DNA of 53,127 bases, taken from contig JAPSKP010000013.1 of NCBI GenBank assembly GCA_031181585.1, forward strand, positions 1 through 53,127. Reading direction: 5' to 3'. The notes below the pieces were generated by a model. That model was not told the DNA's origin and did not search any database. It saw only the letters and a program-made list of their open reading frames with translations. The stretch is from Lysinibacillus sp. Its GTDB lineage: Bacteria; Bacillota; Bacilli; Bacillales_A; Planococcaceae. The position numbers were made by a program, and so were the translations under genes. Shown piece by piece: positions 1 through 53,127 of this stretch (positions are counted from its first letter, which is position 1; every line of letters begins with the position of its first letter).

Positions 1-2
1 TT

Positions 3-131
3 GGTGTCGGAGCAAATTTGGTGCCGGGGCTGCACCACCCAAATATGACATTTAATAAAGACGCATTACAAATAGGAGTAGACGTGCTAACGGCTACATT
101 AAAAAACGCAGCAAGAGGAAAAGCAGAATGA
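3..131 (+). CDS. M20-family amidohydrolase/peptidase, C-terminal end only
   Basis: The frame is open from the window edge to a TGA at 129-131 and encodes the last 42 residues of a protein. The stretch containing PGLHHPNMTF followed by a final amphipathic helix looks like the C-terminus of M20D metallopeptidases (hippurate hydrolase, N-acetyl-diaminopimelate deacetylase, aminobenzoyl-glutamate hydrolase group), where a histidine in this region lies close to the dinuclear metal site. The stop overlaps the ATG of the next gene (ATGA), so the two are translationally coupled. Most of the enzyme lies outside the window, so its substrate cannot be judged; an amino-acid amide or short peptide is the family expectation. 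Confidence 0.7.
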   Translation, partial: GVGANLVPGLHHPNMTFNKDALQIGVDVLTATLKNAARGKAE

Positions 132-1243
132 AAATTAAACAAGTAGAAATCTTTGCAATCGATTTACCATTAATTGAACCATTTATTGTAAGCTATGATA
201 CGTACCCTTCTATGCCGTCAATCATTGTAAAAATAACGACAGCATGCGGCCTTGTGGGCTGGGGAGAATCAGTACCTGATGACCATGTAACAGGTGAAAC
301 TTTTGAGGGCACATATGCTGTATTGAAGCATCGGCTTGGACCAAAGCTGATTGGGCAAAACCCGATGGAATTTGAAAAGATTCATGAGCTCATGGACAGC
401 TTGGTGAAAAATGCACCTGCTGCCAAGGCAGCAATTGATATTGCATGCTTTGATGTAACTGGGAAAAAGCTGAATGTACCGGTCTACCAACTTATTGGCG
501 GACGCTATCATGAGAAATTTCCGATTACTCATGTATTGAGTATCGGTGAACCGGAAAAAATGGCTGCCCAGGCAGCAGAAAAAGCAGCAGAAGGCTACCG
601 CTCCTTTAAAATGAAGGTAGGCCGTGATGTAGCTAGCGATGTGGAGCGTATCCAGGCAGTACGTGCCTGTGTCGGTGAAGAAATCGCAATCCGAGTGGAT
701 GTGAATCAGGGATGGAAAAATAGCGGCAATACCCTTCAGGCATTAAGTCAGCTGCAGTCGGCGGGACTTGACTGGCTGGAGCAGCCGGTTATTGCGGATG
801 ATATCGATGCAATGGTCGAAATTAAATCAAAAACAACTGTACCTGTTATGATTGATGAGGGCCTTTGCGGAATGCGTGATATGCGGGAAATTATCGCAAA
901 AAGAGCAGCTGATAAAGTAAATATTAAGCTGATGAAATGTGGAGGAATTTACCGAGCAGTACAACTGGCTGCTATGGCAGAAATGGCAGGAATGGAATGC
1001 CAAATCGGTTCCATGCTGGAATCTTCCATCGGCTCAGCAGCTGGGTTCCATGTAGCTTTTTCGAAAAAAGTCATGACAAGTGTCGAATTGACAGGACCGT
1101 TAAAATTCTCTAAGGATATCGGCAATTTGCGTGAGAGCTATCGTATTCCATTCATTGAACTTGGCACAGGGATAGGGTTAGGTGTAGAAATTGATGAGAC
1201 AGCATTGAGTGAGCTGACACAGTATTCGGATGTGGTATGTTAA
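128..1243 (+). CDS. enolase-superfamily enzyme, putative dipeptide epimerase (L-Ala-D/L-Glu epimerase type)
   Basis: A 371-residue protein of the mandelate racemase/muconate lactonizing family. It has an N-terminal capping domain (about 1-125) and a TIM barrel. All signature residues are visible: the base pair K161 and K163 (KMK), metal ligands D191, E218 (LEQP) and D243 (MIDEG), and the opposite base K267. The numbering closely matches Bacillus YkfB-type L-Ala-D/L-Glu epimerase, which epimerises murein-derived dipeptides in the cytoplasm. It overlaps an M20 amidohydrolase upstream and a GNAT gene downstream, which fits a salvage pathway for cell-wall or dietary peptides. The superfamily assignment is sure. 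The dipeptide substrate is inferred, because o-succinylbenzoate synthase and N-acylamino-acid racemase share the same residues. Confidence 0.8.
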   Translation: MKIKQVEIFAIDLPLIEPFIVSYDTYPSMPSIIVKITTACGLVGWGESVPDDHVTGETFEGTYAVLKHRLGPKLIGQNPMEFEKIHELMDSLVKNAPAAKAAIDIACFDVTGKKLNVPVYQLIGGRYHEKFPITHVLSIGEPEKMAAQAAEKAAEGYRSFKMKVGRDVASDVERIQAVRACVGEEIAIRVDVNQGWKNSGNTLQALSQLQSAGLDWLEQPVIADDIDAMVEIKSKTTVPVMIDEGLCGMRDMREIIAKRAADKVNIKLMKCGGIYRAVQLAAMAEMAGMECQIGSMLESSIGSAAGFHVAFSKKVMTSVELTGPLKFSKDIGNLRESYRIPFIELGTGIGLGVEIDETALSELTQYSDVVC

Positions 1244-1884
1244 TGTTTACTCATCGATTATTGAAGAAACTAGACCTTGAGGCTGTTCAGATGCTCCAGC
1301 AGGATGTGTGCGCGGCGCTTGAAGATCCGGATATCCTGCAGCCGCTGAGTGAAGCAGAACTTGTACATATTCTGCGTGGTAACGGCGTAATACTCGGTGT
1401 TTTTGCAGAGGAACGGCTTGTAGCATTTCGCGCTCTGTTGAAGCCAGAAGCTGACGAGGAAGAGCACCTTGGCCGGGACGTGGGAGCAGTTGATCTTTCA
1501 AAAGTGCTTTATCAGGAAATTTCCAATGTTCATCCCCATTACAGGGGGCATGGTCTGCAAAAGCTGATGGCTGGCTGGATTATGAAAGAAGTAGATATAG
1601 CACATATCGACTGGGTCTGTGCGACAGTCATGCCGTATAACATCGCAAGCTTGAAAGATAAATTTGGGCAAGGAATGTATGTATATGCCCTGAAATTCAA
1701 ATACGGTGGCAAGTTACGCTATGTATTCGGTAAGAATTTACATGTCTCTCGTCAATTTGGTGATGAGCAGGTAGCTGTATCGATGCAGGATACTGAAAGG
1801 CAGCAGCAGCTATTAGCAGAAGGCTTTGTTGGAACAGAGCTGAAACCTGCCGGCGCTGATTGGGCTGTAGTATATAAAAGATAA
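1237..1884 (+). CDS. GNAT-family N-acetyltransferase
   Basis: A 215-residue protein with the GNAT acetyl-CoA loop at residues 98-111 (VHPHYRGHGLQKLM, the R/Q-x-x-G-x-G/A motif) and a following helix and strand with N and S at the usual places (NIASLKDKFG). It would transfer an acetyl group from acetyl-CoA to an amine. The start overlaps the upstream gene; a second in-frame ATG at 1243 forms a TAATG junction and is equally likely, and neither has a strong SD, which suggests coupling to the epimerase gene. It ends just before a strong terminator, so it is the last gene of the operon. The context suggests an amino acid or peptide substrate, but none can be named. Confidence 0.78.
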   Translation: MLMFTHRLLKKLDLEAVQMLQQDVCAALEDPDILQPLSEAELVHILRGNGVILGVFAEERLVAFRALLKPEADEEEHLGRDVGAVDLSKVLYQEISNVHPHYRGHGLQKLMAGWIMKEVDIAHIDWVCATVMPYNIASLKDKFGQGMYVYALKFKYGGKLRYVFGKNLHVSRQFGDEQVAVSMQDTERQQQLLAEGFVGTELKPAGADWAVVYKR

Positions 1885-1890
1885 AAATAG

Positions 1891-1922
1891 AGCGATTCTC
1901 GACTTGAGAGAATCGCTTTTTT
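1891..1922 (+). terminator. rho-independent terminator, likely bidirectional
   Basis: A perfect 10-bp stem (AGCGATTCTC with GAGAATCGCT) around a 7-nt loop is followed by a T run on the plus strand. The reverse strand also has CTATTTTTATC after the stem, so it can also end the converging FhuF-like gene. Confidence 0.9.
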
Positions 1923-1956
1923 GTAAAGAAAAAAGACACTTGAATTTTACTAAATA

Positions 1957-2667
1957 TTATTTGACCGGACAGAAACCGCATGCCATAAGGCCGGGAACAT
2001 CTTTTGAAAAACAGCAGCTTTTCCGTACAGGGACATTGATGAGCTGTGAAGGGTTCAACCCACCTGTATATGACTTGAACAAGGACTTCTGTGAGAAAGT
2101 ACTCCACACTTTTTCACTTTCTAAGATTTCCAGGTCTTCGAAAGCTCGATCTGCAAGTGCGGGATTTTCAAGCAATGTATGATAATGCCACAACATATAG
2201 CCAAAAATATTTTCCCACAGTGTTAAGGGAGAAATCGTTGTTGTTTTTCTTAATTGCTGAATGATTTCATAGCATTGCTTATAAAGAATATTTGTAATAA
2301 CACGCTCTCGTTCGTCATCTTCTACATAGCGAAAATCGGTTGCCGTAATGAAAGTGCCTAGTGTGCGCATGCCATATTCCTCTACTACTGCAAAACGAAT
2401 ATCCTTAAAATTACCATCCCATACTTCGTCATAAGCGGCCAGCATATAAAATTGCATGGCTACAAACATTCCATAACGACGTCCAAAATGAGAGACGGCA
2501 GCTGCTTCTGTCGCAGCGCCTGTAACCCCCATTAATAGATTACGGAAATCTGTCAGATAAAAATCCTTTTGTATATTTGCCAGCGTGAAGAGGGGTCTTG
2601 ACGGCTCTTCTGTATAAATACTGTATGAATTTAATTGGCGTATTTGATCATAGGAAAGTGCAGGCAT
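1957..2667 (-). CDS. FhuF-like 2Fe-2S protein (possible ferric-siderophore reductase)
   Basis: A 236-residue protein. Its C-terminus carries Cys-Cys, ten residues, Cys, two residues, Cys (C218, C219, C230, C233). This is the unusual 2Fe-2S ligand spacing of E. coli FhuF, which reduces ferric siderophores in the cytoplasm to release iron. The rest of the protein is soluble and helical, with no membrane span. The ATG at 2667 is preferred over the GTG at 2676 because the SD AAAGGTG overlaps the GTG. No Fur box is visible in its own promoter region, although one occurs about 600 bp away. The cluster motif is clear; the substrate is inferred from the family. Confidence 0.7.
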   Translation of the reverse strand: MPALSYDQIRQLNSYSIYTEEPSRPLFTLANIQKDFYLTDFRNLLMGVTGAATEAAAVSHFGRRYGMFVAMQFYMLAAYDEVWDGNFKDIRFAVVEEYGMRTLGTFITATDFRYVEDDERERVITNILYKQCYEIIQQLRKTTTISPLTLWENIFGYMLWHYHTLLENPALADRAFEDLEILESEKVWSTFSQKSLFKSYTGGLNPSQLINVPVRKSCCFSKDVPGLMACGFCPVK

Positions 2668-2776
2668 AATGATCACCTTTCAAAAATAGTTATATGTATA
2701 GTGTAACATTTCCTGCTATACAAAACGTAGTAAATGAATTAAAATGTATAAAACATATAAGGAAGGTTGGTTTTGA

Positions 2777-3220
2777 ATGCCACAATTAACTGTCTCCATT
2801 CCAAGACCTTTAGTCAGGACAAATCAGTGGGTAATTTTTTTATCTGTTGTCCTGACGTGGGTAACAGGACTATATGGAATTTTACTAATCCCGTTTATCG
2901 CTAACCTGCTTGGTTTCTTAATTGGCTTCAATCCTATTATGCGGGCAGCAAAGTTTTTCTTGAAAAAGGACAAGAAAGACTATGTTCCGGAGGATGCACA
3001 GCAGCAACGCTTTAATTCCATTATTGCTACAACTTTTTTAGGCGGAGGCTTTATAGGATTTGCTGCTGGTTTTTCTGTAGTCGGTTATGTATTCACCGTT
3101 ATGGTGGCTGTTGCTTCATTTGTAGCTATTTTAGGCTTTTGTGTGGGATGCTTCATCCATTTTCAATGGAATCAACATATATACAGAAGAAAACAAAAAC
3201 GCTTACTAAAAGAAAATTAA
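2777..3220 (+). CDS. DUF4395-like integral membrane protein
   Basis: A 147-residue protein with about four hydrophobic segments (about 15-50 as two spans, then about 83-103 and 106-128) and a very basic tail (RRKQKRLLKEN). The layout and the motif around GFNPIMRAAK fit the DUF4395 family, whose function is unknown and which is often found beside thioredoxin- or rhodanese-like genes. No such partner is present here; it sits divergently from the FhuF-like gene. The SD (AAGGAAGG) is 9-15 nt upstream of the ATG. Confidence 0.65.
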   Translation: MPQLTVSIPRPLVRTNQWVIFLSVVLTWVTGLYGILLIPFIANLLGFLIGFNPIMRAAKFFLKKDKKDYVPEDAQQQRFNSIIATTFLGGGFIGFAAGFSVVGYVFTVMVAVASFVAILGFCVGCFIHFQWNQHIYRRKQKRLLKEN

Positions 3221-3240
3221 AAAAATTATCAGAAAATGTA

Positions 3241-3280
3241 TTGACGAAACAATTGATAACGATTATCATTATCATATAAA
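3241..3280 (+). promoter_or_regulatory. Fur-repressed promoter (Fur box 3254-3268)
   Basis: TGATAAC-G-ATTATCA at 3254-3268 matches the Bacillus 7-1-7 Fur consensus at 14 of 15 positions. It continues into a second overlapping half (ATTATCATTATCA). Two sigma-A promoters fit under it: TTGATA (3253-3258), 16 nt, TATAAA (3275-3280); and TTGACG (3241-3246), 17 nt, TATCAT (3264-3269). Bound Fur would block both. The start of transcription would be near 3287. No credible protein gene follows on this strand. Confidence 0.8.
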
Positions 3281-3286
3281 GAGTAT

Positions 3287-3505
3287 CACTTGCAAAACAG
3301 TGCGAGTGTACTTGAACTTTAGCTGCTTTTCTCCAGGAGTGTGCTAGTTCATGAAAATGTTCTAAACCCCCCTCATTTTAGAACATTCACACCTTATGGC
3401 AGTTGCCATGATGATTTGTTTTCACCCTTTATTTTTAAGTTTCTCTTATAGAAGAGAAAACCATTTACGCCAAAATCTTTCGATAAGATTTTGGCGCTTT
3501 TTGTT
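3287..3505 (+). ncRNA. candidate Fur-controlled small RNA with a C-rich loop
   Basis: From the predicted start to a strong terminator there are about 215 nt with no convincing ORF and several hairpins. These are CACTTGC/GCGAGTG (3287-3308); an 11-bp perfect stem 3356-3366/3377-3387 whose 10-nt loop is CCCCCCTCAT; ATGGCA/TGCCAT (3396-3409); TTTCTCTT/AAGAGAAA (about 3440-3459); and the terminator. A single-stranded C-rich loop that can pair with G-rich Shine-Dalgarno sequences, under Fur control, is the design of the iron-sparing sRNA FsrA of Bacillus subtilis. Homology to FsrA itself is not claimed. A tiny ATG-AAA-ATG-TTC-stop at 3351 and a 64-codon ORF from 3396 that runs through the terminator are considered unlikely to be the product. 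Confidence 0.45.
3468..3505 (+). terminator. rho-independent terminator
   Basis: A perfect 12-bp stem (CGCCAAAATCTT with AAGATTTTGGCG) with a 5-nt loop is followed by CTTTTTTG. It faces the plus strand, where the only thing to terminate is the Fur-controlled transcript. The reverse strand has a poorer T run. Confidence 0.88.
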
Positions 3506-3507
3506 CT

Positions 3508-4470
3508 TTATGAAGATTCGATGTCTTCGAGATGTATTCTTTTTGCTACAAGCATCGTATGATAGCTATGCATCACCATCCCTACAATGATTACTCCTAC
3601 ACCAGCTAGTGCAATGGATGATGGCAGTACGATCCCAAGCAGAAGCATTTCACCAGCCATGACAAATAGTACTTCTGTCGACTGGGTTGCTTCAACAGCA
3701 GCGAGCTTTCCTTGATCGGTACGAGCACGATCTGTGGCAATAAAAAATAATGTTGTAGCAATGACCCCTGAACTTACAGCCACTAGCAGGCACTGGAATA
3801 CTTGCGAGCCTGTCGGTAACCCGACTGTTAGAAGGGCCCAGATTGCCATGATAATCCAGGCAGGCATAGAAGCAATTGTCATACCTAGCACACGCTGGAA
3901 TGTGTCAAGACGTCCATTACATACTTCCATCATTTTTCTGTTACCAAGAGGGTAGGCAAATGCTGCTACTATGACCGGCAATACCCCTAAAAGAATAGTT
4001 TGTAGAGAGGCTGTATTTGCCTGTGGAATTTGTATAAGCAGTATACCAATTAATATAACAGCAGAAATAGCTAAAGAAATAAGTGGGATTTTATGCCGCA
4101 CTCCTGTACTTGTCAGGAATAGGGGAGCAAGCAGAACACCTGCTATGATCGTAAATTGCCATGTCCCTGAAACGAGCCAGCCTGGACCAAATGCAGCAGC
4201 AAATGTAAGAGGGGCATAGAACAGGACAAAGCCTACAAAGCTCCAGCTGAGCCAAGGAACTGGTGCCTGCCTTACTTCCTCAGTCAAAGGCTTGAATCCT
4301 CCGCGCATCCAAACAATAGCAACTAAAAACGGCAGCATAAAAAAGTAGCGCAGTGAGGCACTCCAAAGCCAGCTTCCTCCCTCAAGTTCCATAGAATGAT
4401 TAAAGATAAAGGTAAAGCCAAAAAAGAATGCGGCAAGTATACCGATTGCGATTTCTTTCACTTGTTGCAC
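3508..4470 (-). CDS. EmrE-type multidrug resistance efflux transporter (DMT superfamily)
   Basis: A 320-residue protein made almost wholly of about ten hydrophobic helices. It fits the multidrug resistance efflux transporter family within the drug/metabolite transporter superfamily (conserved AAFFFGFTFIFNHSMELEGG start and a GWLVSGTWQFT segment). It should export small molecules across the cytoplasmic membrane; the substrate is unknown. It is monocistronic, downstream of pepT in the same direction but separated from it by a terminator. Confidence 0.78.
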   Translation of the reverse strand: MQQVKEIAIGILAAFFFGFTFIFNHSMELEGGSWLWSASLRYFFMLPFLVAIVWMRGGFKPLTEEVRQAPVPWLSWSFVGFVLFYAPLTFAAAFGPGWLVSGTWQFTIIAGVLLAPLFLTSTGVRHKIPLISLAISAVILIGILLIQIPQANTASLQTILLGVLPVIVAAFAYPLGNRKMMEVCNGRLDTFQRVLGMTIASMPAWIIMAIWALLTVGLPTGSQVFQCLLVAVSSGVIATTLFFIATDRARTDQGKLAAVEATQSTEVLFVMAGEMLLLGIVLPSSIALAGVGVIIVGMVMHSYHTMLVAKRIHLEDIESS

Positions 4471-4502
4471 CTTCCCTCTGAAAATTCAGTCAAATTGATA
4501 GA

Positions 4503-4534
4503 ATATAAAAGCGAAGTGTCAAAACACTTCGCTT
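4503..4534 (-). terminator. rho-independent terminator of pepT
   Basis: A perfect 11-bp stem (AAGCGAAGTGT with ACACTTCGCTT) and 4-nt loop. Read on the minus strand it is followed by TTTTATATTC, placing it directly after the pepT stop. Confidence 0.8.
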
Positions 4535-4571
4535 AAACACGTATTATAAACTTTTCATTGAAAATTTCAAC

Positions 4572-5795
4572 CTATTTTTGTTCAAATAGTTTGACAATTT
4601 CCAAAATTACTTCTGCAGCCTTTTCCATTGTTTCGCCCGACACATATTCGAACTTTCCATGCATATTTTCTCCACCTGCAAAAATATTCGGTGTTGGCAA
4701 TCCCATGAAGGAAAGCTGGGAGCCGTCTGTACCTCCGCGAATAGGTTCAACTATTGGGGTGATGCCAAGTTTATGCATTGCCTCTTTAGCGATATCTACA
4801 ATTTCCATAACAGGTTCAATTTTTTCACCCATATTATAATATTGGTCTTCAATTTCAACCTTGATTGCCTGCTCGCCATACGCCGCTTTAATTTGTTTTT
4901 CAGCTTCTAGCATATGTGCTTTTTTCGCTTCGAATTTTTCGCGGTCATGATCACGGATGATATAGGATAATTCAGCTTTTTCAATACGGCCATTGAAGCT
5001 CATCAAGTGAATGAAACCTTCGTATCCCTCTGTTTTCTCAGGTACTGCATCCTGCGGCATCAGGCTCTGGAATTTAACCGCCATCGTTGTAGCATTTACC
5101 ATTTTATCTTTTGCAGAGCCCGGGTGCACGCTAGTGCCATAAGTCGTTACTTTTACACCAGCAGCATTGAAGCTTTCGAATTGAAGTTCACCTAGCGGCC
5201 CGCCGTCCATTGTATAAGCATAGTCAGCATTAAATGCCTCTACGTCAAATTTATGAGGTCCACGCCCGATTTCTTCATCTGGCGTAAAGGCAACGCGAAT
5301 TTTACCATGTTTGATTTCTGGATGTTGAACTAAATATTCCATTGCTGTCATGATTTCAGCGATACCCGCCTTATCATCAGCTCCAAGTAAAGTTGTTCCA
5401 TCTGTTGTAATTAAAGTTTGTCCCGCATAGTTCTTTAAATTTGGAAAATATTCTACTGACATTGTCAGCTCTTCATTTAGCTGTATGTCTTTGCCATCGT
5501 AATTATCGATACGCTGCGGATTAACATTTGTCCCGGTAAAATCAGAAGTCGTATCAACATGGGCTAAGAAACCAAGTGTCGGTACAGGTTTATCTGTATT
5601 AGCAGGAAGTGTCGCAAATAGATAGCCGTTTTCATCCAATGTGATTTCTGTCAGGCCAATATCAGCCAGCTCTTCTTTTAGCACATGAAGCAAGTCAAAC
5701 TGCTTTTGTGTAGAAGGTGTTGTAGTACTGCCTGCATCTGATTGTGTATCAATTTTAGCGTAGCGAATTAAACGTTCAATACATTTTTCTTTCAT
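4572..5795 (-). CDS. pepT: peptidase T (tripeptide aminopeptidase)
   Basis: A 407-residue M20B metallopeptidase, the usual PepT length. The dizinc-site residues are in place: H79 and D81 (LAHVDT), D140 (GADDKAG), the general base and ligand E174-E175 (PDEEIG), D197 (TMDGG) and a late histidine (NMHGKFE). It removes the N-terminal residue from tripeptides in the cytoplasm. The SD AAGGAGG is correctly placed before the ATG. It begins only 27 bp after the stop of the lysoplasmalogenase gene, so the two are probably one transcript ending at the terminator at 4503-4534. Confidence 0.95.
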
Positions 5796-5822
5796 GAATT
5801 GTACCTCCTTGAAATGGTATAT

Positions 5823-6464
5823 TTAGTGTACCACTTTATTTCGCTTTTCGGAATATTGTGTAACACTTAGGGCTATGAAAATTTGTGCCCCATAGTAGGT
5901 GAACATAATCAACTCATGATCATAGGGAACGTCCATTATAAATTTATTGATCGCCAGGATACTATCGGATGCAATAAAAGAAAGAGCGCCAATTTTGGCA
6001 AATAAGGCTCCTGTCTTAAATGACATCCAGCCCATCGTTAAAATGACACTAATATAGGCAAATACAGCAATCGCTAGAACGGTCTCGCCTTGGCTGAACA
6101 GCGTACTGCACATCCAAATCGCCATTGAAGCCCCGTAAAAAAGCAGAACTATCTTTATACCGGTTGGCACGCGCTCTTTCCCCTCTGAAAAGGCAGCAAT
6201 ATAAAAAATATGGCCGATCAAAAAGCTCGTTAACCCAATAATGAACCATTGAAGCGTATAGTCACCAATCGCGCAAAATAGGAGGCCCACACATACAAGT
6301 GCATAGTATCTTGCTGTACGAACACGAATCAAGAAGGCAAAAAGAATGATTAGTACCATGGGAATGAGTTTGAAAACCATTTTTGTCTCTGATGGAATGG
6401 TATCAAACAAAAATACATAATAAAGCCCAAAAATAACAGCGATAATCAGTAAAATAGCGCGCAT
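5823..6464 (-). CDS. YhhN-family lysoplasmalogenase-like membrane protein
   Basis: A 213-residue protein with about eight hydrophobic helices and the family's polar motifs (CAIGDYTLQW, FLIGHIFYI, FIASDSILAINKF). Eukaryotic relatives (TMEM86) hydrolyse the vinyl-ether bond of lysoplasmalogen; the role of bacterial YhhN proteins is largely unestablished. The ATG at 6464 is chosen over the upstream one at 6500 because TAAGGAGG lies 6 nt before it. It is followed closely by pepT on the same strand. Confidence 0.78.
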   Translation of the reverse strand: MRAILLIIAVIFGLYYVFLFDTIPSETKMVFKLIPMVLIILFAFLIRVRTARYYALVCVGLLFCAIGDYTLQWFIIGLTSFLIGHIFYIAAFSEGKERVPTGIKIVLLFYGASMAIWMCSTLFSQGETVLAIAVFAYISVILTMGWMSFKTGALFAKIGALSFIASDSILAINKFIMDVPYDHELIMFTYYGAQIFIALSVTQYSEKRNKVVH

Positions 6465-6567
6465 GAACAGCCTCCTTATGAAGAATGAGATAATAGTCAT
6501 TAATTATAAATATGAAACTTTTTAACTGTTTAGTCCGTATAAAAGGTAACTAGAAAGGATGATTCGA

Positions 6568-8256
6568 ATGAGTCAATTATTCATTATTTCAGCTATCGCG
6601 TCAGTAATTATCACTATTTTACTCGTACCGGTGACAAAAAAGTTTCCGAAAGTAGAGCTGACATCAAAGCAGCATGGGATAATAGCGGTTTCTGTTTTAA
6701 TTGTTAGTTTTATTTCGACGTTTTTCATTGTTTATGTATCAAAAATTGATCTCCAATGGACAATTTTTCTTTATGTCTTACCCGTAATTGCTCTTGCTGG
6801 AGCCATTTTTTCAGCAGGTCTGGAAAGAAAAGTGAAGTCTGCGGCGGTATTAGCAAGTATCCTTGCTGTAGCTTACTTGCTAAGTGCGCCGCTGTTTAAT
6901 GCAGAGGAAAAATACGAATCAGCAAAAATGGCTGAGGATGTAGAGATCCAGGCATTTGATGAGACACAGACACCGGCAAGTGTACCACCCAAATATGTGA
7001 AAAATAAAATGAAAAAGGCTTTTGGGCAAGTACCAAATACTAGCTTTTACGAATTAGGGAATTTACAGATCCAGAAGGTGAACGGTGAGTATGTATATAT
7101 AGCACCGGTTGAATTTTCAGGGCTGTTCAAATGGTTTAATGGGAAAACAACACCAGGTTACTTCATGATGAGTGCCACAGATGCAAATGAAAATCCGAAA
7201 TTTGTTCAACAAGAAATGGCCTACGTGCCGTCCGCCTTTTTGAACAAAAATCTGGAACGTCATATGCGTTTGCAGTATCCGACACTGATTTTCTATGGGG
7301 CACCACAGCTTGAAGTGGATGATGATGGTAAGCCTTATTACATTCGCTCATATGGAGAGTTCATTTCTGCACGTAGTGGATTTGATGTAAAAGGGGTTAT
7401 TTTAGTAGATGCAGCTACTGGTAAATCAGAAAAAATTGCATTAGCGGATGTTCCTGATTTCATCGATGGCGCAGTGTCCCCTGAAACAGTAAGTCTGCAA
7501 AACAGCTACTACGGTAACTATGTACATGGTTTCTGGAACAGTGTATTTGGTAAGAAAGATGTTAAGCTGCCGTCGGACGAGGGAACGGAGGCCAATGTGT
7601 CACCGATTTTTACAGAAGATGGGCAAATGTACTACTTCACTGATTTTACTAGCCCAAAAGAGGGCGTAGACTCGATGCTTGGCTATTCATTAACAAATGG
7701 ACGGACGGGCGAAGCAACATACTATACTGGAAATCTGGAAGAATCCTATATGGATTCGCAAGGAGCACTAGAAATTATTGAAAAGAAATTTATTGAGAAG
7801 AAGTGGGAGGGCGAAATGCCAATCCTATATAACTTCTATGGAGAAGCTAGCTGGCTGACAGCTGTACTCGATTCAAATGGCTTCCTGCAGAACTATTTCA
7901 TTGTCTCAGCAGCCAATCCTGAAATCTCTGCTTATGCCTCTACGCCGAACGAGGCGCTGAAATTATATAAAACAGCGTTATCCCGAGGAGGAAGTACGGT
8001 TGAAGGTTCCTCAGATGCAGAGGAAGCACGCATCACAGGCGAAGTAATCCGTGTATATAAGGAGCGGGCTGGAGATTTTACCATGGTATCATTCCTGTTA
8101 GCGACAGGGGAAAACTTTATTGTTAGCACGGAAACAGTGCCGCTAGCCATTTATATGGAAGCAGGGGATGCAGTGAGCGTAACCTATTTAGCAACAGGCG
8201 AGCAGTTCCTGCCGGTTAAGGATGTAACGATTACAGAATTACCAGTCCAGGAATAG
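6568..8256 (+). CDS. large membrane-anchored protein of unknown function
   Basis: I do not recognise a named family. The 562-residue product has three to four hydrophobic helices in the first about 110 residues, then an about 440-residue soluble region rich in beta-type segments, aromatics and acidic residues. That region probably faces outward. A repeated pattern of short sentences such as IQKVNGEYVYIAPVEFSG and a final small beta domain (ITGEVIRVYKERAGDFTMV) suggests several folded modules, with a C-terminal OB- or barrel-like piece. The ATG at 6568 is preferred to 6559, since the SD AAAGGA directly abuts the earlier one. It has its own terminator and no obvious operon partner. Confidence 0.7.
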   Translation: MSQLFIISAIASVIITILLVPVTKKFPKVELTSKQHGIIAVSVLIVSFISTFFIVYVSKIDLQWTIFLYVLPVIALAGAIFSAGLERKVKSAAVLASILAVAYLLSAPLFNAEEKYESAKMAEDVEIQAFDETQTPASVPPKYVKNKMKKAFGQVPNTSFYELGNLQIQKVNGEYVYIAPVEFSGLFKWFNGKTTPGYFMMSATDANENPKFVQQEMAYVPSAFLNKNLERHMRLQYPTLIFYGAPQLEVDDDGKPYYIRSYGEFISARSGFDVKGVILVDAATGKSEKIALADVPDFIDGAVSPETVSLQNSYYGNYVHGFWNSVFGKKDVKLPSDEGTEANVSPIFTEDGQMYYFTDFTSPKEGVDSMLGYSLTNGRTGEATYYTGNLEESYMDSQGALEIIEKKFIEKKWEGEMPILYNFYGEASWLTAVLDSNGFLQNYFIVSAANPEISAYASTPNEALKLYKTALSRGGSTVEGSSDAEEARITGEVIRVYKERAGDFTMVSFLLATGENFIVSTETVPLAIYMEAGDAVSVTYLATGEQFLPVKDVTITELPVQE

Positions 8257-8266
8257 AGGAAAACTA

Positions 8267-8304
8267 CCTCGAAAGTAAGTGATCTACTTGCTTTCGGGGT
8301 TTTT
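8267..8304 (+). terminator. rho-independent terminator
   Basis: CCTCGAAAG (8267-8275) pairs with CTTTCGGGG (8291-8299), with an inner AAGT/ACTT extension, followed by TTTTTC. It closes the transcript of the large membrane protein. Confidence 0.85.
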
Positions 8305-8407
8305 CTATGCTGAAAATAATAGGACAGGAGAAAATATCAGGGGTGGCTTACTTAAGGCAATTTTTTATATCGAGCAGCGTAGACAGCTTGTTTTGAGTAT
8401 TGAGATA

Positions 8408-8827
8408 TTAGGCGTGCGTTTCAATATAATCCAGCATTTTTTGTTTGCGCTTTTCTACATGCTCTGCTTTATAGGGTTTCAAATCAAAGAAACGCTGCTC
8501 CTGTTCAGCTAGAATAGCACGTTCCTGAATGAATCGGCTTTCCGGCTCCTTGTTAAAAATATAGTTCAGGTGGAAAACCTGGAGCAATGCCACTTCAGGG
8601 CTTTCTAAGTTTGCGACGAATTTTAAATTCCAGACCGATGTATAGGAAATATACTGGTGAATATAGTCGGTAGCCAACTGATATTTTTTTGAATCGATAT
8701 GCGGCAGAATCGTTTGATGCACCTTTGACAAAGCAATATTAATGTCTGCAATGGATAAATAATATTTTCGCACATTCTGGAGATGCTGTTTTTCAAGCGA
8801 ATTGGCTGCATGTTTATTTGTATACAT
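8408..8827 (-). CDS. small soluble protein of unknown function
   Basis: A 139-residue, predicted all-helical, charged protein with no membrane span and no motif I recognise. The middle (YIHQYISYTSVWNLKFVANLESPEVALLQVFHLNYIF) and the basic C-terminal helix (EKRKQKMLDYIETHA) are regular. The SD GAAAGGAC precedes the ATG at a normal distance, and the codon pattern looks coding. It is flanked by terminators on both sides, so it is transcribed alone. Confidence 0.65.
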   Translation of the reverse strand: MYTNKHAANSLEKQHLQNVRKYYLSIADINIALSKVHQTILPHIDSKKYQLATDYIHQYISYTSVWNLKFVANLESPEVALLQVFHLNYIFNKEPESRFIQERAILAEQEQRFFDLKPYKAEHVEKRKQKMLDYIETHA

Positions 8828-8894
8828 ACGAAAAGTCCTTTCTTACATCTTTTTCGTTGCTACTATTTTATCAAAAGGTAAGGTTAGATTTCAG

Positions 8895-8940
8895 TAAAAA
8901 AGCGAAATTAACAGGCCTTACATCTTGTTAATTTCGCTTT
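8895..8940 (-). terminator. rho-independent terminator (bidirectional)
   Basis: A perfect 15-bp stem (8899-8913 with 8926-8940) is flanked by a T run on the minus strand (TTTTTTACTG) and a shorter one on the plus strand. It ends the nitroreductase transcript. Confidence 0.85.
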
Positions 8941-8964
8941 TATTAGATGTATGAGATTTTTTTG

Positions 8965-9702
8965 TTACTTCCAAGTGAATCCTTTTGTTTCCAGGAATTC
9001 TTTTATAAATGGGCGCTTTTGATCAATTAAGAAATCAGCCATTTGTTTTGTCCAGTTCGCCATTTTTTGGTTGGATGAGCGGCTGACGTAGTAAGCTTCC
9101 ATTGTTGCATCATACTCATCAAGAAGTGTATCGTATTTCTCTTCATCATAGCCATTTTCATGCAGGACAGCGGCTACAGGTAGGCGGGGTTTTGTTTCGT
9201 TTCGTTTTGTTGGCTTGCCAATTGTCATAGCAAATAACGGGAATACATACTCAGGAAGATTGAATAGCTCACTAATTTCCTTCGGATTGTTTCGTGCGCC
9301 GCCGATATAGCATATTCCATAGCCTTCAGATTCAGCCGCTACAACAAAATTCTGCGCGAATAAGGAAACATCTGCTACGCCGACAAGAAGATTTTCTGCA
9401 GAGTCCACGACGATGTCAACGCCATTTTTGTTACCAGCTCTTTGCAGGCGCTTGAAGTCTACACAAAATAAGAAAGAGGCACCTGCTGTTTGGAACTGAA
9501 ATTCATTTTTTGACAGCTCACCTAACTTTTTCTTCTTTTCATCATCTGTCACCCAGATGACACTATACGCTTGTACAAAGTGAGAGCTGGCGGCCATTTG
9601 TGCCGTTTCAATTAGATCGATTACCGTTTCACGAGAGATTTCTTCTCCTGTATATTTACGGACAGATGAATGGCTTTTTAAAAGTTCTTTTGTTTTGTTC
9701 AA
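8965..9702 (-). CDS. NfsA/NfrA-type NAD(P)H nitroreductase (flavoprotein)
   Basis: A 245-residue nitroreductase-superfamily protein. It has an N-terminal FMN-phosphate-binding segment (HSSVRKYTGEEIS), the mid-region GICYIGGARNNP that contacts FMN, and a C-terminal helical pair. The length and layout match oxygen-insensitive NfsA/NfrA enzymes that reduce nitro compounds, flavins or quinones in the cytoplasm. The start is the TTG at 9702: GAGGGGGA lies 7 nt before it, and known family members begin at this point (N-K-T-x-E-L-L). The ATG at 9756 would add an unrelated hydrophobic tail. It is monocistronic. Confidence 0.85.
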   Translation of the reverse strand: MNKTKELLKSHSSVRKYTGEEISRETVIDLIETAQMAASSHFVQAYSVIWVTDDEKKKKLGELSKNEFQFQTAGASFLFCVDFKRLQRAGNKNGVDIVVDSAENLLVGVADVSLFAQNFVVAAESEGYGICYIGGARNNPKEISELFNLPEYVFPLFAMTIGKPTKRNETKPRLPVAAVLHENGYDEEKYDTLLDEYDATMEAYYVSRSSNQKMANWTKQMADFLIDQKRPFIKEFLETKGFTWK

Positions 9703-9756
9703 TTTATTTTCCCCCTCTACAAAAAATAAGCTTAAAGGAAATACCTTTAAGCCCAT

Positions 9757-10206
9757 CTTATAATATTTTTCTATAGTAATCCAATCCAGTGCCAGCAGGC
9801 TGCACTAATTGTGGGGAAGCAGATCAACGGGAGAGGAGGCTTCAGGAAAATAAAGCCGATAACTGCCTTCCATCTGAAGCAAAATGGTACCTAGAGAATT
9901 TTTGGTAGTAAAAACAGTAATGATACCCAGGGCGTTACTTTCCCGCATTCGCCGTATTTATCCTATTTGTGAATGGTTAGTAATGCCTTACGGTATCAGC
10001 TAATGTAGTAATATAAGCTTGCACCCCTTTATATGCGACACTTTTATACGGTAGTAATGATGTAGTGGCAATGTAAAGGTAGTTATTTGTATTTTGCGGG
10101 CATATTCAAAGGGGATATATAGAGCTTTGAATTGCTTATTTATCCTGTAATCCAGCATAAAGCATGCGGCAAGGAAAATTAAAATCAGAAGATTTTAAAT
10201 TAATAG
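9757..10206 (+). other. non-coding interval with two hairpins, otherwise unexplained
   Basis: No ORF with a believable SD is found here on either strand. Two inverted repeats can be seen: AGTGC/GCACT (9788-9806) and GCTTCAG...CTGAAGC (9839-9880) with an inner GGAA/TTCC. The rest is AT-rich with several copies of a GTAGTAAT-like word. No riboswitch class was recognised. Confidence 0.4.
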
Positions 10207-10236
10207 TTGACTAATCGGATTAACCTGTTTTATACT
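10207..10236 (+). promoter_or_regulatory. sigma-A promoter of the S-box leader
   Basis: TTGACT (10207-10212), an 18-nt spacer and TATACT (10231-10236) put the transcript start about 25 nt before the riboswitch aptamer. Confidence 0.7.
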
Positions 10237-10267
10237 GTGAAACAATAGATGGAACATGAATCATAAA

Positions 10268-10378
10268 CTCTTATCAAGAGCGGCGGAGGGACTAGGCCCT
10301 GTGATGCCCGGCAACCAGTAATGACTTACAAAGGTGCTAATTCCTACAGATTCGAATCGGGATCTGAAAGATAAGGGG
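10268..10378 (+). promoter_or_regulatory. SAM-I (S-box) riboswitch aptamer
   Basis: The conserved S-box blocks are all present in order: CTTATCAAGAG, then GGCGGAGGGACTAGGCCC, TGATGCCCGGCAACC, AAGGTGCTAATTCC and CTGAAAGATAAG. The P1 stem is CTTATC (10270-10275) with GATAAG (10370-10375). S-adenosylmethionine binding favours the terminator that follows, so the downstream sulfhydrylase gene is expressed when SAM, hence methionine, is low. Confidence 0.97.
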
Positions 10379-10398
10379 AGGAAAACTTGCTCATTCGC

Positions 10399-10430
10399 AG
10401 CCCTCTTCTTATTTGAGAAGAGGGCTTTTT
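10399..10430 (+). terminator. riboswitch-controlled terminator
   Basis: A perfect 11-bp stem (AGCCCTCTTCT with AGAAGAGGGCT) and T run lies 20 nt after the SAM aptamer and about 105 nt before the ATG, the normal place for the S-box expression platform. Confidence 0.93.
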
Positions 10431-10535
10431 GGTGCTCATTTGTACAAAGGCCCTTTTCCAAATAGAGTGCGGGGAGTTTTCCATATCCTCCTCGACCGAT
10501 TGTCCATCGAGTATACATTTAGGAGGAAGATATCC

Positions 10536-11831
10536 ATGTCACAAAAGCCAGAAACGTTATTATTACACGGCGGGCAAAAGCCAGACCCTGTTACAGGAGC
10601 CATCGCTGTACCGATTTATCGTACAACGGCCTATGCATTTAAAGACACTGCTCATGCACAGCGCCTTTTCGCACTTGAGGAGCCGGGGAATATTTACTCA
10701 CGTATTATGAACCCGACAGTAGGGGCGTTTGAGGAGCGTATTGCATTGGTGGAAAAGGGAACTGCAGCAGTAGGCCTGTCATCAGGTGCGGCTGCCATTG
10801 CCTTCTCTATTTTGAATGTTGCCGGTGCCGGCGATGAAATTGTATCAGCTGGTTCGCTTTACGGAGGAACATATAATTTATTTGCTACTACATTGCCAAA
10901 GTACGGTATTACGACAACATTTGTGGATGAACGAAATCCAGAAAATTTCCGCTCTGCCATTACAGAAAAAACAAAAGCAATCTTTGCCGAGACAGTCGGA
11001 AATCCAAGCTTAAATATTTTGGATATAGAAGCGGTTGCAGCAATTGCCCATGAACATGGACTGCCATTGATTATTGATAACACGTTCCCTTCTCCATATG
11101 GTGCAAACCCAATTGATTTCGGGGCAGATGTCGTCGTTCATTCAGCTACGAAGTGGATTGGCGGACATGGAACAACAATCGGCGGAGTCGTTGTCGATGC
11201 AGGAAAATTTGACTGGACACAGGGACGTTTTCCCGGGTTTACAGAACCGGATGCGAGCTATCACGGAATCCGTTACGGCGTAGATGTACCAAATGCGGCG
11301 TTCGCAACAAAACTGCGTGTACAGCTGCTGCGTGATTTCGGGCCGACACTGTCAGCGGATTCTGCTTTTAACTTTATTCAAGGGTTAGAGACGCTTCATC
11401 TGCGTATAGCCCGCCATAATGAAAATGCCTTAAAGGTTGGGGAATATTTAAAGAGCCACTCATTTGTGGATTACGTAAATTACCCAGGATTTGAAGAATT
11501 TACATCCCATCATTTAGCAAACAAGTATTTGAAAAATGGTTACGGCTCTATTCTCTCATTTGAGATTAAGGGAGGCCGCGTTGCAGGACGTGAATTAATT
11601 GATAATGTAGAGCTGTTCTCTCATGTGGCGAATGTCGGTGATGCTCGTTCGTTAATTATCCATCCAGCATCTACAACGCACCAGCAGCTGTCGGCAGAAG
11701 AACTGAAAATTGCAGGAGTATCCGAAGGGCTCATTCGCCTATCAATCGGTCTCGAAAATGTAGAGGATATTATCGCTGATTTAGAGCAGGCGCTAGCAAA
11801 AGTGCAAAGACAGGTGTCTGCCAGCGTTTAA
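10536..11831 (+). CDS. metY: O-acetylhomoserine sulfhydrylase (O-acetylhomoserine aminocarboxypropyltransferase)
   Basis: A 431-residue Cys/Met-metabolism PLP enzyme. The PLP lysine is K206 in HSATKWIGGHG. The ring-stacking and phosphate residues are visible (SSGAAAIAF, DNTFPSPYG with D181, YSRIMNP). The length (about 430 rather than about 380) and the GRFPGFTEPDASYHG insertion point to the MetY class, which makes homocysteine directly from O-acetylhomoserine and sulfide, rather than cystathionine synthase or lyase. The ATG at 10536 follows AGGAGGAAG. It is under the S-box riboswitch, which supports the methionine role. Confidence 0.93.
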   Translation: MSQKPETLLLHGGQKPDPVTGAIAVPIYRTTAYAFKDTAHAQRLFALEEPGNIYSRIMNPTVGAFEERIALVEKGTAAVGLSSGAAAIAFSILNVAGAGDEIVSAGSLYGGTYNLFATTLPKYGITTTFVDERNPENFRSAITEKTKAIFAETVGNPSLNILDIEAVAAIAHEHGLPLIIDNTFPSPYGANPIDFGADVVVHSATKWIGGHGTTIGGVVVDAGKFDWTQGRFPGFTEPDASYHGIRYGVDVPNAAFATKLRVQLLRDFGPTLSADSAFNFIQGLETLHLRIARHNENALKVGEYLKSHSFVDYVNYPGFEEFTSHHLANKYLKNGYGSILSFEIKGGRVAGRELIDNVELFSHVANVGDARSLIIHPASTTHQQLSAEELKIAGVSEGLIRLSIGLENVEDIIADLEQALAKVQRQVSASV

Positions 11832-12037
11832 TTTCTTTTAACAGAAGAAAGTTATTTCTATAGGTGGTAATGTAAGGGCCGGACTTACAGCACTTTTTCC
11901 CGGGATTCCTGAATGATCCTATTAAAGGAAAGCAAATACCGGAGTGATGCAAATCAAATAGGCTTTCTGCAAGAGAGCTGTTTTAGGCTCGCTGCATCTT
12001 GCCATAATGTTTTATACTGCCTCATTCGGCAAAAGAG

Positions 12038-12079
12038 AGCGGCGGCTCCGTGCCATTTCACGGAGAGCCATCGCTTTTC
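12038..12079 (+). terminator. probable terminator after metY
   Basis: An imperfect but GC-rich hairpin (AGCG, GGC and TCCGTG paired with CACGGA, GCC and CGCT) is followed by TTTTC. It is 200 nt after the metY stop; the 200 nt between hold only a short TGTAAG/CTTACA hairpin. Confidence 0.65.
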
Positions 12080-12117
12080 AACAGTAAATTCAATTCATAG
12101 TAAGTTTATATGTTTTG

Positions 12118-12146
12118 TTGACAATAGTTGTGATATTCTGTAAGAT
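12118..12146 (+). promoter_or_regulatory. strong sigma-A promoter
   Basis: TTGACA (12118-12123), exactly 17 nt, then TAAGAT (12141-12146). It lies about 100 bp upstream of the small Panacea-like gene. Confidence 0.75.
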
Positions 12147-12246
12147 AAAAACAACTTTAAAACCTACCAATAAACTCGGGAAAGCATCTTGTGTTTTTAC
12201 TCGAGTGATAAATCATATAAGTGTATGAATAAAAGGAGAGTTGAAA

Positions 12247-12642
12247 ATGGGCAATGTCTACAGTGCACAACATGTCGCAGCTTATTATATATATGAATTG
12301 AATGAAGTCCACACTTTTGTAAACCAAATTTCTATCCAACATTTATTAGGGCAGTTCAATGCTATATGGAAAAAAGCATTTGGACATGACGCTTTTTTAG
12401 AGGAAACATACAATCTTACATCTGCTGAATATGTTGTAAAGGAAGTGTATGATGCATATAAAGAGTTAGGAACAGATCATATTTCATTACCAGCAAAAGA
12501 GTGGTATTTAAAATATGGAGAATTCCAGCTTGTGCACCGTACATATGGTATACCGCCCTTTACACAAAAAGAGGAAATGATTGCTCGAAAAGTACTTGAT
12601 CGCTATCGCACATCCGTTGAGGGAATCAATATCGCGGTGTAG
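12247..12642 (+). CDS. small Panacea/SocA-like (DUF4065-like) protein
   Basis: A 131-residue protein. The order of features (an N-terminal helix with VAAYYIYELNE, a middle helix with QHLLGQFNAIWKKAFG, then the V-V-K-E-V-Y-D-A-Y-K-E-L-G block) resembles the Panacea/SocA (DUF4065) fold, where the equivalents are Y-I-I, K-L-Q-K-L-L-Y-x-A-Q and G-P-V-V-P-x-V-Y. The match is partial: the G-P before V-V is missing. Family members are antitoxins or proteolytic adaptors, usually next to a toxin gene; none is visible here. The ATG at 12247 has AAAGGAG 8 nt before it. It is transcribed alone between a promoter and a terminator. Confidence 0.6.
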   Translation: MGNVYSAQHVAAYYIYELNEVHTFVNQISIQHLLGQFNAIWKKAFGHDAFLEETYNLTSAEYVVKEVYDAYKELGTDHISLPAKEWYLKYGEFQLVHRTYGIPPFTQKEEMIARKVLDRYRTSVEGINIAV

Positions 12643-12708
12643 CTGCTTAAACATGCGCAGAAGTATAACAAGGAAGTACCGATTGAAGTTCACTTTATCA
12701 GCTATTTT

Positions 12709-12740
12709 AAAAGCATCCGATGGGGGTGCTTTTGTTTTTT
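12709..12740 (+). terminator. rho-independent terminator
   Basis: AAAAGCATCC pairs with GGGTGCTTTT (one G-U), followed by GTTTTTT. Confidence 0.85.
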
Positions 12741-12987
12741 AGAGCTCCTTTTAGTGCCGCGGAGCTATTTGGCAGGTCTGACTTTCCTAATAACACTCTG
12801 TAAATAGGGCAGAATATACATGATAGGAGAAGATGTAAGGGGTTTCGTGTACATTTTACAAAAACAAATGTTTTCCTAGAGGAGATTTCCCTTGTTTTCG
12901 TTTATAATATAAGATAGAATTTTTTATATAAAATTATTAGAATAGTGCGTTTATATAGATTTTCTGAAGACTTTGGAGGAGACAGAT

Positions 12988-13974
12988 ATGGCAGTAATAA
13001 AGGCGGCCATCCTAGGATTTGGCACAGTAGGGCAAGGGATTTATCATATCTTAAATGAAAAGCGAGAAGCACTGCGGGAAAAGCTAGGCGTAGAATTAGA
13101 AGTGACGAAGATTTTAGTTCGGGATACTTCAAGCGAGCGGGTTCCAGGGACGAAACATTTATTGACAGATAATATCAATGAGGTATTTGCCGAGAAAGGC
13201 ATGCAAGTAGTATTCGAGGCAATCGTTAATGAAGAGCCGGCATTTTCCTATTTAAAACAGGCAATAGAAAACAAATGCCATGTGGTGACAGCGAATAAAG
13301 TGATGTTTGCTAAAAGAGGGATGGAGCTTCAAGAGATGGCGAAGCAAAATGGTGTATTTGTAGGGTATGAAGCAACGGTTGCTGGCGGGGTCCCTGTGAT
13401 TAAGACGTTGAAGAATATTCTGCTTGTTAATGATGTGAGCTGCATTCAGGGAATTTTAAATGGGACGACAAACTATATGCTAACAAAAATGCGTAAGGAA
13501 GGGTGGAACTTCGAGGAAGCATTGCTGGAAGCACAGCGTCTCGGCTATGCAGAAGCGGATCCGTTCAATGATATTTCAGGACAGGATGCGTTTAAAAAGT
13601 TAATGGTACTGTCTGATTTGGCCTTTGGTGAACAGCCAGACTGGTCAGAGGTCGAGGTAATTGGTATTGACACAATTTCGACAGAGGATGTGAAAAATGC
13701 CACAGAACACGGAATGCGATATCGGCATGTAGCGGAAGTGGAACGACAGGCAGGCGGTAAAATCGTAGGGAAGGTAGCGCCTATGCTTGTAGACAGGGAG
13801 CATCCTTTATTCCCAATTGATGATGTCTTTAATGCAGTAGCTATAGATACAAATTATATTGGCACGTTAACAGTGACGGGTCCCGGAGCTGGTATGTATC
13901 CGACTGCTTCTGTCATGGTAGAGGATTATGCAGAAATTATCGGTAAGCGCGCCGGATTTGTAGTGACGATTTAA
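12988..13974 (+). CDS. hom: homoserine dehydrogenase, short form without ACT domain
   Basis: A 328-residue protein. It has an N-terminal Rossmann fold (GFGTVGQG, residues 9-16), the catalytic/substrate block GGVPVIKTLKNIL and ILNGTTNYMLTKM, and the conserved AEADPFNDISGQDAFKKL carrying the catalytic Asp and Lys. It reduces aspartate semialdehyde to homoserine, the branch point to threonine and methionine. Typical Bacillus Hom has about 430 residues with a C-terminal ACT regulatory domain; here the protein stops after the catalytic domain, and the following DNA does not encode ACT in another frame. The ATG at 12988 follows TTTGGAGGAG. No thrB or thrC is adjacent; the nearest pathway partner is metY, about 1.1 kb upstream. 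Confidence 0.9.
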   Translation: MAVIKAAILGFGTVGQGIYHILNEKREALREKLGVELEVTKILVRDTSSERVPGTKHLLTDNINEVFAEKGMQVVFEAIVNEEPAFSYLKQAIENKCHVVTANKVMFAKRGMELQEMAKQNGVFVGYEATVAGGVPVIKTLKNILLVNDVSCIQGILNGTTNYMLTKMRKEGWNFEEALLEAQRLGYAEADPFNDISGQDAFKKLMVLSDLAFGEQPDWSEVEVIGIDTISTEDVKNATEHGMRYRHVAEVERQAGGKIVGKVAPMLVDREHPLFPIDDVFNAVAIDTNYIGTLTVTGPGAGMYPTASVMVEDYAEIIGKRAGFVVTI

Positions 13975-14108
13975 CTTCTTTCAGCTAGCAGCCGCTAAAA
14001 TTTCTATAAAGCGGTGAACTGAAGACAGAGATACCTTTCTTGGCTCGGGCTGCTGAGGGTGTCTTTTGTTTTGAATAGTTATAAAGATTCGGAACAGACC
14101 ATTAAAAG

Positions 14109-14149
14109 AAAATCGGACCATCCATTAGAAAAGGGTGGTCCGATTTTTT
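14109..14149 (+). terminator. rho-independent terminator
   Basis: ATCGGACCATCC (14112-14123) pairs with GGGTGGTCCGAT (14133-14144), then a T6 run and C. The preceding 130 nt after hom contain a weaker structured stretch ending in GTGTCTTTTGTTTT (about 14022-14076) that may be an additional stop signal. Confidence 0.88.
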
Positions 14150-14284
14150 CGTGTGCAATAAATAGTACTATTCATCTAGAGTACAGTGCGAAGATGCGTT
14201 TTATATACAAGCCTTTCGCCAGCGCATAGCGTAGTTAAGCAGGCATGGCATCAGCTTTTTAGGCATGCCGGAAAGCAATGTCAG

Positions 14285-14515
14285 TTAGTCTTCATCTTTT
14301 ACATCCACATCATCTGGAATAGGTGTACTCCGCCAAATTTCAATTTCCTCTTTAATGCGTTCGAGCTGCTCGTGATACGCATCGAACTGCCTGCTATTAA
14401 TCAAGAACTGTTCTCCGTCATGGACGGCTTTAATGCGGCCATTGTAAATGTAATGCAGAACTTGATGCTCAGGCATGCCAATATCTTTAGCAGTCTCTTC
14501 CACTGTTTTATACAT
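14285..14515 (-). CDS. small helix-turn-helix protein (excisionase/MerR-like fold)
   Basis: A 76-residue protein that begins MYKTVEETAKDIGMPEHQVLHYIYNGRIKAV. This is a winged helix-turn-helix of the excisionase/MerR N-terminal type, with the recognition helix at about 15-25 and the wing at about 26-40. A charged helical tail follows. The start at 14515 follows a GGGGG run 8 nt upstream; the earlier ATG at 14536 is in front of that SD. It diverges from the MMPL operon, so it could regulate it, but proteins of this size and fold are also found with no known target. There is no integrase nearby that would make it a phage excisionase. Confidence 0.72.
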   Translation of the reverse strand: MYKTVEETAKDIGMPEHQVLHYIYNGRIKAVHDGEQFLINSRQFDAYHEQLERIKEEIEIWRSTPIPDDVDVKDED

Positions 14516-14579
14516 TTTGATGACCCCCATTTCCAATATAATCTTGCCTTTATTATAACATGGGAATCGTAAAAAAAAG

Positions 14580-14611
14580 TTTATATTGAATTTATATTCG
14601 TCCGGTAAGAT
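14580..14611 (+). promoter_or_regulatory. direct repeat and -10 box in front of the MMPL operon
   Basis: TTTATATT occurs twice exactly (14580-14587 and 14591-14598) with an 11-bp period, close to one helical turn. That is the usual geometry for two head-to-tail OmpR/PhoB-type regulators. A TAAGAT -10 box (14606-14611) follows at the distance where the repeats would cover the -35 region, and no good -35 hexamer is present. The response regulator encoded in this operon is the natural candidate to bind it (inference). Confidence 0.5.
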
Positions 14612-14647
14612 ACAAAGTGGAATTTGAACAAGGAGGAGAAGAACACA

Positions 14648-16744
14648 GTGAAAAAGCTTTTATATCCAATAACTGACTGGGTTTCAACAAAGCGTGGGAT
14701 GTGGATTACAATCATTGGCTGGCTTGTACTGATGATCGTTCTAAGTGCAGGGCCGAAGCTGGGTGATCATAAAGTAACAAACTTCCAGTCACTTCCTGAG
14801 GAAGCGCAGTCTATTATTGCAGAAAATAAATCAGAGAAATTATTCCCAAATGACCAGGGAACCCCTGGTATACTAGTCTTCCATAATGAGGAAGGAAATA
14901 TTGAACTGGATGAGGTCAAACAAGTATTAAATACTATTATTAATGAAGATATTGAGGGTATAGAAACAATTGTTGATATTTCAGCCATGCCAGAACAGGC
15001 ATTAGCGGCATTCACCTCAGAGGACAAATCGACGATAATTGTACCGATGAATTTAGAGGCGGACCTTGGTAACTCCGATTATTCGGAAATCAATGATACA
15101 GCTTCCGAAATTGGAAACGAAGCAGCGAAAAATCTAGAGCTGGACTTCTACATTACCGGCCCAGCAGGTATTGCTGGTGATACGACAAAGCTCTTTGAAT
15201 CTGCAGACCTACAACTGCTATTTGCGACAATCGCCATTATTTTAGTGCTGTTGATTGTGATTTATCGTTCACCGCTGCTTGCATTCATTCCGTTGCTTGC
15301 AACAGTGATTGTCTACCAGGTCGTGAACCAGTCGGTAGCGCTGATGGGAGCAGGCGGGTTAGAGATCAACAACTCGACAACTTCCATTATGAGTATCCTG
15401 CTGTTTGCAGCCGTTATTGATTATTCATTGTTCGTATTCTCGCGTTATCGGGAAGAACTGAACCACTATGAAAGTAAATATGAGGCAATGAAGTATGCAA
15501 TGCGTGCAACAGGGGAGCCGGTCTTCTTTGCAGGCGGTACAGTCCTTGCAGCGATGCTCATTTTATTCTTTGCGGATTTCCGTGATTATCAGAACTTTGC
15601 TCCAATCTTTGGCTTAGCGATGTTTATTATCATACTAGCCTCCATTACACTAGTACCTGCCCTGTTTACATTGTTTGGTCGTAAAGCATTCTGGCCAAAA
15701 GTACCGAAATACGGCGAACAAAAAGAAGTGAAGCATGGTATATGGGGAGCGGTTGCGAAGTTTGTCGTTAACAAGCCTGGTCTTTCAGGCGGACTGGTAG
15801 CCATCTTTATGTTGATTACGGCATGGAATGTCTTTAACCTGGAATTTGAATTTAATTCTGTGAAAAACTTTCCGGAAGATTTACCTTCAAGGGTAGGATA
15901 TGAAATCGTAGAAGAAGAATTCAACAAAGGTGACCTGGCCCAAACAACAGTCATTCTTGATGGTGCAGAGGCACTTACAGAAGAGGAAATTCAAGCATTC
16001 ACTAATAAGCTGATAAGCTATGAAGAAGTTAACTCGGCGACATTAGCTGCTGTAACAGACAATCAAACAGCAGCAAAGGTTAATATCTCTTTAACAATGA
16101 ACCCTTATTCGTCAGAGGCGATTAATTTTATAGAAGATTTACGTGAAGACACAGATAGCATTATGAAAGGGTTAGAAATCGAGGCAGACGTCTACTATAG
16201 CGGTACGACGGCTAAGTTAGCTGATGAACGAGACATTAACAACGGAGATATTATCAAAATTGTTATTTTGGAAACGCTGCTGATCCTTGTATTACTGCTT
16301 GCCTTAACACGTTCAATCAAAATGCCGATTTATATGATGGCAACGATTTTAATCTCCTATGTTTCGGCTCTTGGCCTAGGATTATTCCTTGTAGATGTGC
16401 TGTTTGGGTATGATGCTGTAAGTACACGGGTACCAGTGTATGCGTTTATCTTCCTCGTAGCGCTGGGCATTGATTATAACATCATATTAGTATCACGCTT
16501 CATGGAAGAGCGTAAGAACAAGAAAGTGAAGGATGCATTAGAGGTGGCCATCCGTAATACAGGCGGCGTTATTTCATCCGCGGGCTTAATTTTAGCGGCT
16601 ACTTTTGCCGCGCTTACGACGATGCCGATTGCAGACTTGTTTATTTTCGGCTTCATGGTAGCGGTTGGAATTCTGATTGATACCTTCCTTGTACGCGGTA
16701 TGCTGCTGCCATCGTTAATCCTATTTTTTGAAAAAGATAAATAA
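14648..16744 (+). CDS. MMPL/RND-superfamily exporter
   Basis: A 698-residue membrane protein with the two-fold MMPL plan. It has one N-terminal span (about 18-40), a large outside domain (about 40-190), a block of five or so spans (about 190-370), a second outside domain (about 400-530), and a final block of spans. The motif AAVIDYSLFVFSRYREEL and its repeat VALGIDYNIILVSRFMEER are the MMPL signatures, with the buried Asp used for proton coupling. Such pumps export lipids, surfactants or drugs. The GTG at 14648 is used because AGGAGG precedes it; the upstream TTG is before the SD. It is the first gene of an operon with its own two-component system, so its expression probably responds to the exported compound or to envelope stress. 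Confidence 0.88.
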   Translation: MKKLLYPITDWVSTKRGMWITIIGWLVLMIVLSAGPKLGDHKVTNFQSLPEEAQSIIAENKSEKLFPNDQGTPGILVFHNEEGNIELDEVKQVLNTIINEDIEGIETIVDISAMPEQALAAFTSEDKSTIIVPMNLEADLGNSDYSEINDTASEIGNEAAKNLELDFYITGPAGIAGDTTKLFESADLQLLFATIAIILVLLIVIYRSPLLAFIPLLATVIVYQVVNQSVALMGAGGLEINNSTTSIMSILLFAAVIDYSLFVFSRYREELNHYESKYEAMKYAMRATGEPVFFAGGTVLAAMLILFFADFRDYQNFAPIFGLAMFIIILASITLVPALFTLFGRKAFWPKVPKYGEQKEVKHGIWGAVAKFVVNKPGLSGGLVAIFMLITAWNVFNLEFEFNSVKNFPEDLPSRVGYEIVEEEFNKGDLAQTTVILDGAEALTEEEIQAFTNKLISYEEVNSATLAAVTDNQTAAKVNISLTMNPYSSEAINFIEDLREDTDSIMKGLEIEADVYYSGTTAKLADERDINNGDIIKIVILETLLILVLLLALTRSIKMPIYMMATILISYVSALGLGLFLVDVLFGYDAVSTRVPVYAFIFLVALGIDYNIILVSRFMEERKNKKVKDALEVAIRNTGGVISSAGLILAATFAALTTMPIADLFIFGFMVAVGILIDTFLVRGMLLPSLILFFEKDK

Positions 16745-16775
16745 ACCGCTCATACTCAGAGCGTGGAGGGATGAT

Positions 16776-17447
16776 ATGCGGATAATAGTCGTAGATGATG
16801 ATCAGGATATTTTACAGCTTGTTTCAATCCACCTGACACGTGAAGGGTATGAAGTAGAGCGGGCGAGTGATGCACAGCAGGCACTCGATTTACTTGAGGA
16901 GAAAGACGTAGACCTTGCAATAGTAGATGTGATGATGCCGGGGATGAACGGGTTTGAGCTTACAAAAACTCTTACAAAAGATCTTGACATCCCGGTTATC
17001 CTTCTCACGGCAAAGGGACAGCTTGAGGATAAGGAAAAAGGTTTTATTGCCGGATCAGAAGATTATATTGTAAAGCCGTTTGAGCCAAAGGAGCTGCTAT
17101 TTCGTGTCGCTGTTGTGTTAAGAAGATTTGAGCGTTCTATGGAGGCTTTAATAGAGGTAGGTAACCTTAAAATCGACCGCAAAAACTTTGAGGTAGTAAT
17201 TAATCAGGAGACGATTATGCTGCCGATGAAGGAGTTTGAACTACTCAGCTTGTTGGCATCGAGGGCCCATAAAATAACCCAGCGTACGCTGTTGATTGAA
17301 CAAACATGGGGAGCTGATTATGAAGGTAGTGAAATGACGCTTAACACCCATATTAATCGTATTCGGGAACGTCTGAAGCGTTATGGGGCGACGGTTGAAA
17401 TATACACAGTACGAGGAATCGGCTACAAATTAGAGGCGAATAAATGA
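16776..17447 (+). CDS. OmpR/PhoB-family response regulator
   Basis: A 223-residue protein. Its receiver domain has the acidic pair in VVDDD, the phospho-acceptor D51 (AIVDVMMPG), a Thr at LLTAKG and the Lys at VKPFEP. A winged-helix DNA-binding domain follows (about 125-223, ending TVRGIGYKLEANK). The ATG at 16776 follows GGAGGG. The gene starts 31 bp after the MMPL stop and overlaps the kinase start by 4 bp (ATGA), so all three are one operon. The likely target is the operon's own promoter. Confidence 0.92.
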   Translation: MRIIVVDDDQDILQLVSIHLTREGYEVERASDAQQALDLLEEKDVDLAIVDVMMPGMNGFELTKTLTKDLDIPVILLTAKGQLEDKEKGFIAGSEDYIVKPFEPKELLFRVAVVLRRFERSMEALIEVGNLKIDRKNFEVVINQETIMLPMKEFELLSLLASRAHKITQRTLLIEQTWGADYEGSEMTLNTHINRIRERLKRYGATVEIYTVRGIGYKLEANK

Positions 17448-18829
17448 AAACATTGTATAGGCAGTTTATTAGTGCTACCATCGTCATCTTGGTATGTAGT
17501 GTAGGAATCGGTTTTGCCCTCGCTAATGTTGTGTACTTCACATTCACAAATGATAAGGTTGATAGGCAAAATGTAGAAATCGCACAAGAAGTCGTACGGA
17601 TTTTAGAGAATTTACATGGCTCCGAGGAAGAAATGAATGAGTACTTGTCCTCTATCGGAAAGCTGGGCTATCAGGTTTTTATTATAAATGAGGCCGGTGA
17701 CCGTGCTTATTTTGGCGAAGCCTTCTCAAATGATGAAATGCCTGAAGGAGTGCTTGACGACCTTTTAAATGGAGAAGTTTATCATGGGATGCAGAATTTT
17801 TCGGGCAGTTTTCTCATGATGAGCTACTTTTCGAACGATGTACAAAATACAGTAGGTGTACCATTTACTGTGGAAGGTGAGCAGTACGGTCTGTTTTTAA
17901 GGCCGAACAATAAAATGCTCTTTTCGGATATTCATACCGTACTTGCGGGCTTTGTAGCGGCTATCGCTATTGTCAGTATAAGCGGAGTTGTTTTGATGAC
18001 ACGTCAGCTCATTCGCCCCATTACCCAGCTGACAGAGGCGACAAAAGCAGTATCCAAAGAGAATTTCCATTATACACTCGATATTTCAAGGAAGGATGAA
18101 ATCGGTCAGCTGGCTGAAAGCTTCAACCTCATGCAGCAACAGCTGGCGCATAATGATGAGGCTCGCAAGGCGTTTATCAGTAATGTTTCACATGACTTCC
18201 AGTCACCTCTTATGAATATTCAAGGTTATGCGGACTTGTTGCGGGGGGAGGAAGTTAGTGAAAAAGAACGGCTTGAATATTTGTCGATTATCGACCGGGA
18301 ATCGAAGCGTCTATCGAAATTGACGAAGCAGCTCTTATTGATCACGTCACTCGATCAGGCGACATATCCATTGAAATGTAAGCAGCTTCGCGTTGATGAA
18401 CAAGTAAAGGAAATTATCAGGAAATACCGTTGGCGGCTGAGTGAGCAGGGAATTGAGCTTTCTTATAAAGTAGAAAAGGCAATCGCCTATGCGGACGAAG
18501 AACTGCTTGTCAATGTGTGGGATAATCTATTATCAAATGCTATTAAATATAACAGTCCTGGAGGGAGTATTATTATTACATGCTGCCAGGGTGGAGATGA
18601 GCTGGAGGTAACATTTAAAGATACAGGTATCGGTATGTCACCGGAAGTACAGGAGCAGGTATTTGAGCGTTTTTTCCGCGTGGATGAAGCGCGGAAAAAG
18701 GATGGAACAGGGCTTGGCCTGGCGATCGTTAAGCAGGTCGTGACGATGCATGGGGGCATTATCAGACTGGAAAGTACGCTAGGTTTAGGCAGTACGTTTA
18801 CCGTTTGGCTTCCGATAGAGAGAAAATAA
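17444..18829 (+). CDS. membrane sensor histidine kinase
   Basis: A 461-residue kinase. It has TM1 at about 10-32, an outside sensor of about 130 residues, TM2 at about 166-186, HAMP (about 187-240), a phospho-acceptor helix with H250 in NVSHDFQSPLMN, and an ATPase domain with the N box (NVWDNLLSNAIKYN), G1 (DTGIGM), F box and G2 (GTGLGLAI). The usual H-E-L-R-T-P-L is altered to H-D-F-Q-S-P-L, which is tolerated in the family. It is the partner of the overlapping response regulator. The sensor region has a PAS-like feel (IINEAGDRAYFGEAF) but no ligand can be named. Confidence 0.9.
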   Translation: MKTLYRQFISATIVILVCSVGIGFALANVVYFTFTNDKVDRQNVEIAQEVVRILENLHGSEEEMNEYLSSIGKLGYQVFIINEAGDRAYFGEAFSNDEMPEGVLDDLLNGEVYHGMQNFSGSFLMMSYFSNDVQNTVGVPFTVEGEQYGLFLRPNNKMLFSDIHTVLAGFVAAIAIVSISGVVLMTRQLIRPITQLTEATKAVSKENFHYTLDISRKDEIGQLAESFNLMQQQLAHNDEARKAFISNVSHDFQSPLMNIQGYADLLRGEEVSEKERLEYLSIIDRESKRLSKLTKQLLLITSLDQATYPLKCKQLRVDEQVKEIIRKYRWRLSEQGIELSYKVEKAIAYADEELLVNVWDNLLSNAIKYNSPGGSIIITCCQGGDELEVTFKDTGIGMSPEVQEQVFERFFRVDEARKKDGTGLGLAIVKQVVTMHGGIIRLESTLGLGSTFTVWLPIERK

Positions 18830-18843
18830 AGGGGATAAGGGAA

Positions 18844-19239
18844 ATGGAGAAGAAATGGTCGATTCGATTGATTCGATTTGCTGCAATCTTTGGGTTGTTC
18901 GGAACATTTTTAGGTTCTAAAATGAGCGGAGATATGGACTATTCATTACGTCCGATTCACGCACACATACTGTTGGTCGGCTGGCTTTCAGTATTTGCAT
19001 GGGGGATTTTCTATAAAGTTTATACAATTAAACATAAAATACTAGTAACAATTCAAAGTATACTGGCAATGGCCGGAGCCTTTGGACTGACATTCGGTAT
19101 GTGGATGTATAATTTAAATCCATTTAACCTGAACGATACATTTGTTATGATTTTCTTCATAGTTGGCGGAACTTTACTGCTGCTAGCATTCACCCTGTTT
19201 ATGATTATTACATTCTTTATCGAAAATCAAGAGAAATAA
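18844..19239 (+). CDS. small four-helix membrane protein, oxidase-subunit-I-like
   Basis: A 131-residue protein with four hydrophobic helices (about 8-25, 39-58, 66-88, 99-122). The segment LRPIHAHILLVGWLSVFAWG resembles the histidine-bearing helix of heme-copper oxidase or NO reductase subunit I and the short bacterial proteins often labelled cytochrome-c oxidase for that reason. Two histidines (H38, H40 in I-H-A-H) could bind heme or metal, but the full set of oxidase ligands is absent, so it is not an oxidase by itself. The ATG at 18844 follows AAGGGGATAAGGG and lies 14 bp after the kinase stop, so it is the fourth gene of the MMPL operon. Confidence 0.7.
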   Translation: MEKKWSIRLIRFAAIFGLFGTFLGSKMSGDMDYSLRPIHAHILLVGWLSVFAWGIFYKVYTIKHKILVTIQSILAMAGAFGLTFGMWMYNLNPFNLNDTFVMIFFIVGGTLLLLAFTLFMIITFFIENQEK

Positions 19240-19245
19240 GAGAGT

Positions 19246-19275
19246 AGTCTGTCCGCGGGGGCAGGCTTCTTTTTT
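19246..19275 (+). terminator. rho-independent terminator of the MMPL operon
   Basis: AGTCTGTC pairs with GGCAGGCT (with G-U pairs) across a short loop, followed by TTCTTTTTT. Confidence 0.75.
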
Positions 19276-19404
19276 GATAGTAAGGAGAGTAGTTGGTCAT
19301 TCGTCCTATCATAACTATATAAAAATAGGGATTTTCTTCTATATTTATAAAAAAGCTCCGTTCTCTTCCTTCACACGCTATAATCTTCATAAGGAGGCCT
19401 TATT

Positions 19405-20268
19405 ATGAAATCTTTACCATACATAATGGTGTTATTGGGTGCGGTGCTCTGGGGGACAACTGGGACCACGCAGACATTTCTGCAGGAGGGAATCTCTTCT
19501 TTTGCTGTTGCCTGTGTACGTTCGGGCATCGGTGGAGGTTTATTGCTGATCCTTGTTCTTATGATGAAAAAGATGACCTGGCGGACGTGGCCATGGAAAT
19601 GGAATATCCTTGCTGCACTTGCGATTGCTTTGTTCCAATGCTTGTTTTTCTCCTCAATCCGTTTTACAGGTGTAGCCATTGGAACTGTCGTGACGATCGG
19701 GAGTGCGCCTGTATTTTCTGGAATTCTCGAATGGGTTATTTGGAAAGTGAAACCCAGCCGTATATGGGCTGCAGCAACGAGCTTTTCGATCATCGGATGT
19801 GCCCTTCTGTTTGTAAATCGGGGAGAGGCTATTATTGATCCTGCTGGCATTGGACTTGCCCTATGTGCAGGGCTTATGTTTGCTCTTTATACAAATGTCA
19901 GCAAGCAGCTAATGAAGCATGCAGAAACACTGCCTGCTGTGGCGATGACATTTTCAATATGCTCCGTTATATTGGCACCCATTGCTTTGATGGATGGGGT
20001 GTTATGGATAACAGATATCGGTAATCTTGTACCTATGCTCTATATGGGTATCATCACAACAAGCATCGCCTACCTGTTATTTTTAGCCGGGCTCCGCTCT
20101 GTTAACTCTTCAGCAGCTGTAACATTAAGTTTAGCGGAGCCGCTGACCGCAGCACTTTTAGGTGTGCTGTTCCTTGGTGAGTATTTATCGTTAACTTCCT
20201 GGGCAGGAGTATTTCTAATACTAGGGGGAATTATCGTGATTACTTTTGGTAATCGGTTTGCTTCCTAG
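19405..20268 (+). CDS. EamA-family (DMT superfamily) transporter
   Basis: A 287-residue protein with ten predicted spans, made of two EamA repeats (about 5-138 and 147-283). The second has the typical end SLAEPLTAALLGVLFLGEYL. The start motif GAVLWGTTGTTQTFL is the common one for the YdcZ/RhaT-like EamA proteins, which export amino acids or other metabolites. AAGGAGG precedes the ATG. It lies between two terminator-bounded operons and is likely monocistronic. Confidence 0.85.
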   Translation: MKSLPYIMVLLGAVLWGTTGTTQTFLQEGISSFAVACVRSGIGGGLLLILVLMMKKMTWRTWPWKWNILAALAIALFQCLFFSSIRFTGVAIGTVVTIGSAPVFSGILEWVIWKVKPSRIWAAATSFSIIGCALLFVNRGEAIIDPAGIGLALCAGLMFALYTNVSKQLMKHAETLPAVAMTFSICSVILAPIALMDGVLWITDIGNLVPMLYMGIITTSIAYLLFLAGLRSVNSSAAVTLSLAEPLTAALLGVLFLGEYLSLTSWAGVFLILGGIIVITFGNRFAS

Positions 20269-20393
20269 AGGAGTTCCTTTATTTCTTCAAGCAGCACGCT
20301 GGTGTTTCTTAAGAAATTCTTCAGATTTGGGATAGAAAAAAACTCATTTTTGTGTTTTACGATAAGATTATAAGAAAAAGCAGTGAGGTGTTT

Positions 20394-21080
20394 ATGGTGA
20401 GCAAGCTAACTGTGCTCGTCACGGATGATGACAAGGATATTCGTGATGGAATAGAGATCTACCTGAGAAACGAAGGGTATCATGTGCTCAAGGCGGCGGA
20501 TGGCAGCGAAGCGTTAGAGCTTTTGAAAAAGAACGAAGTCCATCTGATTATCCTTGACATCATGATGCCGAAAATGGACGGTATTACAGCAACATTCAAA
20601 ATACGTGCAGAGCGTAACATCCCGATTCTTATGCTCAGTGCAAAAGCGGAAGATACAGATAAAATTCATGGATTGTCGGTTGGAGCAGACGATTATTTAA
20701 CAAAACCATTCCATCCACTGGAATTGATGGCACGTGTGAAAAGCCAGCTCAGACGCTATACGGAGCTTGGTACGTACCGCCAGCAGGAGGAGGTATCAGG
20801 ACTCACACTCCGTCCAGAAGCAAAAGAGGTACGGGTGGATGGTGAACCTGTCAAGCTGACGCCGATCGAGTACAAAATTACGGAACTGCTGCTGAAAAAT
20901 GCAGGACGCGTGTTTTCCATCAATGAAATTTATGAGATCGTATGGAATGAGGAAGCATACAATGCGGAAAACATCGTAGCCGTGCATATCCGGAAAATCC
21001 GTGAAAAGATCGAAGCCGATCCGAAAAATCCGCGTTATCTGAAGGTGGTGTGGGGCCTTGGATACAAGATTGAAAAATAA
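20394..21080 (+). CDS. OmpR/PhoB-family response regulator (second system)
   Basis: A 228-residue protein with a receiver domain (acidic pair in VTDDDKD, phospho-acceptor D55 in IILDIMMPKMDG, Thr/Ser at MLSAK, Lys at TKPFHP). A winged-helix domain ends VVWGLGYKIEK. The length and sequence resemble the VanR/YvrH type. The start at 20394 (ATG, followed at once by GTG) follows GTGAGGTG. It is not followed directly by its kinase: a 47-codon membrane ORF overlaps its end and bridges the gap. Confidence 0.92.
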   Translation: MVSKLTVLVTDDDKDIRDGIEIYLRNEGYHVLKAADGSEALELLKKNEVHLIILDIMMPKMDGITATFKIRAERNIPILMLSAKAEDTDKIHGLSVGADDYLTKPFHPLELMARVKSQLRRYTELGTYRQQEEVSGLTLRPEAKEVRVDGEPVKLTPIEYKITELLLKNAGRVFSINEIYEIVWNEEAYNAENIVAVHIRKIREKIEADPKNPRYLKVVWGLGYKIEK

Positions 21081-21213
21081 AGTACTGCGTCTTTGTTCGA
21101 CGTGCAGCCTGATTGCTGCAGCTGTAGGAATCGTATGCATCGGGGCATACGTTTGGAACTGGATTGATACGAATTTGATGGATACCATCAAGCTTTTACG
21201 AAAGCTATTTTAG
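21070..21213 (+). CDS. 47-residue putative single-span membrane protein between regulator and kinase
   Basis: From a TTG at 21070 (inside the last codons of the response regulator gene, shifted frame) an ORF runs 47 codons to a TAG at 21211. It encodes a short basic start (KNKVLRL), a hydrophobic span (about 9-28, with two Cys) and an amphipathic tail with a W-N-W-I-D motif and basic end (IKLLRKLF). Its stop lies inside the TAGGAGG that is the SD of the kinase gene, and its start overlaps the regulator gene, the classic layout of a coupled three-gene operon. The weak points are the TTG start and poor SD. It may instead be a remnant. No named family is recognised. Confidence 0.5.
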   Translation: MKNKVLRLCSTCSLIAAAVGIVCIGAYVWNWIDTNLMDTIKLLRKLF

Positions 21214-21225
21214 GAGGAATAAAAA

Positions 21226-23409
21226 ATGAAAACAAGATTATTCCTCACACTTTTTCTTATGTTTGTTATCGCTTTTGGCGGTATCTCCTTTTTACATCGC
21301 GGGCAGGAATTACTGGCCGACAATTACTTCTATACCGATCGTTTTGAAGGTACAGAAAATCAATTTCTGGACGGGCTTAAACAATATATTCTAAATCCAA
21401 TTGATTTTGAAGAATTGTTGGACAATATAGAAGTCACATCGGAGGAAATCGACTACTATCGCAGTTACTATGGCTCACTTAGTGATCAGCTGATGAACAT
21501 TGAATCACAATACAGTGAGCGCCTGAATGATCCAGCGATAGGCGAAGCTGCACGAACAGCTTTGGAGGAGGAGAGGAATAATAAGCTTGAAGAAATCAAA
21601 AAGAACTTTGAAAGTGACGATTTAGTAAAAGAAAAAATTATTGCTTTAAAGAAAGAAGCACTTACAAAGTACGAAACGGAATTTGAACGTGGTGTACGAG
21701 AGTTTAAATCAACATACAGCTTTTTTGATTATAAATTGAAGGATATGGAAACATCCAAAAGTGTAGAAAAACGGGGAGATGAAAAGGCAGCTTATACACA
21801 GACATTTACCGAATCTCAACCCTTACAGGCAGAAGCTGTCTCGTCTATTTATTTAGGAGATTATACAAATTCACCAGGACTGATTGGATATGATATACAG
21901 GTAAACCAGGGTGATCGCTACTTTACAGGTTCTATCAGCTTGGCCAAGTCTATGCTGACAAAATCAGATTTTAGTGAGGAATATCATGTTTTCAAACTGG
22001 AGAGAATTATCTTTTATCTAATCTGGGCAGCCGCTTTAGCAGCAATCTTTTTACTCGTTACAGTATGGAGACCAAGCTGGCCGCTATTTAGTGGTGTTCT
22101 CGATGTAGAAGAGCGTTTCTACCGTCTTCTGCCGGATGTAAAAATAGCTTGTTCGTTTATCTTGGCTTTGTTTACTTTATCTGCTATAGAGAGCGGAGTT
22201 TATCGGATTCAGGGCATGCTGTATGAATATACAATGTATGGCGGTTTTAGAAACGGATTTGAGCTGATCTTTTTGTTAGGTCTGCAATTTGTTTTATTTA
22301 GTGCAACCATACTAACGGCTGTTTGGGCTTATCTGTCCATCAAATCAGAAGAGGCACCGTTCAATGATTCTTTCGTGATGAAAATCGTAAAAGCAGGTCA
22401 GGATGTTTTTCTGAACCGTTCCATTGGGATTCAGATGACAGCGCTCCTCTTCATTTTCTTCTTGGGTGGGGTTGGACTTGCAGGTGTAACACTACAGTTT
22501 GGGCTGATCGTGATTTATGCCCCATTGTTTACGTTTATCTTATTACCGGCACTTTATATCTTCCTGCGTCGCATGGGCTACCTAAACCGTGTAATGAAGC
22601 AGACAGAAGAGATGGCAGCAGGACGCTTGACATCTCCGATAAAGGTCAAGGGCAAATCACCAATTGCACATCATGCTGAAAATTTGAATGATTTGCGTAA
22701 GGGAATTGAATTATCGATGAAGGAGCAGGCAAAGAGTGAGCGATTGAAAACAGAACTGATTACAAATGTCAGTCATGATTTGCGAACGCCATTAACATCG
22801 ATTATTACGTATACAGATCTTCTGAAAAATCCGAACTTAACAGAAGAGGAACGGGCGAAATACGTCGGAATTCTAGATCAGAAATCAGCAAAGCTGAAAA
22901 CGCTAATAGAGGATTTGTTCGATGTTTCAAAAATGGCCAGTGGCAATGTGGAAATCGTCAAGCGACGGCTGGATTTAGCTCAAATGCTTCAGCAGGCTGC
23001 AGGTGAGCATGAAGAGGATTTCGTTGCTGCGGGGCTTGATTTGCGAGTGGCCATCCATGATCAGCCGGTATATGCGGAGGTGGACGGTCAGAAATGGTGG
23101 CGTGTTGTCGATAATCTGCTTCTCAATGCTCGGAAATATAGCCTAGAAGGAACACGTGTATATGTTTCATTACGTACTGTTTCAGGCATGGCAGAGTTCT
23201 CAGTCAAAAATGTAGCAAAGTATGAGCTTGGAGAAAACGTAGAAGAGTTGACGGAACGCTTCAAGCGCGCAGATACATCACGTCATACGGAAGGCTCGGG
23301 GCTAGGTCTTGCCATTGCCCAATCCATCGTGGACTTACACGGCGGCCAATTGAATATTGAGGTTGATGGTGATCTATTTAAAGTCACGGTAAAAATTCAT
23401 ACTTTATAA
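21226..23409 (+). CDS. large multi-span sensor histidine kinase
   Basis: A 727-residue kinase. It has TM1 (about 4-22), a roughly 235-residue outside domain that is strongly helical and charged (about 60-175, likely coiled coil), five further spans (about 261-280, 307-322, 346-370, 401-420, 424-446), a HAMP-like linker, an H box with H517 (NVSHDLRTPLTS), and an ATPase domain (N box VVDNLLLNARKYS, G2 GSGLGLAI). The G1 box looks unusual: SVKNVAKYEL stands where the usual D-x-G-x-G is expected, as in the VanS-like YvrG class. AGGAGG precedes the ATG. It is the partner of the upstream regulator; the signal is unknown. Confidence 0.88.
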   Translation: MKTRLFLTLFLMFVIAFGGISFLHRGQELLADNYFYTDRFEGTENQFLDGLKQYILNPIDFEELLDNIEVTSEEIDYYRSYYGSLSDQLMNIESQYSERLNDPAIGEAARTALEEERNNKLEEIKKNFESDDLVKEKIIALKKEALTKYETEFERGVREFKSTYSFFDYKLKDMETSKSVEKRGDEKAAYTQTFTESQPLQAEAVSSIYLGDYTNSPGLIGYDIQVNQGDRYFTGSISLAKSMLTKSDFSEEYHVFKLERIIFYLIWAAALAAIFLLVTVWRPSWPLFSGVLDVEERFYRLLPDVKIACSFILALFTLSAIESGVYRIQGMLYEYTMYGGFRNGFELIFLLGLQFVLFSATILTAVWAYLSIKSEEAPFNDSFVMKIVKAGQDVFLNRSIGIQMTALLFIFFLGGVGLAGVTLQFGLIVIYAPLFTFILLPALYIFLRRMGYLNRVMKQTEEMAAGRLTSPIKVKGKSPIAHHAENLNDLRKGIELSMKEQAKSERLKTELITNVSHDLRTPLTSIITYTDLLKNPNLTEEERAKYVGILDQKSAKLKTLIEDLFDVSKMASGNVEIVKRRLDLAQMLQQAAGEHEEDFVAAGLDLRVAIHDQPVYAEVDGQKWWRVVDNLLLNARKYSLEGTRVYVSLRTVSGMAEFSVKNVAKYELGENVEELTERFKRADTSRHTEGSGLGLAIAQSIVDLHGGQLNIEVDGDLFKVTVKIHTL

Positions 23410-23411
23410 GG

Positions 23412-23449
23412 AGAGGTACACTGCCGGCAACGGTAGTGTACTCTTTTTT
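23412..23449 (+). terminator. rho-independent terminator
   Basis: GTACACT plus CCG pairs with CGG plus AGTGTAC around GCAA, followed by TCTTTTTT, just after the kinase stop. Confidence 0.9.
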
Positions 23450-23607
23450 ATATGAAGGTAAAGCGCAGCTTGTTTTAGCCGAATCTACCTTGCGGGTAGA
23501 TAAAAAATATGTTTCACGCAATCAACACGAACAGCTTTTGTAACCTATAAAAAATATAAAACTCTATTAAAAGTTTTTAACGCCTAGATTCGATTCGTTT
23601 TCCCGGA

Positions 23608-23618
23608 CGTGCTATAAT
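23608..23618 (+). promoter_or_regulatory. extended -10 promoter
   Basis: TGCTATAAT (ending at 23618) is a consensus extended -10; the -35 region is poor. It is about 100 bp upstream of the phosphoesterase gene. The 23450-23716 interval otherwise shows only AT-rich sequence and a TATGAT/ATCATA inverted repeat near 23678-23693. Confidence 0.45.
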
Positions 23619-23716
23619 TTTTTCAGCGGATTTCTGTAAAAAAGAATTCTTCTTTTTTGCACATTGGCTAGAATATATGATTCTTATCATAAGAAAATAG
23701 GGGAGCGTGCACAAAT

Positions 23717-24790
23717 ATGCGGGTGTTAATGGGAGCGCTCGTCATAGCCTTATATGGCGGAATTACATTTTACTTAGGCTGGAATTTAAAGAAGTGGCTT
23801 GTTGCCCTTCATATTTTTCGTTTTGAACCGGTGTATTGGCTGATCCTCTTCATCGTGTCATTTGGGTTCATTTTAGGTCGGGCCCATGAACTCTTGAAAC
23901 CTCTTGCTGTAATCGGGAACTACTGGATGTTCGTTTTGCAATATGGACTAATTATTTGTCTTATTGCTAACCTTATCATTTTGCTCACACCTTTTAAAAG
24001 TGAAGTATGGGTTGGATCGATAGGGGTTGCTCTGCTGGTTGTGTTATTCGGCATTGGTACATATAATGCCTATATGCCTGTTGCGCGCGAGCTGTCCATT
24101 CAAATTGACAAGAAAGGCGAACCGATGCGTGTTGTTGTAGCATCAGATTTCCATCTTGGCGTGCTTTCGAATAAAGGGCACCTTGAAAAATTCGTGCAAA
24201 AGGCAAACGAGGCAAAACCGGATCTTGTATTGCTCGTTGGAGACTTGATTGATGACGATCCAAGCTGGTATATCGAGGACGGTATGCATGAAGTAATGAA
24301 GCAGCTCAAGACGACATATGGTGTTTATGGGATATTAGGTAACCATGAATATTATGGTGGGAAGATCCCATTGCTTATTAAAGAAATGGAAGCATCCAAT
24401 GTAAAAATGCTATTGGATGAAACCATTTTAGTTGACGATCGTTTCTATTTAACAGGGCAAGAGGATAGAACGAACAAATCACGTAAGCCGCTTGAGAGCT
24501 TAAAGCCGGCAGATGAAACAATGCCGTGGTTTGTAATGAACCACACGCCCGATGACTTGGATACACCTGCTACGCTTGGTGTAGATTTTCATACATCAGG
24601 ACATACGCATAAGGGGCAGATGTGGCCGAACAGCTTTATCACTTCCCGTATCTTTGAGCTTGACTACGGTTATAAGCGAAAAGATACAATGAATGCTCTC
24701 GTATCAAGCGGATTTGGCTTTTGGGGACCACCGACACGAATCGGTTCTCAATCGGAATTATGGATAGTCGATATTGAATTTACAAAATAA
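23717..24790 (+). CDS. membrane-anchored metallophosphoesterase (calcineurin-like)
   Basis: A 357-residue protein with four N-terminal hydrophobic helices (about 1-115) and a calcineurin-like phosphatase domain (about 137-357). All metal-binding blocks are present: SDFHLG, GDLIDD, GNHEYYGG, NHTPDD and SGHTHKGQ. It fits the YkuE/YaeI-like group of membrane-linked phosphoesterases, some of which act on lipid A precursors or related nucleotide-lipids in other bacteria. The substrate here is unknown. The gene is 11 bp upstream of uppP, so a shared envelope-phosphate role is plausible. The active-site domain follows the membrane part and probably sits on the inner face (inference). Confidence 0.87.
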   Translation: MRVLMGALVIALYGGITFYLGWNLKKWLVALHIFRFEPVYWLILFIVSFGFILGRAHELLKPLAVIGNYWMFVLQYGLIICLIANLIILLTPFKSEVWVGSIGVALLVVLFGIGTYNAYMPVARELSIQIDKKGEPMRVVVASDFHLGVLSNKGHLEKFVQKANEAKPDLVLLVGDLIDDDPSWYIEDGMHEVMKQLKTTYGVYGILGNHEYYGGKIPLLIKEMEASNVKMLLDETILVDDRFYLTGQEDRTNKSRKPLESLKPADETMPWFVMNHTPDDLDTPATLGVDFHTSGHTHKGQMWPNSFITSRIFELDYGYKRKDTMNALVSSGFGFWGPPTRIGSQSELWIVDIEFTK

Positions 24791-24801
24791 GGAGTAAAAC
24801 A

Positions 24802-25626
24802 ATGGAGTTATTTGAATTATTAAAAGCACTCATCCTCGGTTTTGTTGAAGGGATGACGGAATTCGCCCCTGTGTCTTCTACAGGGCATATGATTATTGTT
24901 GATGATTTATGGCTAAAAACAACGGAATTTTTAGGACAGGGATCAGCTAATACATTTAAGATTGTCATTCAGCTCGGTTCCATTTTGGCAGTTGTAGTAG
25001 TCATGTGGAAACGCATTTTGAGCTTGGTCGGATTGTATAAAATAGAAGGTCAAGAAAAGACGCGCTTCAACTTAGGACATGTTATCGTGGGAATCATCCC
25101 GGCGGGTGTGTTTGGAGTTTTATTTGAGGATTATATTGATGACAATCTATTTGGCATTGAAACGGTCATCGTTGGTCTATTTATTGGGGCATTCTTAATG
25201 ATCATAGCCGACAAATTTGGACCAAAGCGACCAAAGATTACATCGCTTGACCAAATTTCTTACGGAAAAGCACTGAAAATTGGCTTTATCCAATGTTTAT
25301 CATTATGGCCTGGGTTCTCTCGTTCCGGCGCCACCATCTCCGGGGGAGTATTGCTTGGCTTGGACCACAAAACAGCAGCAGACTTTACTTTCATCATGGC
25401 AGTGCCGATTATGGCTGGGGCCAGCGGTCTTTCCTTATTTAAAAACTGGGATCAAATTAACATGGATCACCTTGGTTTCTATGCAATAGGCTTTATCAGT
25501 GCATTTGTATTTGCACTCATTTCCATCAAGTTCTTCTTAAAGCTGATTTCAAGAGTGAAATTAACACCTTTTGCGATTTATCGTATTGTAGTGGCCCTTA
25601 TTTTAATGGCCGTTGTCTACTTGTAA
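24802..25626 (+). CDS. uppP: undecaprenyl-diphosphatase
   Basis: A 274-residue, seven-to-eight-span protein. It has the two BacA/UppP signatures: GFVEGMTEFAPVSSTGHMI (residues 13-31) with the catalytic E18/E-x-x-P-V-S-S-T-G-H, and PGFSRSGATISGG with the catalytic Arg. It dephosphorylates undecaprenyl pyrophosphate so the lipid carrier can be reused for cell-wall synthesis and gives bacitracin resistance. It is the second gene of an operon with the metallophosphoesterase. Confidence 0.96.
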   Translation: MELFELLKALILGFVEGMTEFAPVSSTGHMIIVDDLWLKTTEFLGQGSANTFKIVIQLGSILAVVVVMWKRILSLVGLYKIEGQEKTRFNLGHVIVGIIPAGVFGVLFEDYIDDNLFGIETVIVGLFIGAFLMIIADKFGPKRPKITSLDQISYGKALKIGFIQCLSLWPGFSRSGATISGGVLLGLDHKTAADFTFIMAVPIMAGASGLSLFKNWDQINMDHLGFYAIGFISAFVFALISIKFFLKLISRVKLTPFAIYRIVVALILMAVVYL

Positions 25627-25633
25627 TAAAGGG

Positions 25634-25667
25634 AGGCAGCATCTTTTTAGGATGCTGCCTTTATTTA
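25634..25667 (+). terminator. rho-independent terminator of the uppP operon
   Basis: A perfect 10-bp stem AGGCAGCATC/GATGCTGCCT is followed by TTATTTATT. Confidence 0.88.
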
Positions 25668-25726
25668 TTGCCCAAAGCTGTATATTTGCACTTGAAATAG
25701 CAACTGCTTTCCGGCACCTGTGACAG

Positions 25727-26500
25727 CTAAATAGGTGTGACTGTTAATGAATTAGAACAAAATCGGAGCGCTCGGCTGATAACGGTAGGGACGACAGAAG
25801 CGTGGTTTTCTTCAGGAGCTACATAGCATTCTACCTGAAGATCAGCAGCTCTCAGCATGGTATTCATTTTCTTTGCATCCTCTACCATAAATCCTTCATG
25901 CTCACCGACTGCCATGAAAATACGTATGTTCTTTTCGCTTGCCCCATTAGTAATGAACTGGGCAGCCTTCTCTATTAACTCTTCTCCGTTCCACCAGATA
26001 GAGGGACTGATGGCGACGATATGCTTAAACTTCTTAGATTGTGTAAATGAACACCATAATGCAAAGTAGCCGCCCAAAGAATGCCCAAGCAGTGTCCGGC
26101 ATTCGGTATTGACCGGATACTTGTTCTCTATAGCAGGAATGAGTTCTTGCTCGATGAAGCTGTAAAATTTCTCCGCCCCGCCATAGATGGCAGGGATTTT
26201 CCCTTTCGCATGCGCAGGCATCTGCAATTCTTCTGCAGAGGCCGTATAGTCTATAAAACGGCGCTCCCGCATTTCTTCTGACTGATGGCAAATACCTATA
26301 ACAATGGCAGGGCTTGTACCTGTTTTCATGCTATTTAATTGCTGCAGCCGAACAGCATCTTTTACAAAACCAAAATAGGACAGACCATCCAGCACATAAT
26401 GGATAGGAAAACCATCACTTGGGACCTTTCCATCCGGTATATAAACTTTGATGTCGTAAGCAGTATTGGTAAAACGGGAATTTATCAAAAAATCATTCAT
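25727..26500 (-). CDS. alpha/beta-hydrolase esterase, BesA/IroE-like (ferric-siderophore esterase)
   Basis: A 257-residue esterase of the PF00756 type. It has the nucleophile S141 in GHSLGG, a likely acid in VGEHEGFM, and a late catalytic His in PEENHASVVP. Family members in siderophore loci cleave trilactone siderophores such as bacillibactin (BesA, formerly YbbA, in B. subtilis) after import, freeing the iron in the cytoplasm. There is no signal peptide, consistent with that. It diverges from the AraC regulator and shares its Fur box. The absence of siderophore synthesis genes nearby fits use of imported siderophore. Confidence 0.82.
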   Translation of the reverse strand: MNDFLINSRFTNTAYDIKVYIPDGKVPSDGFPIHYVLDGLSYFGFVKDAVRLQQLNSMKTGTSPAIVIGICHQSEEMRERRFIDYTASAEELQMPAHAKGKIPAIYGGAEKFYSFIEQELIPAIENKYPVNTECRTLLGHSLGGYFALWCSFTQSKKFKHIVAISPSIWWNGEELIEKAAQFITNGASEKNIRIFMAVGEHEGFMVEDAKKMNTMLRAADLQVECYVAPEENHASVVPTVISRALRFCSNSLTVTPI

Positions 26501-26523
26501 AAATCAACTACCCTCATTTCGTA

Positions 26524-26561
26524 TTGATTGTTATAATATTCTAAATGATAATCATTTTCAA
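26524..26561. promoter_or_regulatory. divergent promoters under a single Fur box
   Basis: The Fur box TGATAAT-C-ATTTTCA (26546-26560; 14 of 15 consensus positions) lies between the AraC and esterase genes. Rightward: TTGATT (26524-26529), 17 nt, GATAAT (26547-26552). Leftward: TTGAAA (26561-26556), 17 nt, TATTAT (26538-26533). The box covers the -10 of the first and the -35 of the second, so one Fur dimer pair could silence both directions when iron is plentiful. Confidence 0.82.
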
Positions 26562-26590
26562 TTATGAAGTCAATGGAGGAGGATATAGAA

Positions 26591-27430
26591 ATGGAGCTGA
26601 CAATCAATCAAGTAATTGAGTATTATGCAGGCTCCTCTATTCGATTCGTAAATGCCTTTACGAGCAGGCTGGAGGCAGGAGGAAAGGATACGGGAAGGAA
26701 AACGGCAAGAGATGTGTGCGGCCTCGTTATCCCGCTTGTAGGAAGAGCTCATTTTTCATTCAATGATACGGTATATAAAATGAATGAACAGATGATTGTT
26801 CATGCGGGGTCAGCAATGAATATAGAAATACAATCTTTTGATGAGCCTTGGGAGTATATCGTGATCCATTATCGGCTTATTGATGCTCCTGCGCCATATA
26901 TGGAAATGCTTCATCGCCATTTTTCCCTAATAATTGATGACAGTTCTAATATTCAGCAGCAGGCCCTGCAGCTTCTTCAACAGCAGGCAAAGCCCGATTC
27001 CATGTCTAAGTTTCATACTCAACTGATGTTTTTAAATCTACTTGGCCATATTTTATTAGCGGCACGAAATGAGCGCTATGAAAACCAGAGAGATAGCATC
27101 ACAGCTGCATTAGATTACATCCATCAGCATTATAAAGAGGAACTCTTCATCAGTGAATTAGCAAGGAAGTTTGGAATAGAGCGCAGAAGATTTTCTCAAT
27201 TGTTCGAGCGGCTTACAGGATTGACACCTATTCAATACTTGACGGAGTACCGCCTGGGCAGGGCAAAAGAGCTGTTAAGGACGAGTTCCTCTCCTATGGC
27301 AAAAATTGCTGAGCAGGTTGGCTATCCGGACGGCTTCTACTTTAGCCGTGTATTTAAAAAGCATGAAGGCATGCCGCCATCTGCTTATCGTAAAACCTAT
27401 GAAAAAAATCCATATTTCAAAAAAGAGTAG
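26591..27430 (+). CDS. AraC-family regulator of the siderophore locus (Btr-like)
   Basis: A 279-residue protein with an N-terminal cupin-like sensing domain (about 20-130) and a C-terminal AraC double helix-turn-helix (about 175-275; LARKFGIERRRFSQLF and IAEQVGYPDGFYFSRVFKKHEG). Compared with B. subtilis Btr, which carries a fused substrate-binding domain and activates feuABC when bacillibactin is bound, this protein lacks that domain and ends after the HTH. The ATG at 26591 follows GGAGGAGG. It is upstream of the transport operon and is itself Fur-controlled, so it likely activates the lipoprotein/permease genes. Confidence 0.82.
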   Translation: MELTINQVIEYYAGSSIRFVNAFTSRLEAGGKDTGRKTARDVCGLVIPLVGRAHFSFNDTVYKMNEQMIVHAGSAMNIEIQSFDEPWEYIVIHYRLIDAPAPYMEMLHRHFSLIIDDSSNIQQQALQLLQQQAKPDSMSKFHTQLMFLNLLGHILLAARNERYENQRDSITAALDYIHQHYKEELFISELARKFGIERRRFSQLFERLTGLTPIQYLTEYRLGRAKELLRTSSSPMAKIAEQVGYPDGFYFSRVFKKHEGMPPSAYRKTYEKNPYFKKE

Positions 27431-27539
27431 GCAATTTCTTATAGATTGAGTATGAGGGTTAATCTGGTAAGGTTGATCCACTCTTCACGCAAATATCCAT
27501 ATGATTTGTATTTCTGTCCATTCCCTATAGAGGGTACCT

Positions 27540-27575
27540 TTGGTAAAATTCAATTGGTAATGAGAATCAATATCA
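27540..27575 (+). promoter_or_regulatory. Fur box with repeated TTGGTAA words upstream of the transporter operon
   Basis: TGAGAAT-C-AATATCA (27561-27575) matches the Fur consensus at 13 of 15 positions. Just before it TTGGTAA occurs twice (27540-27546, 27554-27560; 14-bp period), and CTGGTAA occurs once more near 27464. These could be AraC-regulator half-sites. No good -35/-10 pair is visible, as expected for an activator-dependent promoter. Confidence 0.7.
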
Positions 27576-27607
27576 ATGAAGAATGAACCATAGGGGGATA
27601 ATACATT

Positions 27608-28591
27608 ATGAAGAAGTATTGGTCTATAGGAGCAGCAGCACTGCTTGCGCTAACATTGGTTGCATGCAGTTCAGGCGATGAACCAAAAGAAACAAAAGCA
27701 GAATCAGACACAAGAGTAGAAACAAGCGCTAATGACAGTGCAACAGCAGAATCGGAAAAAGTAATCAGCTACTTAGGTGCGGATTATACTTTCCCGAACC
27801 CTGCTGAAAATATTGTAGCAGCAAGTTTAGAAGCAATGGAAGATGCTGCAGCACTTGGTTTAAAGCCAGCAGGCGTATTAGAAATAGCAGGGGAAATCCC
27901 TGAATATTTGGCAGCAGAATTAGCCGGAGCAGCATTGGTTGGTGATAAAAAGGCGCCAAATGCAGAAGCAATCTTAACTTTAGAACCAGATGCAATTATT
28001 GGTACTTCTAAATGGGGAGAAGATACGCTGGCGCAAATGAATAAACTTGCGACAACATTGCCGTATTCTCATATTTCTACTAATTGGAAAGATAATTTGC
28101 TAGCATTCGGTCAGCTTGCTGACAAGGAAGAGGAAGCAGAGAAAATTATTGCTGATTATGAGAAAAAGGCTGAAGATGCTAAAACAGTACTAGGTAAAAC
28201 AGCAGCTGACAAAGAAGTGCTTATCATTCGTGTCCGTGGAGGCGTAATGAATCTTTATCCATCCAGTGTTTACTTGAACCCGGTGCTTTATGAAGACCTA
28301 GGCCTTCAAACGCCAGCCGTTTTGAAGGAAGCAGAGGCACAGGCAGAGCTTACTCTTGAGACATTGGCGGAAGTGGATCCGGATGTTATCTTCCTGCAGT
28401 TTGAAACATCTGAGAATGCTGATGCGCCGAACGCTTTGAAAGACTTAGAAGCAAACCCAATTTTCGCAAACCTGACAGCGGCTAAAAATGGGGAAGTGCA
28501 TGTAAACATAATTGCTCCTCTGGCTCAGGGTGGTACAGCCTGGTCGAAGGTGAAGTTTTTGGATGCAGCAGTTGAGAAGCTAGTAAAATAA
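27608..28591 (+). CDS. siderophore-binding lipoprotein of an iron ABC importer (FeuA-like)
   Basis: A 327-residue protein with a lipoprotein signal peptide (lipobox LVAC, mature N-terminus C20), an acidic linker (about 21-48) and a periplasmic-binding-protein class III fold of the FecB/FeuA type. It captures ferric siderophore outside the membrane and hands it to the permeases. It has GDKKAPNAEAILTLEPDAIIG and the long mid helix characteristic of this class. It is the first gene of a four-gene importer operon and has its own Fur box. A terminator-like hairpin after it suggests more lipoprotein than permease is made. Confidence 0.9.
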   Translation: MKKYWSIGAAALLALTLVACSSGDEPKETKAESDTRVETSANDSATAESEKVISYLGADYTFPNPAENIVAASLEAMEDAAALGLKPAGVLEIAGEIPEYLAAELAGAALVGDKKAPNAEAILTLEPDAIIGTSKWGEDTLAQMNKLATTLPYSHISTNWKDNLLAFGQLADKEEEAEKIIADYEKKAEDAKTVLGKTAADKEVLIIRVRGGVMNLYPSSVYLNPVLYEDLGLQTPAVLKEAEAQAELTLETLAEVDPDVIFLQFETSENADAPNALKDLEANPIFANLTAAKNGEVHVNIIAPLAQGGTAWSKVKFLDAAVEKLVK

Positions 28592-28592
28592 T

Positions 28593-28658
28593 CGCCTGTG
28601 AAGCTGGTAATGGGGAGATAGATGGGCCATTATCAGCTTTTTGAAACCTACCAGGCGA
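28593..28658 (+). terminator. intra-operon partial terminator between binding protein and permease
   Basis: AAGCTGGTAATGG (28601-28613) pairs with CCATTATCAGCTT (28627-28639) with one G-U pair, followed by TTTTG. It is enclosed by an outer TCGCCTG/CAGGCGA pair (28593-28599, 28652-28658). The short T run suggests only partial stopping, which would raise the ratio of binding protein to permease. Confidence 0.65.
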
Positions 28659-28677
28659 TATAGGATAGGTGGCAAAA

Positions 28678-29685
28678 TTGAAAAAATCAACGAAAGTACC
28701 TTTTATCATTTTCGCAATTGCTCCGTTTTTCATTATCACCATTACACTTATCTCCACCATGTACGGAACGAAAGAAATAAGTGTGTTGACGGTCTGGGAA
28801 GCACTCATCTCTTTTGATGAAGCGAATGTAGATCATCAAATCATATGGACTGCACGTATACCGAGGGCTATTGCTGTATTAGTTGTCGGAGCGTTTCTTG
28901 CAGTAGCAGGAGCTGTGATGCAGGGGATTACACGAAATTATTTAGCTTCTCCTTCCTTGATGGGTGTGAATGACGGCTCGGCCTTCGTCATTACGCTCGC
29001 AGTCATCTTTTTACCAGGCTTGCCGAATTACCAAATGATTTTATTATCGATGCTTGGCTCAGCACTCGGTGCAGGACTTGTTTTTGGCTTCGGGTCATTG
29101 ATCAGAAATGGTTTGTCACCTGTTAGGCTTGCGATCATCGGTACTGTCATCGGGACATTTTTAAGCAGTATAGCCTCTGCTATTGCGATGTATTATCAAG
29201 TATCACAGACGGTTGCTGTCTGGTATAACACGAAAGTACAATCTGTGGACCCTGATATGCTATGGCTATCCATTCCTTTTGGGTTGTTGGGAGTGGTACT
29301 TGCTATGGCAAGTGCAAGGGCCATCACCATCACATCACTTGGCGAGGATGTTGCCATCGGGCTTGGTCAAAAGACAAAGACAGTACGGCTGCTTAGTATG
29401 CTTTCTGTTGTACTGCTTACTGGTACGGCTGTTGCTCTTGTGGGGAAAATTGCGTTTGTCGGACTCATCATTCCCCATATTGTCCGCTTCTTAGTCGGGG
29501 AGGATTACCGGCTTATTATTCCATGCTCACTTGTGATGGGAGCGTTTTTCCTTAGCCTCTGTGATTTAGTCAGCCGCTACGTGAATTTCCCATTTGAAAC
29601 ACCTATTAGCGTCATAACTGCCACCATTGGTGTTCCGTTCTTTTTATATTTAATTCGTACACGTGGAGGTGGGAAGTATGCTTAA
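28678..29685 (+). CDS. FecCD-family iron-siderophore permease 1 (FeuB-like)
   Basis: A 335-residue integral membrane protein with about nine to ten spans. It has the family signature GAVMQGITRNYLASPSLMG in the second helix, and a GKIAFVGLIIPHIVRFLVGEDYR block that contacts the ATPase. I take the TTG at 28678, since AGGTGG is 5 nt before it; the GTG at 28669 is inside that SD but possible. It overlaps the next permease by 8 bp, so they are coupled and form the heterodimeric channel. Confidence 0.9.
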   Translation: MKKSTKVPFIIFAIAPFFIITITLISTMYGTKEISVLTVWEALISFDEANVDHQIIWTARIPRAIAVLVVGAFLAVAGAVMQGITRNYLASPSLMGVNDGSAFVITLAVIFLPGLPNYQMILLSMLGSALGAGLVFGFGSLIRNGLSPVRLAIIGTVIGTFLSSIASAIAMYYQVSQTVAVWYNTKVQSVDPDMLWLSIPFGLLGVVLAMASARAITITSLGEDVAIGLGQKTKTVRLLSMLSVVLLTGTAVALVGKIAFVGLIIPHIVRFLVGEDYRLIIPCSLVMGAFFLSLCDLVSRYVNFPFETPISVITATIGVPFFLYLIRTRGGGKYA

Positions 29686-30706
29686 ATCCACGTCCCGCCG
29701 ATTTTGGATAGTGACGACCGGGCTTTTAGGGCTGATTTTTGCCGGGTTCTATTTACATATTACAAACGGCATGTTTGACATGTCTGTACTACAGGTCATA
29801 AAGACACTCATTGGGCTGGAGGAAAACGAAAATTTCCGTCTGGTGATTTTTGATTTCAGGCTGCCGCGTATTGCTATTGCTGCGCTTGTAGGAGTTGGTC
29901 TTGCGATGGCCGGGGTCGTGTTACAAGGCATCACTAAAAATGGGCTTGCCGACCCGGGAATTTTAGGAATCAATGCAGGTGCTGGGGCTGCGGTTGCTAT
30001 TTTTATGTACTTCTTTCAGTTTCAGGCATTCTGGTCAGACGGCAGCAGCTGGATGAAAATTATGATGATGCCGCTCTTTGGATTTGTCGGAGGGGCATTG
30101 GCTGCAGCACTTATTTTCTTTTTTGCTTTAAAAAATGGCCAACTCGATATGCAGCGGCTCATTTTAACAGGGATTGCTATCAATAGTGGATTTGGTGCTC
30201 TTTCAATGTTCATTTCCTTAAAAATGAATGAGAAAGATTATGAATCAGCAGCCGTTTGGCAGGCAGGTGCTATTTATAATGCAAATTGGACATTTATTAT
30301 CGCTATGTTGCCGTGGATTATATTACTGGGCTGGTATGTATATAAAAAAGCCTACTTGCTTGACTATTTTCAACTTGAGGAAAATACAATCGTAAGTCTA
30401 GGTATCCAGCTTGAAAGAGAGAAGGTTATCCTCTTGCTTGCAAGTGTGGGGCTGGTAAGTGCTTGTGTGTCGGTATCCGGCAGTATCGGTTTTATCGGGC
30501 TCATGGCTCCGCATATTACAAGGCAGTTGGTCGGTATCAAGCACCAATTGGTAATGCCGGTCAGTGCTTTGGTTGGGGCAGGCCTGCTTATTTTTTCAGA
30601 TTTTATTGCCAAGACGGTATTTGCACCATCAGAGCTGGCTGTAGGGATTGTTGCTTCTATCATTGGCATACCATACTTTTTATATTTACTAGTAAAAGCG
30701 AAATAG
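29678..30706 (+). CDS. FecCD-family iron-siderophore permease 2 (FeuC-like)
   Basis: A 342-residue membrane protein, paralogous to the preceding one. It has GVVLQGITKNGLADPGILGINAGAG and SIGFIGLMAPHITRQLVG. The ATG at 29678 follows GGAGGTGG and overlaps the upstream stop by 8 bp. Together with permease 1 it forms the membrane channel for ferric siderophore. It is followed 10 bp later by the ATPase gene. Confidence 0.9.
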   Translation: MLKSTSRRFWIVTTGLLGLIFAGFYLHITNGMFDMSVLQVIKTLIGLEENENFRLVIFDFRLPRIAIAALVGVGLAMAGVVLQGITKNGLADPGILGINAGAGAAVAIFMYFFQFQAFWSDGSSWMKIMMMPLFGFVGGALAAALIFFFALKNGQLDMQRLILTGIAINSGFGALSMFISLKMNEKDYESAAVWQAGAIYNANWTFIIAMLPWIILLGWYVYKKAYLLDYFQLEENTIVSLGIQLEREKVILLLASVGLVSACVSVSGSIGFIGLMAPHITRQLVGIKHQLVMPVSALVGAGLLIFSDFIAKTVFAPSELAVGIVASIIGIPYFLYLLVKAK

Positions 30707-30716
30707 GAGGGATAGG

Positions 30717-31505
30717 ATGCAAACGGCTTTTCGAATCGAGGAACTGACCGCAGGCTATGAAAAAGCGATTATCTTTGAGAATTTAAGTGTAAAAATAGCG
30801 CATGGAAAGGTGACAACAATTATTGGTCCGAATGGCTGTGGGAAATCGACCCTGCTAAAGACAATCGGCCGTATCTTAAAAAAGGAGAAGGGGCAGATTT
30901 TCTTACAGGAACAGGATATGCAAAGGCTCTCTACAAAGGAAATTGCCAAACGGCTGGCGATTTTATCTCAGTCTCCTGCAGCACCCTTTCAGCTAAAGGT
31001 AGAGGAGCTCATTTCCTATGGACGCTACCCGCACCGTAAGAACGTCAATCAGTTATCTAAAAAAGATAAAGAAATGATGGAGTGGGCAATGGAAGTAACG
31101 AATACTGCAGCGTTCCGCAGCCGTGAGCTTGCTCAATTATCAGGAGGGCAGCGGCAGCGAGTATGGCTGGCTATGGCATTGGCACAAGAAACGGATATCC
31201 TGCTGCTGGACGAACCTACTACCTATCTGGATATGTCTCATCAATTGGAAGTGTTGAATATTGTGCAAAAGCTGAATAGAGAGCATCAATGTACCATTGT
31301 TATGGTGCTGCATGATATTAATCATGCTGCTCGCTATTCCGACGAGATTATTGCAATGAGGGAAGGTGTATTAATAGGCCATGGGTCGCCGGCTGCTATT
31401 ATGACGCCGGAGCTTTTGAAGGATGTCTTTCATATTCAGGCAAAAATCATGCATGATGACGAGCTTGATGTCCCTATTTGCATTTCTTATGATGTCATTA
31501 AATAA
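30717..31505 (+). CDS. iron-siderophore ABC importer ATPase (FecE/YusV-like)
   Basis: A 262-residue ATPase. It has Walker A GPNGCGKST (37-45), the signature LSGGQRQRV, Walker B ILLLDEPTTYLD and the switch His in VMVLHDINHA. It drives uptake through the two permeases. B. subtilis FeuABC lacks its own ATPase and uses YusV encoded elsewhere; here the ATPase gene is inside the operon, 10 bp after permease 2. Confidence 0.93.
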   Translation: MQTAFRIEELTAGYEKAIIFENLSVKIAHGKVTTIIGPNGCGKSTLLKTIGRILKKEKGQIFLQEQDMQRLSTKEIAKRLAILSQSPAAPFQLKVEELISYGRYPHRKNVNQLSKKDKEMMEWAMEVTNTAAFRSRELAQLSGGQRQRVWLAMALAQETDILLLDEPTTYLDMSHQLEVLNIVQKLNREHQCTIVMVLHDINHAARYSDEIIAMREGVLIGHGSPAAIMTPELLKDVFHIQAKIMHDDELDVPICISYDVIK

Positions 31506-31512
31506 CAGGAAC

Positions 31513-31544
31513 AGCGTGGTCTGCATATAGCGGCCGCGCTTTTT
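31513..31544 (+). terminator. rho-independent terminator of the siderophore operon
   Basis: AGCGTGG pairs with CCGCGCT (one T-G), then TTTTTAG, 8 bp after the ATPase stop. Confidence 0.75.
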
Positions 31545-31545
31545 A

Positions 31546-31883
31546 GTTGTTAATCCGCATCTCTCTAAAGAAAATGGATTATTTACGACTAGGCATTGGA
31601 GCCAGACGTTTGAATTCTATATTTCTTTTGTCTGTGAATATACTGCACCAGGCCCTTTCATAGTTAAATTGACGTGCATATCATTTTGCTCTTGGGTTTG
31701 ATGAAATTGGGAAAAGAGATTCAGGCATTTTCGCCAAAAAGGAGCGTAGACTAATAATAGGTGCATGTATGAGAAAAGGGCATCGAAAAGTCGTCTTAAG
31801 ACATTTCCTTTGCGAAGAGAATGGTGACATCTGGATCTAACTACCGCAGAAAAAAAGATTTCCTGAGGACTAAGTAATGAAGA
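31546..31883 (+). other. non-coding interval, nothing recognised
   Basis: Both strands have only very short ORFs without SD sequences (for example a 19-codon one from 31769). No promoter, riboswitch or repeat was recognised. It may be a decayed gene, but no identifiable fragment remains. Confidence 0.4.
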
Positions 31884-31918
31884 GGACTATCCAGCAATTT
31901 TTACTTGCTGGATAGTCC
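31884..31918. repeat. perfect 14-bp inverted repeat, possible terminator or operator
   Basis: GGACTATCCAGCAA (31884-31897) pairs perfectly with TTGCTGGATAGTCC (31905-31918) around a 7-nt T-rich loop. It lies 22 bp after the minus-strand AIM24-like gene, where a terminator is expected, but neither side has a proper T run (minus: TCTTCATT; plus: CTTGTCGG). Confidence 0.6.
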
Positions 31919-31940
31919 CTTGTCGGCCCTTATTAATAAA

Positions 31941-32741
31941 TTATTTATTGAACATATCAAATAAACCGCCGATACCGCCTTCTCCCGAAGACTTACCGCC
32001 GCCGCCCTGGGAAATAGGAGCAGCTGCAAATACACGGCTTGCCAAACGGCTGAATGGAAGGGATTGTACCCACACTGTGCCAGGACCGCGCAGCGTTGCG
32101 AAGAAAATCCCTTCGCCACCAAATAAAGCTGTTTTAACACCGCCGACTGCCTCAATATCATAGTCAACATCGGATGTCATGGCTACTAAACATCCAGTAT
32201 CGATTCGGAGCCTTTCTCCAGGCTGAAGGCGGCGCTCGTGAATCGTACCTCCTGCATGAATGAATGCCATGCCATCACCTTCAAGTTTTTGCATAATAAA
32301 ACCTTCACCGCCAAAGAAACCTGTTCCTAATTTACGCTGGAACTCTATCCCAACCGATACACCTTTAGCAGCTGCTAAAAATGCATCCTTTTGGCAAATG
32401 ATTTTTCCATTTAACATACTTAAATCCATCGGAATGATTTTCCCCGGATATGGAGAGGCGAAGTAAACATGGCGCTTTCCTTTTCCTTCATTCGTGAACG
32501 TTGTCATGAAGAGACTTTCTCCTGTAACAAGGCGCTTCCCGGCACCCATTAGTTTACCCATGATGCCGCTGCCGCCTCGGTTATTAGATCCGTCACCGAA
32601 AATTGTTTCCATTTTAATATCGTCTTCCATCATCATTAATGCCCCGGCTTCTGCAACAACGGTTTCGTACGGGTCAAGTTCCACTTCTACAAACTGCATG
32701 TCATCGCCAAAAAGTTTGTAGTCAATTTCATGATTGTTCAT
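31941..32741 (-). CDS. AIM24/TIGR00266-family protein
   Basis: A 266-residue soluble protein with the repeated beta-rich fold of the AIM24 family ([31 protein letters not shown] at the start, then [22 protein letters not shown] and [16 protein letters not shown]). It ends in a long glycine-rich tail ([14 protein letters not shown]) before FDMFNK. The yeast relative acts in mitochondrial inner-membrane organisation; bacterial members have no firm function. GGAGG precedes the ATG at 32741. The tail could be a flexible linker to a C-terminal docking motif. Confidence 0.85.
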
Positions 32742-32917
32742 GTGTTAGCCTCCAAAAAGTTATTTAATACCTAATACTTTATGAATGCCCAAAAGGTTTC
32801 ATTAATTTAAGGGAAATTTGGAAGAAATAATATATGAGAAAAAAAGGGCTTAAAGCAGAAAATGTAGAATAAAATGACAAGGACCATTACCTGATTATGT
32901 AAGGGAGGGGCGAAAGA

Positions 32918-34390
32918 ATGAATGTGAAAAATTATATTGATGGGCGCTGGATAGACGGAGACTTAAAAACCGTACCGGTTATCAACCCGGCAAATGGAGA
33001 GCAGATAGCGACAGTCCCATTATCAACATCAAACGAGGTAAACGAGGCTGCAACAGCAGCTAAACGTGCTCAAAAAGAATGGGCACTCATTCCCGCACCG
33101 AAACGAGCGGATTATTTATATGAAATTGGTTTTAAACTAAAAGAGAAAAAAGAGTATCTGGCAGAACTGCTTACTAAAGAAATGGGCAAGGTCATTGAAG
33201 AGGCTCGGGGAGAAGTACAGGAAGCTATTGATATGGCTTTGTATATGGCGGGAGAAGGAAGGCGTTTGTTTGGCGAAACAGTTCCTTCCGAGCTGGCTAA
33301 TAAATTTGCTATGAGTGTGCGCACACCAGTCGGCGTAGCAGGGCTGATCACACCATGGAACTTCCCAATTGCTATCGCTTCTTGGAAAGCTTTTCCGGCG
33401 CTTGTTTCCGGCAATACAGTCGTCTGGAAACCATCTAATGAAAGCCCTCTTATGGCTTATGAGTTGGGGAAGATTTTTGAAGAAGTAGATTTACCAAAAG
33501 GGGTAGTAAATATTGTCTTTGGGGCTGGCCCTACGGTAGGGACAGCATTAGTGGAACATCCGGATATATCCATTATTTCTTTCACCGGTTCAAATGCAAC
33601 GGGAAGCAAAGTAGCGGAGCTGGGAGGCAAGCTGCTAAAAAAGGTATCCCTAGAGCTAGGGGGGAAAAATGCCGTTATTGTCATGGATGATGCAAACCTT
33701 GAATTAGCAGTCGAAGGTATTCTTTGGAGTGCGTTTGGTACAGCGGGGCAGCGATGTACAGCATGCAGCCGTGTTATTGTTCATAAGAATGTTAGAGAAG
33801 AAGTGGTGGAACGTCTCCTGAAGGCAATGGATCAGCTGACAATTGGCGATGGACTTGATCCAGAGACGAAGGTAGGTCCGGTAGTAAACAAGGCAGCTTT
33901 GGAAAAGATTAATCACTATATACAGATTGGCAAGCAGGAAGGCGCTGATTTGGTAAGAGGCGGCAATATTTTGAGTGACCCGCCTTACGATAAAGGGTTT
34001 TATTTTGAGCCGACATTGTTTACAAATGTAAGTCCAGACATGACCATCGCCCAGGAGGAGATTTTCGGCCCGATTATTAGTTTAATAGAAGTCTCAAGCT
34101 TAGAGGAAGCGATTGATGTAAATAACAATGTGAAGTTCGGGCTTTCAAGTGCTATATTCTCGCAGGATGTAAATACGATCTTTAAAGCACAGCATTTGCT
34201 TGATACAGGTATTGTCTATATAAATGCAGGAACGACAGGGGCAGAAATCCATCTGCCGTTTGGTGGTACGAAGGGAACAGGAAATGGCCACCGTGATTCT
34301 GGTCAGGCAGCACTGGATGTATATACAGAATGGAAGAGCATTTACGTGGATTACAGCGGTAAGTTGCAGCGGGCTCAAATTGATACGTAA
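32918..34390 (+). CDS. aldehyde dehydrogenase, probable alpha-aminoadipic semialdehyde dehydrogenase
   Basis: A 490-residue NAD(P)-dependent aldehyde dehydrogenase. It has N148 (PWNFP), E246 (LELGGK) and the catalytic C280 (GQRCTACSR), plus the SFTGSNATGSK nucleotide loop. On sequence alone it is a general ALDH. The next gene encodes lysine 6-dehydrogenase, whose product is allysine, so this enzyme most likely oxidises allysine (or its cyclic form) to 2-aminoadipate. GGGAGGGG precedes the ATG at 32918. It is the first gene of a three-gene lysine catabolic operon. Confidence 0.82.
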   Translation: MNVKNYIDGRWIDGDLKTVPVINPANGEQIATVPLSTSNEVNEAATAAKRAQKEWALIPAPKRADYLYEIGFKLKEKKEYLAELLTKEMGKVIEEARGEVQEAIDMALYMAGEGRRLFGETVPSELANKFAMSVRTPVGVAGLITPWNFPIAIASWKAFPALVSGNTVVWKPSNESPLMAYELGKIFEEVDLPKGVVNIVFGAGPTVGTALVEHPDISIISFTGSNATGSKVAELGGKLLKKVSLELGGKNAVIVMDDANLELAVEGILWSAFGTAGQRCTACSRVIVHKNVREEVVERLLKAMDQLTIGDGLDPETKVGPVVNKAALEKINHYIQIGKQEGADLVRGGNILSDPPYDKGFYFEPTLFTNVSPDMTIAQEEIFGPIISLIEVSSLEEAIDVNNNVKFGLSSAIFSQDVNTIFKAQHLLDTGIVYINAGTTGAEIHLPFGGTKGTGNGHRDSGQAALDVYTEWKSIYVDYSGKLQRAQIDT

Positions 34391-34416
34391 AAACAGAAAG
34401 CAAAGGGGATGTCTAT

Positions 34417-35589
34417 ATGAAGGTAGTCGTATTAGGTGCTGGTCTAATGGGGAAAGAAGTAGCGCGTGATCTAGTAGCGAGCGAAAAGGTTGAAAAAATC
34501 ATTTTGGCAGATGTGACACCGGAAAAAGGGCATGAATTTGTCGAAGCATTAGGAACAGATAAAATTGAAGTAGCGGCATTGGATGCAACATCTGATGATG
34601 CGCTTCGCCGAATAATGTCACAGGGAAATGTCGTGGTAAATGCTTTATTTTACGAATTTAATGAGCGTGTGGCGAAAGCGGCTATTGAAGTGGGTGTGCA
34701 TGCAGTAGATTTGGGCGGCCATATCGGCGGGATAACGGAAAATATTTTAAATCTTTCGGAAGAAGCTGCCGACAAAAAAGTAACGATTATTCCTGATTTG
34801 GGAGTAGCGCCTGGAATGGTGAACATTCTAGCAGGCTACGGGGCGACAAAGTTGGATAAAGTAGAATCTATTAAACTATATGTAGGCGGGATTCCGACAG
34901 ATCCAAAACCTCCTCTTCAGTATACACAAGTTTTTTCCCTGGAAGGTGTATTTGATCATTATACTGAGCCGAGCAAGGCAATTCAAAAAGGCAAACTGAC
35001 AGAAGTAGAGTCGCTTACTGGTATTGAACCAATCTATTTTGATGAGTTTGGTGTGTTAGAGGCATTTTATACATCAGGTGGAATTTCAACGCTTTATAAA
35101 ACATTCCCAGATGTGAAAACGCTTGAATACAAGACAATCCGTTATAAAGGGCATGCAGATAACTTTAAACTGCTGGCTGATCTCGGCTTCTTGAATAAGG
35201 AGAATGTGGTGCAAGTCGAAGGTCAAGATATTTCTGTTCGGTCGGTCGTTCGGGAAGCATTGAAGAAAAAGCTGGATCTCGGCAACAATGTGGATGCTGT
35301 GCTGCTGCGGGCCATTATTTCTGGCGAAAAAAATGAAGAGCAGATTACGTACGAGTACGAGATGGTTGTACGTAAGGATGTAGATGCCAATATTACAGCA
35401 ATGGCACGTGCAACGGCGAATACCATATCAATTGTGGCTCAAATGATTGGAAACGGAGAAATCAATCAGCATGGCGTATTCCCGCCGGAGCAAATCGTTC
35501 CAGGCAGAGAATTTATTAGGGAAATGTCAAAGCGAGGCGTAGTCATTAAGGAAACATCACACCGCTCGGCAATGATTGTGAAATGGTAG
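34417..35589 (+). CDS. L-lysine 6-dehydrogenase (saccharopine-dehydrogenase family)
   Basis: A 390-residue protein with an N-terminal NAD-binding fold (GAGLMGKEVARDL, residues 7-19). The body is strikingly like Geobacillus stearothermophilus LysDH from memory (NALFYEFNE, VDLGGHIGGIT, IPDLGVAPGM, YVGGIPTDPKPPL, YKTIRYKGHA, the GVFPPEQIVPG end). That enzyme deaminates the epsilon-amino group of lysine with NAD to give allysine (EC 1.4.1.18). AAAGGGG precedes the ATG. It is in the same operon as an ALDH and an acyl-CoA dehydrogenase that fit the rest of the pathway. Confidence 0.87.
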   Translation: MKVVVLGAGLMGKEVARDLVASEKVEKIILADVTPEKGHEFVEALGTDKIEVAALDATSDDALRRIMSQGNVVVNALFYEFNERVAKAAIEVGVHAVDLGGHIGGITENILNLSEEAADKKVTIIPDLGVAPGMVNILAGYGATKLDKVESIKLYVGGIPTDPKPPLQYTQVFSLEGVFDHYTEPSKAIQKGKLTEVESLTGIEPIYFDEFGVLEAFYTSGGISTLYKTFPDVKTLEYKTIRYKGHADNFKLLADLGFLNKENVVQVEGQDISVRSVVREALKKKLDLGNNVDAVLLRAIISGEKNEEQITYEYEMVVRKDVDANITAMARATANTISIVAQMIGNGEINQHGVFPPEQIVPGREFIREMSKRGVVIKETSHRSAMIVKW

Positions 35590-35600
35590 GGGAGAGGCCT

Positions 35601-36791
35601 ATGAATTTTGAATTTACAACAGAGCAGGAGTTGTTAAGAAAAACGGTGCGCCAGTTTGTAGATGCCGAAATTATGCCATATATCGGAGAGTGGGATGCTG
35701 CAGGTGCGTTTGATAAACGCATCTGGCAGCGCCTTGCAGATCTTGGCTTAATGGGTGTCTGTGTACCTGAGAAATATGGCGGAGCAGGAATGGACTATAA
35801 CAGTTTAGCCATTGTATGTGAGGAACTCGAACGGGGCGATACAGCATTCCGGACGGCAGTTTCTGTGCATACAGGATTAAACTCCATGACACTTATGCAA
35901 TGGGCTACTGAAGAGCAAAAGCAAAAATATCTTGTTCCTCAGGCAAAAGGGGAGAAAATCGGCGCCTTTGGTTTAACGGAGCCTGGTGCTGGATCAGACG
36001 TGGCTGCAATGCAGAGCACGGCTGTCCGGGATGGTGATTACTATATATTGAATGGCCAAAAGACATGGATCTCCCTCTGTGATGCGGCAGACCATTTCCT
36101 TGTCTTTGCCTATACAGATAAATCGAAAAAGCACCACGGTATTAGTGCCTTTATCGTAGAACGGACATTCGAAGGATTTTCCTCCAAAGCAATTAAAGGT
36201 AAATACGGCATTCGAGCCGGAAATACGGGAGAGTTGTTTTTTGAAGATGTCTGTATACCGGTAAAGAACCTGCTTGGGAAAGAAGGAGAAGGCTTTAAAA
36301 TTGCTATGTCAGCACTCGATAATGGACGCTTTACTGTGGCAGCAGGCGCAGTTGGTCTCATTGATGCATGTTTAGAGGCCAGTATTAAGTACTGCAAGGA
36401 GCGTCAAACGTTCGGGAAGCCAATTGGGGAGCACCAGCTGGTTGGACAGATGCTGGCACGTATGGAAGCAGGATATCAGATGAGTCGGCTGCTCGTATAT
36501 CGTGTAGGAGAATTAAAGAATAAAGGGGTCCGTAACACACGGGAGACATCACTTGCAAAATGGCAGGCGTGCGATTTTGCCAATAAGGCAGCTGATGATG
36601 CGCTGCAAATTCATGGGGCATATGGTTATTCTGATGACTATCCTGTTGCGAGGTATTTACGTAATTCTAAAGCACCTGTCATTTATGAAGGGACACGCGA
36701 AATTCATACAATCATGCAGGCGGATTATGTACTTGGGCGGCGTAAAGACAAGCCGCTTAATAATATGCTGCCTGCTTGGCCCTTTGAATAG
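35601..36791 (+). CDS. acyl-CoA dehydrogenase, glutaryl-CoA-dehydrogenase-like
   Basis: A 396-residue FAD enzyme. It has FGLTEPGAGSDVAAMQSTA and NGQKTWIS (FAD binding), and QIHGAYGYSDDYPVARYLRNSKAPVIYEGT with the catalytic base E363 in YEGT. The E position, and the adjacent R-N-S-K-A, are as in short-chain and glutaryl-type dehydrogenases. After lysine is converted to 2-aminoadipate, later steps give glutaryl-CoA, so a glutaryl-CoA role fits the operon; the substrate is inferred. The start at 35601 follows GGGGAGAGG, 11 bp after the LysDH stop. Confidence 0.82.
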   Translation: MNFEFTTEQELLRKTVRQFVDAEIMPYIGEWDAAGAFDKRIWQRLADLGLMGVCVPEKYGGAGMDYNSLAIVCEELERGDTAFRTAVSVHTGLNSMTLMQWATEEQKQKYLVPQAKGEKIGAFGLTEPGAGSDVAAMQSTAVRDGDYYILNGQKTWISLCDAADHFLVFAYTDKSKKHHGISAFIVERTFEGFSSKAIKGKYGIRAGNTGELFFEDVCIPVKNLLGKEGEGFKIAMSALDNGRFTVAAGAVGLIDACLEASIKYCKERQTFGKPIGEHQLVGQMLARMEAGYQMSRLLVYRVGELKNKGVRNTRETSLAKWQACDFANKAADDALQIHGAYGYSDDYPVARYLRNSKAPVIYEGTREIHTIMQADYVLGRRKDKPLNNMLPAWPFE

Positions 36792-36859
36792 CTTATTCTG
36801 CAGGGGGAGAATATAAAGTACGGGGACAGAAAAGGAAAGAAAGTTTACTGCAAAAAGGA

Positions 36860-36899
36860 AAAGAGGTCCTGCGCCGTATAGGCAAGCAGGTCTCTTTTT
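36860..36899 (+). terminator. rho-independent terminator of the lysine operon, likely bidirectional
   Basis: AAAGAGGTCCTGC (36860-36872) pairs with GCAGGTCTCTTT with one bulge, followed by a T run. On the minus strand CTTTTCCTTTTTGC also follows the stem, so it can serve the converging GNAT gene. Confidence 0.82.
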
Positions 36900-36954
36900 A
36901 GTTACTCATATAAAATGAACTTATTCATTTCCTATTCTATTGCGGGAAGAGGGG

Positions 36955-37512
36955 TTATACATGCGTGTTGTATTTTAAGACGTATTCCTCTTCCAAAATA
37001 GAATAATAATATTGATCTGTCCATTGCCCATGCCACATTAACTCTTTTCTAAAAATGCCTTCTCTTGTCATACCGATGTGCTCCATCAGAGAGGAAGAAG
37101 GTGTATTGTTAGCATTGCACATACCGACGACCTTATGTGTATTCAGCCCTTCGAAGCCCCACTTTAAAAGGAGCTTTGCCGCTTTCCGTCCATAGCCTTT
37201 ACCGCTGTATTCAGGAAGTACGGCAAAGCCGACTTCCCAACTCCCTCTAAAATCGATATAACTCCAAATTTGAGCAAGGCCGATTTGTTCAATACGCTTA
37301 TCCTGCTGTAAACAGATGATAAAGTCATGATTTTGTGTCTTCTTTTCATTTGCTATCCGCTGCATGTATTTCTTTTGCACAGCGTGTACATCTGTTTCAA
37401 CGGACTCCTCATAATGCCATAAAGCTTGATCGCATTCGATCCGACAGAGGAAGTCCAGATCATCATTTGAGATTTTTGATAAAAATAAATTGCCAATTGC
37501 TAATTCCAACAT
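36955..37512 (-). CDS. GNAT-family N-acetyltransferase (RimJ-like)
   Basis: A 185-residue acetyltransferase of the RimJ/RimL-like subgroup. It has a helix-rich start, VGFAVLPEYSGKGYGRKAAKLLLKWGFE (acetyl-CoA loop), and the subgroup motif NANNTPSSSLMEHIGMTREGIFRK. It would acetylate a protein N-terminus or a small amine. The ATG at 37512 is preferred over 37518 because the SD AAAGGA directly abuts the first ATG. It is monocistronic. Confidence 0.82.
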   Translation of the reverse strand: MLELAIGNLFLSKISNDDLDFLCRIECDQALWHYEESVETDVHAVQKKYMQRIANEKKTQNHDFIICLQQDKRIEQIGLAQIWSYIDFRGSWEVGFAVLPEYSGKGYGRKAAKLLLKWGFEGLNTHKVVGMCNANNTPSSSLMEHIGMTREGIFRKELMWHGQWTDQYYYSILEEEYVLKYNTHV

Positions 37513-37697
37513 AAACATCCTTTAAAATTCATTTTAGTTTACAGATCAAGTAATGAATGGGCTTGAGCCGGCAAAGGTTTTTAGTGATAAGTAATTTTTT
37601 AGATGGGTACCCTACATAACAAAAGCACCTTCTGTCCGGATCGCTTGTTAGAGGTATTCAGATGCTGTATTAATTTTACAAAAAATAAACAGAAAAA

Positions 37698-37726
37698 TGT
37701 AACTTTTTTTCTCAGCACAAGTCTAA
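37698..37726 (+). promoter_or_regulatory. candidate ECF-sigma promoter
   Basis: TGTAAC (37698-37703) followed by a 16-nt spacer starting in a T run and then AGTCTAA (37720-37726) closely resembles the ECF pattern TGtAAC-N16-CGTC. It is directly in front of the SD of the beta-propeller gene and gives a very short leader. Confidence 0.5.
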
Positions 37727-37749
37727 TGTAAAAAGGAGGAAGAATGAAA

Positions 37750-39831
37750 ATGAAGGTAAAAGGAAAAGTAAAAATCAGCGGACTAATGTTAATAGCCATA
37801 GTATTTTTGTGTGGGATTGCCTATGTATTTACTCCACAGCCTCATGTATACGCATCGACCACAATATTTGAGGATCAAGAGTTTTATGCAGAATTTGATA
37901 CACCACTCAAAAAAGCGAGTATTACCAATGGGAGTGTTTATGTAGTAAATGAGAAGGGTGAAAAAGTGAGTGCGGCATTTTCTCTTAAGGAGAAAAACAA
38001 AGTACTTGTCATCCAAGACTTATCTGAAGGCATATATACTCTTCATGTAGAGAAGACAGCATTTAAGAAAAAGTCCCACTCCGATATAAAGCTTCAATTT
38101 TCAGTAGTAAAAGAATTACAGGCGATTCAATCACAACAAGATTTAAGGGATTATTTTAATATTTTATTGAATGAACAGCGAAACCTTCCTGGAGAGATGG
38201 AAGCAGAAAAAACTGAATCTTTTACGAGTGAGGATACGGCGGGCTCTCATTCTGTTACGAACAATCAAGTAGATGGTATTGAAGAAGGAGATATCGCTGT
38301 TACAGATGGAAAGCATATTTACTCCATTCACGAGCAAAGTATCTTTATTACGGACGCTAAAAAGATGGAAGTAATAAGTAAAATTAACATTCCGGAAACT
38401 TATCCATCAAAGCTCCTTTTACATGAAGGGAAGCTGCTTGTATTTTACGATAAATACGTTGAAGAAAAAGCAAGAAGAGGGTATTATGGCGGAACAAGCA
38501 TGACACAGGTTGCGATATATGATATGTCAAATGCTTCAAAGCCACAGCTTATTCGAGAAGTGGGCCAGGAAGGGCATGCTGTTGGAATTCGAGAATATAA
38601 GGATATTTTATATATCGTAACAAACAACAGTCCGAATTATTGGTTGTTGCGGGAGGAGAAGAATCTTGATCTGAGACCTAGGTTATATGATTCGAATGAG
38701 GAGGCATTAACACGTGCGCCCCTCGATAGCATTCACATTTTTCCGGGAAGCAGAGAGGCAAATTATGTTATCGTTTCGGCGCTTGATTTGAAAAATGATA
38801 AAACAAGTGAATTTATGGCTGAAACATTTGTAGGTGCCGGGTCATCATTATATATGTCAGAGGAAGCGATCTACATGGCAGCCCCAACATACTCTTCTAT
38901 GGGAACGTTGGAGGATTCGATGGAAAAAATATCAATTATGCCGATGTGGAACAATGATACAGAGTTATATAAATTCACGATTAGTGGTACATCTGTGAAA
39001 ATGACGGCCCGTACAACGATTGAAGGGGCACTTGTTAACCAATTTTCAATGGATGAGTATAATGGATATTTCCGTGTCGCTACTACAACAGGGCAAGCGT
39101 CGATGAGGGAAGCGAACTCAAACAATCATCTTTTCATTCTCGATAAAAATTTAAAAGAGGTTGGAAAGCTGACAGATTTGGCACGGGGGGAAAAGATTTA
39201 CTCTGTACGTTTCATGGGCGAGAAGGCATATATCGTAACGTTCAAGGAGACGGATCCGCTCTTTGTCATCGATGTGGCCAATCCCGAAAAGCCGAAAGTG
39301 CTGGGTGAATTAAAGATTCCAGGCTTTAGTAATTACCTCCATCCGCTCGATGAGAACCACCTTATTGGAATCGGGTATGATACAAAAGTGGAAACAGATG
39401 CATATACGAAGCAGCCGGTTGTTTATACAATGGGAATGAAAGTATCGCTATTCGATGTAAGTAATGTTTCAAAACCAAAAGAAGTAGATAATGAAATAAT
39501 TGGCGGGCGAGGAACATATTCAGATGTCCAGCATGACCATAAAGCCCTGTATCGCGACAAGGAGAATGGTTATTATGGTTTCCCGATTGTGCTTTATAAA
39601 GAAGAACAGTATAAGGGATCTGGTGCTCTTGTTTACCGAATTACACCAAGCGGCATTGATCTTGCAGGAGATATGATTATAAAGGCACAAGGCGAACAGT
39701 ATGAGGACTGGAATACAACGGTGCAGCGTTTACTGTATGTCGATGACACAATGTATGCCGTCACTCCTTCTAAAATTGATGCCTATCATAGAACAACGTT
39801 TGAAAAGCTGAAGACAATAAAATTGAAATAA
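37750..39831 (+). CDS. secreted beta-propeller-domain protein
   Basis: A 693-residue protein. It starts with a basic and hydrophobic signal or anchor (about 1-28), then an Ig-like or beta domain (about 40-118), then the PF09826-type beta-propeller beginning at NNQVDGIEEGDIAVTDGKHIYSI, with blade-like repeats such as VAIYDMSNASKPQLIREV, LFVIDVANPEKPKVLGELK and SLFDVSNVSKPKEVD. Family members are secreted, function unknown, and often in envelope stress regulons. The ATG at 37750 (AAGGAGG is 9 nt before) is better spaced than 37744. An ECF-like promoter lies upstream. Confidence 0.83.
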   Translation: MKVKGKVKISGLMLIAIVFLCGIAYVFTPQPHVYASTTIFEDQEFYAEFDTPLKKASITNGSVYVVNEKGEKVSAAFSLKEKNKVLVIQDLSEGIYTLHVEKTAFKKKSHSDIKLQFSVVKELQAIQSQQDLRDYFNILLNEQRNLPGEMEAEKTESFTSEDTAGSHSVTNNQVDGIEEGDIAVTDGKHIYSIHEQSIFITDAKKMEVISKINIPETYPSKLLLHEGKLLVFYDKYVEEKARRGYYGGTSMTQVAIYDMSNASKPQLIREVGQEGHAVGIREYKDILYIVTNNSPNYWLLREEKNLDLRPRLYDSNEEALTRAPLDSIHIFPGSREANYVIVSALDLKNDKTSEFMAETFVGAGSSLYMSEEAIYMAAPTYSSMGTLEDSMEKISIMPMWNNDTELYKFTISGTSVKMTARTTIEGALVNQFSMDEYNGYFRVATTTGQASMREANSNNHLFILDKNLKEVGKLTDLARGEKIYSVRFMGEKAYIVTFKETDPLFVIDVANPEKPKVLGELKIPGFSNYLHPLDENHLIGIGYDTKVETDAYTKQPVVYTMGMKVSLFDVSNVSKPKEVDNEIIGGRGTYSDVQHDHKALYRDKENGYYGFPIVLYKEEQYKGSGALVYRITPSGIDLAGDMIIKAQGEQYEDWNTTVQRLLYVDDTMYAVTPSKIDAYHRTTFEKLKTIKLK

Positions 39832-39838
39832 AGAAAAC

Positions 39839-39874
39839 GCCATCTCCAGATTAAACAGTGGAGATGGCATTTTT
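39839..39874 (+). terminator. rho-independent terminator
   Basis: A perfect 10-bp stem GCCATCTCCA/TGGAGATGGC is followed by ATTTTTAA; the opposite strand has GTTTTCTTT. Confidence 0.88.
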
Positions 39875-40001
39875 AACTTCAAATAATAAAAGCGGATTGG
39901 TAGAAATCATTAATTGGGCTTTTGGTCAATCAATAGTACAAATCCTTCCACTACCTACAATCTGCTTAAGGAGTTTGTATCCTTTCTCTTTACGGGAATA
40001 G

Positions 40002-41414
40002 TTAACGGTAGGGCAGTATTTCGCTTACCGTAACAAACTCATATCCTTCTTTCGATAGGAAATCAAGGACAGCAGGAAGCGCATCGGCGGTTGACTGATG
40101 GATGTCATGCATTAGAATAATCGCATTATTATGCATATGCTGCTTCACCTGTGCAATTAGCTTCTCTGCATTTTTATGCTTCCAATCAAGGGTATCAATT
40201 GACCAAAGGACGCTATCTTTTGGAATCCTTTGATTAATTGCTTCATTCGTCGCACCATAAGGAGGACGAAATACAGTTGCTTCTTGGCCAGTTGCATCAA
40301 AAATCGCTTTTTCGGTCGTAGTAAATTCTTGCATAATTTGAGCTTCTGTTAATTTAGGCAGAATAGGGTGGCTCCATGTATGATTACCGAGTTCATGGCC
40401 ATTATTCTTCACTTTAAGGGCAATATCTGGGTACTGTTGAACACGGCTGCCGAGCATAAAGAAAGTAGCCTTTGCCTTATACTTTTCTAAACATTGCAAA
40501 ATTTGAAGAGTGACTTGCGGGTGCGGCCCATCATCGAATGTGAGAGCTACACGCTTCTTTTGACCCTCTACCTGTCCGCCAGGTGCTTTCTCTGCCTCTA
40601 TCATCTGAGTTTGAAACTCCGAAGCAAGAAGGGGATTTAAAAACGACAGGGAGATATTGATAGAAATAGGTCCATCTTCAGCCGGTGCGATTGTCCCTTC
40701 ATCAAAGTAAATTAAAAGGTCATCGTTATGGACAGCGAACTGGTCAAACAGAATCCAGCGAGGTTCTGTTGCAAGGTCCACTTTTTCTTTCTGAATTGTT
40801 TTCTGTAGGGAAGGGCTCGTTTTTAATCGTGCACGTACATGATTAGCGAATGTCTCCAAGCTTTTCGTATCTTCCCCCAGCAATGTACGGATGTCTAAAA
40901 TCTTGCCGGCCTCCACGTCGTAGAAGACGGTTTTTATTTTTGTTTTTATTTCTTCAGTATTTTTGGAAATACGTTCTGTAAACACAAAAGAAAAATATTT
41001 ATTATCGTGCTGATATGTATCAAACTGTATAGTAAGCCCATCGGAACGCGTAGTGTCGCTGTCTTTATTTTTGTCCTTGTGCATATCATTTATATAAGCC
41101 CTTTTTGAAGCTTGTATGTATTCTTCGATTATACTATTGAATTTTTCATCCTCTATTTGTGGATACTGGATGGAAAAGGGTACTTTGTGGTCATCGGATA
41201 TATCAGAAATAATATGAATTCCCGGGAAAGTTGAATTCTCCTTTGTTATGGTCGAATCGATCAGGGGCTCTGCAGCGGTTATCTGAGACTTGGAAAACCC
41301 ATTTTCATCATCTGAGACGAGGAAAAGAATAATAAGGCTAAGCAAGGTTAGTATTGAAGTAATCAATGCAAGGTCAATCCAAGGTCCGCGCTTTTTTCTA
41401 GGTGTATGTTCCAT
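40002..41414 (-). CDS. membrane-anchored polysaccharide deacetylase, PdaC-like
   Basis: A 470-residue protein. It has a basic N-terminal tail and one span (about 11-35), a long extracellular region with a DUF4163/DUF3298-like layout (about 60-270), and a NodB deacetylase domain (about 280-470) with TFDDGPH, HTWSHP, RPPYGA and ILMHDIH holding the metal-binding and catalytic residues. This domain order is that of B. subtilis PdaC, a peptidoglycan N-acetylmuramic acid deacetylase that confers lysozyme resistance. The ATG at 41414 follows AAAGGAGC; the earlier ATG at 41486 extends past the SD and is rejected. Confidence 0.9.
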   Translation of the reverse strand: MEHTPRKKRGPWIDLALITSILTLLSLIILFLVSDDENGFSKSQITAAEPLIDSTITKENSTFPGIHIISDISDDHKVPFSIQYPQIEDEKFNSIIEEYIQASKRAYINDMHKDKNKDSDTTRSDGLTIQFDTYQHDNKYFSFVFTERISKNTEEIKTKIKTVFYDVEAGKILDIRTLLGEDTKSLETFANHVRARLKTSPSLQKTIQKEKVDLATEPRWILFDQFAVHNDDLLIYFDEGTIAPAEDGPISINISLSFLNPLLASEFQTQMIEAEKAPGGQVEGQKKRVALTFDDGPHPQVTLQILQCLEKYKAKATFFMLGSRVQQYPDIALKVKNNGHELGNHTWSHPILPKLTEAQIMQEFTTTEKAIFDATGQEATVFRPPYGATNEAINQRIPKDSVLWSIDTLDWKHKNAEKLIAQVKQHMHNNAIILMHDIHQSTADALPAVLDFLSKEGYEFVTVSEILPYR

Positions 41415-41531
41415 GATGTGTGCGCTCCTTTCTATATACTGTAAATATTCATGGAAGTTTTTAAAAAGAAGTTGAGGTTTTTTCATTTATTCGTTAAGAT
41501 GTGTCTATTCAAAAGGAGGTTCCATTTCCAC

Positions 41532-42278
41532 ATGAGTATATATGATAATGAACTGGCGATTGACTGTATTTTGCTTGCAGGTCGCATTATGATGGAAAGC
41601 GGTGCCGAAACATACCGAGTGGAAGACACGATGCTTCGAATGGCGCATTCCCAAAATATGGAGAACTCACAGAGCTATGTGACGCCAACGGGGATTATTT
41701 TCTCCCTCGGAAGGACCCAGCCTACTAGAATCACATCCATTTCTACAAGGGTCACAGACTTGCATAAAATAGCACTTGTAAATAATGTATCTAGAAAACT
41801 TACATCTCACATCATAACATTGGAACAAGCTTATGACGAGTTACAGAAGATACAAAAAACTAATTATTTTTTGCCAATTTTACTTCAAGTATTGGCAGCC
41901 TCTATTGCCAGCAGCTGCTTCATCATATTATTTAATGGCTCTTGGCTAGATGTGCCGGCAGTCTTTGTAGCCGGCGGTGTTGGCTTGTATGTTGTAACCA
42001 TTGTTCATGCAAAGACAAGGGTAAAATTCTTCTCGGAATTTTTGGCAGCACTGGTAATAGGAATCATCGCTTTCTTAGCGGTGAAATTTGAAGTTGGACA
42101 AGATTTAGACCGCATTATTATTGGGGGTGTCATGCCTCTTGTACCTGGCTTACTTATGACAAATGCAGTCCGTGATTTAATGGCAGGACATTTTATGGCA
42201 GGTATAGGAAAAGGCGTAGAAGCATTTCTGACAGCCTTTGCGATAGGTGCGGGAATCGCACTCGTGCTGTCTTTTTAG
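41532..42278 (+). CDS. ThrE-family threonine/serine exporter, N-terminal-type subunit (YjjP-like)
   Basis: A 248-residue protein. It has the conserved cytoplasmic start (LLAGRIMMESGAETYRVEDTM, then a P-T-G-I-I-F-S region) and about five spans from residue 115, including IIGGVMPLVPGLLMTNAVRDLMAG. This is the N-terminal half of ThrE, encoded separately as in YjjP. The ATG at 41532 follows AAAAGGAGG; the ORF upstream lacks coding features. It is paired with the 162-residue C-terminal subunit gene 14 bp downstream; together they should export threonine and serine or related dicarboxylate-type substrates. Confidence 0.88.
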   Translation: MSIYDNELAIDCILLAGRIMMESGAETYRVEDTMLRMAHSQNMENSQSYVTPTGIIFSLGRTQPTRITSISTRVTDLHKIALVNNVSRKLTSHIITLEQAYDELQKIQKTNYFLPILLQVLAASIASSCFIILFNGSWLDVPAVFVAGGVGLYVVTIVHAKTRVKFFSEFLAALVIGIIAFLAVKFEVGQDLDRIIIGGVMPLVPGLLMTNAVRDLMAGHFMAGIGKGVEAFLTAFAIGAGIALVLSF

Positions 42279-42292
42279 GAGGGGATGTCATT

Positions 42293-42781
42293 ATGGAGAT
42301 TTTTATACAGTTAGGGCTTAGCTTTGTGGCAACAGCTTGTTTTGGCGTCATTTTCAATGCACCAATAAAGGCAATTCCGTGGTGTGGTATTGTAGGAGCA
42401 CTAGGGTGGACTATTTATTCCTTGTTATCGCAGAATGGTGTATACGAAGTACATGCCTCGTTCTTAGGCGCATTTGTCGTCGCAATCGTAGCACATATCT
42501 ATGCTAGAAGCTTTCGTGTGCCAATGATTGTATTCAGTGTTTCAGGGATTATCCCGCTTGTACCTGGTGGAATTGCTTATAATGCAATGCGTCATATTGT
42601 CGAAGTAGACTATTTAACAGGAATGGAATATGGCATGCGTGCCTTTTTGATTTCAGGGGCCATTGCGATGGGACTCGTTTTTGCTGAAGTCATGATGCAG
42701 CTTATGTTCCGTTTTATGAACAGAGGACGTACATCTATTCAATCATTCGTCAAAGAAAAGAAAGCGACAAAGTTAAAATAA
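42293..42781 (+). CDS. ThrE-family exporter, C-terminal-type subunit (YjjB-like)
   Basis: A 162-residue protein with five spans, the DUF3815/ThrE_2 domain. It has GIVGALGWTIYSLLSQNG and SGIIPLVPGGIAYNAMRHIVEVDY, the latter mirroring the M-P-L-V-P-G motif of its partner. It pairs with the YjjP-like subunit as one exporter. AGGAGGGG precedes the ATG. Confidence 0.88.
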   Translation: MEIFIQLGLSFVATACFGVIFNAPIKAIPWCGIVGALGWTIYSLLSQNGVYEVHASFLGAFVVAIVAHIYARSFRVPMIVFSVSGIIPLVPGGIAYNAMRHIVEVDYLTGMEYGMRAFLISGAIAMGLVFAEVMMQLMFRFMNRGRTSIQSFVKEKKATKLK

Positions 42782-42783
42782 GA

Positions 42784-42821
42784 AAACCCGCTGCATCGTT
42801 AAAAGATGAGCGGGTTTATTG
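42784..42821 (+). terminator. rho-independent terminator
   Basis: AACCCGCT plus CATC pairs with GATG plus AGCGGGTT around a GTTAAAA loop, followed by TATTGT. It closes the ThrE operon. Confidence 0.82.
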
Positions 42822-42882
42822 TATTACGAACTTACGGAAGTAAATATTATTAGCTTTCCAGCCAGCAGCAGGAAACAGCACA

Positions 42883-42904
42883 TTGGTAACGTAAGCGTTA
42901 CCAA
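42883..42904. repeat. perfect 9-bp inverted repeat, operator-like
   Basis: TTGGTAACG TAAG CGTTACCAA, without T runs on either side, lies between two converging genes. A half-copy (TGTGGTAACGC) recurs near 45270. Function unknown. Confidence 0.55.
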
Positions 42905-42950
42905 ATAATGAGACAGTTTTAGTCTACAGCTCGAAATCTAATGTTCTGTT

Positions 42951-44963
42951 TTAATTTCTGCCATATAGATGTTCGATTTCCTTTGCCTCTACAGGTCTGC
43001 TGATATAGTAACCTTGAACGCTATCACAGCCGTAATTTTTCAGTAAATCCTTTTGTTCTTCTGTTTCAACACCCTCAGCCAATACTGTTAAATTCATTGA
43101 CTTTCCGAATTTTACCATTCCGTCGATTAAACGCTGTGTTTTTTCGGATTTCAATAAGGAGCTAATAAATGTTTGGTCAATTTTTAAGATTTCAATTGGC
43201 AGCAGCTGCATGTAGCGGAAAGAAGCATATCCTGTGCCGAAGTCATCTAGCGCAAAGATGATGCCTTCATTTTCAAGCTGACGCATTTGCTTAATAATGG
43301 ATGTTTCTGCTTCTGCCTCTAACGCAAACTTCTCTGTGATTTCGATTTGAAGTAAGCTAGGTGGACAATTCGTTCTCGCCAGCGTATCCAAAATCGACTT
43401 CGCCATATTTTTGTCCCGGAACTCACGTACAGAAGAGTTAATGCTTACTTTTAAATTAATACCAGCATTACGCCATTCTACAGCCTGCTCACACGCACGT
43501 TCCAACATGAAGGAACCGATACGATTGATTAAGCCGGTTTCTTCAGCGACAGGGATGAGTTCGTCAGGTGAAACAACGCCAATTTCTTCATCCTCCCAGC
43601 GGACGAGTGCTTCTACGGCAGTTAATTTACCCGTTTTTAAATCCAGCTGCGGCTGATATAGAACCCTTAAGTTCTTCTGATCTAAAGCTAAAAGAAGACG
43701 CTTCTCAATAACTGCTTTGCGGTTGAGCGCTTTATGTGTTGTCTTCGATAAGGAAACGATGCTGTCCCCCCCAGCTTCACGTACAGAAGCGATTGTTGCG
43801 ATAGAAGCCTTCATCAGCTGTGTAAATGTCGATTGATCTTCTGGATAACGTGTAATGCCTCCACTTACCGAAAGTGGGACAGCAACATTGTTATTATAGA
43901 CCGGATGCTGTTGCAGATACGTCAGGAATCCTTGAGTAAACCATTCAGGTAACGGCGTAATAACAACAAATTCATGCTCATTAATACGTGCCATTGTACT
44001 ATCCTGGAAGTACATTTTCATACGTTTCGTAAATTCCACAATTAGTCCGCTCTCTACTTCACTATCGTGCAGGTCTTTTAATGTATAGAATTTATCGATA
44101 CTTAAGTAAACAAAAGAGAAGTGGCGTTTTGCTTCAATCATTTCATTGATGATTTTTTCAAGACGATGGATATTCATCAAGCCTGTTTCAGTATCGATAT
44201 AAGCGATTTTTTCAAGCTGAAGTTGGATTGTTTTATCTTTTGTAATGTCTTTTTCTATAAGAGTAAAACGAGACTTCTCTCTTGTCAGTCCAAGCGTAGG
44301 AATAGCGGTCAAATGTACCCAATAGGATTGACCATCTTTCGTTGACTTCTCGACTTCCCCCTGCCATATATGCCCGTTATTAATTGTTCTCCAAATAGTT
44401 TGGGTTAGCCGCGCACTTTCCTCCGTTTCCGGGAACAGCTTCCAAAATGTTTTGCCAAGCACCCGCTTTGGTGTCCAATGGCTTGCTTTCAAAAATTGTT
44501 GATTACAGTTAATAATGAATCCTTCATAATCTAGCGTTACGGTCATAAAAGAAGACTGGATGCCATTTTGAAGATTAATTAGTTCCTGCTGATTATCATC
44601 TGCTGCCACGATATCCTGTTGAGGAATCGTCATGACAAAGATGGCCTGTTCTCCATTGTATAGACAAATTCTTGTCAGCAAAGCAGCATCAATAAGCTCA
44701 TCTTCCTTTGATAGTAATTGAAGATGGTTGAATTGAATGGATTGATCACTAGTGAAAATTGCCTCCTGCATATCTTCGGGTAATGAAGCAAATAGATTAT
44801 CTCCTATAGAACTTTTTGTGAAATCATCGGCCTCATAACCAAAATAATGGCGACTTAAGGCGCTCCATTTCAATACATTACCATTTTGATTTATGATAAA
44901 AGATGGGAAAGGAGTCTGCTCTAATAGTTCGTTACTCATTTGGTACATTTGTAGTGGACTCAT
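42951..44963 (-). CDS. PAS-PAS-(degenerate GGDEF)-EAL c-di-GMP phosphodiesterase
   Basis: A 670-residue cytoplasmic protein. It has two PAS domains (about 8-110 and 130-245), a GGDEF-fold domain (about 250-405) and an EAL domain (about 420-665). The GGDEF motif reads NEHEF (328-332), so no cyclase activity is expected. The EAL domain has EALVRW (451-456), DDFGTGYASF and AEGVETEEQ with the metal and catalytic residues. It should therefore hydrolyse c-di-GMP, with the dead GGDEF perhaps sensing GTP. AAGGAGA precedes the ATG. It is transcribed alone. Confidence 0.9.
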   Translation of the reverse strand: MSPLQMYQMSNELLEQTPFPSFIINQNGNVLKWSALSRHYFGYEADDFTKSSIGDNLFASLPEDMQEAIFTSDQSIQFNHLQLLSKEDELIDAALLTRICLYNGEQAIFVMTIPQQDIVAADDNQQELINLQNGIQSSFMTVTLDYEGFIINCNQQFLKASHWTPKRVLGKTFWKLFPETEESARLTQTIWRTINNGHIWQGEVEKSTKDGQSYWVHLTAIPTLGLTREKSRFTLIEKDITKDKTIQLQLEKIAYIDTETGLMNIHRLEKIINEMIEAKRHFSFVYLSIDKFYTLKDLHDSEVESGLIVEFTKRMKMYFQDSTMARINEHEFVVITPLPEWFTQGFLTYLQQHPVYNNNVAVPLSVSGGITRYPEDQSTFTQLMKASIATIASVREAGGDSIVSLSKTTHKALNRKAVIEKRLLLALDQKNLRVLYQPQLDLKTGKLTAVEALVRWEDEEIGVVSPDELIPVAEETGLINRIGSFMLERACEQAVEWRNAGINLKVSINSSVREFRDKNMAKSILDTLARTNCPPSLLQIEITEKFALEAEAETSIIKQMRQLENEGIIFALDDFGTGYASFRYMQLLPIEILKIDQTFISSLLKSEKTQRLIDGMVKFGKSMNLTVLAEGVETEEQKDLLKNYGCDSVQGYYISRPVEAKEIEHLYGRN

Positions 44964-45680
44964 GAATAATATCTCCTTGATTTGTAAATGTATAAGAATA
45001 TTATAGGTAATATCAGTCTCATAGTCACTATTAATCTGATATTAATATTTTGATAGTAATATGAATAAGGACTTTTATCATTACTTCCGAAAAAAAAGAA
45101 GAAAAGATATTAAAATGGTAATAAGAAAATTCTCACCTAATAAGGGAGTAGGACATGCTCTTCTTTTTCGACTATGAGTGTTTTTGCACAGCTAATAGAA
45201 AGAATGTCATATGAATATCAGGAGAAAAGTTTTGGTTTTTGCTTCGTTATCTTAGGGAAGAAAGTTGTGGTAACGCTTTTAAATTCCAGAGTAGTGAGTC
45301 CTTGAAATTGATAGGCATACCTTTCATACTACATCAGCCTCTATTGATTTCGGTTAAAAAATACAAGTTTTTAGTACATAATTCGGAAATATTGCATCAT
45401 AAATAGGTGTAGGTTCACAAAAAAATAGAAAATAAAGACGAAATATACATAGTAAATGAATTAGCAATAAATGTGGAAAGGGCTAAGACGAGACAGTATT
45501 TTTTGTATATCAAAAATATGCTATCGTTTTATAGAGAACATTAAGGTATGTAACACAATCGTCAGATTTAATAGGGCGTCCATGCACTTCTTTTTTAAAC
45601 ACAGCGTTCAAAAATACTGAATATTATGTCATAATAGAAAAAAAGTTCGAGTCTCGAATTAATTGATGGGAGATGCTTTC
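44964..45680 (+). other. 700-bp AT-rich non-coding interval
   Basis: There is no ORF with an SD on either strand and no recognisable riboswitch. AT-rich short inverted repeats such as GATATTAC.. are scattered. The right end holds the promoter and operator of the ABC exporter. Its length, much above the norm in this window, suggests a lost gene or an unseen RNA. Confidence 0.4.
45607..45658 (+). promoter_or_regulatory. promoter and palindromic operator of the ABC exporter
   Basis: TTCAAA (45607-45612), 17 nt, CATAAT (45630-45635) is a weak sigma-A promoter. TTCGA-GTC-TCGAA (45646-45658), centred about 17 nt after the -10, is a small palindrome in the position of a repressor site overlapping the transcription start. 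Confidence 0.4.
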
Positions 45681-47396
45681 GTGAGGGTAGTTTTTTCTTA
45701 TGTAAAACCTTACAAATGGCCGGCATTCATTGCACTTATGCTAATGTTTATTGAGCTGTTTGTAGAGCTTGTGCAACCGCTCATCATTGCCAAAATTATT
45801 AATGATGGCATTTTGCAAAGTGACAGCTCGGTTATTTGGCTATGGGGGCTAGCCATGCTTTTATTATCTTTCCTTGCTTTAGGAGCAGGGATTACAAATT
45901 CTTATTTCAGCTCTCATGTAGCTCAAAGTTTTGGCTTTGATTTGCGTAATGCCTTATTTCGTAAAATCCAGTCATTTACGATGGCCACCTATTTGAAATT
46001 CCCAACCTCTAGTCTTATTACACGCCTGACTAGTGATATTACCCAAGTGCAGAACGTATTGTTCATGAGTTTACGGATCATGCTGCGCGCTCCTCTTGTT
46101 GTAATAGGAAGTATCATTATGGCACTTCTAGTGAATGCAAAAATGGCAGTATTTTTATTGGTAGGTGCCCCTTTTCTATTAATATTCCTTATTATAATGG
46201 TCAAAAAAGGAATTACATATTTTTCAGTAGTTCAAGCCCGGCTTGACCGCGTAAACCGTGTCCTGCAGGAAAGTCTGCAGGCAATTCGGCTTGTAAAAGC
46301 TTACATGCGAGGGCAGTATGAGGCGAGCCGCTTCCAAAAGGTCGCATCCAACTTGCAGGTAGATACGGTCAAGGCCCTTCGTATTATGGAGCTTATTATG
46401 CCGGTGCTGCTTGCTGTTATGAATCTAAGCTTGCTTGTTGCGTTATGGTTCGGTTCTGCTGAGGTACGAAATGGAGATGCCCAGGTAGGAGATCTAGTCG
46501 CCGTAGTAAACTATGCAATGCGCATGACAGGTGCTTTCTCAATGTTTGCTTTCATTATTATTGCCTTTGCTCGTGCAAAAGCATCAGCAGAGCGGATGGA
46601 AGACATCCTCTTTATTACCGAGGGGACGGAAGACCGGGCAGGCGTTCGGGAAATCGATGAAGAAAAAATTGGTACCCTTGCGTTCCGGAATGTGACATTC
46701 CGCTATCCCGACACGAATGTGGATGTATTATCTAACGTGTCATTTCATGTAGCACAAGGTGAGAAGCTCGCTATTATGGGTGCTACAGGAGCAGGGAAGT
46801 CTACCTTATTAAGTTTAATCCCTCGCTTTTATGATGTGCCGGAGGGTGAAATATATGTAAATGGACGTAATGTGCAGTCGTGGGATTTCGATATGTTACG
46901 GGAGATGATCGGCTTTGTTCCACAGCAATCTATGCTGTTTACAGGTTCTATCTTTAATAATTTGAGATGGGGTAAACAAAATGCGGTCTTGGGGGAAGTG
47001 CAGGCTGCAGCAGCACAGGCGCAAATCCATAGTGCGGTAGAAAGCTTTCCAGATGCCTACGAAACAAAGGTTGGTCAAAAGGGCGTCAATCTGTCGGGTG
47101 GTCAGAAGCAGCGTTTATCAATCGCAAGGGCACTTATCCGTAAATCACATATTTTGATTTTGGACGATAGTACATCTGCACTTGATGTGAAGACAGAAGC
47201 CGCTTTATGGGCTGCCCTTGCGGAGGAAGAGGCGACAATGCTTGTTGTGACCCAAAAGGTTCGAACAGCCCGCGATGCAAACCGTATTTTACTGCTTGAT
47301 GAAGGTCGGGTAGTAGGATTTGGCACGCATGAAGAGCTGCTCAGTCACAGCGAGCTTTATAAAAACATAGCCGCTTCGCAGCAGGAGGTGGAGTAA
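45681..47396 (+). CDS. heterodimeric ABC exporter subunit with degenerate catalytic site (YheI/BmrC-like)
   Basis: A 571-residue half-transporter with six spans (about 10-300) and an NBD. It has Walker A GATGAGKST and a consensus signature LSGGQ. In Walker B the catalytic glutamate is Asp (ILILDDSTSALD, D496) and the switch His is Gln (LVVTQKV, Q525), so its own site cannot hydrolyse well. That is the hallmark of BmrCD/LmrCD-type exporters, whose partner holds the compensating features. The GTG at 45681 follows GGGAG; ATG at 45666 has no SD. It lies 1 bp before the partner gene. Confidence 0.88.
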   Translation: MRVVFSYVKPYKWPAFIALMLMFIELFVELVQPLIIAKIINDGILQSDSSVIWLWGLAMLLLSFLALGAGITNSYFSSHVAQSFGFDLRNALFRKIQSFTMATYLKFPTSSLITRLTSDITQVQNVLFMSLRIMLRAPLVVIGSIIMALLVNAKMAVFLLVGAPFLLIFLIIMVKKGITYFSVVQARLDRVNRVLQESLQAIRLVKAYMRGQYEASRFQKVASNLQVDTVKALRIMELIMPVLLAVMNLSLLVALWFGSAEVRNGDAQVGDLVAVVNYAMRMTGAFSMFAFIIIAFARAKASAERMEDILFITEGTEDRAGVREIDEEKIGTLAFRNVTFRYPDTNVDVLSNVSFHVAQGEKLAIMGATGAGKSTLLSLIPRFYDVPEGEIYVNGRNVQSWDFDMLREMIGFVPQQSMLFTGSIFNNLRWGKQNAVLGEVQAAAAQAQIHSAVESFPDAYETKVGQKGVNLSGGQKQRLSIARALIRKSHILILDDSTSALDVKTEAALWAALAEEEATMLVVTQKVRTARDANRILLLDEGRVVGFGTHEELLSHSELYKNIAASQQEVE

Positions 47397-47397
47397 T

Positions 47398-49233
47398 ATG
47401 AAATCCTTACAAAATCCGTTTGGCTATGAACGTATTCTGAAAAAAGAGGACTTGGGATCGGGGAAGAAGCAGAAAGGAGATCGTGCGGCAAATTGGAAAT
47501 ATACACTTACGCGTATATGGCAAATTGTTGATGAGCAGCGTTCACTTCTTGTGCTTGTCTTCATTATGGTGATTGCAAGTTCTATTTTATCGCTTGCTGG
47601 TCCGTTTTTAGTAGGTAGAATTATTGATGAATATGTTGTACCCGGAGAGTATAGTGGAATGACTGCTATTATTATAGCGCTGGTTGTCGTCTATATTGTA
47701 TTATCCATTTCATTATTTCTGCAGAATTACTGGATGATCGGTATTGCGCAGGCTACTATCTACCGAATGCGTACAGGTGTATTTGCGAAACTGCTGCACT
47801 TACCGGTAACATACTTTGATAAACGCCAGCATGGAGAGCTAATGAGCCGAGCTACAAATGACATTGAAACAGTGAGCTCTACATTAAACAGTGCATTTAT
47901 TCAAGTAGCCTCAAGTGTTCTTACCTTGACCGGTACAATGCTGGTCATGCTATATTTGAGCCCTTTACTGACAGTGCTGACGATGACGATTATTCCACTT
48001 ATGTTTATGGCTATGCGCTGGATTACACGGCGTACGGGCAAGCTGTTCAAGGAGCAGCAGGCAGCTGTTGGTACGTTAAATGGGATGATTGAAGAAACGA
48101 TTTCCGGCCAGCGTGTAGTCAAAGCCTTTTCACAAGAGCAGCGGGTGATTGAGGAATTTGAGGAGAAAAGCGGAAGGCTCCGTACGGTTGGATTTTGGGC
48201 GCTGTCCTATTCGGGGTATATTCCGAAAGTGATGAATGCTCTTAACAATATGAGTTTTGCTATTGTAGCCGGTATCGGCGGCCTGCTTGCGTTGAACGGC
48301 TATGTGACAATCGGTACGATTGTCATCTTTACGGAGTATGCACGCCAGTTTACGAGACCGTTGAATGATTTGGCAAACCAGTTTAATACAGTTCTTTCAG
48401 CTATCGCAGGGGCAGAGCGTGTATTCGCGATTATGGATGAACCTGATGAGGAAGATAAAGGGATACGGGATATTAAGCTGCAAGGTGCTGTTGCATTTCG
48501 TAATGTGTCATTTAAGTATAATCCTGAAGCTGAAAAGGATACACTTCATGATGTGGACTTTGCCATTCAGCCAGGTCAGACAGTAGCACTAGTAGGACCT
48601 ACAGGGGCTGGGAAGACAACGATCATGCAGCTGATTGCACGTTTTTATGATGTAAGAAGCGGTACTGTAGAGTTTGACGGGCGCGATGTCCGAACAATTG
48701 CGAGGGAAACACTCCGCAGCCAAATGGCATTTGTGCTGCAGGATCCATTCTTGTTTGAGGCGAGTGTATATGACAATATTCGTTACGGTAAATTGGATGC
48801 ATCGAACGAGGAAATAGTGGAGGCAGCTAAAAAAGCGAATGCTCATGATTTCATTATGAAATTACCTGAAGGATACAATACGGTGCTGTCTGCGGATGGC
48901 GGCGAGATTTCGCAGGGACAGAAGCAGCTGCTCTCTATTGCAAGGGCACTCGTGGCTGATCCTGTCATTCTCTTATTAGATGAAGCGACAAGTTCGATTG
49001 ATACGGTAACGGAAATGAAAATTCAAGAGGCGCTTGAGGTGTTGATGAAGGGAAGAACAAGCTTTGTAATTGCTCACCGGTTGAATACCGTCCGAAATGC
49101 AGATGTTGTCCTTGTGATGCAGCAAGGACAATTAGTTGAATCGGGAATGCAGGAGGAACTAATAGCCCGCGGCGGTATTTATGCGGGCATGCTGCGAGCA
49201 GGAAAAGATATTGATGCATTATTAGATAGATAA
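47398..49233 (+). CDS. heterodimeric ABC exporter subunit with consensus catalytic residues (YheH/BmrD-like)
   Basis: A 611-residue half-transporter with an extra about 45-residue N-terminal tail, six spans, and an NBD. It has Walker A GPTGAGKTT (400-408), catalytic E529 in VILLLDEATSSID and the switch H560 in VIAHRLN. Its signature is altered to ISQGQ (504-508). So the site formed by its Walker motifs and the partner's LSGGQ is the active one, and the other is degenerate. It exports drugs or lipids with the upstream subunit. GGAGGTGGAG precedes the ATG. Confidence 0.9.
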   Translation: MKSLQNPFGYERILKKEDLGSGKKQKGDRAANWKYTLTRIWQIVDEQRSLLVLVFIMVIASSILSLAGPFLVGRIIDEYVVPGEYSGMTAIIIALVVVYIVLSISLFLQNYWMIGIAQATIYRMRTGVFAKLLHLPVTYFDKRQHGELMSRATNDIETVSSTLNSAFIQVASSVLTLTGTMLVMLYLSPLLTVLTMTIIPLMFMAMRWITRRTGKLFKEQQAAVGTLNGMIEETISGQRVVKAFSQEQRVIEEFEEKSGRLRTVGFWALSYSGYIPKVMNALNNMSFAIVAGIGGLLALNGYVTIGTIVIFTEYARQFTRPLNDLANQFNTVLSAIAGAERVFAIMDEPDEEDKGIRDIKLQGAVAFRNVSFKYNPEAEKDTLHDVDFAIQPGQTVALVGPTGAGKTTIMQLIARFYDVRSGTVEFDGRDVRTIARETLRSQMAFVLQDPFLFEASVYDNIRYGKLDASNEEIVEAAKKANAHDFIMKLPEGYNTVLSADGGEISQGQKQLLSIARALVADPVILLLDEATSSIDTVTEMKIQEALEVLMKGRTSFVIAHRLNTVRNADVVLVMQQGQLVESGMQEELIARGGIYAGMLRAGKDIDALLDR

Positions 49234-49240
49234 AGAAGGG

Positions 49241-49265
49241 GCCGCTCTGAAAAGGGTGGCTTTTT
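49241..49265 (+). terminator. rho-independent terminator
   Basis: GCCGCTC pairs with GGGTGGC (with G-T pairs) around TGAAAA, followed by TTTTTC, 7 bp after the ABC stop. Confidence 0.72.
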
Positions 49266-49400
49266 CATAAATTAATGGATGAATAACTAAAATACTTCGA
49301 TAAATGAAGGCTGGCTATGAATAAATCATTCAAACCATGGATTGCATAATGTGAGTCGTTCCTCTAAAATAAGAACATCATTTTACAAGGAGTTCGGTTT

Positions 49401-50273
49401 ATGAATTTTTCATTTATGACGGTGTCGTTCCCGGTTGATGGGGAAACATATAATGAAATGAAGGCGCTTTGTGAAGAAGTGCATCATGCGGATGGGGTAC
49501 ATTATGAATCAATTTTAAACTTGCCGACTGCCCAAAACAGTGAAGTAACAGGTTTTTTCATTCTCGTTTACAATGATGAGGATGACCGGCTGGTTGGATT
49601 GGCAAGCGCAATCGATCTGCTAGGATTAAACACGTTTGAATGGTCAATCGTTGTATCTCCGATGTATCGCCGTATTGGAATAGGAGATGCCATCTATCAT
49701 GTCCTGCGTGAAGGGCTTGAGGTTCGTGGTGCTGAAGGGGAGCTCGCCTTGATGATGGAAGGCGTGGAAAGTGGTCTCGTTTTTCTGGAAAAACGGGGAT
49801 ATGTTTATAGCTTTTCCGAGGCGACAATGGAGGCGCGTGCAGAACAGGTGGAAAGTCGGCCAGGCCTGACAATTCGCCCATTTGCTTCAAAGGATACTGA
49901 AGCGCTGGTAGGTATATTTAGCGAGGCATTCGGTGATATGCGTGAAGAAGCGCTTGAATTAATACATTTCAATACGACTACAGAAGGGCTTGTGCTATGG
50001 GTGGCAGAAGAGTCTGGAAAGATTGCCGGTACGGTGACGACAAGGAAAGAGGGGGAAGCTCAGTGGATCACGGCATTTGCAGTTCACCCTGAATCTGGGG
50101 GGCGAGGGATCGGTACGGCAATTTTACACTTCGTGAAGCAGCTCGCATTTCAAAATGGAGAAAAGCATGTTCTGCTTGATGTAGAGCTGGAGAACAATCG
50201 AGCATTGGCTGTATATGAGAAGGCGGGCTTTAGCAAGGCAGCCCAAGTAGATTATTTTGCATACGGTGGATAA
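49401..50273 (+). CDS. tandem GNAT-domain acetyltransferase
   Basis: A 290-residue protein with two GNAT folds. The N-terminal one (about 5-145) has VVSPMYRRIGIGDAIYHVL, and the C-terminal one (about 155-290) has VHPESGGRGIGTAILHFVKQLA. Both keep the acetyl-CoA loop R/Q-x-x-G-I-G. Tandem GNATs are known from mycothiol synthase, but no thiol pathway is visible here, so the substrate is unknown. AAGGAGTTCGG precedes the ATG. Confidence 0.83.
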   Translation: MNFSFMTVSFPVDGETYNEMKALCEEVHHADGVHYESILNLPTAQNSEVTGFFILVYNDEDDRLVGLASAIDLLGLNTFEWSIVVSPMYRRIGIGDAIYHVLREGLEVRGAEGELALMMEGVESGLVFLEKRGYVYSFSEATMEARAEQVESRPGLTIRPFASKDTEALVGIFSEAFGDMREEALELIHFNTTTEGLVLWVAEESGKIAGTVTTRKEGEAQWITAFAVHPESGGRGIGTAILHFVKQLAFQNGEKHVLLDVELENNRALAVYEKAGFSKAAQVDYFAYGG

Positions 50274-50485
50274 GCGTTATAATCTCTGAATAGTTTGTTG
50301 AAATAGAGAAATATCCTCTTTTTTATCCTACTATGTAAATTGAATCTATTATTTAAAGAGGCTAGAGTTTTTTATTTGCATGTGTATTGGCGTCTGAGAG
50401 TGGATAAGTAGAGAATTTATCGATATCCTAGGGCGAGAAAGCATATGAGGCGGTACTCCTGCATATACTTCTACTAAAGGAGATG

Positions 50486-50617
50486 ATGTGTATACGTATG
50501 CCAGCATTGCCAAAGGATAAATCTGAGCCAAAACGTTCCTATATTCAGCTATTAAAAGAAAAGCTCTTTAAATCAAAGAAGAAGCAGCCATTCATTAAAG
50601 TACCAGAACGTAAATAA
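50486..50617 (+). CDS. 43-residue basic small protein (or 39 residues from 50498)
   Basis: The ORF encodes a lysine-rich peptide with a proline at both ends, MPALPKDKSEPKRSY in front and KKKQPFIKVPERK at the end, with an amphipathic middle (IQLLKEKLFK). AAAGGAG lies 3 nt before the ATG at 50486 and 15 nt before the ATG at 50498; both spacings are off, so the start is uncertain. A strong terminator follows the stop at once, supporting a real transcript. No family was recognised; it is below the usual size for automatic annotation. Confidence 0.5.
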   Translation: MCIRMPALPKDKSEPKRSYIQLLKEKLFKSKKKQPFIKVPERK

Positions 50618-50651
50618 GCTACCCTGATATCGATATCAGGGTAGCTTTTTT
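50616..50651 (+). terminator. strong rho-independent terminator
   Basis: A 15-bp perfect stem (50616-50630 with 50633-50647) is closed by CG and followed by T6. The minus strand has TTATTT after the stem, so it may also end helD. Confidence 0.92.
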
Positions 50652-50654
50652 GAT

Positions 50655-52880
50655 TTATAGTAAAAAGGTAGTCTTATTCGGACCAATCAAATAGAGTTCA
50701 TGCATGGCCCGCGTGAGAGCGACATAGAGCAGTTTTCTATCAACAGGATGGTCGTAAAAAGGAGGATCGAACGCGGCAATCATGACAGCATCGAACTCCA
50801 GTCCTTTAGCAAGATGACTTGGTACGACGAGCAGCTTTGACTGATCGAGTGATGCTGCCTCATCTAGCAGCTCGGCTTCAACTCCAGCTTTTATGAGTGC
50901 TGCGGTAAATTTTTTTGCTTCGCTTGTCGTTTTTGTAATCAGTGCAATCGAACGGTGGCCAGATGACCTAATAGTATGATAGGTTTCCGATACAATTTTT
51001 TCGTCAAATACAGGACAGGGGATGAAGGCCGGCTCTTTCCCGTGGCGTACCACCGGCTCGACCAATGGTAAATCTTCAGCCATTTTCTCTAATATCTTAT
51101 TAGCAACATCCATGATCTCAATTGTTGTACGATAGCTCTTTTGTAAGGTAGCGTAAGTAGCACGCGGGAACAGCTTGAGCACCGATTCCCATTCAGTAAG
51201 GGAACGGTAGCTGTGGATGCCTTGCGCCAAATCGCCTACCATCGTGAACATATCCGTTTCCAGGCCGGTTTTTAATGCTGCCAGTTGGAATAGGGAGTAA
51301 TCCTGTGCCTCATCGATGAAGACAACGCGCATTTTCCACTTTTCCGGAATTCCCTTGATGCGGGCGTGTAAATAATAAAGTGCTGCCAAATCCTCAAGTG
51401 CCCAAGCTTCCTTGCGGTGCACGGCGAGGAATGTTTCGATTTGCTCCAGGGACCATTCGGGAGCCACTTCACATAGGAGCATACGGTTTGTTATAAGGTC
51501 ACGATACATTGCTTTAATCTTTACCTTTTCAAATTTCCGCATATAGATAGTGGCTGTAGATTTTACTTCCTGTTTAATTTTCGGAATGCGATCATCGCGC
51601 TCGTCAATATATTTCGTAACGATACGGCGGCGCTTTGCATCATCTCGAATGCCATTCAATGCCCGGCCGATTATTTCCTCGTACTTTGCGTTTAATGTAC
51701 TCAATACGGCAGCTGTCTTCCGTTTTACCTCTGTTTGAATAACTTTCTTAATCCGTTCCAGTCGTTTCTCAATCGGCATATAGGCGAATTCGACAAGGAA
51801 TAGCTTTTTCAGGTGGGAAGCCCGCATGATACGGTATTTTTCAATAAACACATCCTCAAAAAGCGAAGCCAGCTTCTGTTCATGCATTGCAACATAACGG
51901 TTCATCATATCTCGATAAAGAAGAGAGCCCTTTATTTGCGGTATGTTGAAGTGAGGGATTATACCTGTATGATTTTCAATAATGCTTTCCAGTTGTTCGT
52001 TTGGATTTTGCAGCTTTAATTTCACGTTAAGCGCATTCTGTACATATTCAGCATAAGTCGTCTGGCAGATTCGATCTACCCCCAACTCCGGCAGTACATC
52101 CCCGATATATTCGATGAACAATTTGTTAGGTGCCAGGATCATCAGCTGTTCGGGCTTGAAATGTTCCCCCATTGTATAGAGGAAATAGGAAATACGATGA
52201 AGGGCAATAGTTGTTTTACCTGAACCAGCTGCCCCCTGTACAAGGATTGGCTGACGAAGATGAGCACGTATAATTTCATTCTGCTCTTTCTGAATGGTGG
52301 AGACAATCTCGGTGAGGCGGACATCAGCTTTTCCTTCAAGTGCTTCCTGAAGAAGCTCGTCGTTTGTCGTCAGATCCACATCCCGGTAATCGAGCAATTG
52401 TCCGGACTCGATTTTATATTGCCGCTTCGCAAAGAGGTGGCCTGTCTGCTCTTCCTCCATAACCTGATAGGTTAAATCACCAAGACGTCCATCGTAATAA
52501 ACATTTGCGACAGGGGAACGCCAGTCAACAATGATTGGCTCATGTGTATCCCGGTGAAAAAGAGACGTTTTCCCGATATAAAGCAGTTCCTCTGGCTCTC
52601 CTTCCCGCTGAAAATGGATGCGTGCAAAATAAGGCTTATTCATAACGGCCTCTAATGCCTCTTTCTGTGTTCTGGCCATTTCAAAAAAGCGCGAGTTTGT
52701 TAAGATATTCAAATAGCTATCACTTGAATCGATATATTCTAAGTTTGCCATGGCTGACCGGATTTTCTCCTGGGAAGATTGCAGATCCCTTTCTGATTCG
52801 GTCAGCAGTATATTCATATATTCTTTTGTGCTATCCAATCTTGCTGCTTCTTTTTGATATTCTGCATTTGGTTGAGTCAT
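50655..52880 (-). CDS. helD: HelD, UvrD/Rep-like helicase that recycles RNA polymerase
   Basis: A 741-residue superfamily 1 protein. It has a long N-terminal coiled coil (about 5-85) that in HelD enters RNA polymerase's secondary channel, Walker A GAAGSGKTT (216-224), a large helical insert (about 300-500), the Walker B motif VVFIDEAQDYS, and the motif V/VI block (SHLAKGLEFDAVMIA, LLYVALTRAMHELY). It releases stalled RNA polymerase from DNA after transcription. The ATG at 52880 follows GGAGGG. It is transcribed alone. Confidence 0.93.
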   Translation of the reverse strand: MTQPNAEYQKEAARLDSTKEYMNILLTESERDLQSSQEKIRSAMANLEYIDSSDSYLNILTNSRFFEMARTQKEALEAVMNKPYFARIHFQREGEPEELLYIGKTSLFHRDTHEPIIVDWRSPVANVYYDGRLGDLTYQVMEEEQTGHLFAKRQYKIESGQLLDYRDVDLTTNDELLQEALEGKADVRLTEIVSTIQKEQNEIIRAHLRQPILVQGAAGSGKTTIALHRISYFLYTMGEHFKPEQLMILAPNKLFIEYIGDVLPELGVDRICQTTYAEYVQNALNVKLKLQNPNEQLESIIENHTGIIPHFNIPQIKGSLLYRDMMNRYVAMHEQKLASLFEDVFIEKYRIMRASHLKKLFLVEFAYMPIEKRLERIKKVIQTEVKRKTAAVLSTLNAKYEEIIGRALNGIRDDAKRRRIVTKYIDERDDRIPKIKQEVKSTATIYMRKFEKVKIKAMYRDLITNRMLLCEVAPEWSLEQIETFLAVHRKEAWALEDLAALYYLHARIKGIPEKWKMRVVFIDEAQDYSLFQLAALKTGLETDMFTMVGDLAQGIHSYRSLTEWESVLKLFPRATYATLQKSYRTTIEIMDVANKILEKMAEDLPLVEPVVRHGKEPAFIPCPVFDEKIVSETYHTIRSSGHRSIALITKTTSEAKKFTAALIKAGVEAELLDEAASLDQSKLLVVPSHLAKGLEFDAVMIAAFDPPFYDHPVDRKLLYVALTRAMHELYLIGPNKTTFLL

Positions 52881-53127
52881 TGCGTTTCCCTCCTGTCGCT
52901 AGATCAGTTATACTTTGGCATTCTCGGTTTTATGCGTTTCTAGAAGGGGGGAGTGAGGTACCGCGGCATGATACAAACTTTCTCTCCAAGCAATCCCTCC
53001 TGAATTATATGACTTACCGGTAGTTTTCGTTATTTCGCAGTTATTTTCACCTAAACCTGCATTTCTCCTGTAGAGGAAGAGACTTCTATTGGAAAAAGGT
53101 AAATTAGAGTTTCATACTACTGTATAT
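52881..53127 (+). other. non-coding end of the window
   Basis: It holds the helD promoter region and then DNA with no ORF reaching the edge on either strand. A GAGGTACCGCGGC word at 52956-52968 resembles the T-box core, but no upstream specifier region exists, since helD coding sequence begins 75 bp away. Confidence 0.5.

What the first reader, a model, noticed from the sequence alone, without database searches (positions are those of the whole stretch)
3241..3505. Possible Fur-controlled small RNA with an exposed CCCCCCTCAT loop
Sequence: a near-consensus Fur box (14/15) lies directly on two possible sigma-A promoters. It is followed by about 215 nt without a convincing gene, four hairpins and a strong terminator. 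The second hairpin has an 11-bp perfect stem presenting a 10-nt C-rich loop, which could pair with G-rich SD sequences such as those of the ALDH (GGGAGGGG) and nitroreductase (GAGGGGGA) genes here. Known: FsrA in B. subtilis is a Fur-repressed sRNA with C-rich segments that blocks translation of iron-using proteins. Inference: this is an iron-sparing sRNA, either an FsrA functional analogue in this genus or a new one.
Basis: partly seen in the sequence, partly recalled or inferred. Interest (0 to 1): 0.8.

Follow-up and report, generated by a model that had tools for sequence, protein, structure and literature searches.

The report
New Fur-controlled iron-sparing small RNA
A short stretch of DNA that recurs across Lysinibacillus and many related genera has an iron-repressor-type site on its promoter and a three-hairpin RNA shape kept by compensating mutations; it likely makes a small RNA that is predicted to turn down iron-using proteins when iron runs short.

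Summary
The window has a promoter overlapped by a Fur-type box (one mismatch), no reading frame shared by all homologues, and a terminator. The conserved part is a three-hairpin core at 3278-3387; a covariance model finds it in 86 of 261 genomes of the family (13 of 19 genera). On 43 homologues the stems covary (0.469; shuffled 0.167, 0 of 500). Two loops are near-constant: the reported CCCCCCUCAU, on the third hairpin, and a missed CUUUUCUCCA on the second. In a motif-only scan, 58 of 60 matches in related genera and 0 of 16 elsewhere carry a Fur-type box; 51 of the 60 lie beside a divergent FhuF-like gene. No Rfam family reaches its cut-off here, and FsrA reaches its own in 0 of the 261 genomes. 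I read it as a new sRNA family that works like FsrA or IsrR without being FsrA. Function is inferred: a pre-specified target test gave no iron-protein enrichment for the C-loop (p=0.41), though Rieske qcrA ranked third of 1,009 ORFs. No expression was measured.

The parts
3241..3269 (+). sigma-A-type promoter TTGACG-17-TATCAT
   Evidence: 10 of 12 matches; part of the DNA conserved in relatives
3254..3274 (+). Fur-type box (TGATAACGATTATCA plus an overlapping second match), overlapping the -10
   Evidence: box with 3 or fewer mismatches 42-79 nt before CTTTTCTCCA in 58 of 60 named homologous matches
3277..3503 (+). predicted sRNA transcript, about 227 nt; start inferred from the promoter, end from the terminator; not measured
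3278..3387 (+). conserved three-hairpin core (covariance model R2 match, 109.8 bits)
3281..3312 (+). hairpin 1: 8 of 8 modelled pairs show changes on both sides
3313..3351 (+). hairpin 2, carrying the conserved CUUUUCUCCA (3326-3335); CUCC exposed
3356..3387 (+). hairpin 3 with the CCCCCCUCAU loop (3367-3376); 11-bp stem, all 10 modelled pairs show changes on both sides
3394..3459 (+). two further hairpins (3394-3411, 3440-3459); not part of the family-wide core
3468..3502 (+). intrinsic terminator; nearly the same stem is also terminator-like on the - strand, facing the convergent EmrE-type gene
1957..2676 (-). FhuF-like siderophore-iron reductase; conserved divergent neighbour (below curated cut-offs: PF06276 23.2 of 25.2 bits, TIGR03951 45.2 of 63.85)
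3508..4470 (-). EmrE-type (PF13536) transporter gene, convergent; so the RNA is not its leader

Best explanation
The interval carries a Fur-type box on a promoter, a three-hairpin core conserved by covariation and a terminator, and likely encodes a Fur-repressed trans-acting small RNA of about 227 nt that would be made when iron is scarce and is predicted to pair its two exposed loops (CUCC and CCCCCCUCAU) with ribosome-binding sites of iron-using mRNAs and block their translation. Shown here: the sites, the fold, the covariation, the near-constant loops, the distribution, the Fur-type boxes in homologues and the FhuF-like neighbour. Inferred: that it is transcribed, that Fur binds, and that pairing blocks translation. 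The best candidate target is qcrA (Rieske subunit), whose ribosome-binding site GAGGGGGG can form 8 consecutive pairs with the C-loop. By the model comparisons made it is its own RNA family, not FsrA.
For: Covarying structure on 43 homologues: 95.0% of cells paired, covariation 0.469 against 0.167 shuffled (0 of 500) and at most 0.105 when slid by 1-3 columns (alignment fitted to the structure, and 12 of the 55 matches were left out, see full report). Motif-only scan of genome contigs: 76 matches in 73 stretches; 58 of the 60 matches in Lysinibacillus-type genera have a Fur-type box with 3 or fewer mismatches, 0 of the other 16 do. Model R2: 86 of 261 genomes, 13 of 19 genera. Divergent FhuF-like neighbour in 51 of 60 matches, and none of the five tested neighbour genes near the other 16. 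Terminator-like hairpin within 170 nt after the C-loop in 52 of 60. C-run unpaired with probability 1.0, CUCC 0.95-1.0. No ORF shared by all homologues. Other near-consensus Fur-type boxes in the window (26546-26560, 27555-27575) lie before an AraC-type regulator gene and a Peripla_BP_2 lipoprotein gene, beside an esterase gene. A Bacillus-type Fur is encoded in relative G020, which has the RNA. qcrA is third of 1,009 ORFs for C-loop pairing in a 30% sample of G020, and its GAGGGGGG is present in 14 of 14 RNA-bearing genomes where it was found, the window's own included. Published analogues FsrA and IsrR (passages).
Against: No expression data of any kind. Pre-specified test: ORFs with iron-site motifs do not pair better with the C-loop (16 of 1,009 ORFs, p=0.41); for the U-loop p=0.013, uncorrected, one of two loops. 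Shuffled C-loops find as many 8-pair sites in 67 of 200 cases. qcrA's GAGGGGGG also occurs in 9 of 14 read genomes without a model match, so it does not discriminate. lutB has GAGGGGG in only 4 of 10 RNA-bearing genomes read, and not in the window's own genome. The own genome's Fur gene was not looked for. Two large genera (g3, g8; 114 genomes) have no model match.
Confidence: 0.7

Rival explanations
1. It is a Fur-repressed trans-acting sRNA, but its targets are not mainly iron-using enzymes; the loops act on a broad set of strong ribosome-binding sites (general metabolism, regulators, transporters).
For: No iron-protein enrichment for the C-loop in the pre-specified test; top pairing ORFs in G020 include, by eye, a response regulator, a TetR-type regulator and a RimP-like protein; 0 of 29 GAGGGGG ORFs in the partial G002 list had an Fe-S motif.
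Against: Very low power (16 iron-motif ORFs); qcrA near the top; in G034 the 40 GAGGGGG ORFs include QcrA, LutB, BioB, CysH, PreT-like and PreA-like proteins, though that list was judged after the fact; FsrA, IsrR and RyhB act on iron proteins (passages).
Confidence: 0.2
2. It encodes a small iron-stress protein (like FbpA, FbpB or FbpC) rather than a functional RNA.
For: A 36-aa frame (3341-3451) and a longer frame from 3396 exist; a short frame recurs among Lysinibacillus homologues.
Against: No frame is shared across all 43 homologues; change is constrained as base pairs.
Confidence: 0.03
3. It is a cis-acting leader or attenuator of a neighbouring gene.
For: In three diverged relatives (L024, L028, L029) a Fur-type box with similar segments lies directly upstream of fumC on the same strand.
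Against: In the window the next gene is on the opposite strand and a strong terminator intervenes; of the five neighbour genes tested in relatives none lies downstream on the same strand (other genes were not tested).
Confidence: 0.05
4. It is a diverged FsrA orthologue that the Rfam model no longer recognises.
For: Same regulator type, exposed C-rich segments, same class Bacilli; FsrA is not detected above cut-off in these genomes, as if replaced.
Against: No match in either direction; different predicted fold (FsrA: unpaired region between two helices, 84 nt) against about 227 nt with the C-run in a hairpin loop; no UUUUCUCC in the FsrA locus read. Gene order around FsrA was not compared.
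Confidence: 0.12

Closest known systems
FsrA (Bacillus subtilis, Rfam RF02273)
   Same: Fur-type box on the promoter; exposed C-rich segment suited to G-rich ribosome-binding sites; occurs in Bacilli.
   Different: No covariance match either way; C-rich part in a hairpin loop with a second CUCC loop; about 227 nt against 84; three-hairpin core; FsrA above cut-off in 0 of 261 genomes of this family.
IsrR (Staphylococcus)
   Same: Stem-loops followed by a terminator, with C-rich loops; Fur control; conserved across a genus or more (PMC9410917, section 22 read).
   Different: IsrR has three C-rich regions and H1/H2 stems with little covariation; here one C-run and one CUCC loop, with strongly covarying stems; sequence relation not tested for want of the IsrR sequence.
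RoxS/RsaE
   Same: sRNA with C-rich regions that pair with ribosome-binding sites in Bacilli (PMC12871923 passage).
   Different: The Rfam scan of this interval lists no RoxS/RsaE match up to E=10.
RyhB/PrrF
   Same: Fur-repressed iron-sparing role; duplicated copies (here in Caryophanon and several Lysinibacillus).
   Different: Not listed in the Rfam scan up to E=10; those two are Hfq-dependent, which is untested here.

Membership tests
FsrA (RF02273) | Match to the Rfam covariance model | tested here: not met
   No FsrA match up to E=10 in 3200-3560; 0 of 261 family genomes over cut-off, 3 of 261 with sub-threshold hits of 28.9-31.4 bits against 80 (not examined further); B. subtilis control found
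FsrA (RF02273) | Reverse test: model of this RNA matches FsrA | tested here: not met
   R2 gave no match up to E=10 in the FsrA locus L038
FsrA (RF02273) | Fur box over the promoter | tested here: met
   sequence only, binding not measured
FsrA (RF02273) | Length about 84 nt with an unpaired stretch between two helices | tested here: not met
   about 227 nt predicted; C-run inside a hairpin loop; FsrA features from passages
FsrA (RF02273) | Represses sdhC, citB, lutABC and the like | tested here: inconclusive
   lutB ribosome-binding site complementary in 4 of 10 RNA-bearing genomes read; sdhC and citB not examined; target list
FsrA (RF02273) | Works with FbpA, FbpB and FbpC | not tested
   no search for them was made
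IsrR | Stem-loops plus intrinsic terminator with C-rich loops | tested here: met
   but one C-run here, three in IsrR, and two extra hairpins here
IsrR | Sequence homology to IsrR | not tested
   IsrR sequence not held; no Staphylococcus record among the matches
Fur-regulated iron-sparing sRNA (functional class) | Induced by iron limitation and represses iron proteins | not testable with these tools
   needs Northern blot or RNA-seq and proteomics

The most novel reading that the evidence does not exclude
An RNA family of its own stands in for FsrA across the Lysinibacillus-Kurthia-Caryophanon-Psychrobacillus group: two different anti-Shine-Dalgarno loops on separate covarying hairpins under one Fur-type box, duplicated in several lineages, and in some genera moved in front of fumC, so that one Fur-controlled transcript both spares iron and raises an iron-free fumarase.
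Probability: 0.3. Interest if true: 0.75.

Novelty: new member of a known kind. Interest (0 to 1): 0.6.

Why it matters
FsrA is not detected above the Rfam cut-off in the 261 genomes of this family, so how these bacteria would ration iron after transcription is open; this names one RNA, with covariance models and candidate loops, that can be tested directly. If right, Fur-controlled iron-sparing sRNAs with no detectable relation act through similar C-rich loops in Bacillus, Staphylococcus and this family.

Tried and rejected
FsrA orthology: no match in either direction. Of the sub-threshold FsrA hits I read seven (L039-L045, among them one of 22.7 bits in the window's own genome): no Fur-type box or FsrA-like C-rich layout that I could see (by eye). 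The three were not read. Small protein: rejected. Leader of a neighbour: rejected for the main form. The best sub-threshold Rfam hits in the interval (RefA9 21.2 of 49 bits; NrrF 11.5 of 60) were taken as chance.

Targets. GAGGGGG and GGAGAAAAG start-site scans in 8 genomes (the GAGGGGG list was cut, so G002 is partial and G000 was not listed) gave iron proteins in G034 but an Fe-S motif in 0 of 29 ORFs of G002. The comparison (3 of 40 against 0 of 211, p=0.004) used motifs partly chosen after seeing the list, so I give it no weight. qcrA was compared in 15 genomes with and 15 without the RNA: one with-RNA genome (G029) had no hit and one without-RNA locus (L393) was not printed by my script; the site is shared by both groups. 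lutB was found in 13 of 30 genomes.

The pattern tally (142 of 261 genomes) contains chance hits and is not used as a count of the RNA. (order) searched the same 261 genomes. Family membership of the 60 named matches was assigned by me from record titles; L107 is titled Bacillus ndiopicus and was counted in because its model score is 87.9 bits. NCBI taxonomy places Lysinibacillus in Bacillaceae and Tetzosporium in Caryophanaceae; 'family' here means label f1 of the genome set.

Full report
OBSERVATION. A sigma-A-type promoter TTGACG-17-TATCAT (3241-3269) is overlapped by a Fur-type box, TGATAACGATTATCA (3254-3268, one mismatch to a recalled consensus), with a second overlapping match at 3260-3274. 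The region folds far better than shuffles (-82.3 kcal/mol, z -6.89, 0 of 200) and ends in a 12-bp terminator (3468-3496 plus T-run). Corrections: the C-rich loop sits on the third hairpin, and I count five hairpins before the terminator. The 15-mer is not rare by itself: 10 matches at up to 3 mismatches in the window against 6.9 expected. The case rests on its position and its conservation.

CONSERVATION. The gene is single copy in its own genome. A DNA search of 61 genomes showed the promoter, Fur-type box and first ~110 nt of the transcript recurring in relatives; the 3' part (3389 on) aligned only in the two genomes of the same genus. Across 15 aligned homologues the invariant runs are CTTTTCTCCA and CCCCCTC. 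These two motifs alone (CTTTTCTCCARRN{14,44}CCCCCCTCA) were then scanned in genome contigs, 84,980 species: 73 stretches, 76 matches. Sixty matches lie in Lysinibacillus, Kurthia, Caryophanon, Viridibacillus, Rummeliibacillus, Psychrobacillus, Paenisporosarcina, Metasolibacillus, Metalysinibacillus, Chryseomicrobium, Tetzosporium and one record titled Bacillus ndiopicus (sorted by me from titles); 58 of the 60 have a Fur-type box (3 or fewer mismatches) starting 42-79 nt upstream. Of the two without, one (L154) had only 52 bases upstream and one (L146) is a third copy in L. sphaericus OT4b.31 without a box. None of the 16 matches elsewhere has such a box (4-8 mismatches). The box was not part of the search pattern. 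A terminator-like hairpin follows within 170 nt in 52 of the 60.

STRUCTURE. A covariance model from three sequences (R1) gave 55 matches in 83 sources. For the pair count I reran it on 40 of these sources (43 matches), leaving out 12 of the 55: three near-identical copies (L100, L118, L122), one duplicate locus (L022), and the eight weakest (E 0.17 or more: L084, an unrelated record; L087, L096, L108, L115, L133, L074, which are likely true but diverged; and a second hit in L106). Ninety-five percent of cells pair, 25 of 33 pairs show changes on both sides, and covariation is 0.469 against 0.167 for shuffles (0 of 500) and at most 0.105 for slid structures. The alignment is fitted to the structure and the dropped rows were the weakest, so these figures lean upward. 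Hairpins 1 and 3 show changes on both sides in every modelled pair; in hairpin 2 the outer stem does and the inner stem is nearly invariant. In the predicted ensemble of 3277-3503, CCCCCC is unpaired with probability 1.0 and CUCC with 0.95-1.0.

DISTRIBUTION. Model R2 (43 sequences) matches 86 of 261 genomes of the family and 13 of 19 genera at E 0.05 or better (strict filters that lose weak matches). Counting rows by genus label (totals): all genomes of g1 (3), g6 (3), g7 (3), g14 (16), g15 (32), g16 (1), g17 (3) and g19 (5); g10 7 of 8, g12 5 of 9, g18 3 of 4, g11 4 of 25, g5 1 of 19; none of g2 (4), g3 (68), g4 (8), g8 (46), g9 (2) and g13 (2). Compact relatives without hairpin 1 exist in Chryseomicrobium and Tetzosporium (and g2) and at a second locus in g15; R2 scores them weakly (15.7-23.3 bits), so absence by R2 is not proof of absence. 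Caryophanon has two tandem copies, and several Lysinibacillus have a second copy at another locus. FsrA (RF02273) is over its cut-off in 0 of 261 genomes, with three sub-threshold hits of 28.9-31.4 bits against 80; it was over it in 1 of 61, a genome of another family.

CONTEXT. An FhuF-like gene lies upstream on the opposite strand in 51 of 60 named matches, and the EmrE-type gene downstream on the opposite strand in 34 of 60. Of the nine without FhuF, four (L126, L142, L149, L154) show other members of the set but had 621 or fewer bases held upstream, and five (L097, L102, L105, L138, L146) show none and are extra copies. None of the 16 unrelated matches has any of the five genes. The window's FhuF-like protein is below curated cut-offs (TIGR03951 45.2 of 63.85 bits, E 1.1e-11; PF06276 23.2 of 25.2). 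The next gene downstream in the window is convergent, so the RNA is not its leader. No ORF is shared by all 43 homologues; a short frame of varying end recurs among the Lysinibacillus copies. Other near-consensus Fur-type boxes in the same window lie before an AraC-type regulator gene and a Peripla_BP_2 lipoprotein gene, next to an esterase gene, which fits a working Fur regulon. Relative G020, which carries the RNA, encodes a Bacillus-type Fur above its curated cut-off (267.7 of 220 bits); the own genome was not searched for Fur.

MECHANISM AND TARGETS. Both loops look like pieces of anti-Shine-Dalgarno sequence, so the simplest mechanism is occlusion of ribosome-binding sites. This is inference by analogy with FsrA and IsrR (passages of PMC12871923 and PMC11257911; passages and section 22 of PMC9410917). 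Target tests were mixed. In G034 the 40 ORFs of 110 aa or more whose start follows GAGGGGG include QcrA, LutB, BioB, CysH, and PreT- and PreA-like proteins (families, PreT/PreA names by eye). In G002, 29 such ORFs from a partial list had no Fe-S motif. I then fixed a test in the notebook before fetching about 30% of G020. Among 1,009 ORFs, 16 carry iron-site motifs; they do not pair better with the C-loop (p=0.41) and pair slightly better with the U-loop (p=0.013, uncorrected); the reversed and shuffled C-loops gave p=0.21 and 0.24 and the plain anti-Shine-Dalgarno gave 0.13. Shuffled C-loops reached the observed number of 8-pair sites (10 ORFs) in 67 of 200 cases. qcrA is third of 1,009 for the C-loop, behind two identical ORFs that look by eye like antisense to 23S rRNA. 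Its GAGGGGGG is present in 14 of 14 RNA-bearing genomes where qcrA was found, but also in 9 of 14 read genomes without a model match; four g3 genomes have GAGGAGGG and G014 has GAGGGGTG instead. qcrA is therefore the best candidate, not a proven target.

COMPARISON. It works like FsrA and IsrR (predicted). FsrA: Rfam model not matched, reverse model not matched, predicted length and fold different. IsrR: similar architecture, sequence relation untested. No Rfam family reaches its gathering score at the core in the window or in 14 other loci; below threshold the window's interval shows only chance-level hits up to E=10. Literature: in the rows listed by seven searches (titles and abstract starts, lists cut at 9-25 papers) I saw no paper that describes an iron-regulated sRNA in these genera; FsrA together with Lysinibacillus gave 0 papers. 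One paper states that FsrA homologues exist across Bacilli, Staphylococci and Listeria (PMC12871923, passage); the Rfam model does not bear that out for this family.

VERDICT. A conserved, structured RNA gene with a Fur-type box, a new member of the class of Fur-controlled sRNAs. The iron-sparing role is likely but untested.

Noticed in passing
L028, L029 (g11) and L024 (G015, g14), about 1480-1740: A Fur-type box followed by C-rich and UUUUCUCC segments lies directly upstream of fumC (class II, iron-free fumarase) on the same strand; TIGR00979 is above cut-off for L029 and L024, L028 judged by eye; in L024 the C-loop hairpin itself looks like a terminator.
   Followed up: partly
L146:1851-1968: Third copy in L. 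sphaericus OT4b.31 that keeps both loops but has no Fur-type box in the 150 bases upstream.
   Followed up: partly
L095, L114, L130: Two tandem copies of the RNA in Caryophanon, each with its own Fur-type box.
   Followed up: no
L074, L077 about 1490-1550; L104, L119, L140: Compact version without hairpin 1, at a second locus in g15 and as the form found in Chryseomicrobium and Tetzosporium.
   Followed up: partly
window 25727-28591: Esterase gene (-), AraC-type regulator gene (+) and Peripla_BP_2 lipoprotein gene (+), with Fur-type boxes at 26546-26560 and 27555-27575: looks like a siderophore-uptake locus.
   Followed up: partly
window 10268-10377: SAM riboswitch (RF00162, 88.8 bits).
   Followed up: no
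L101 1108-1174 and 2617-2683; L018 1861-1927: Bacillaceae-1 RNAs (RF01690) close to the sRNA locus in two relatives.
   Followed up: no
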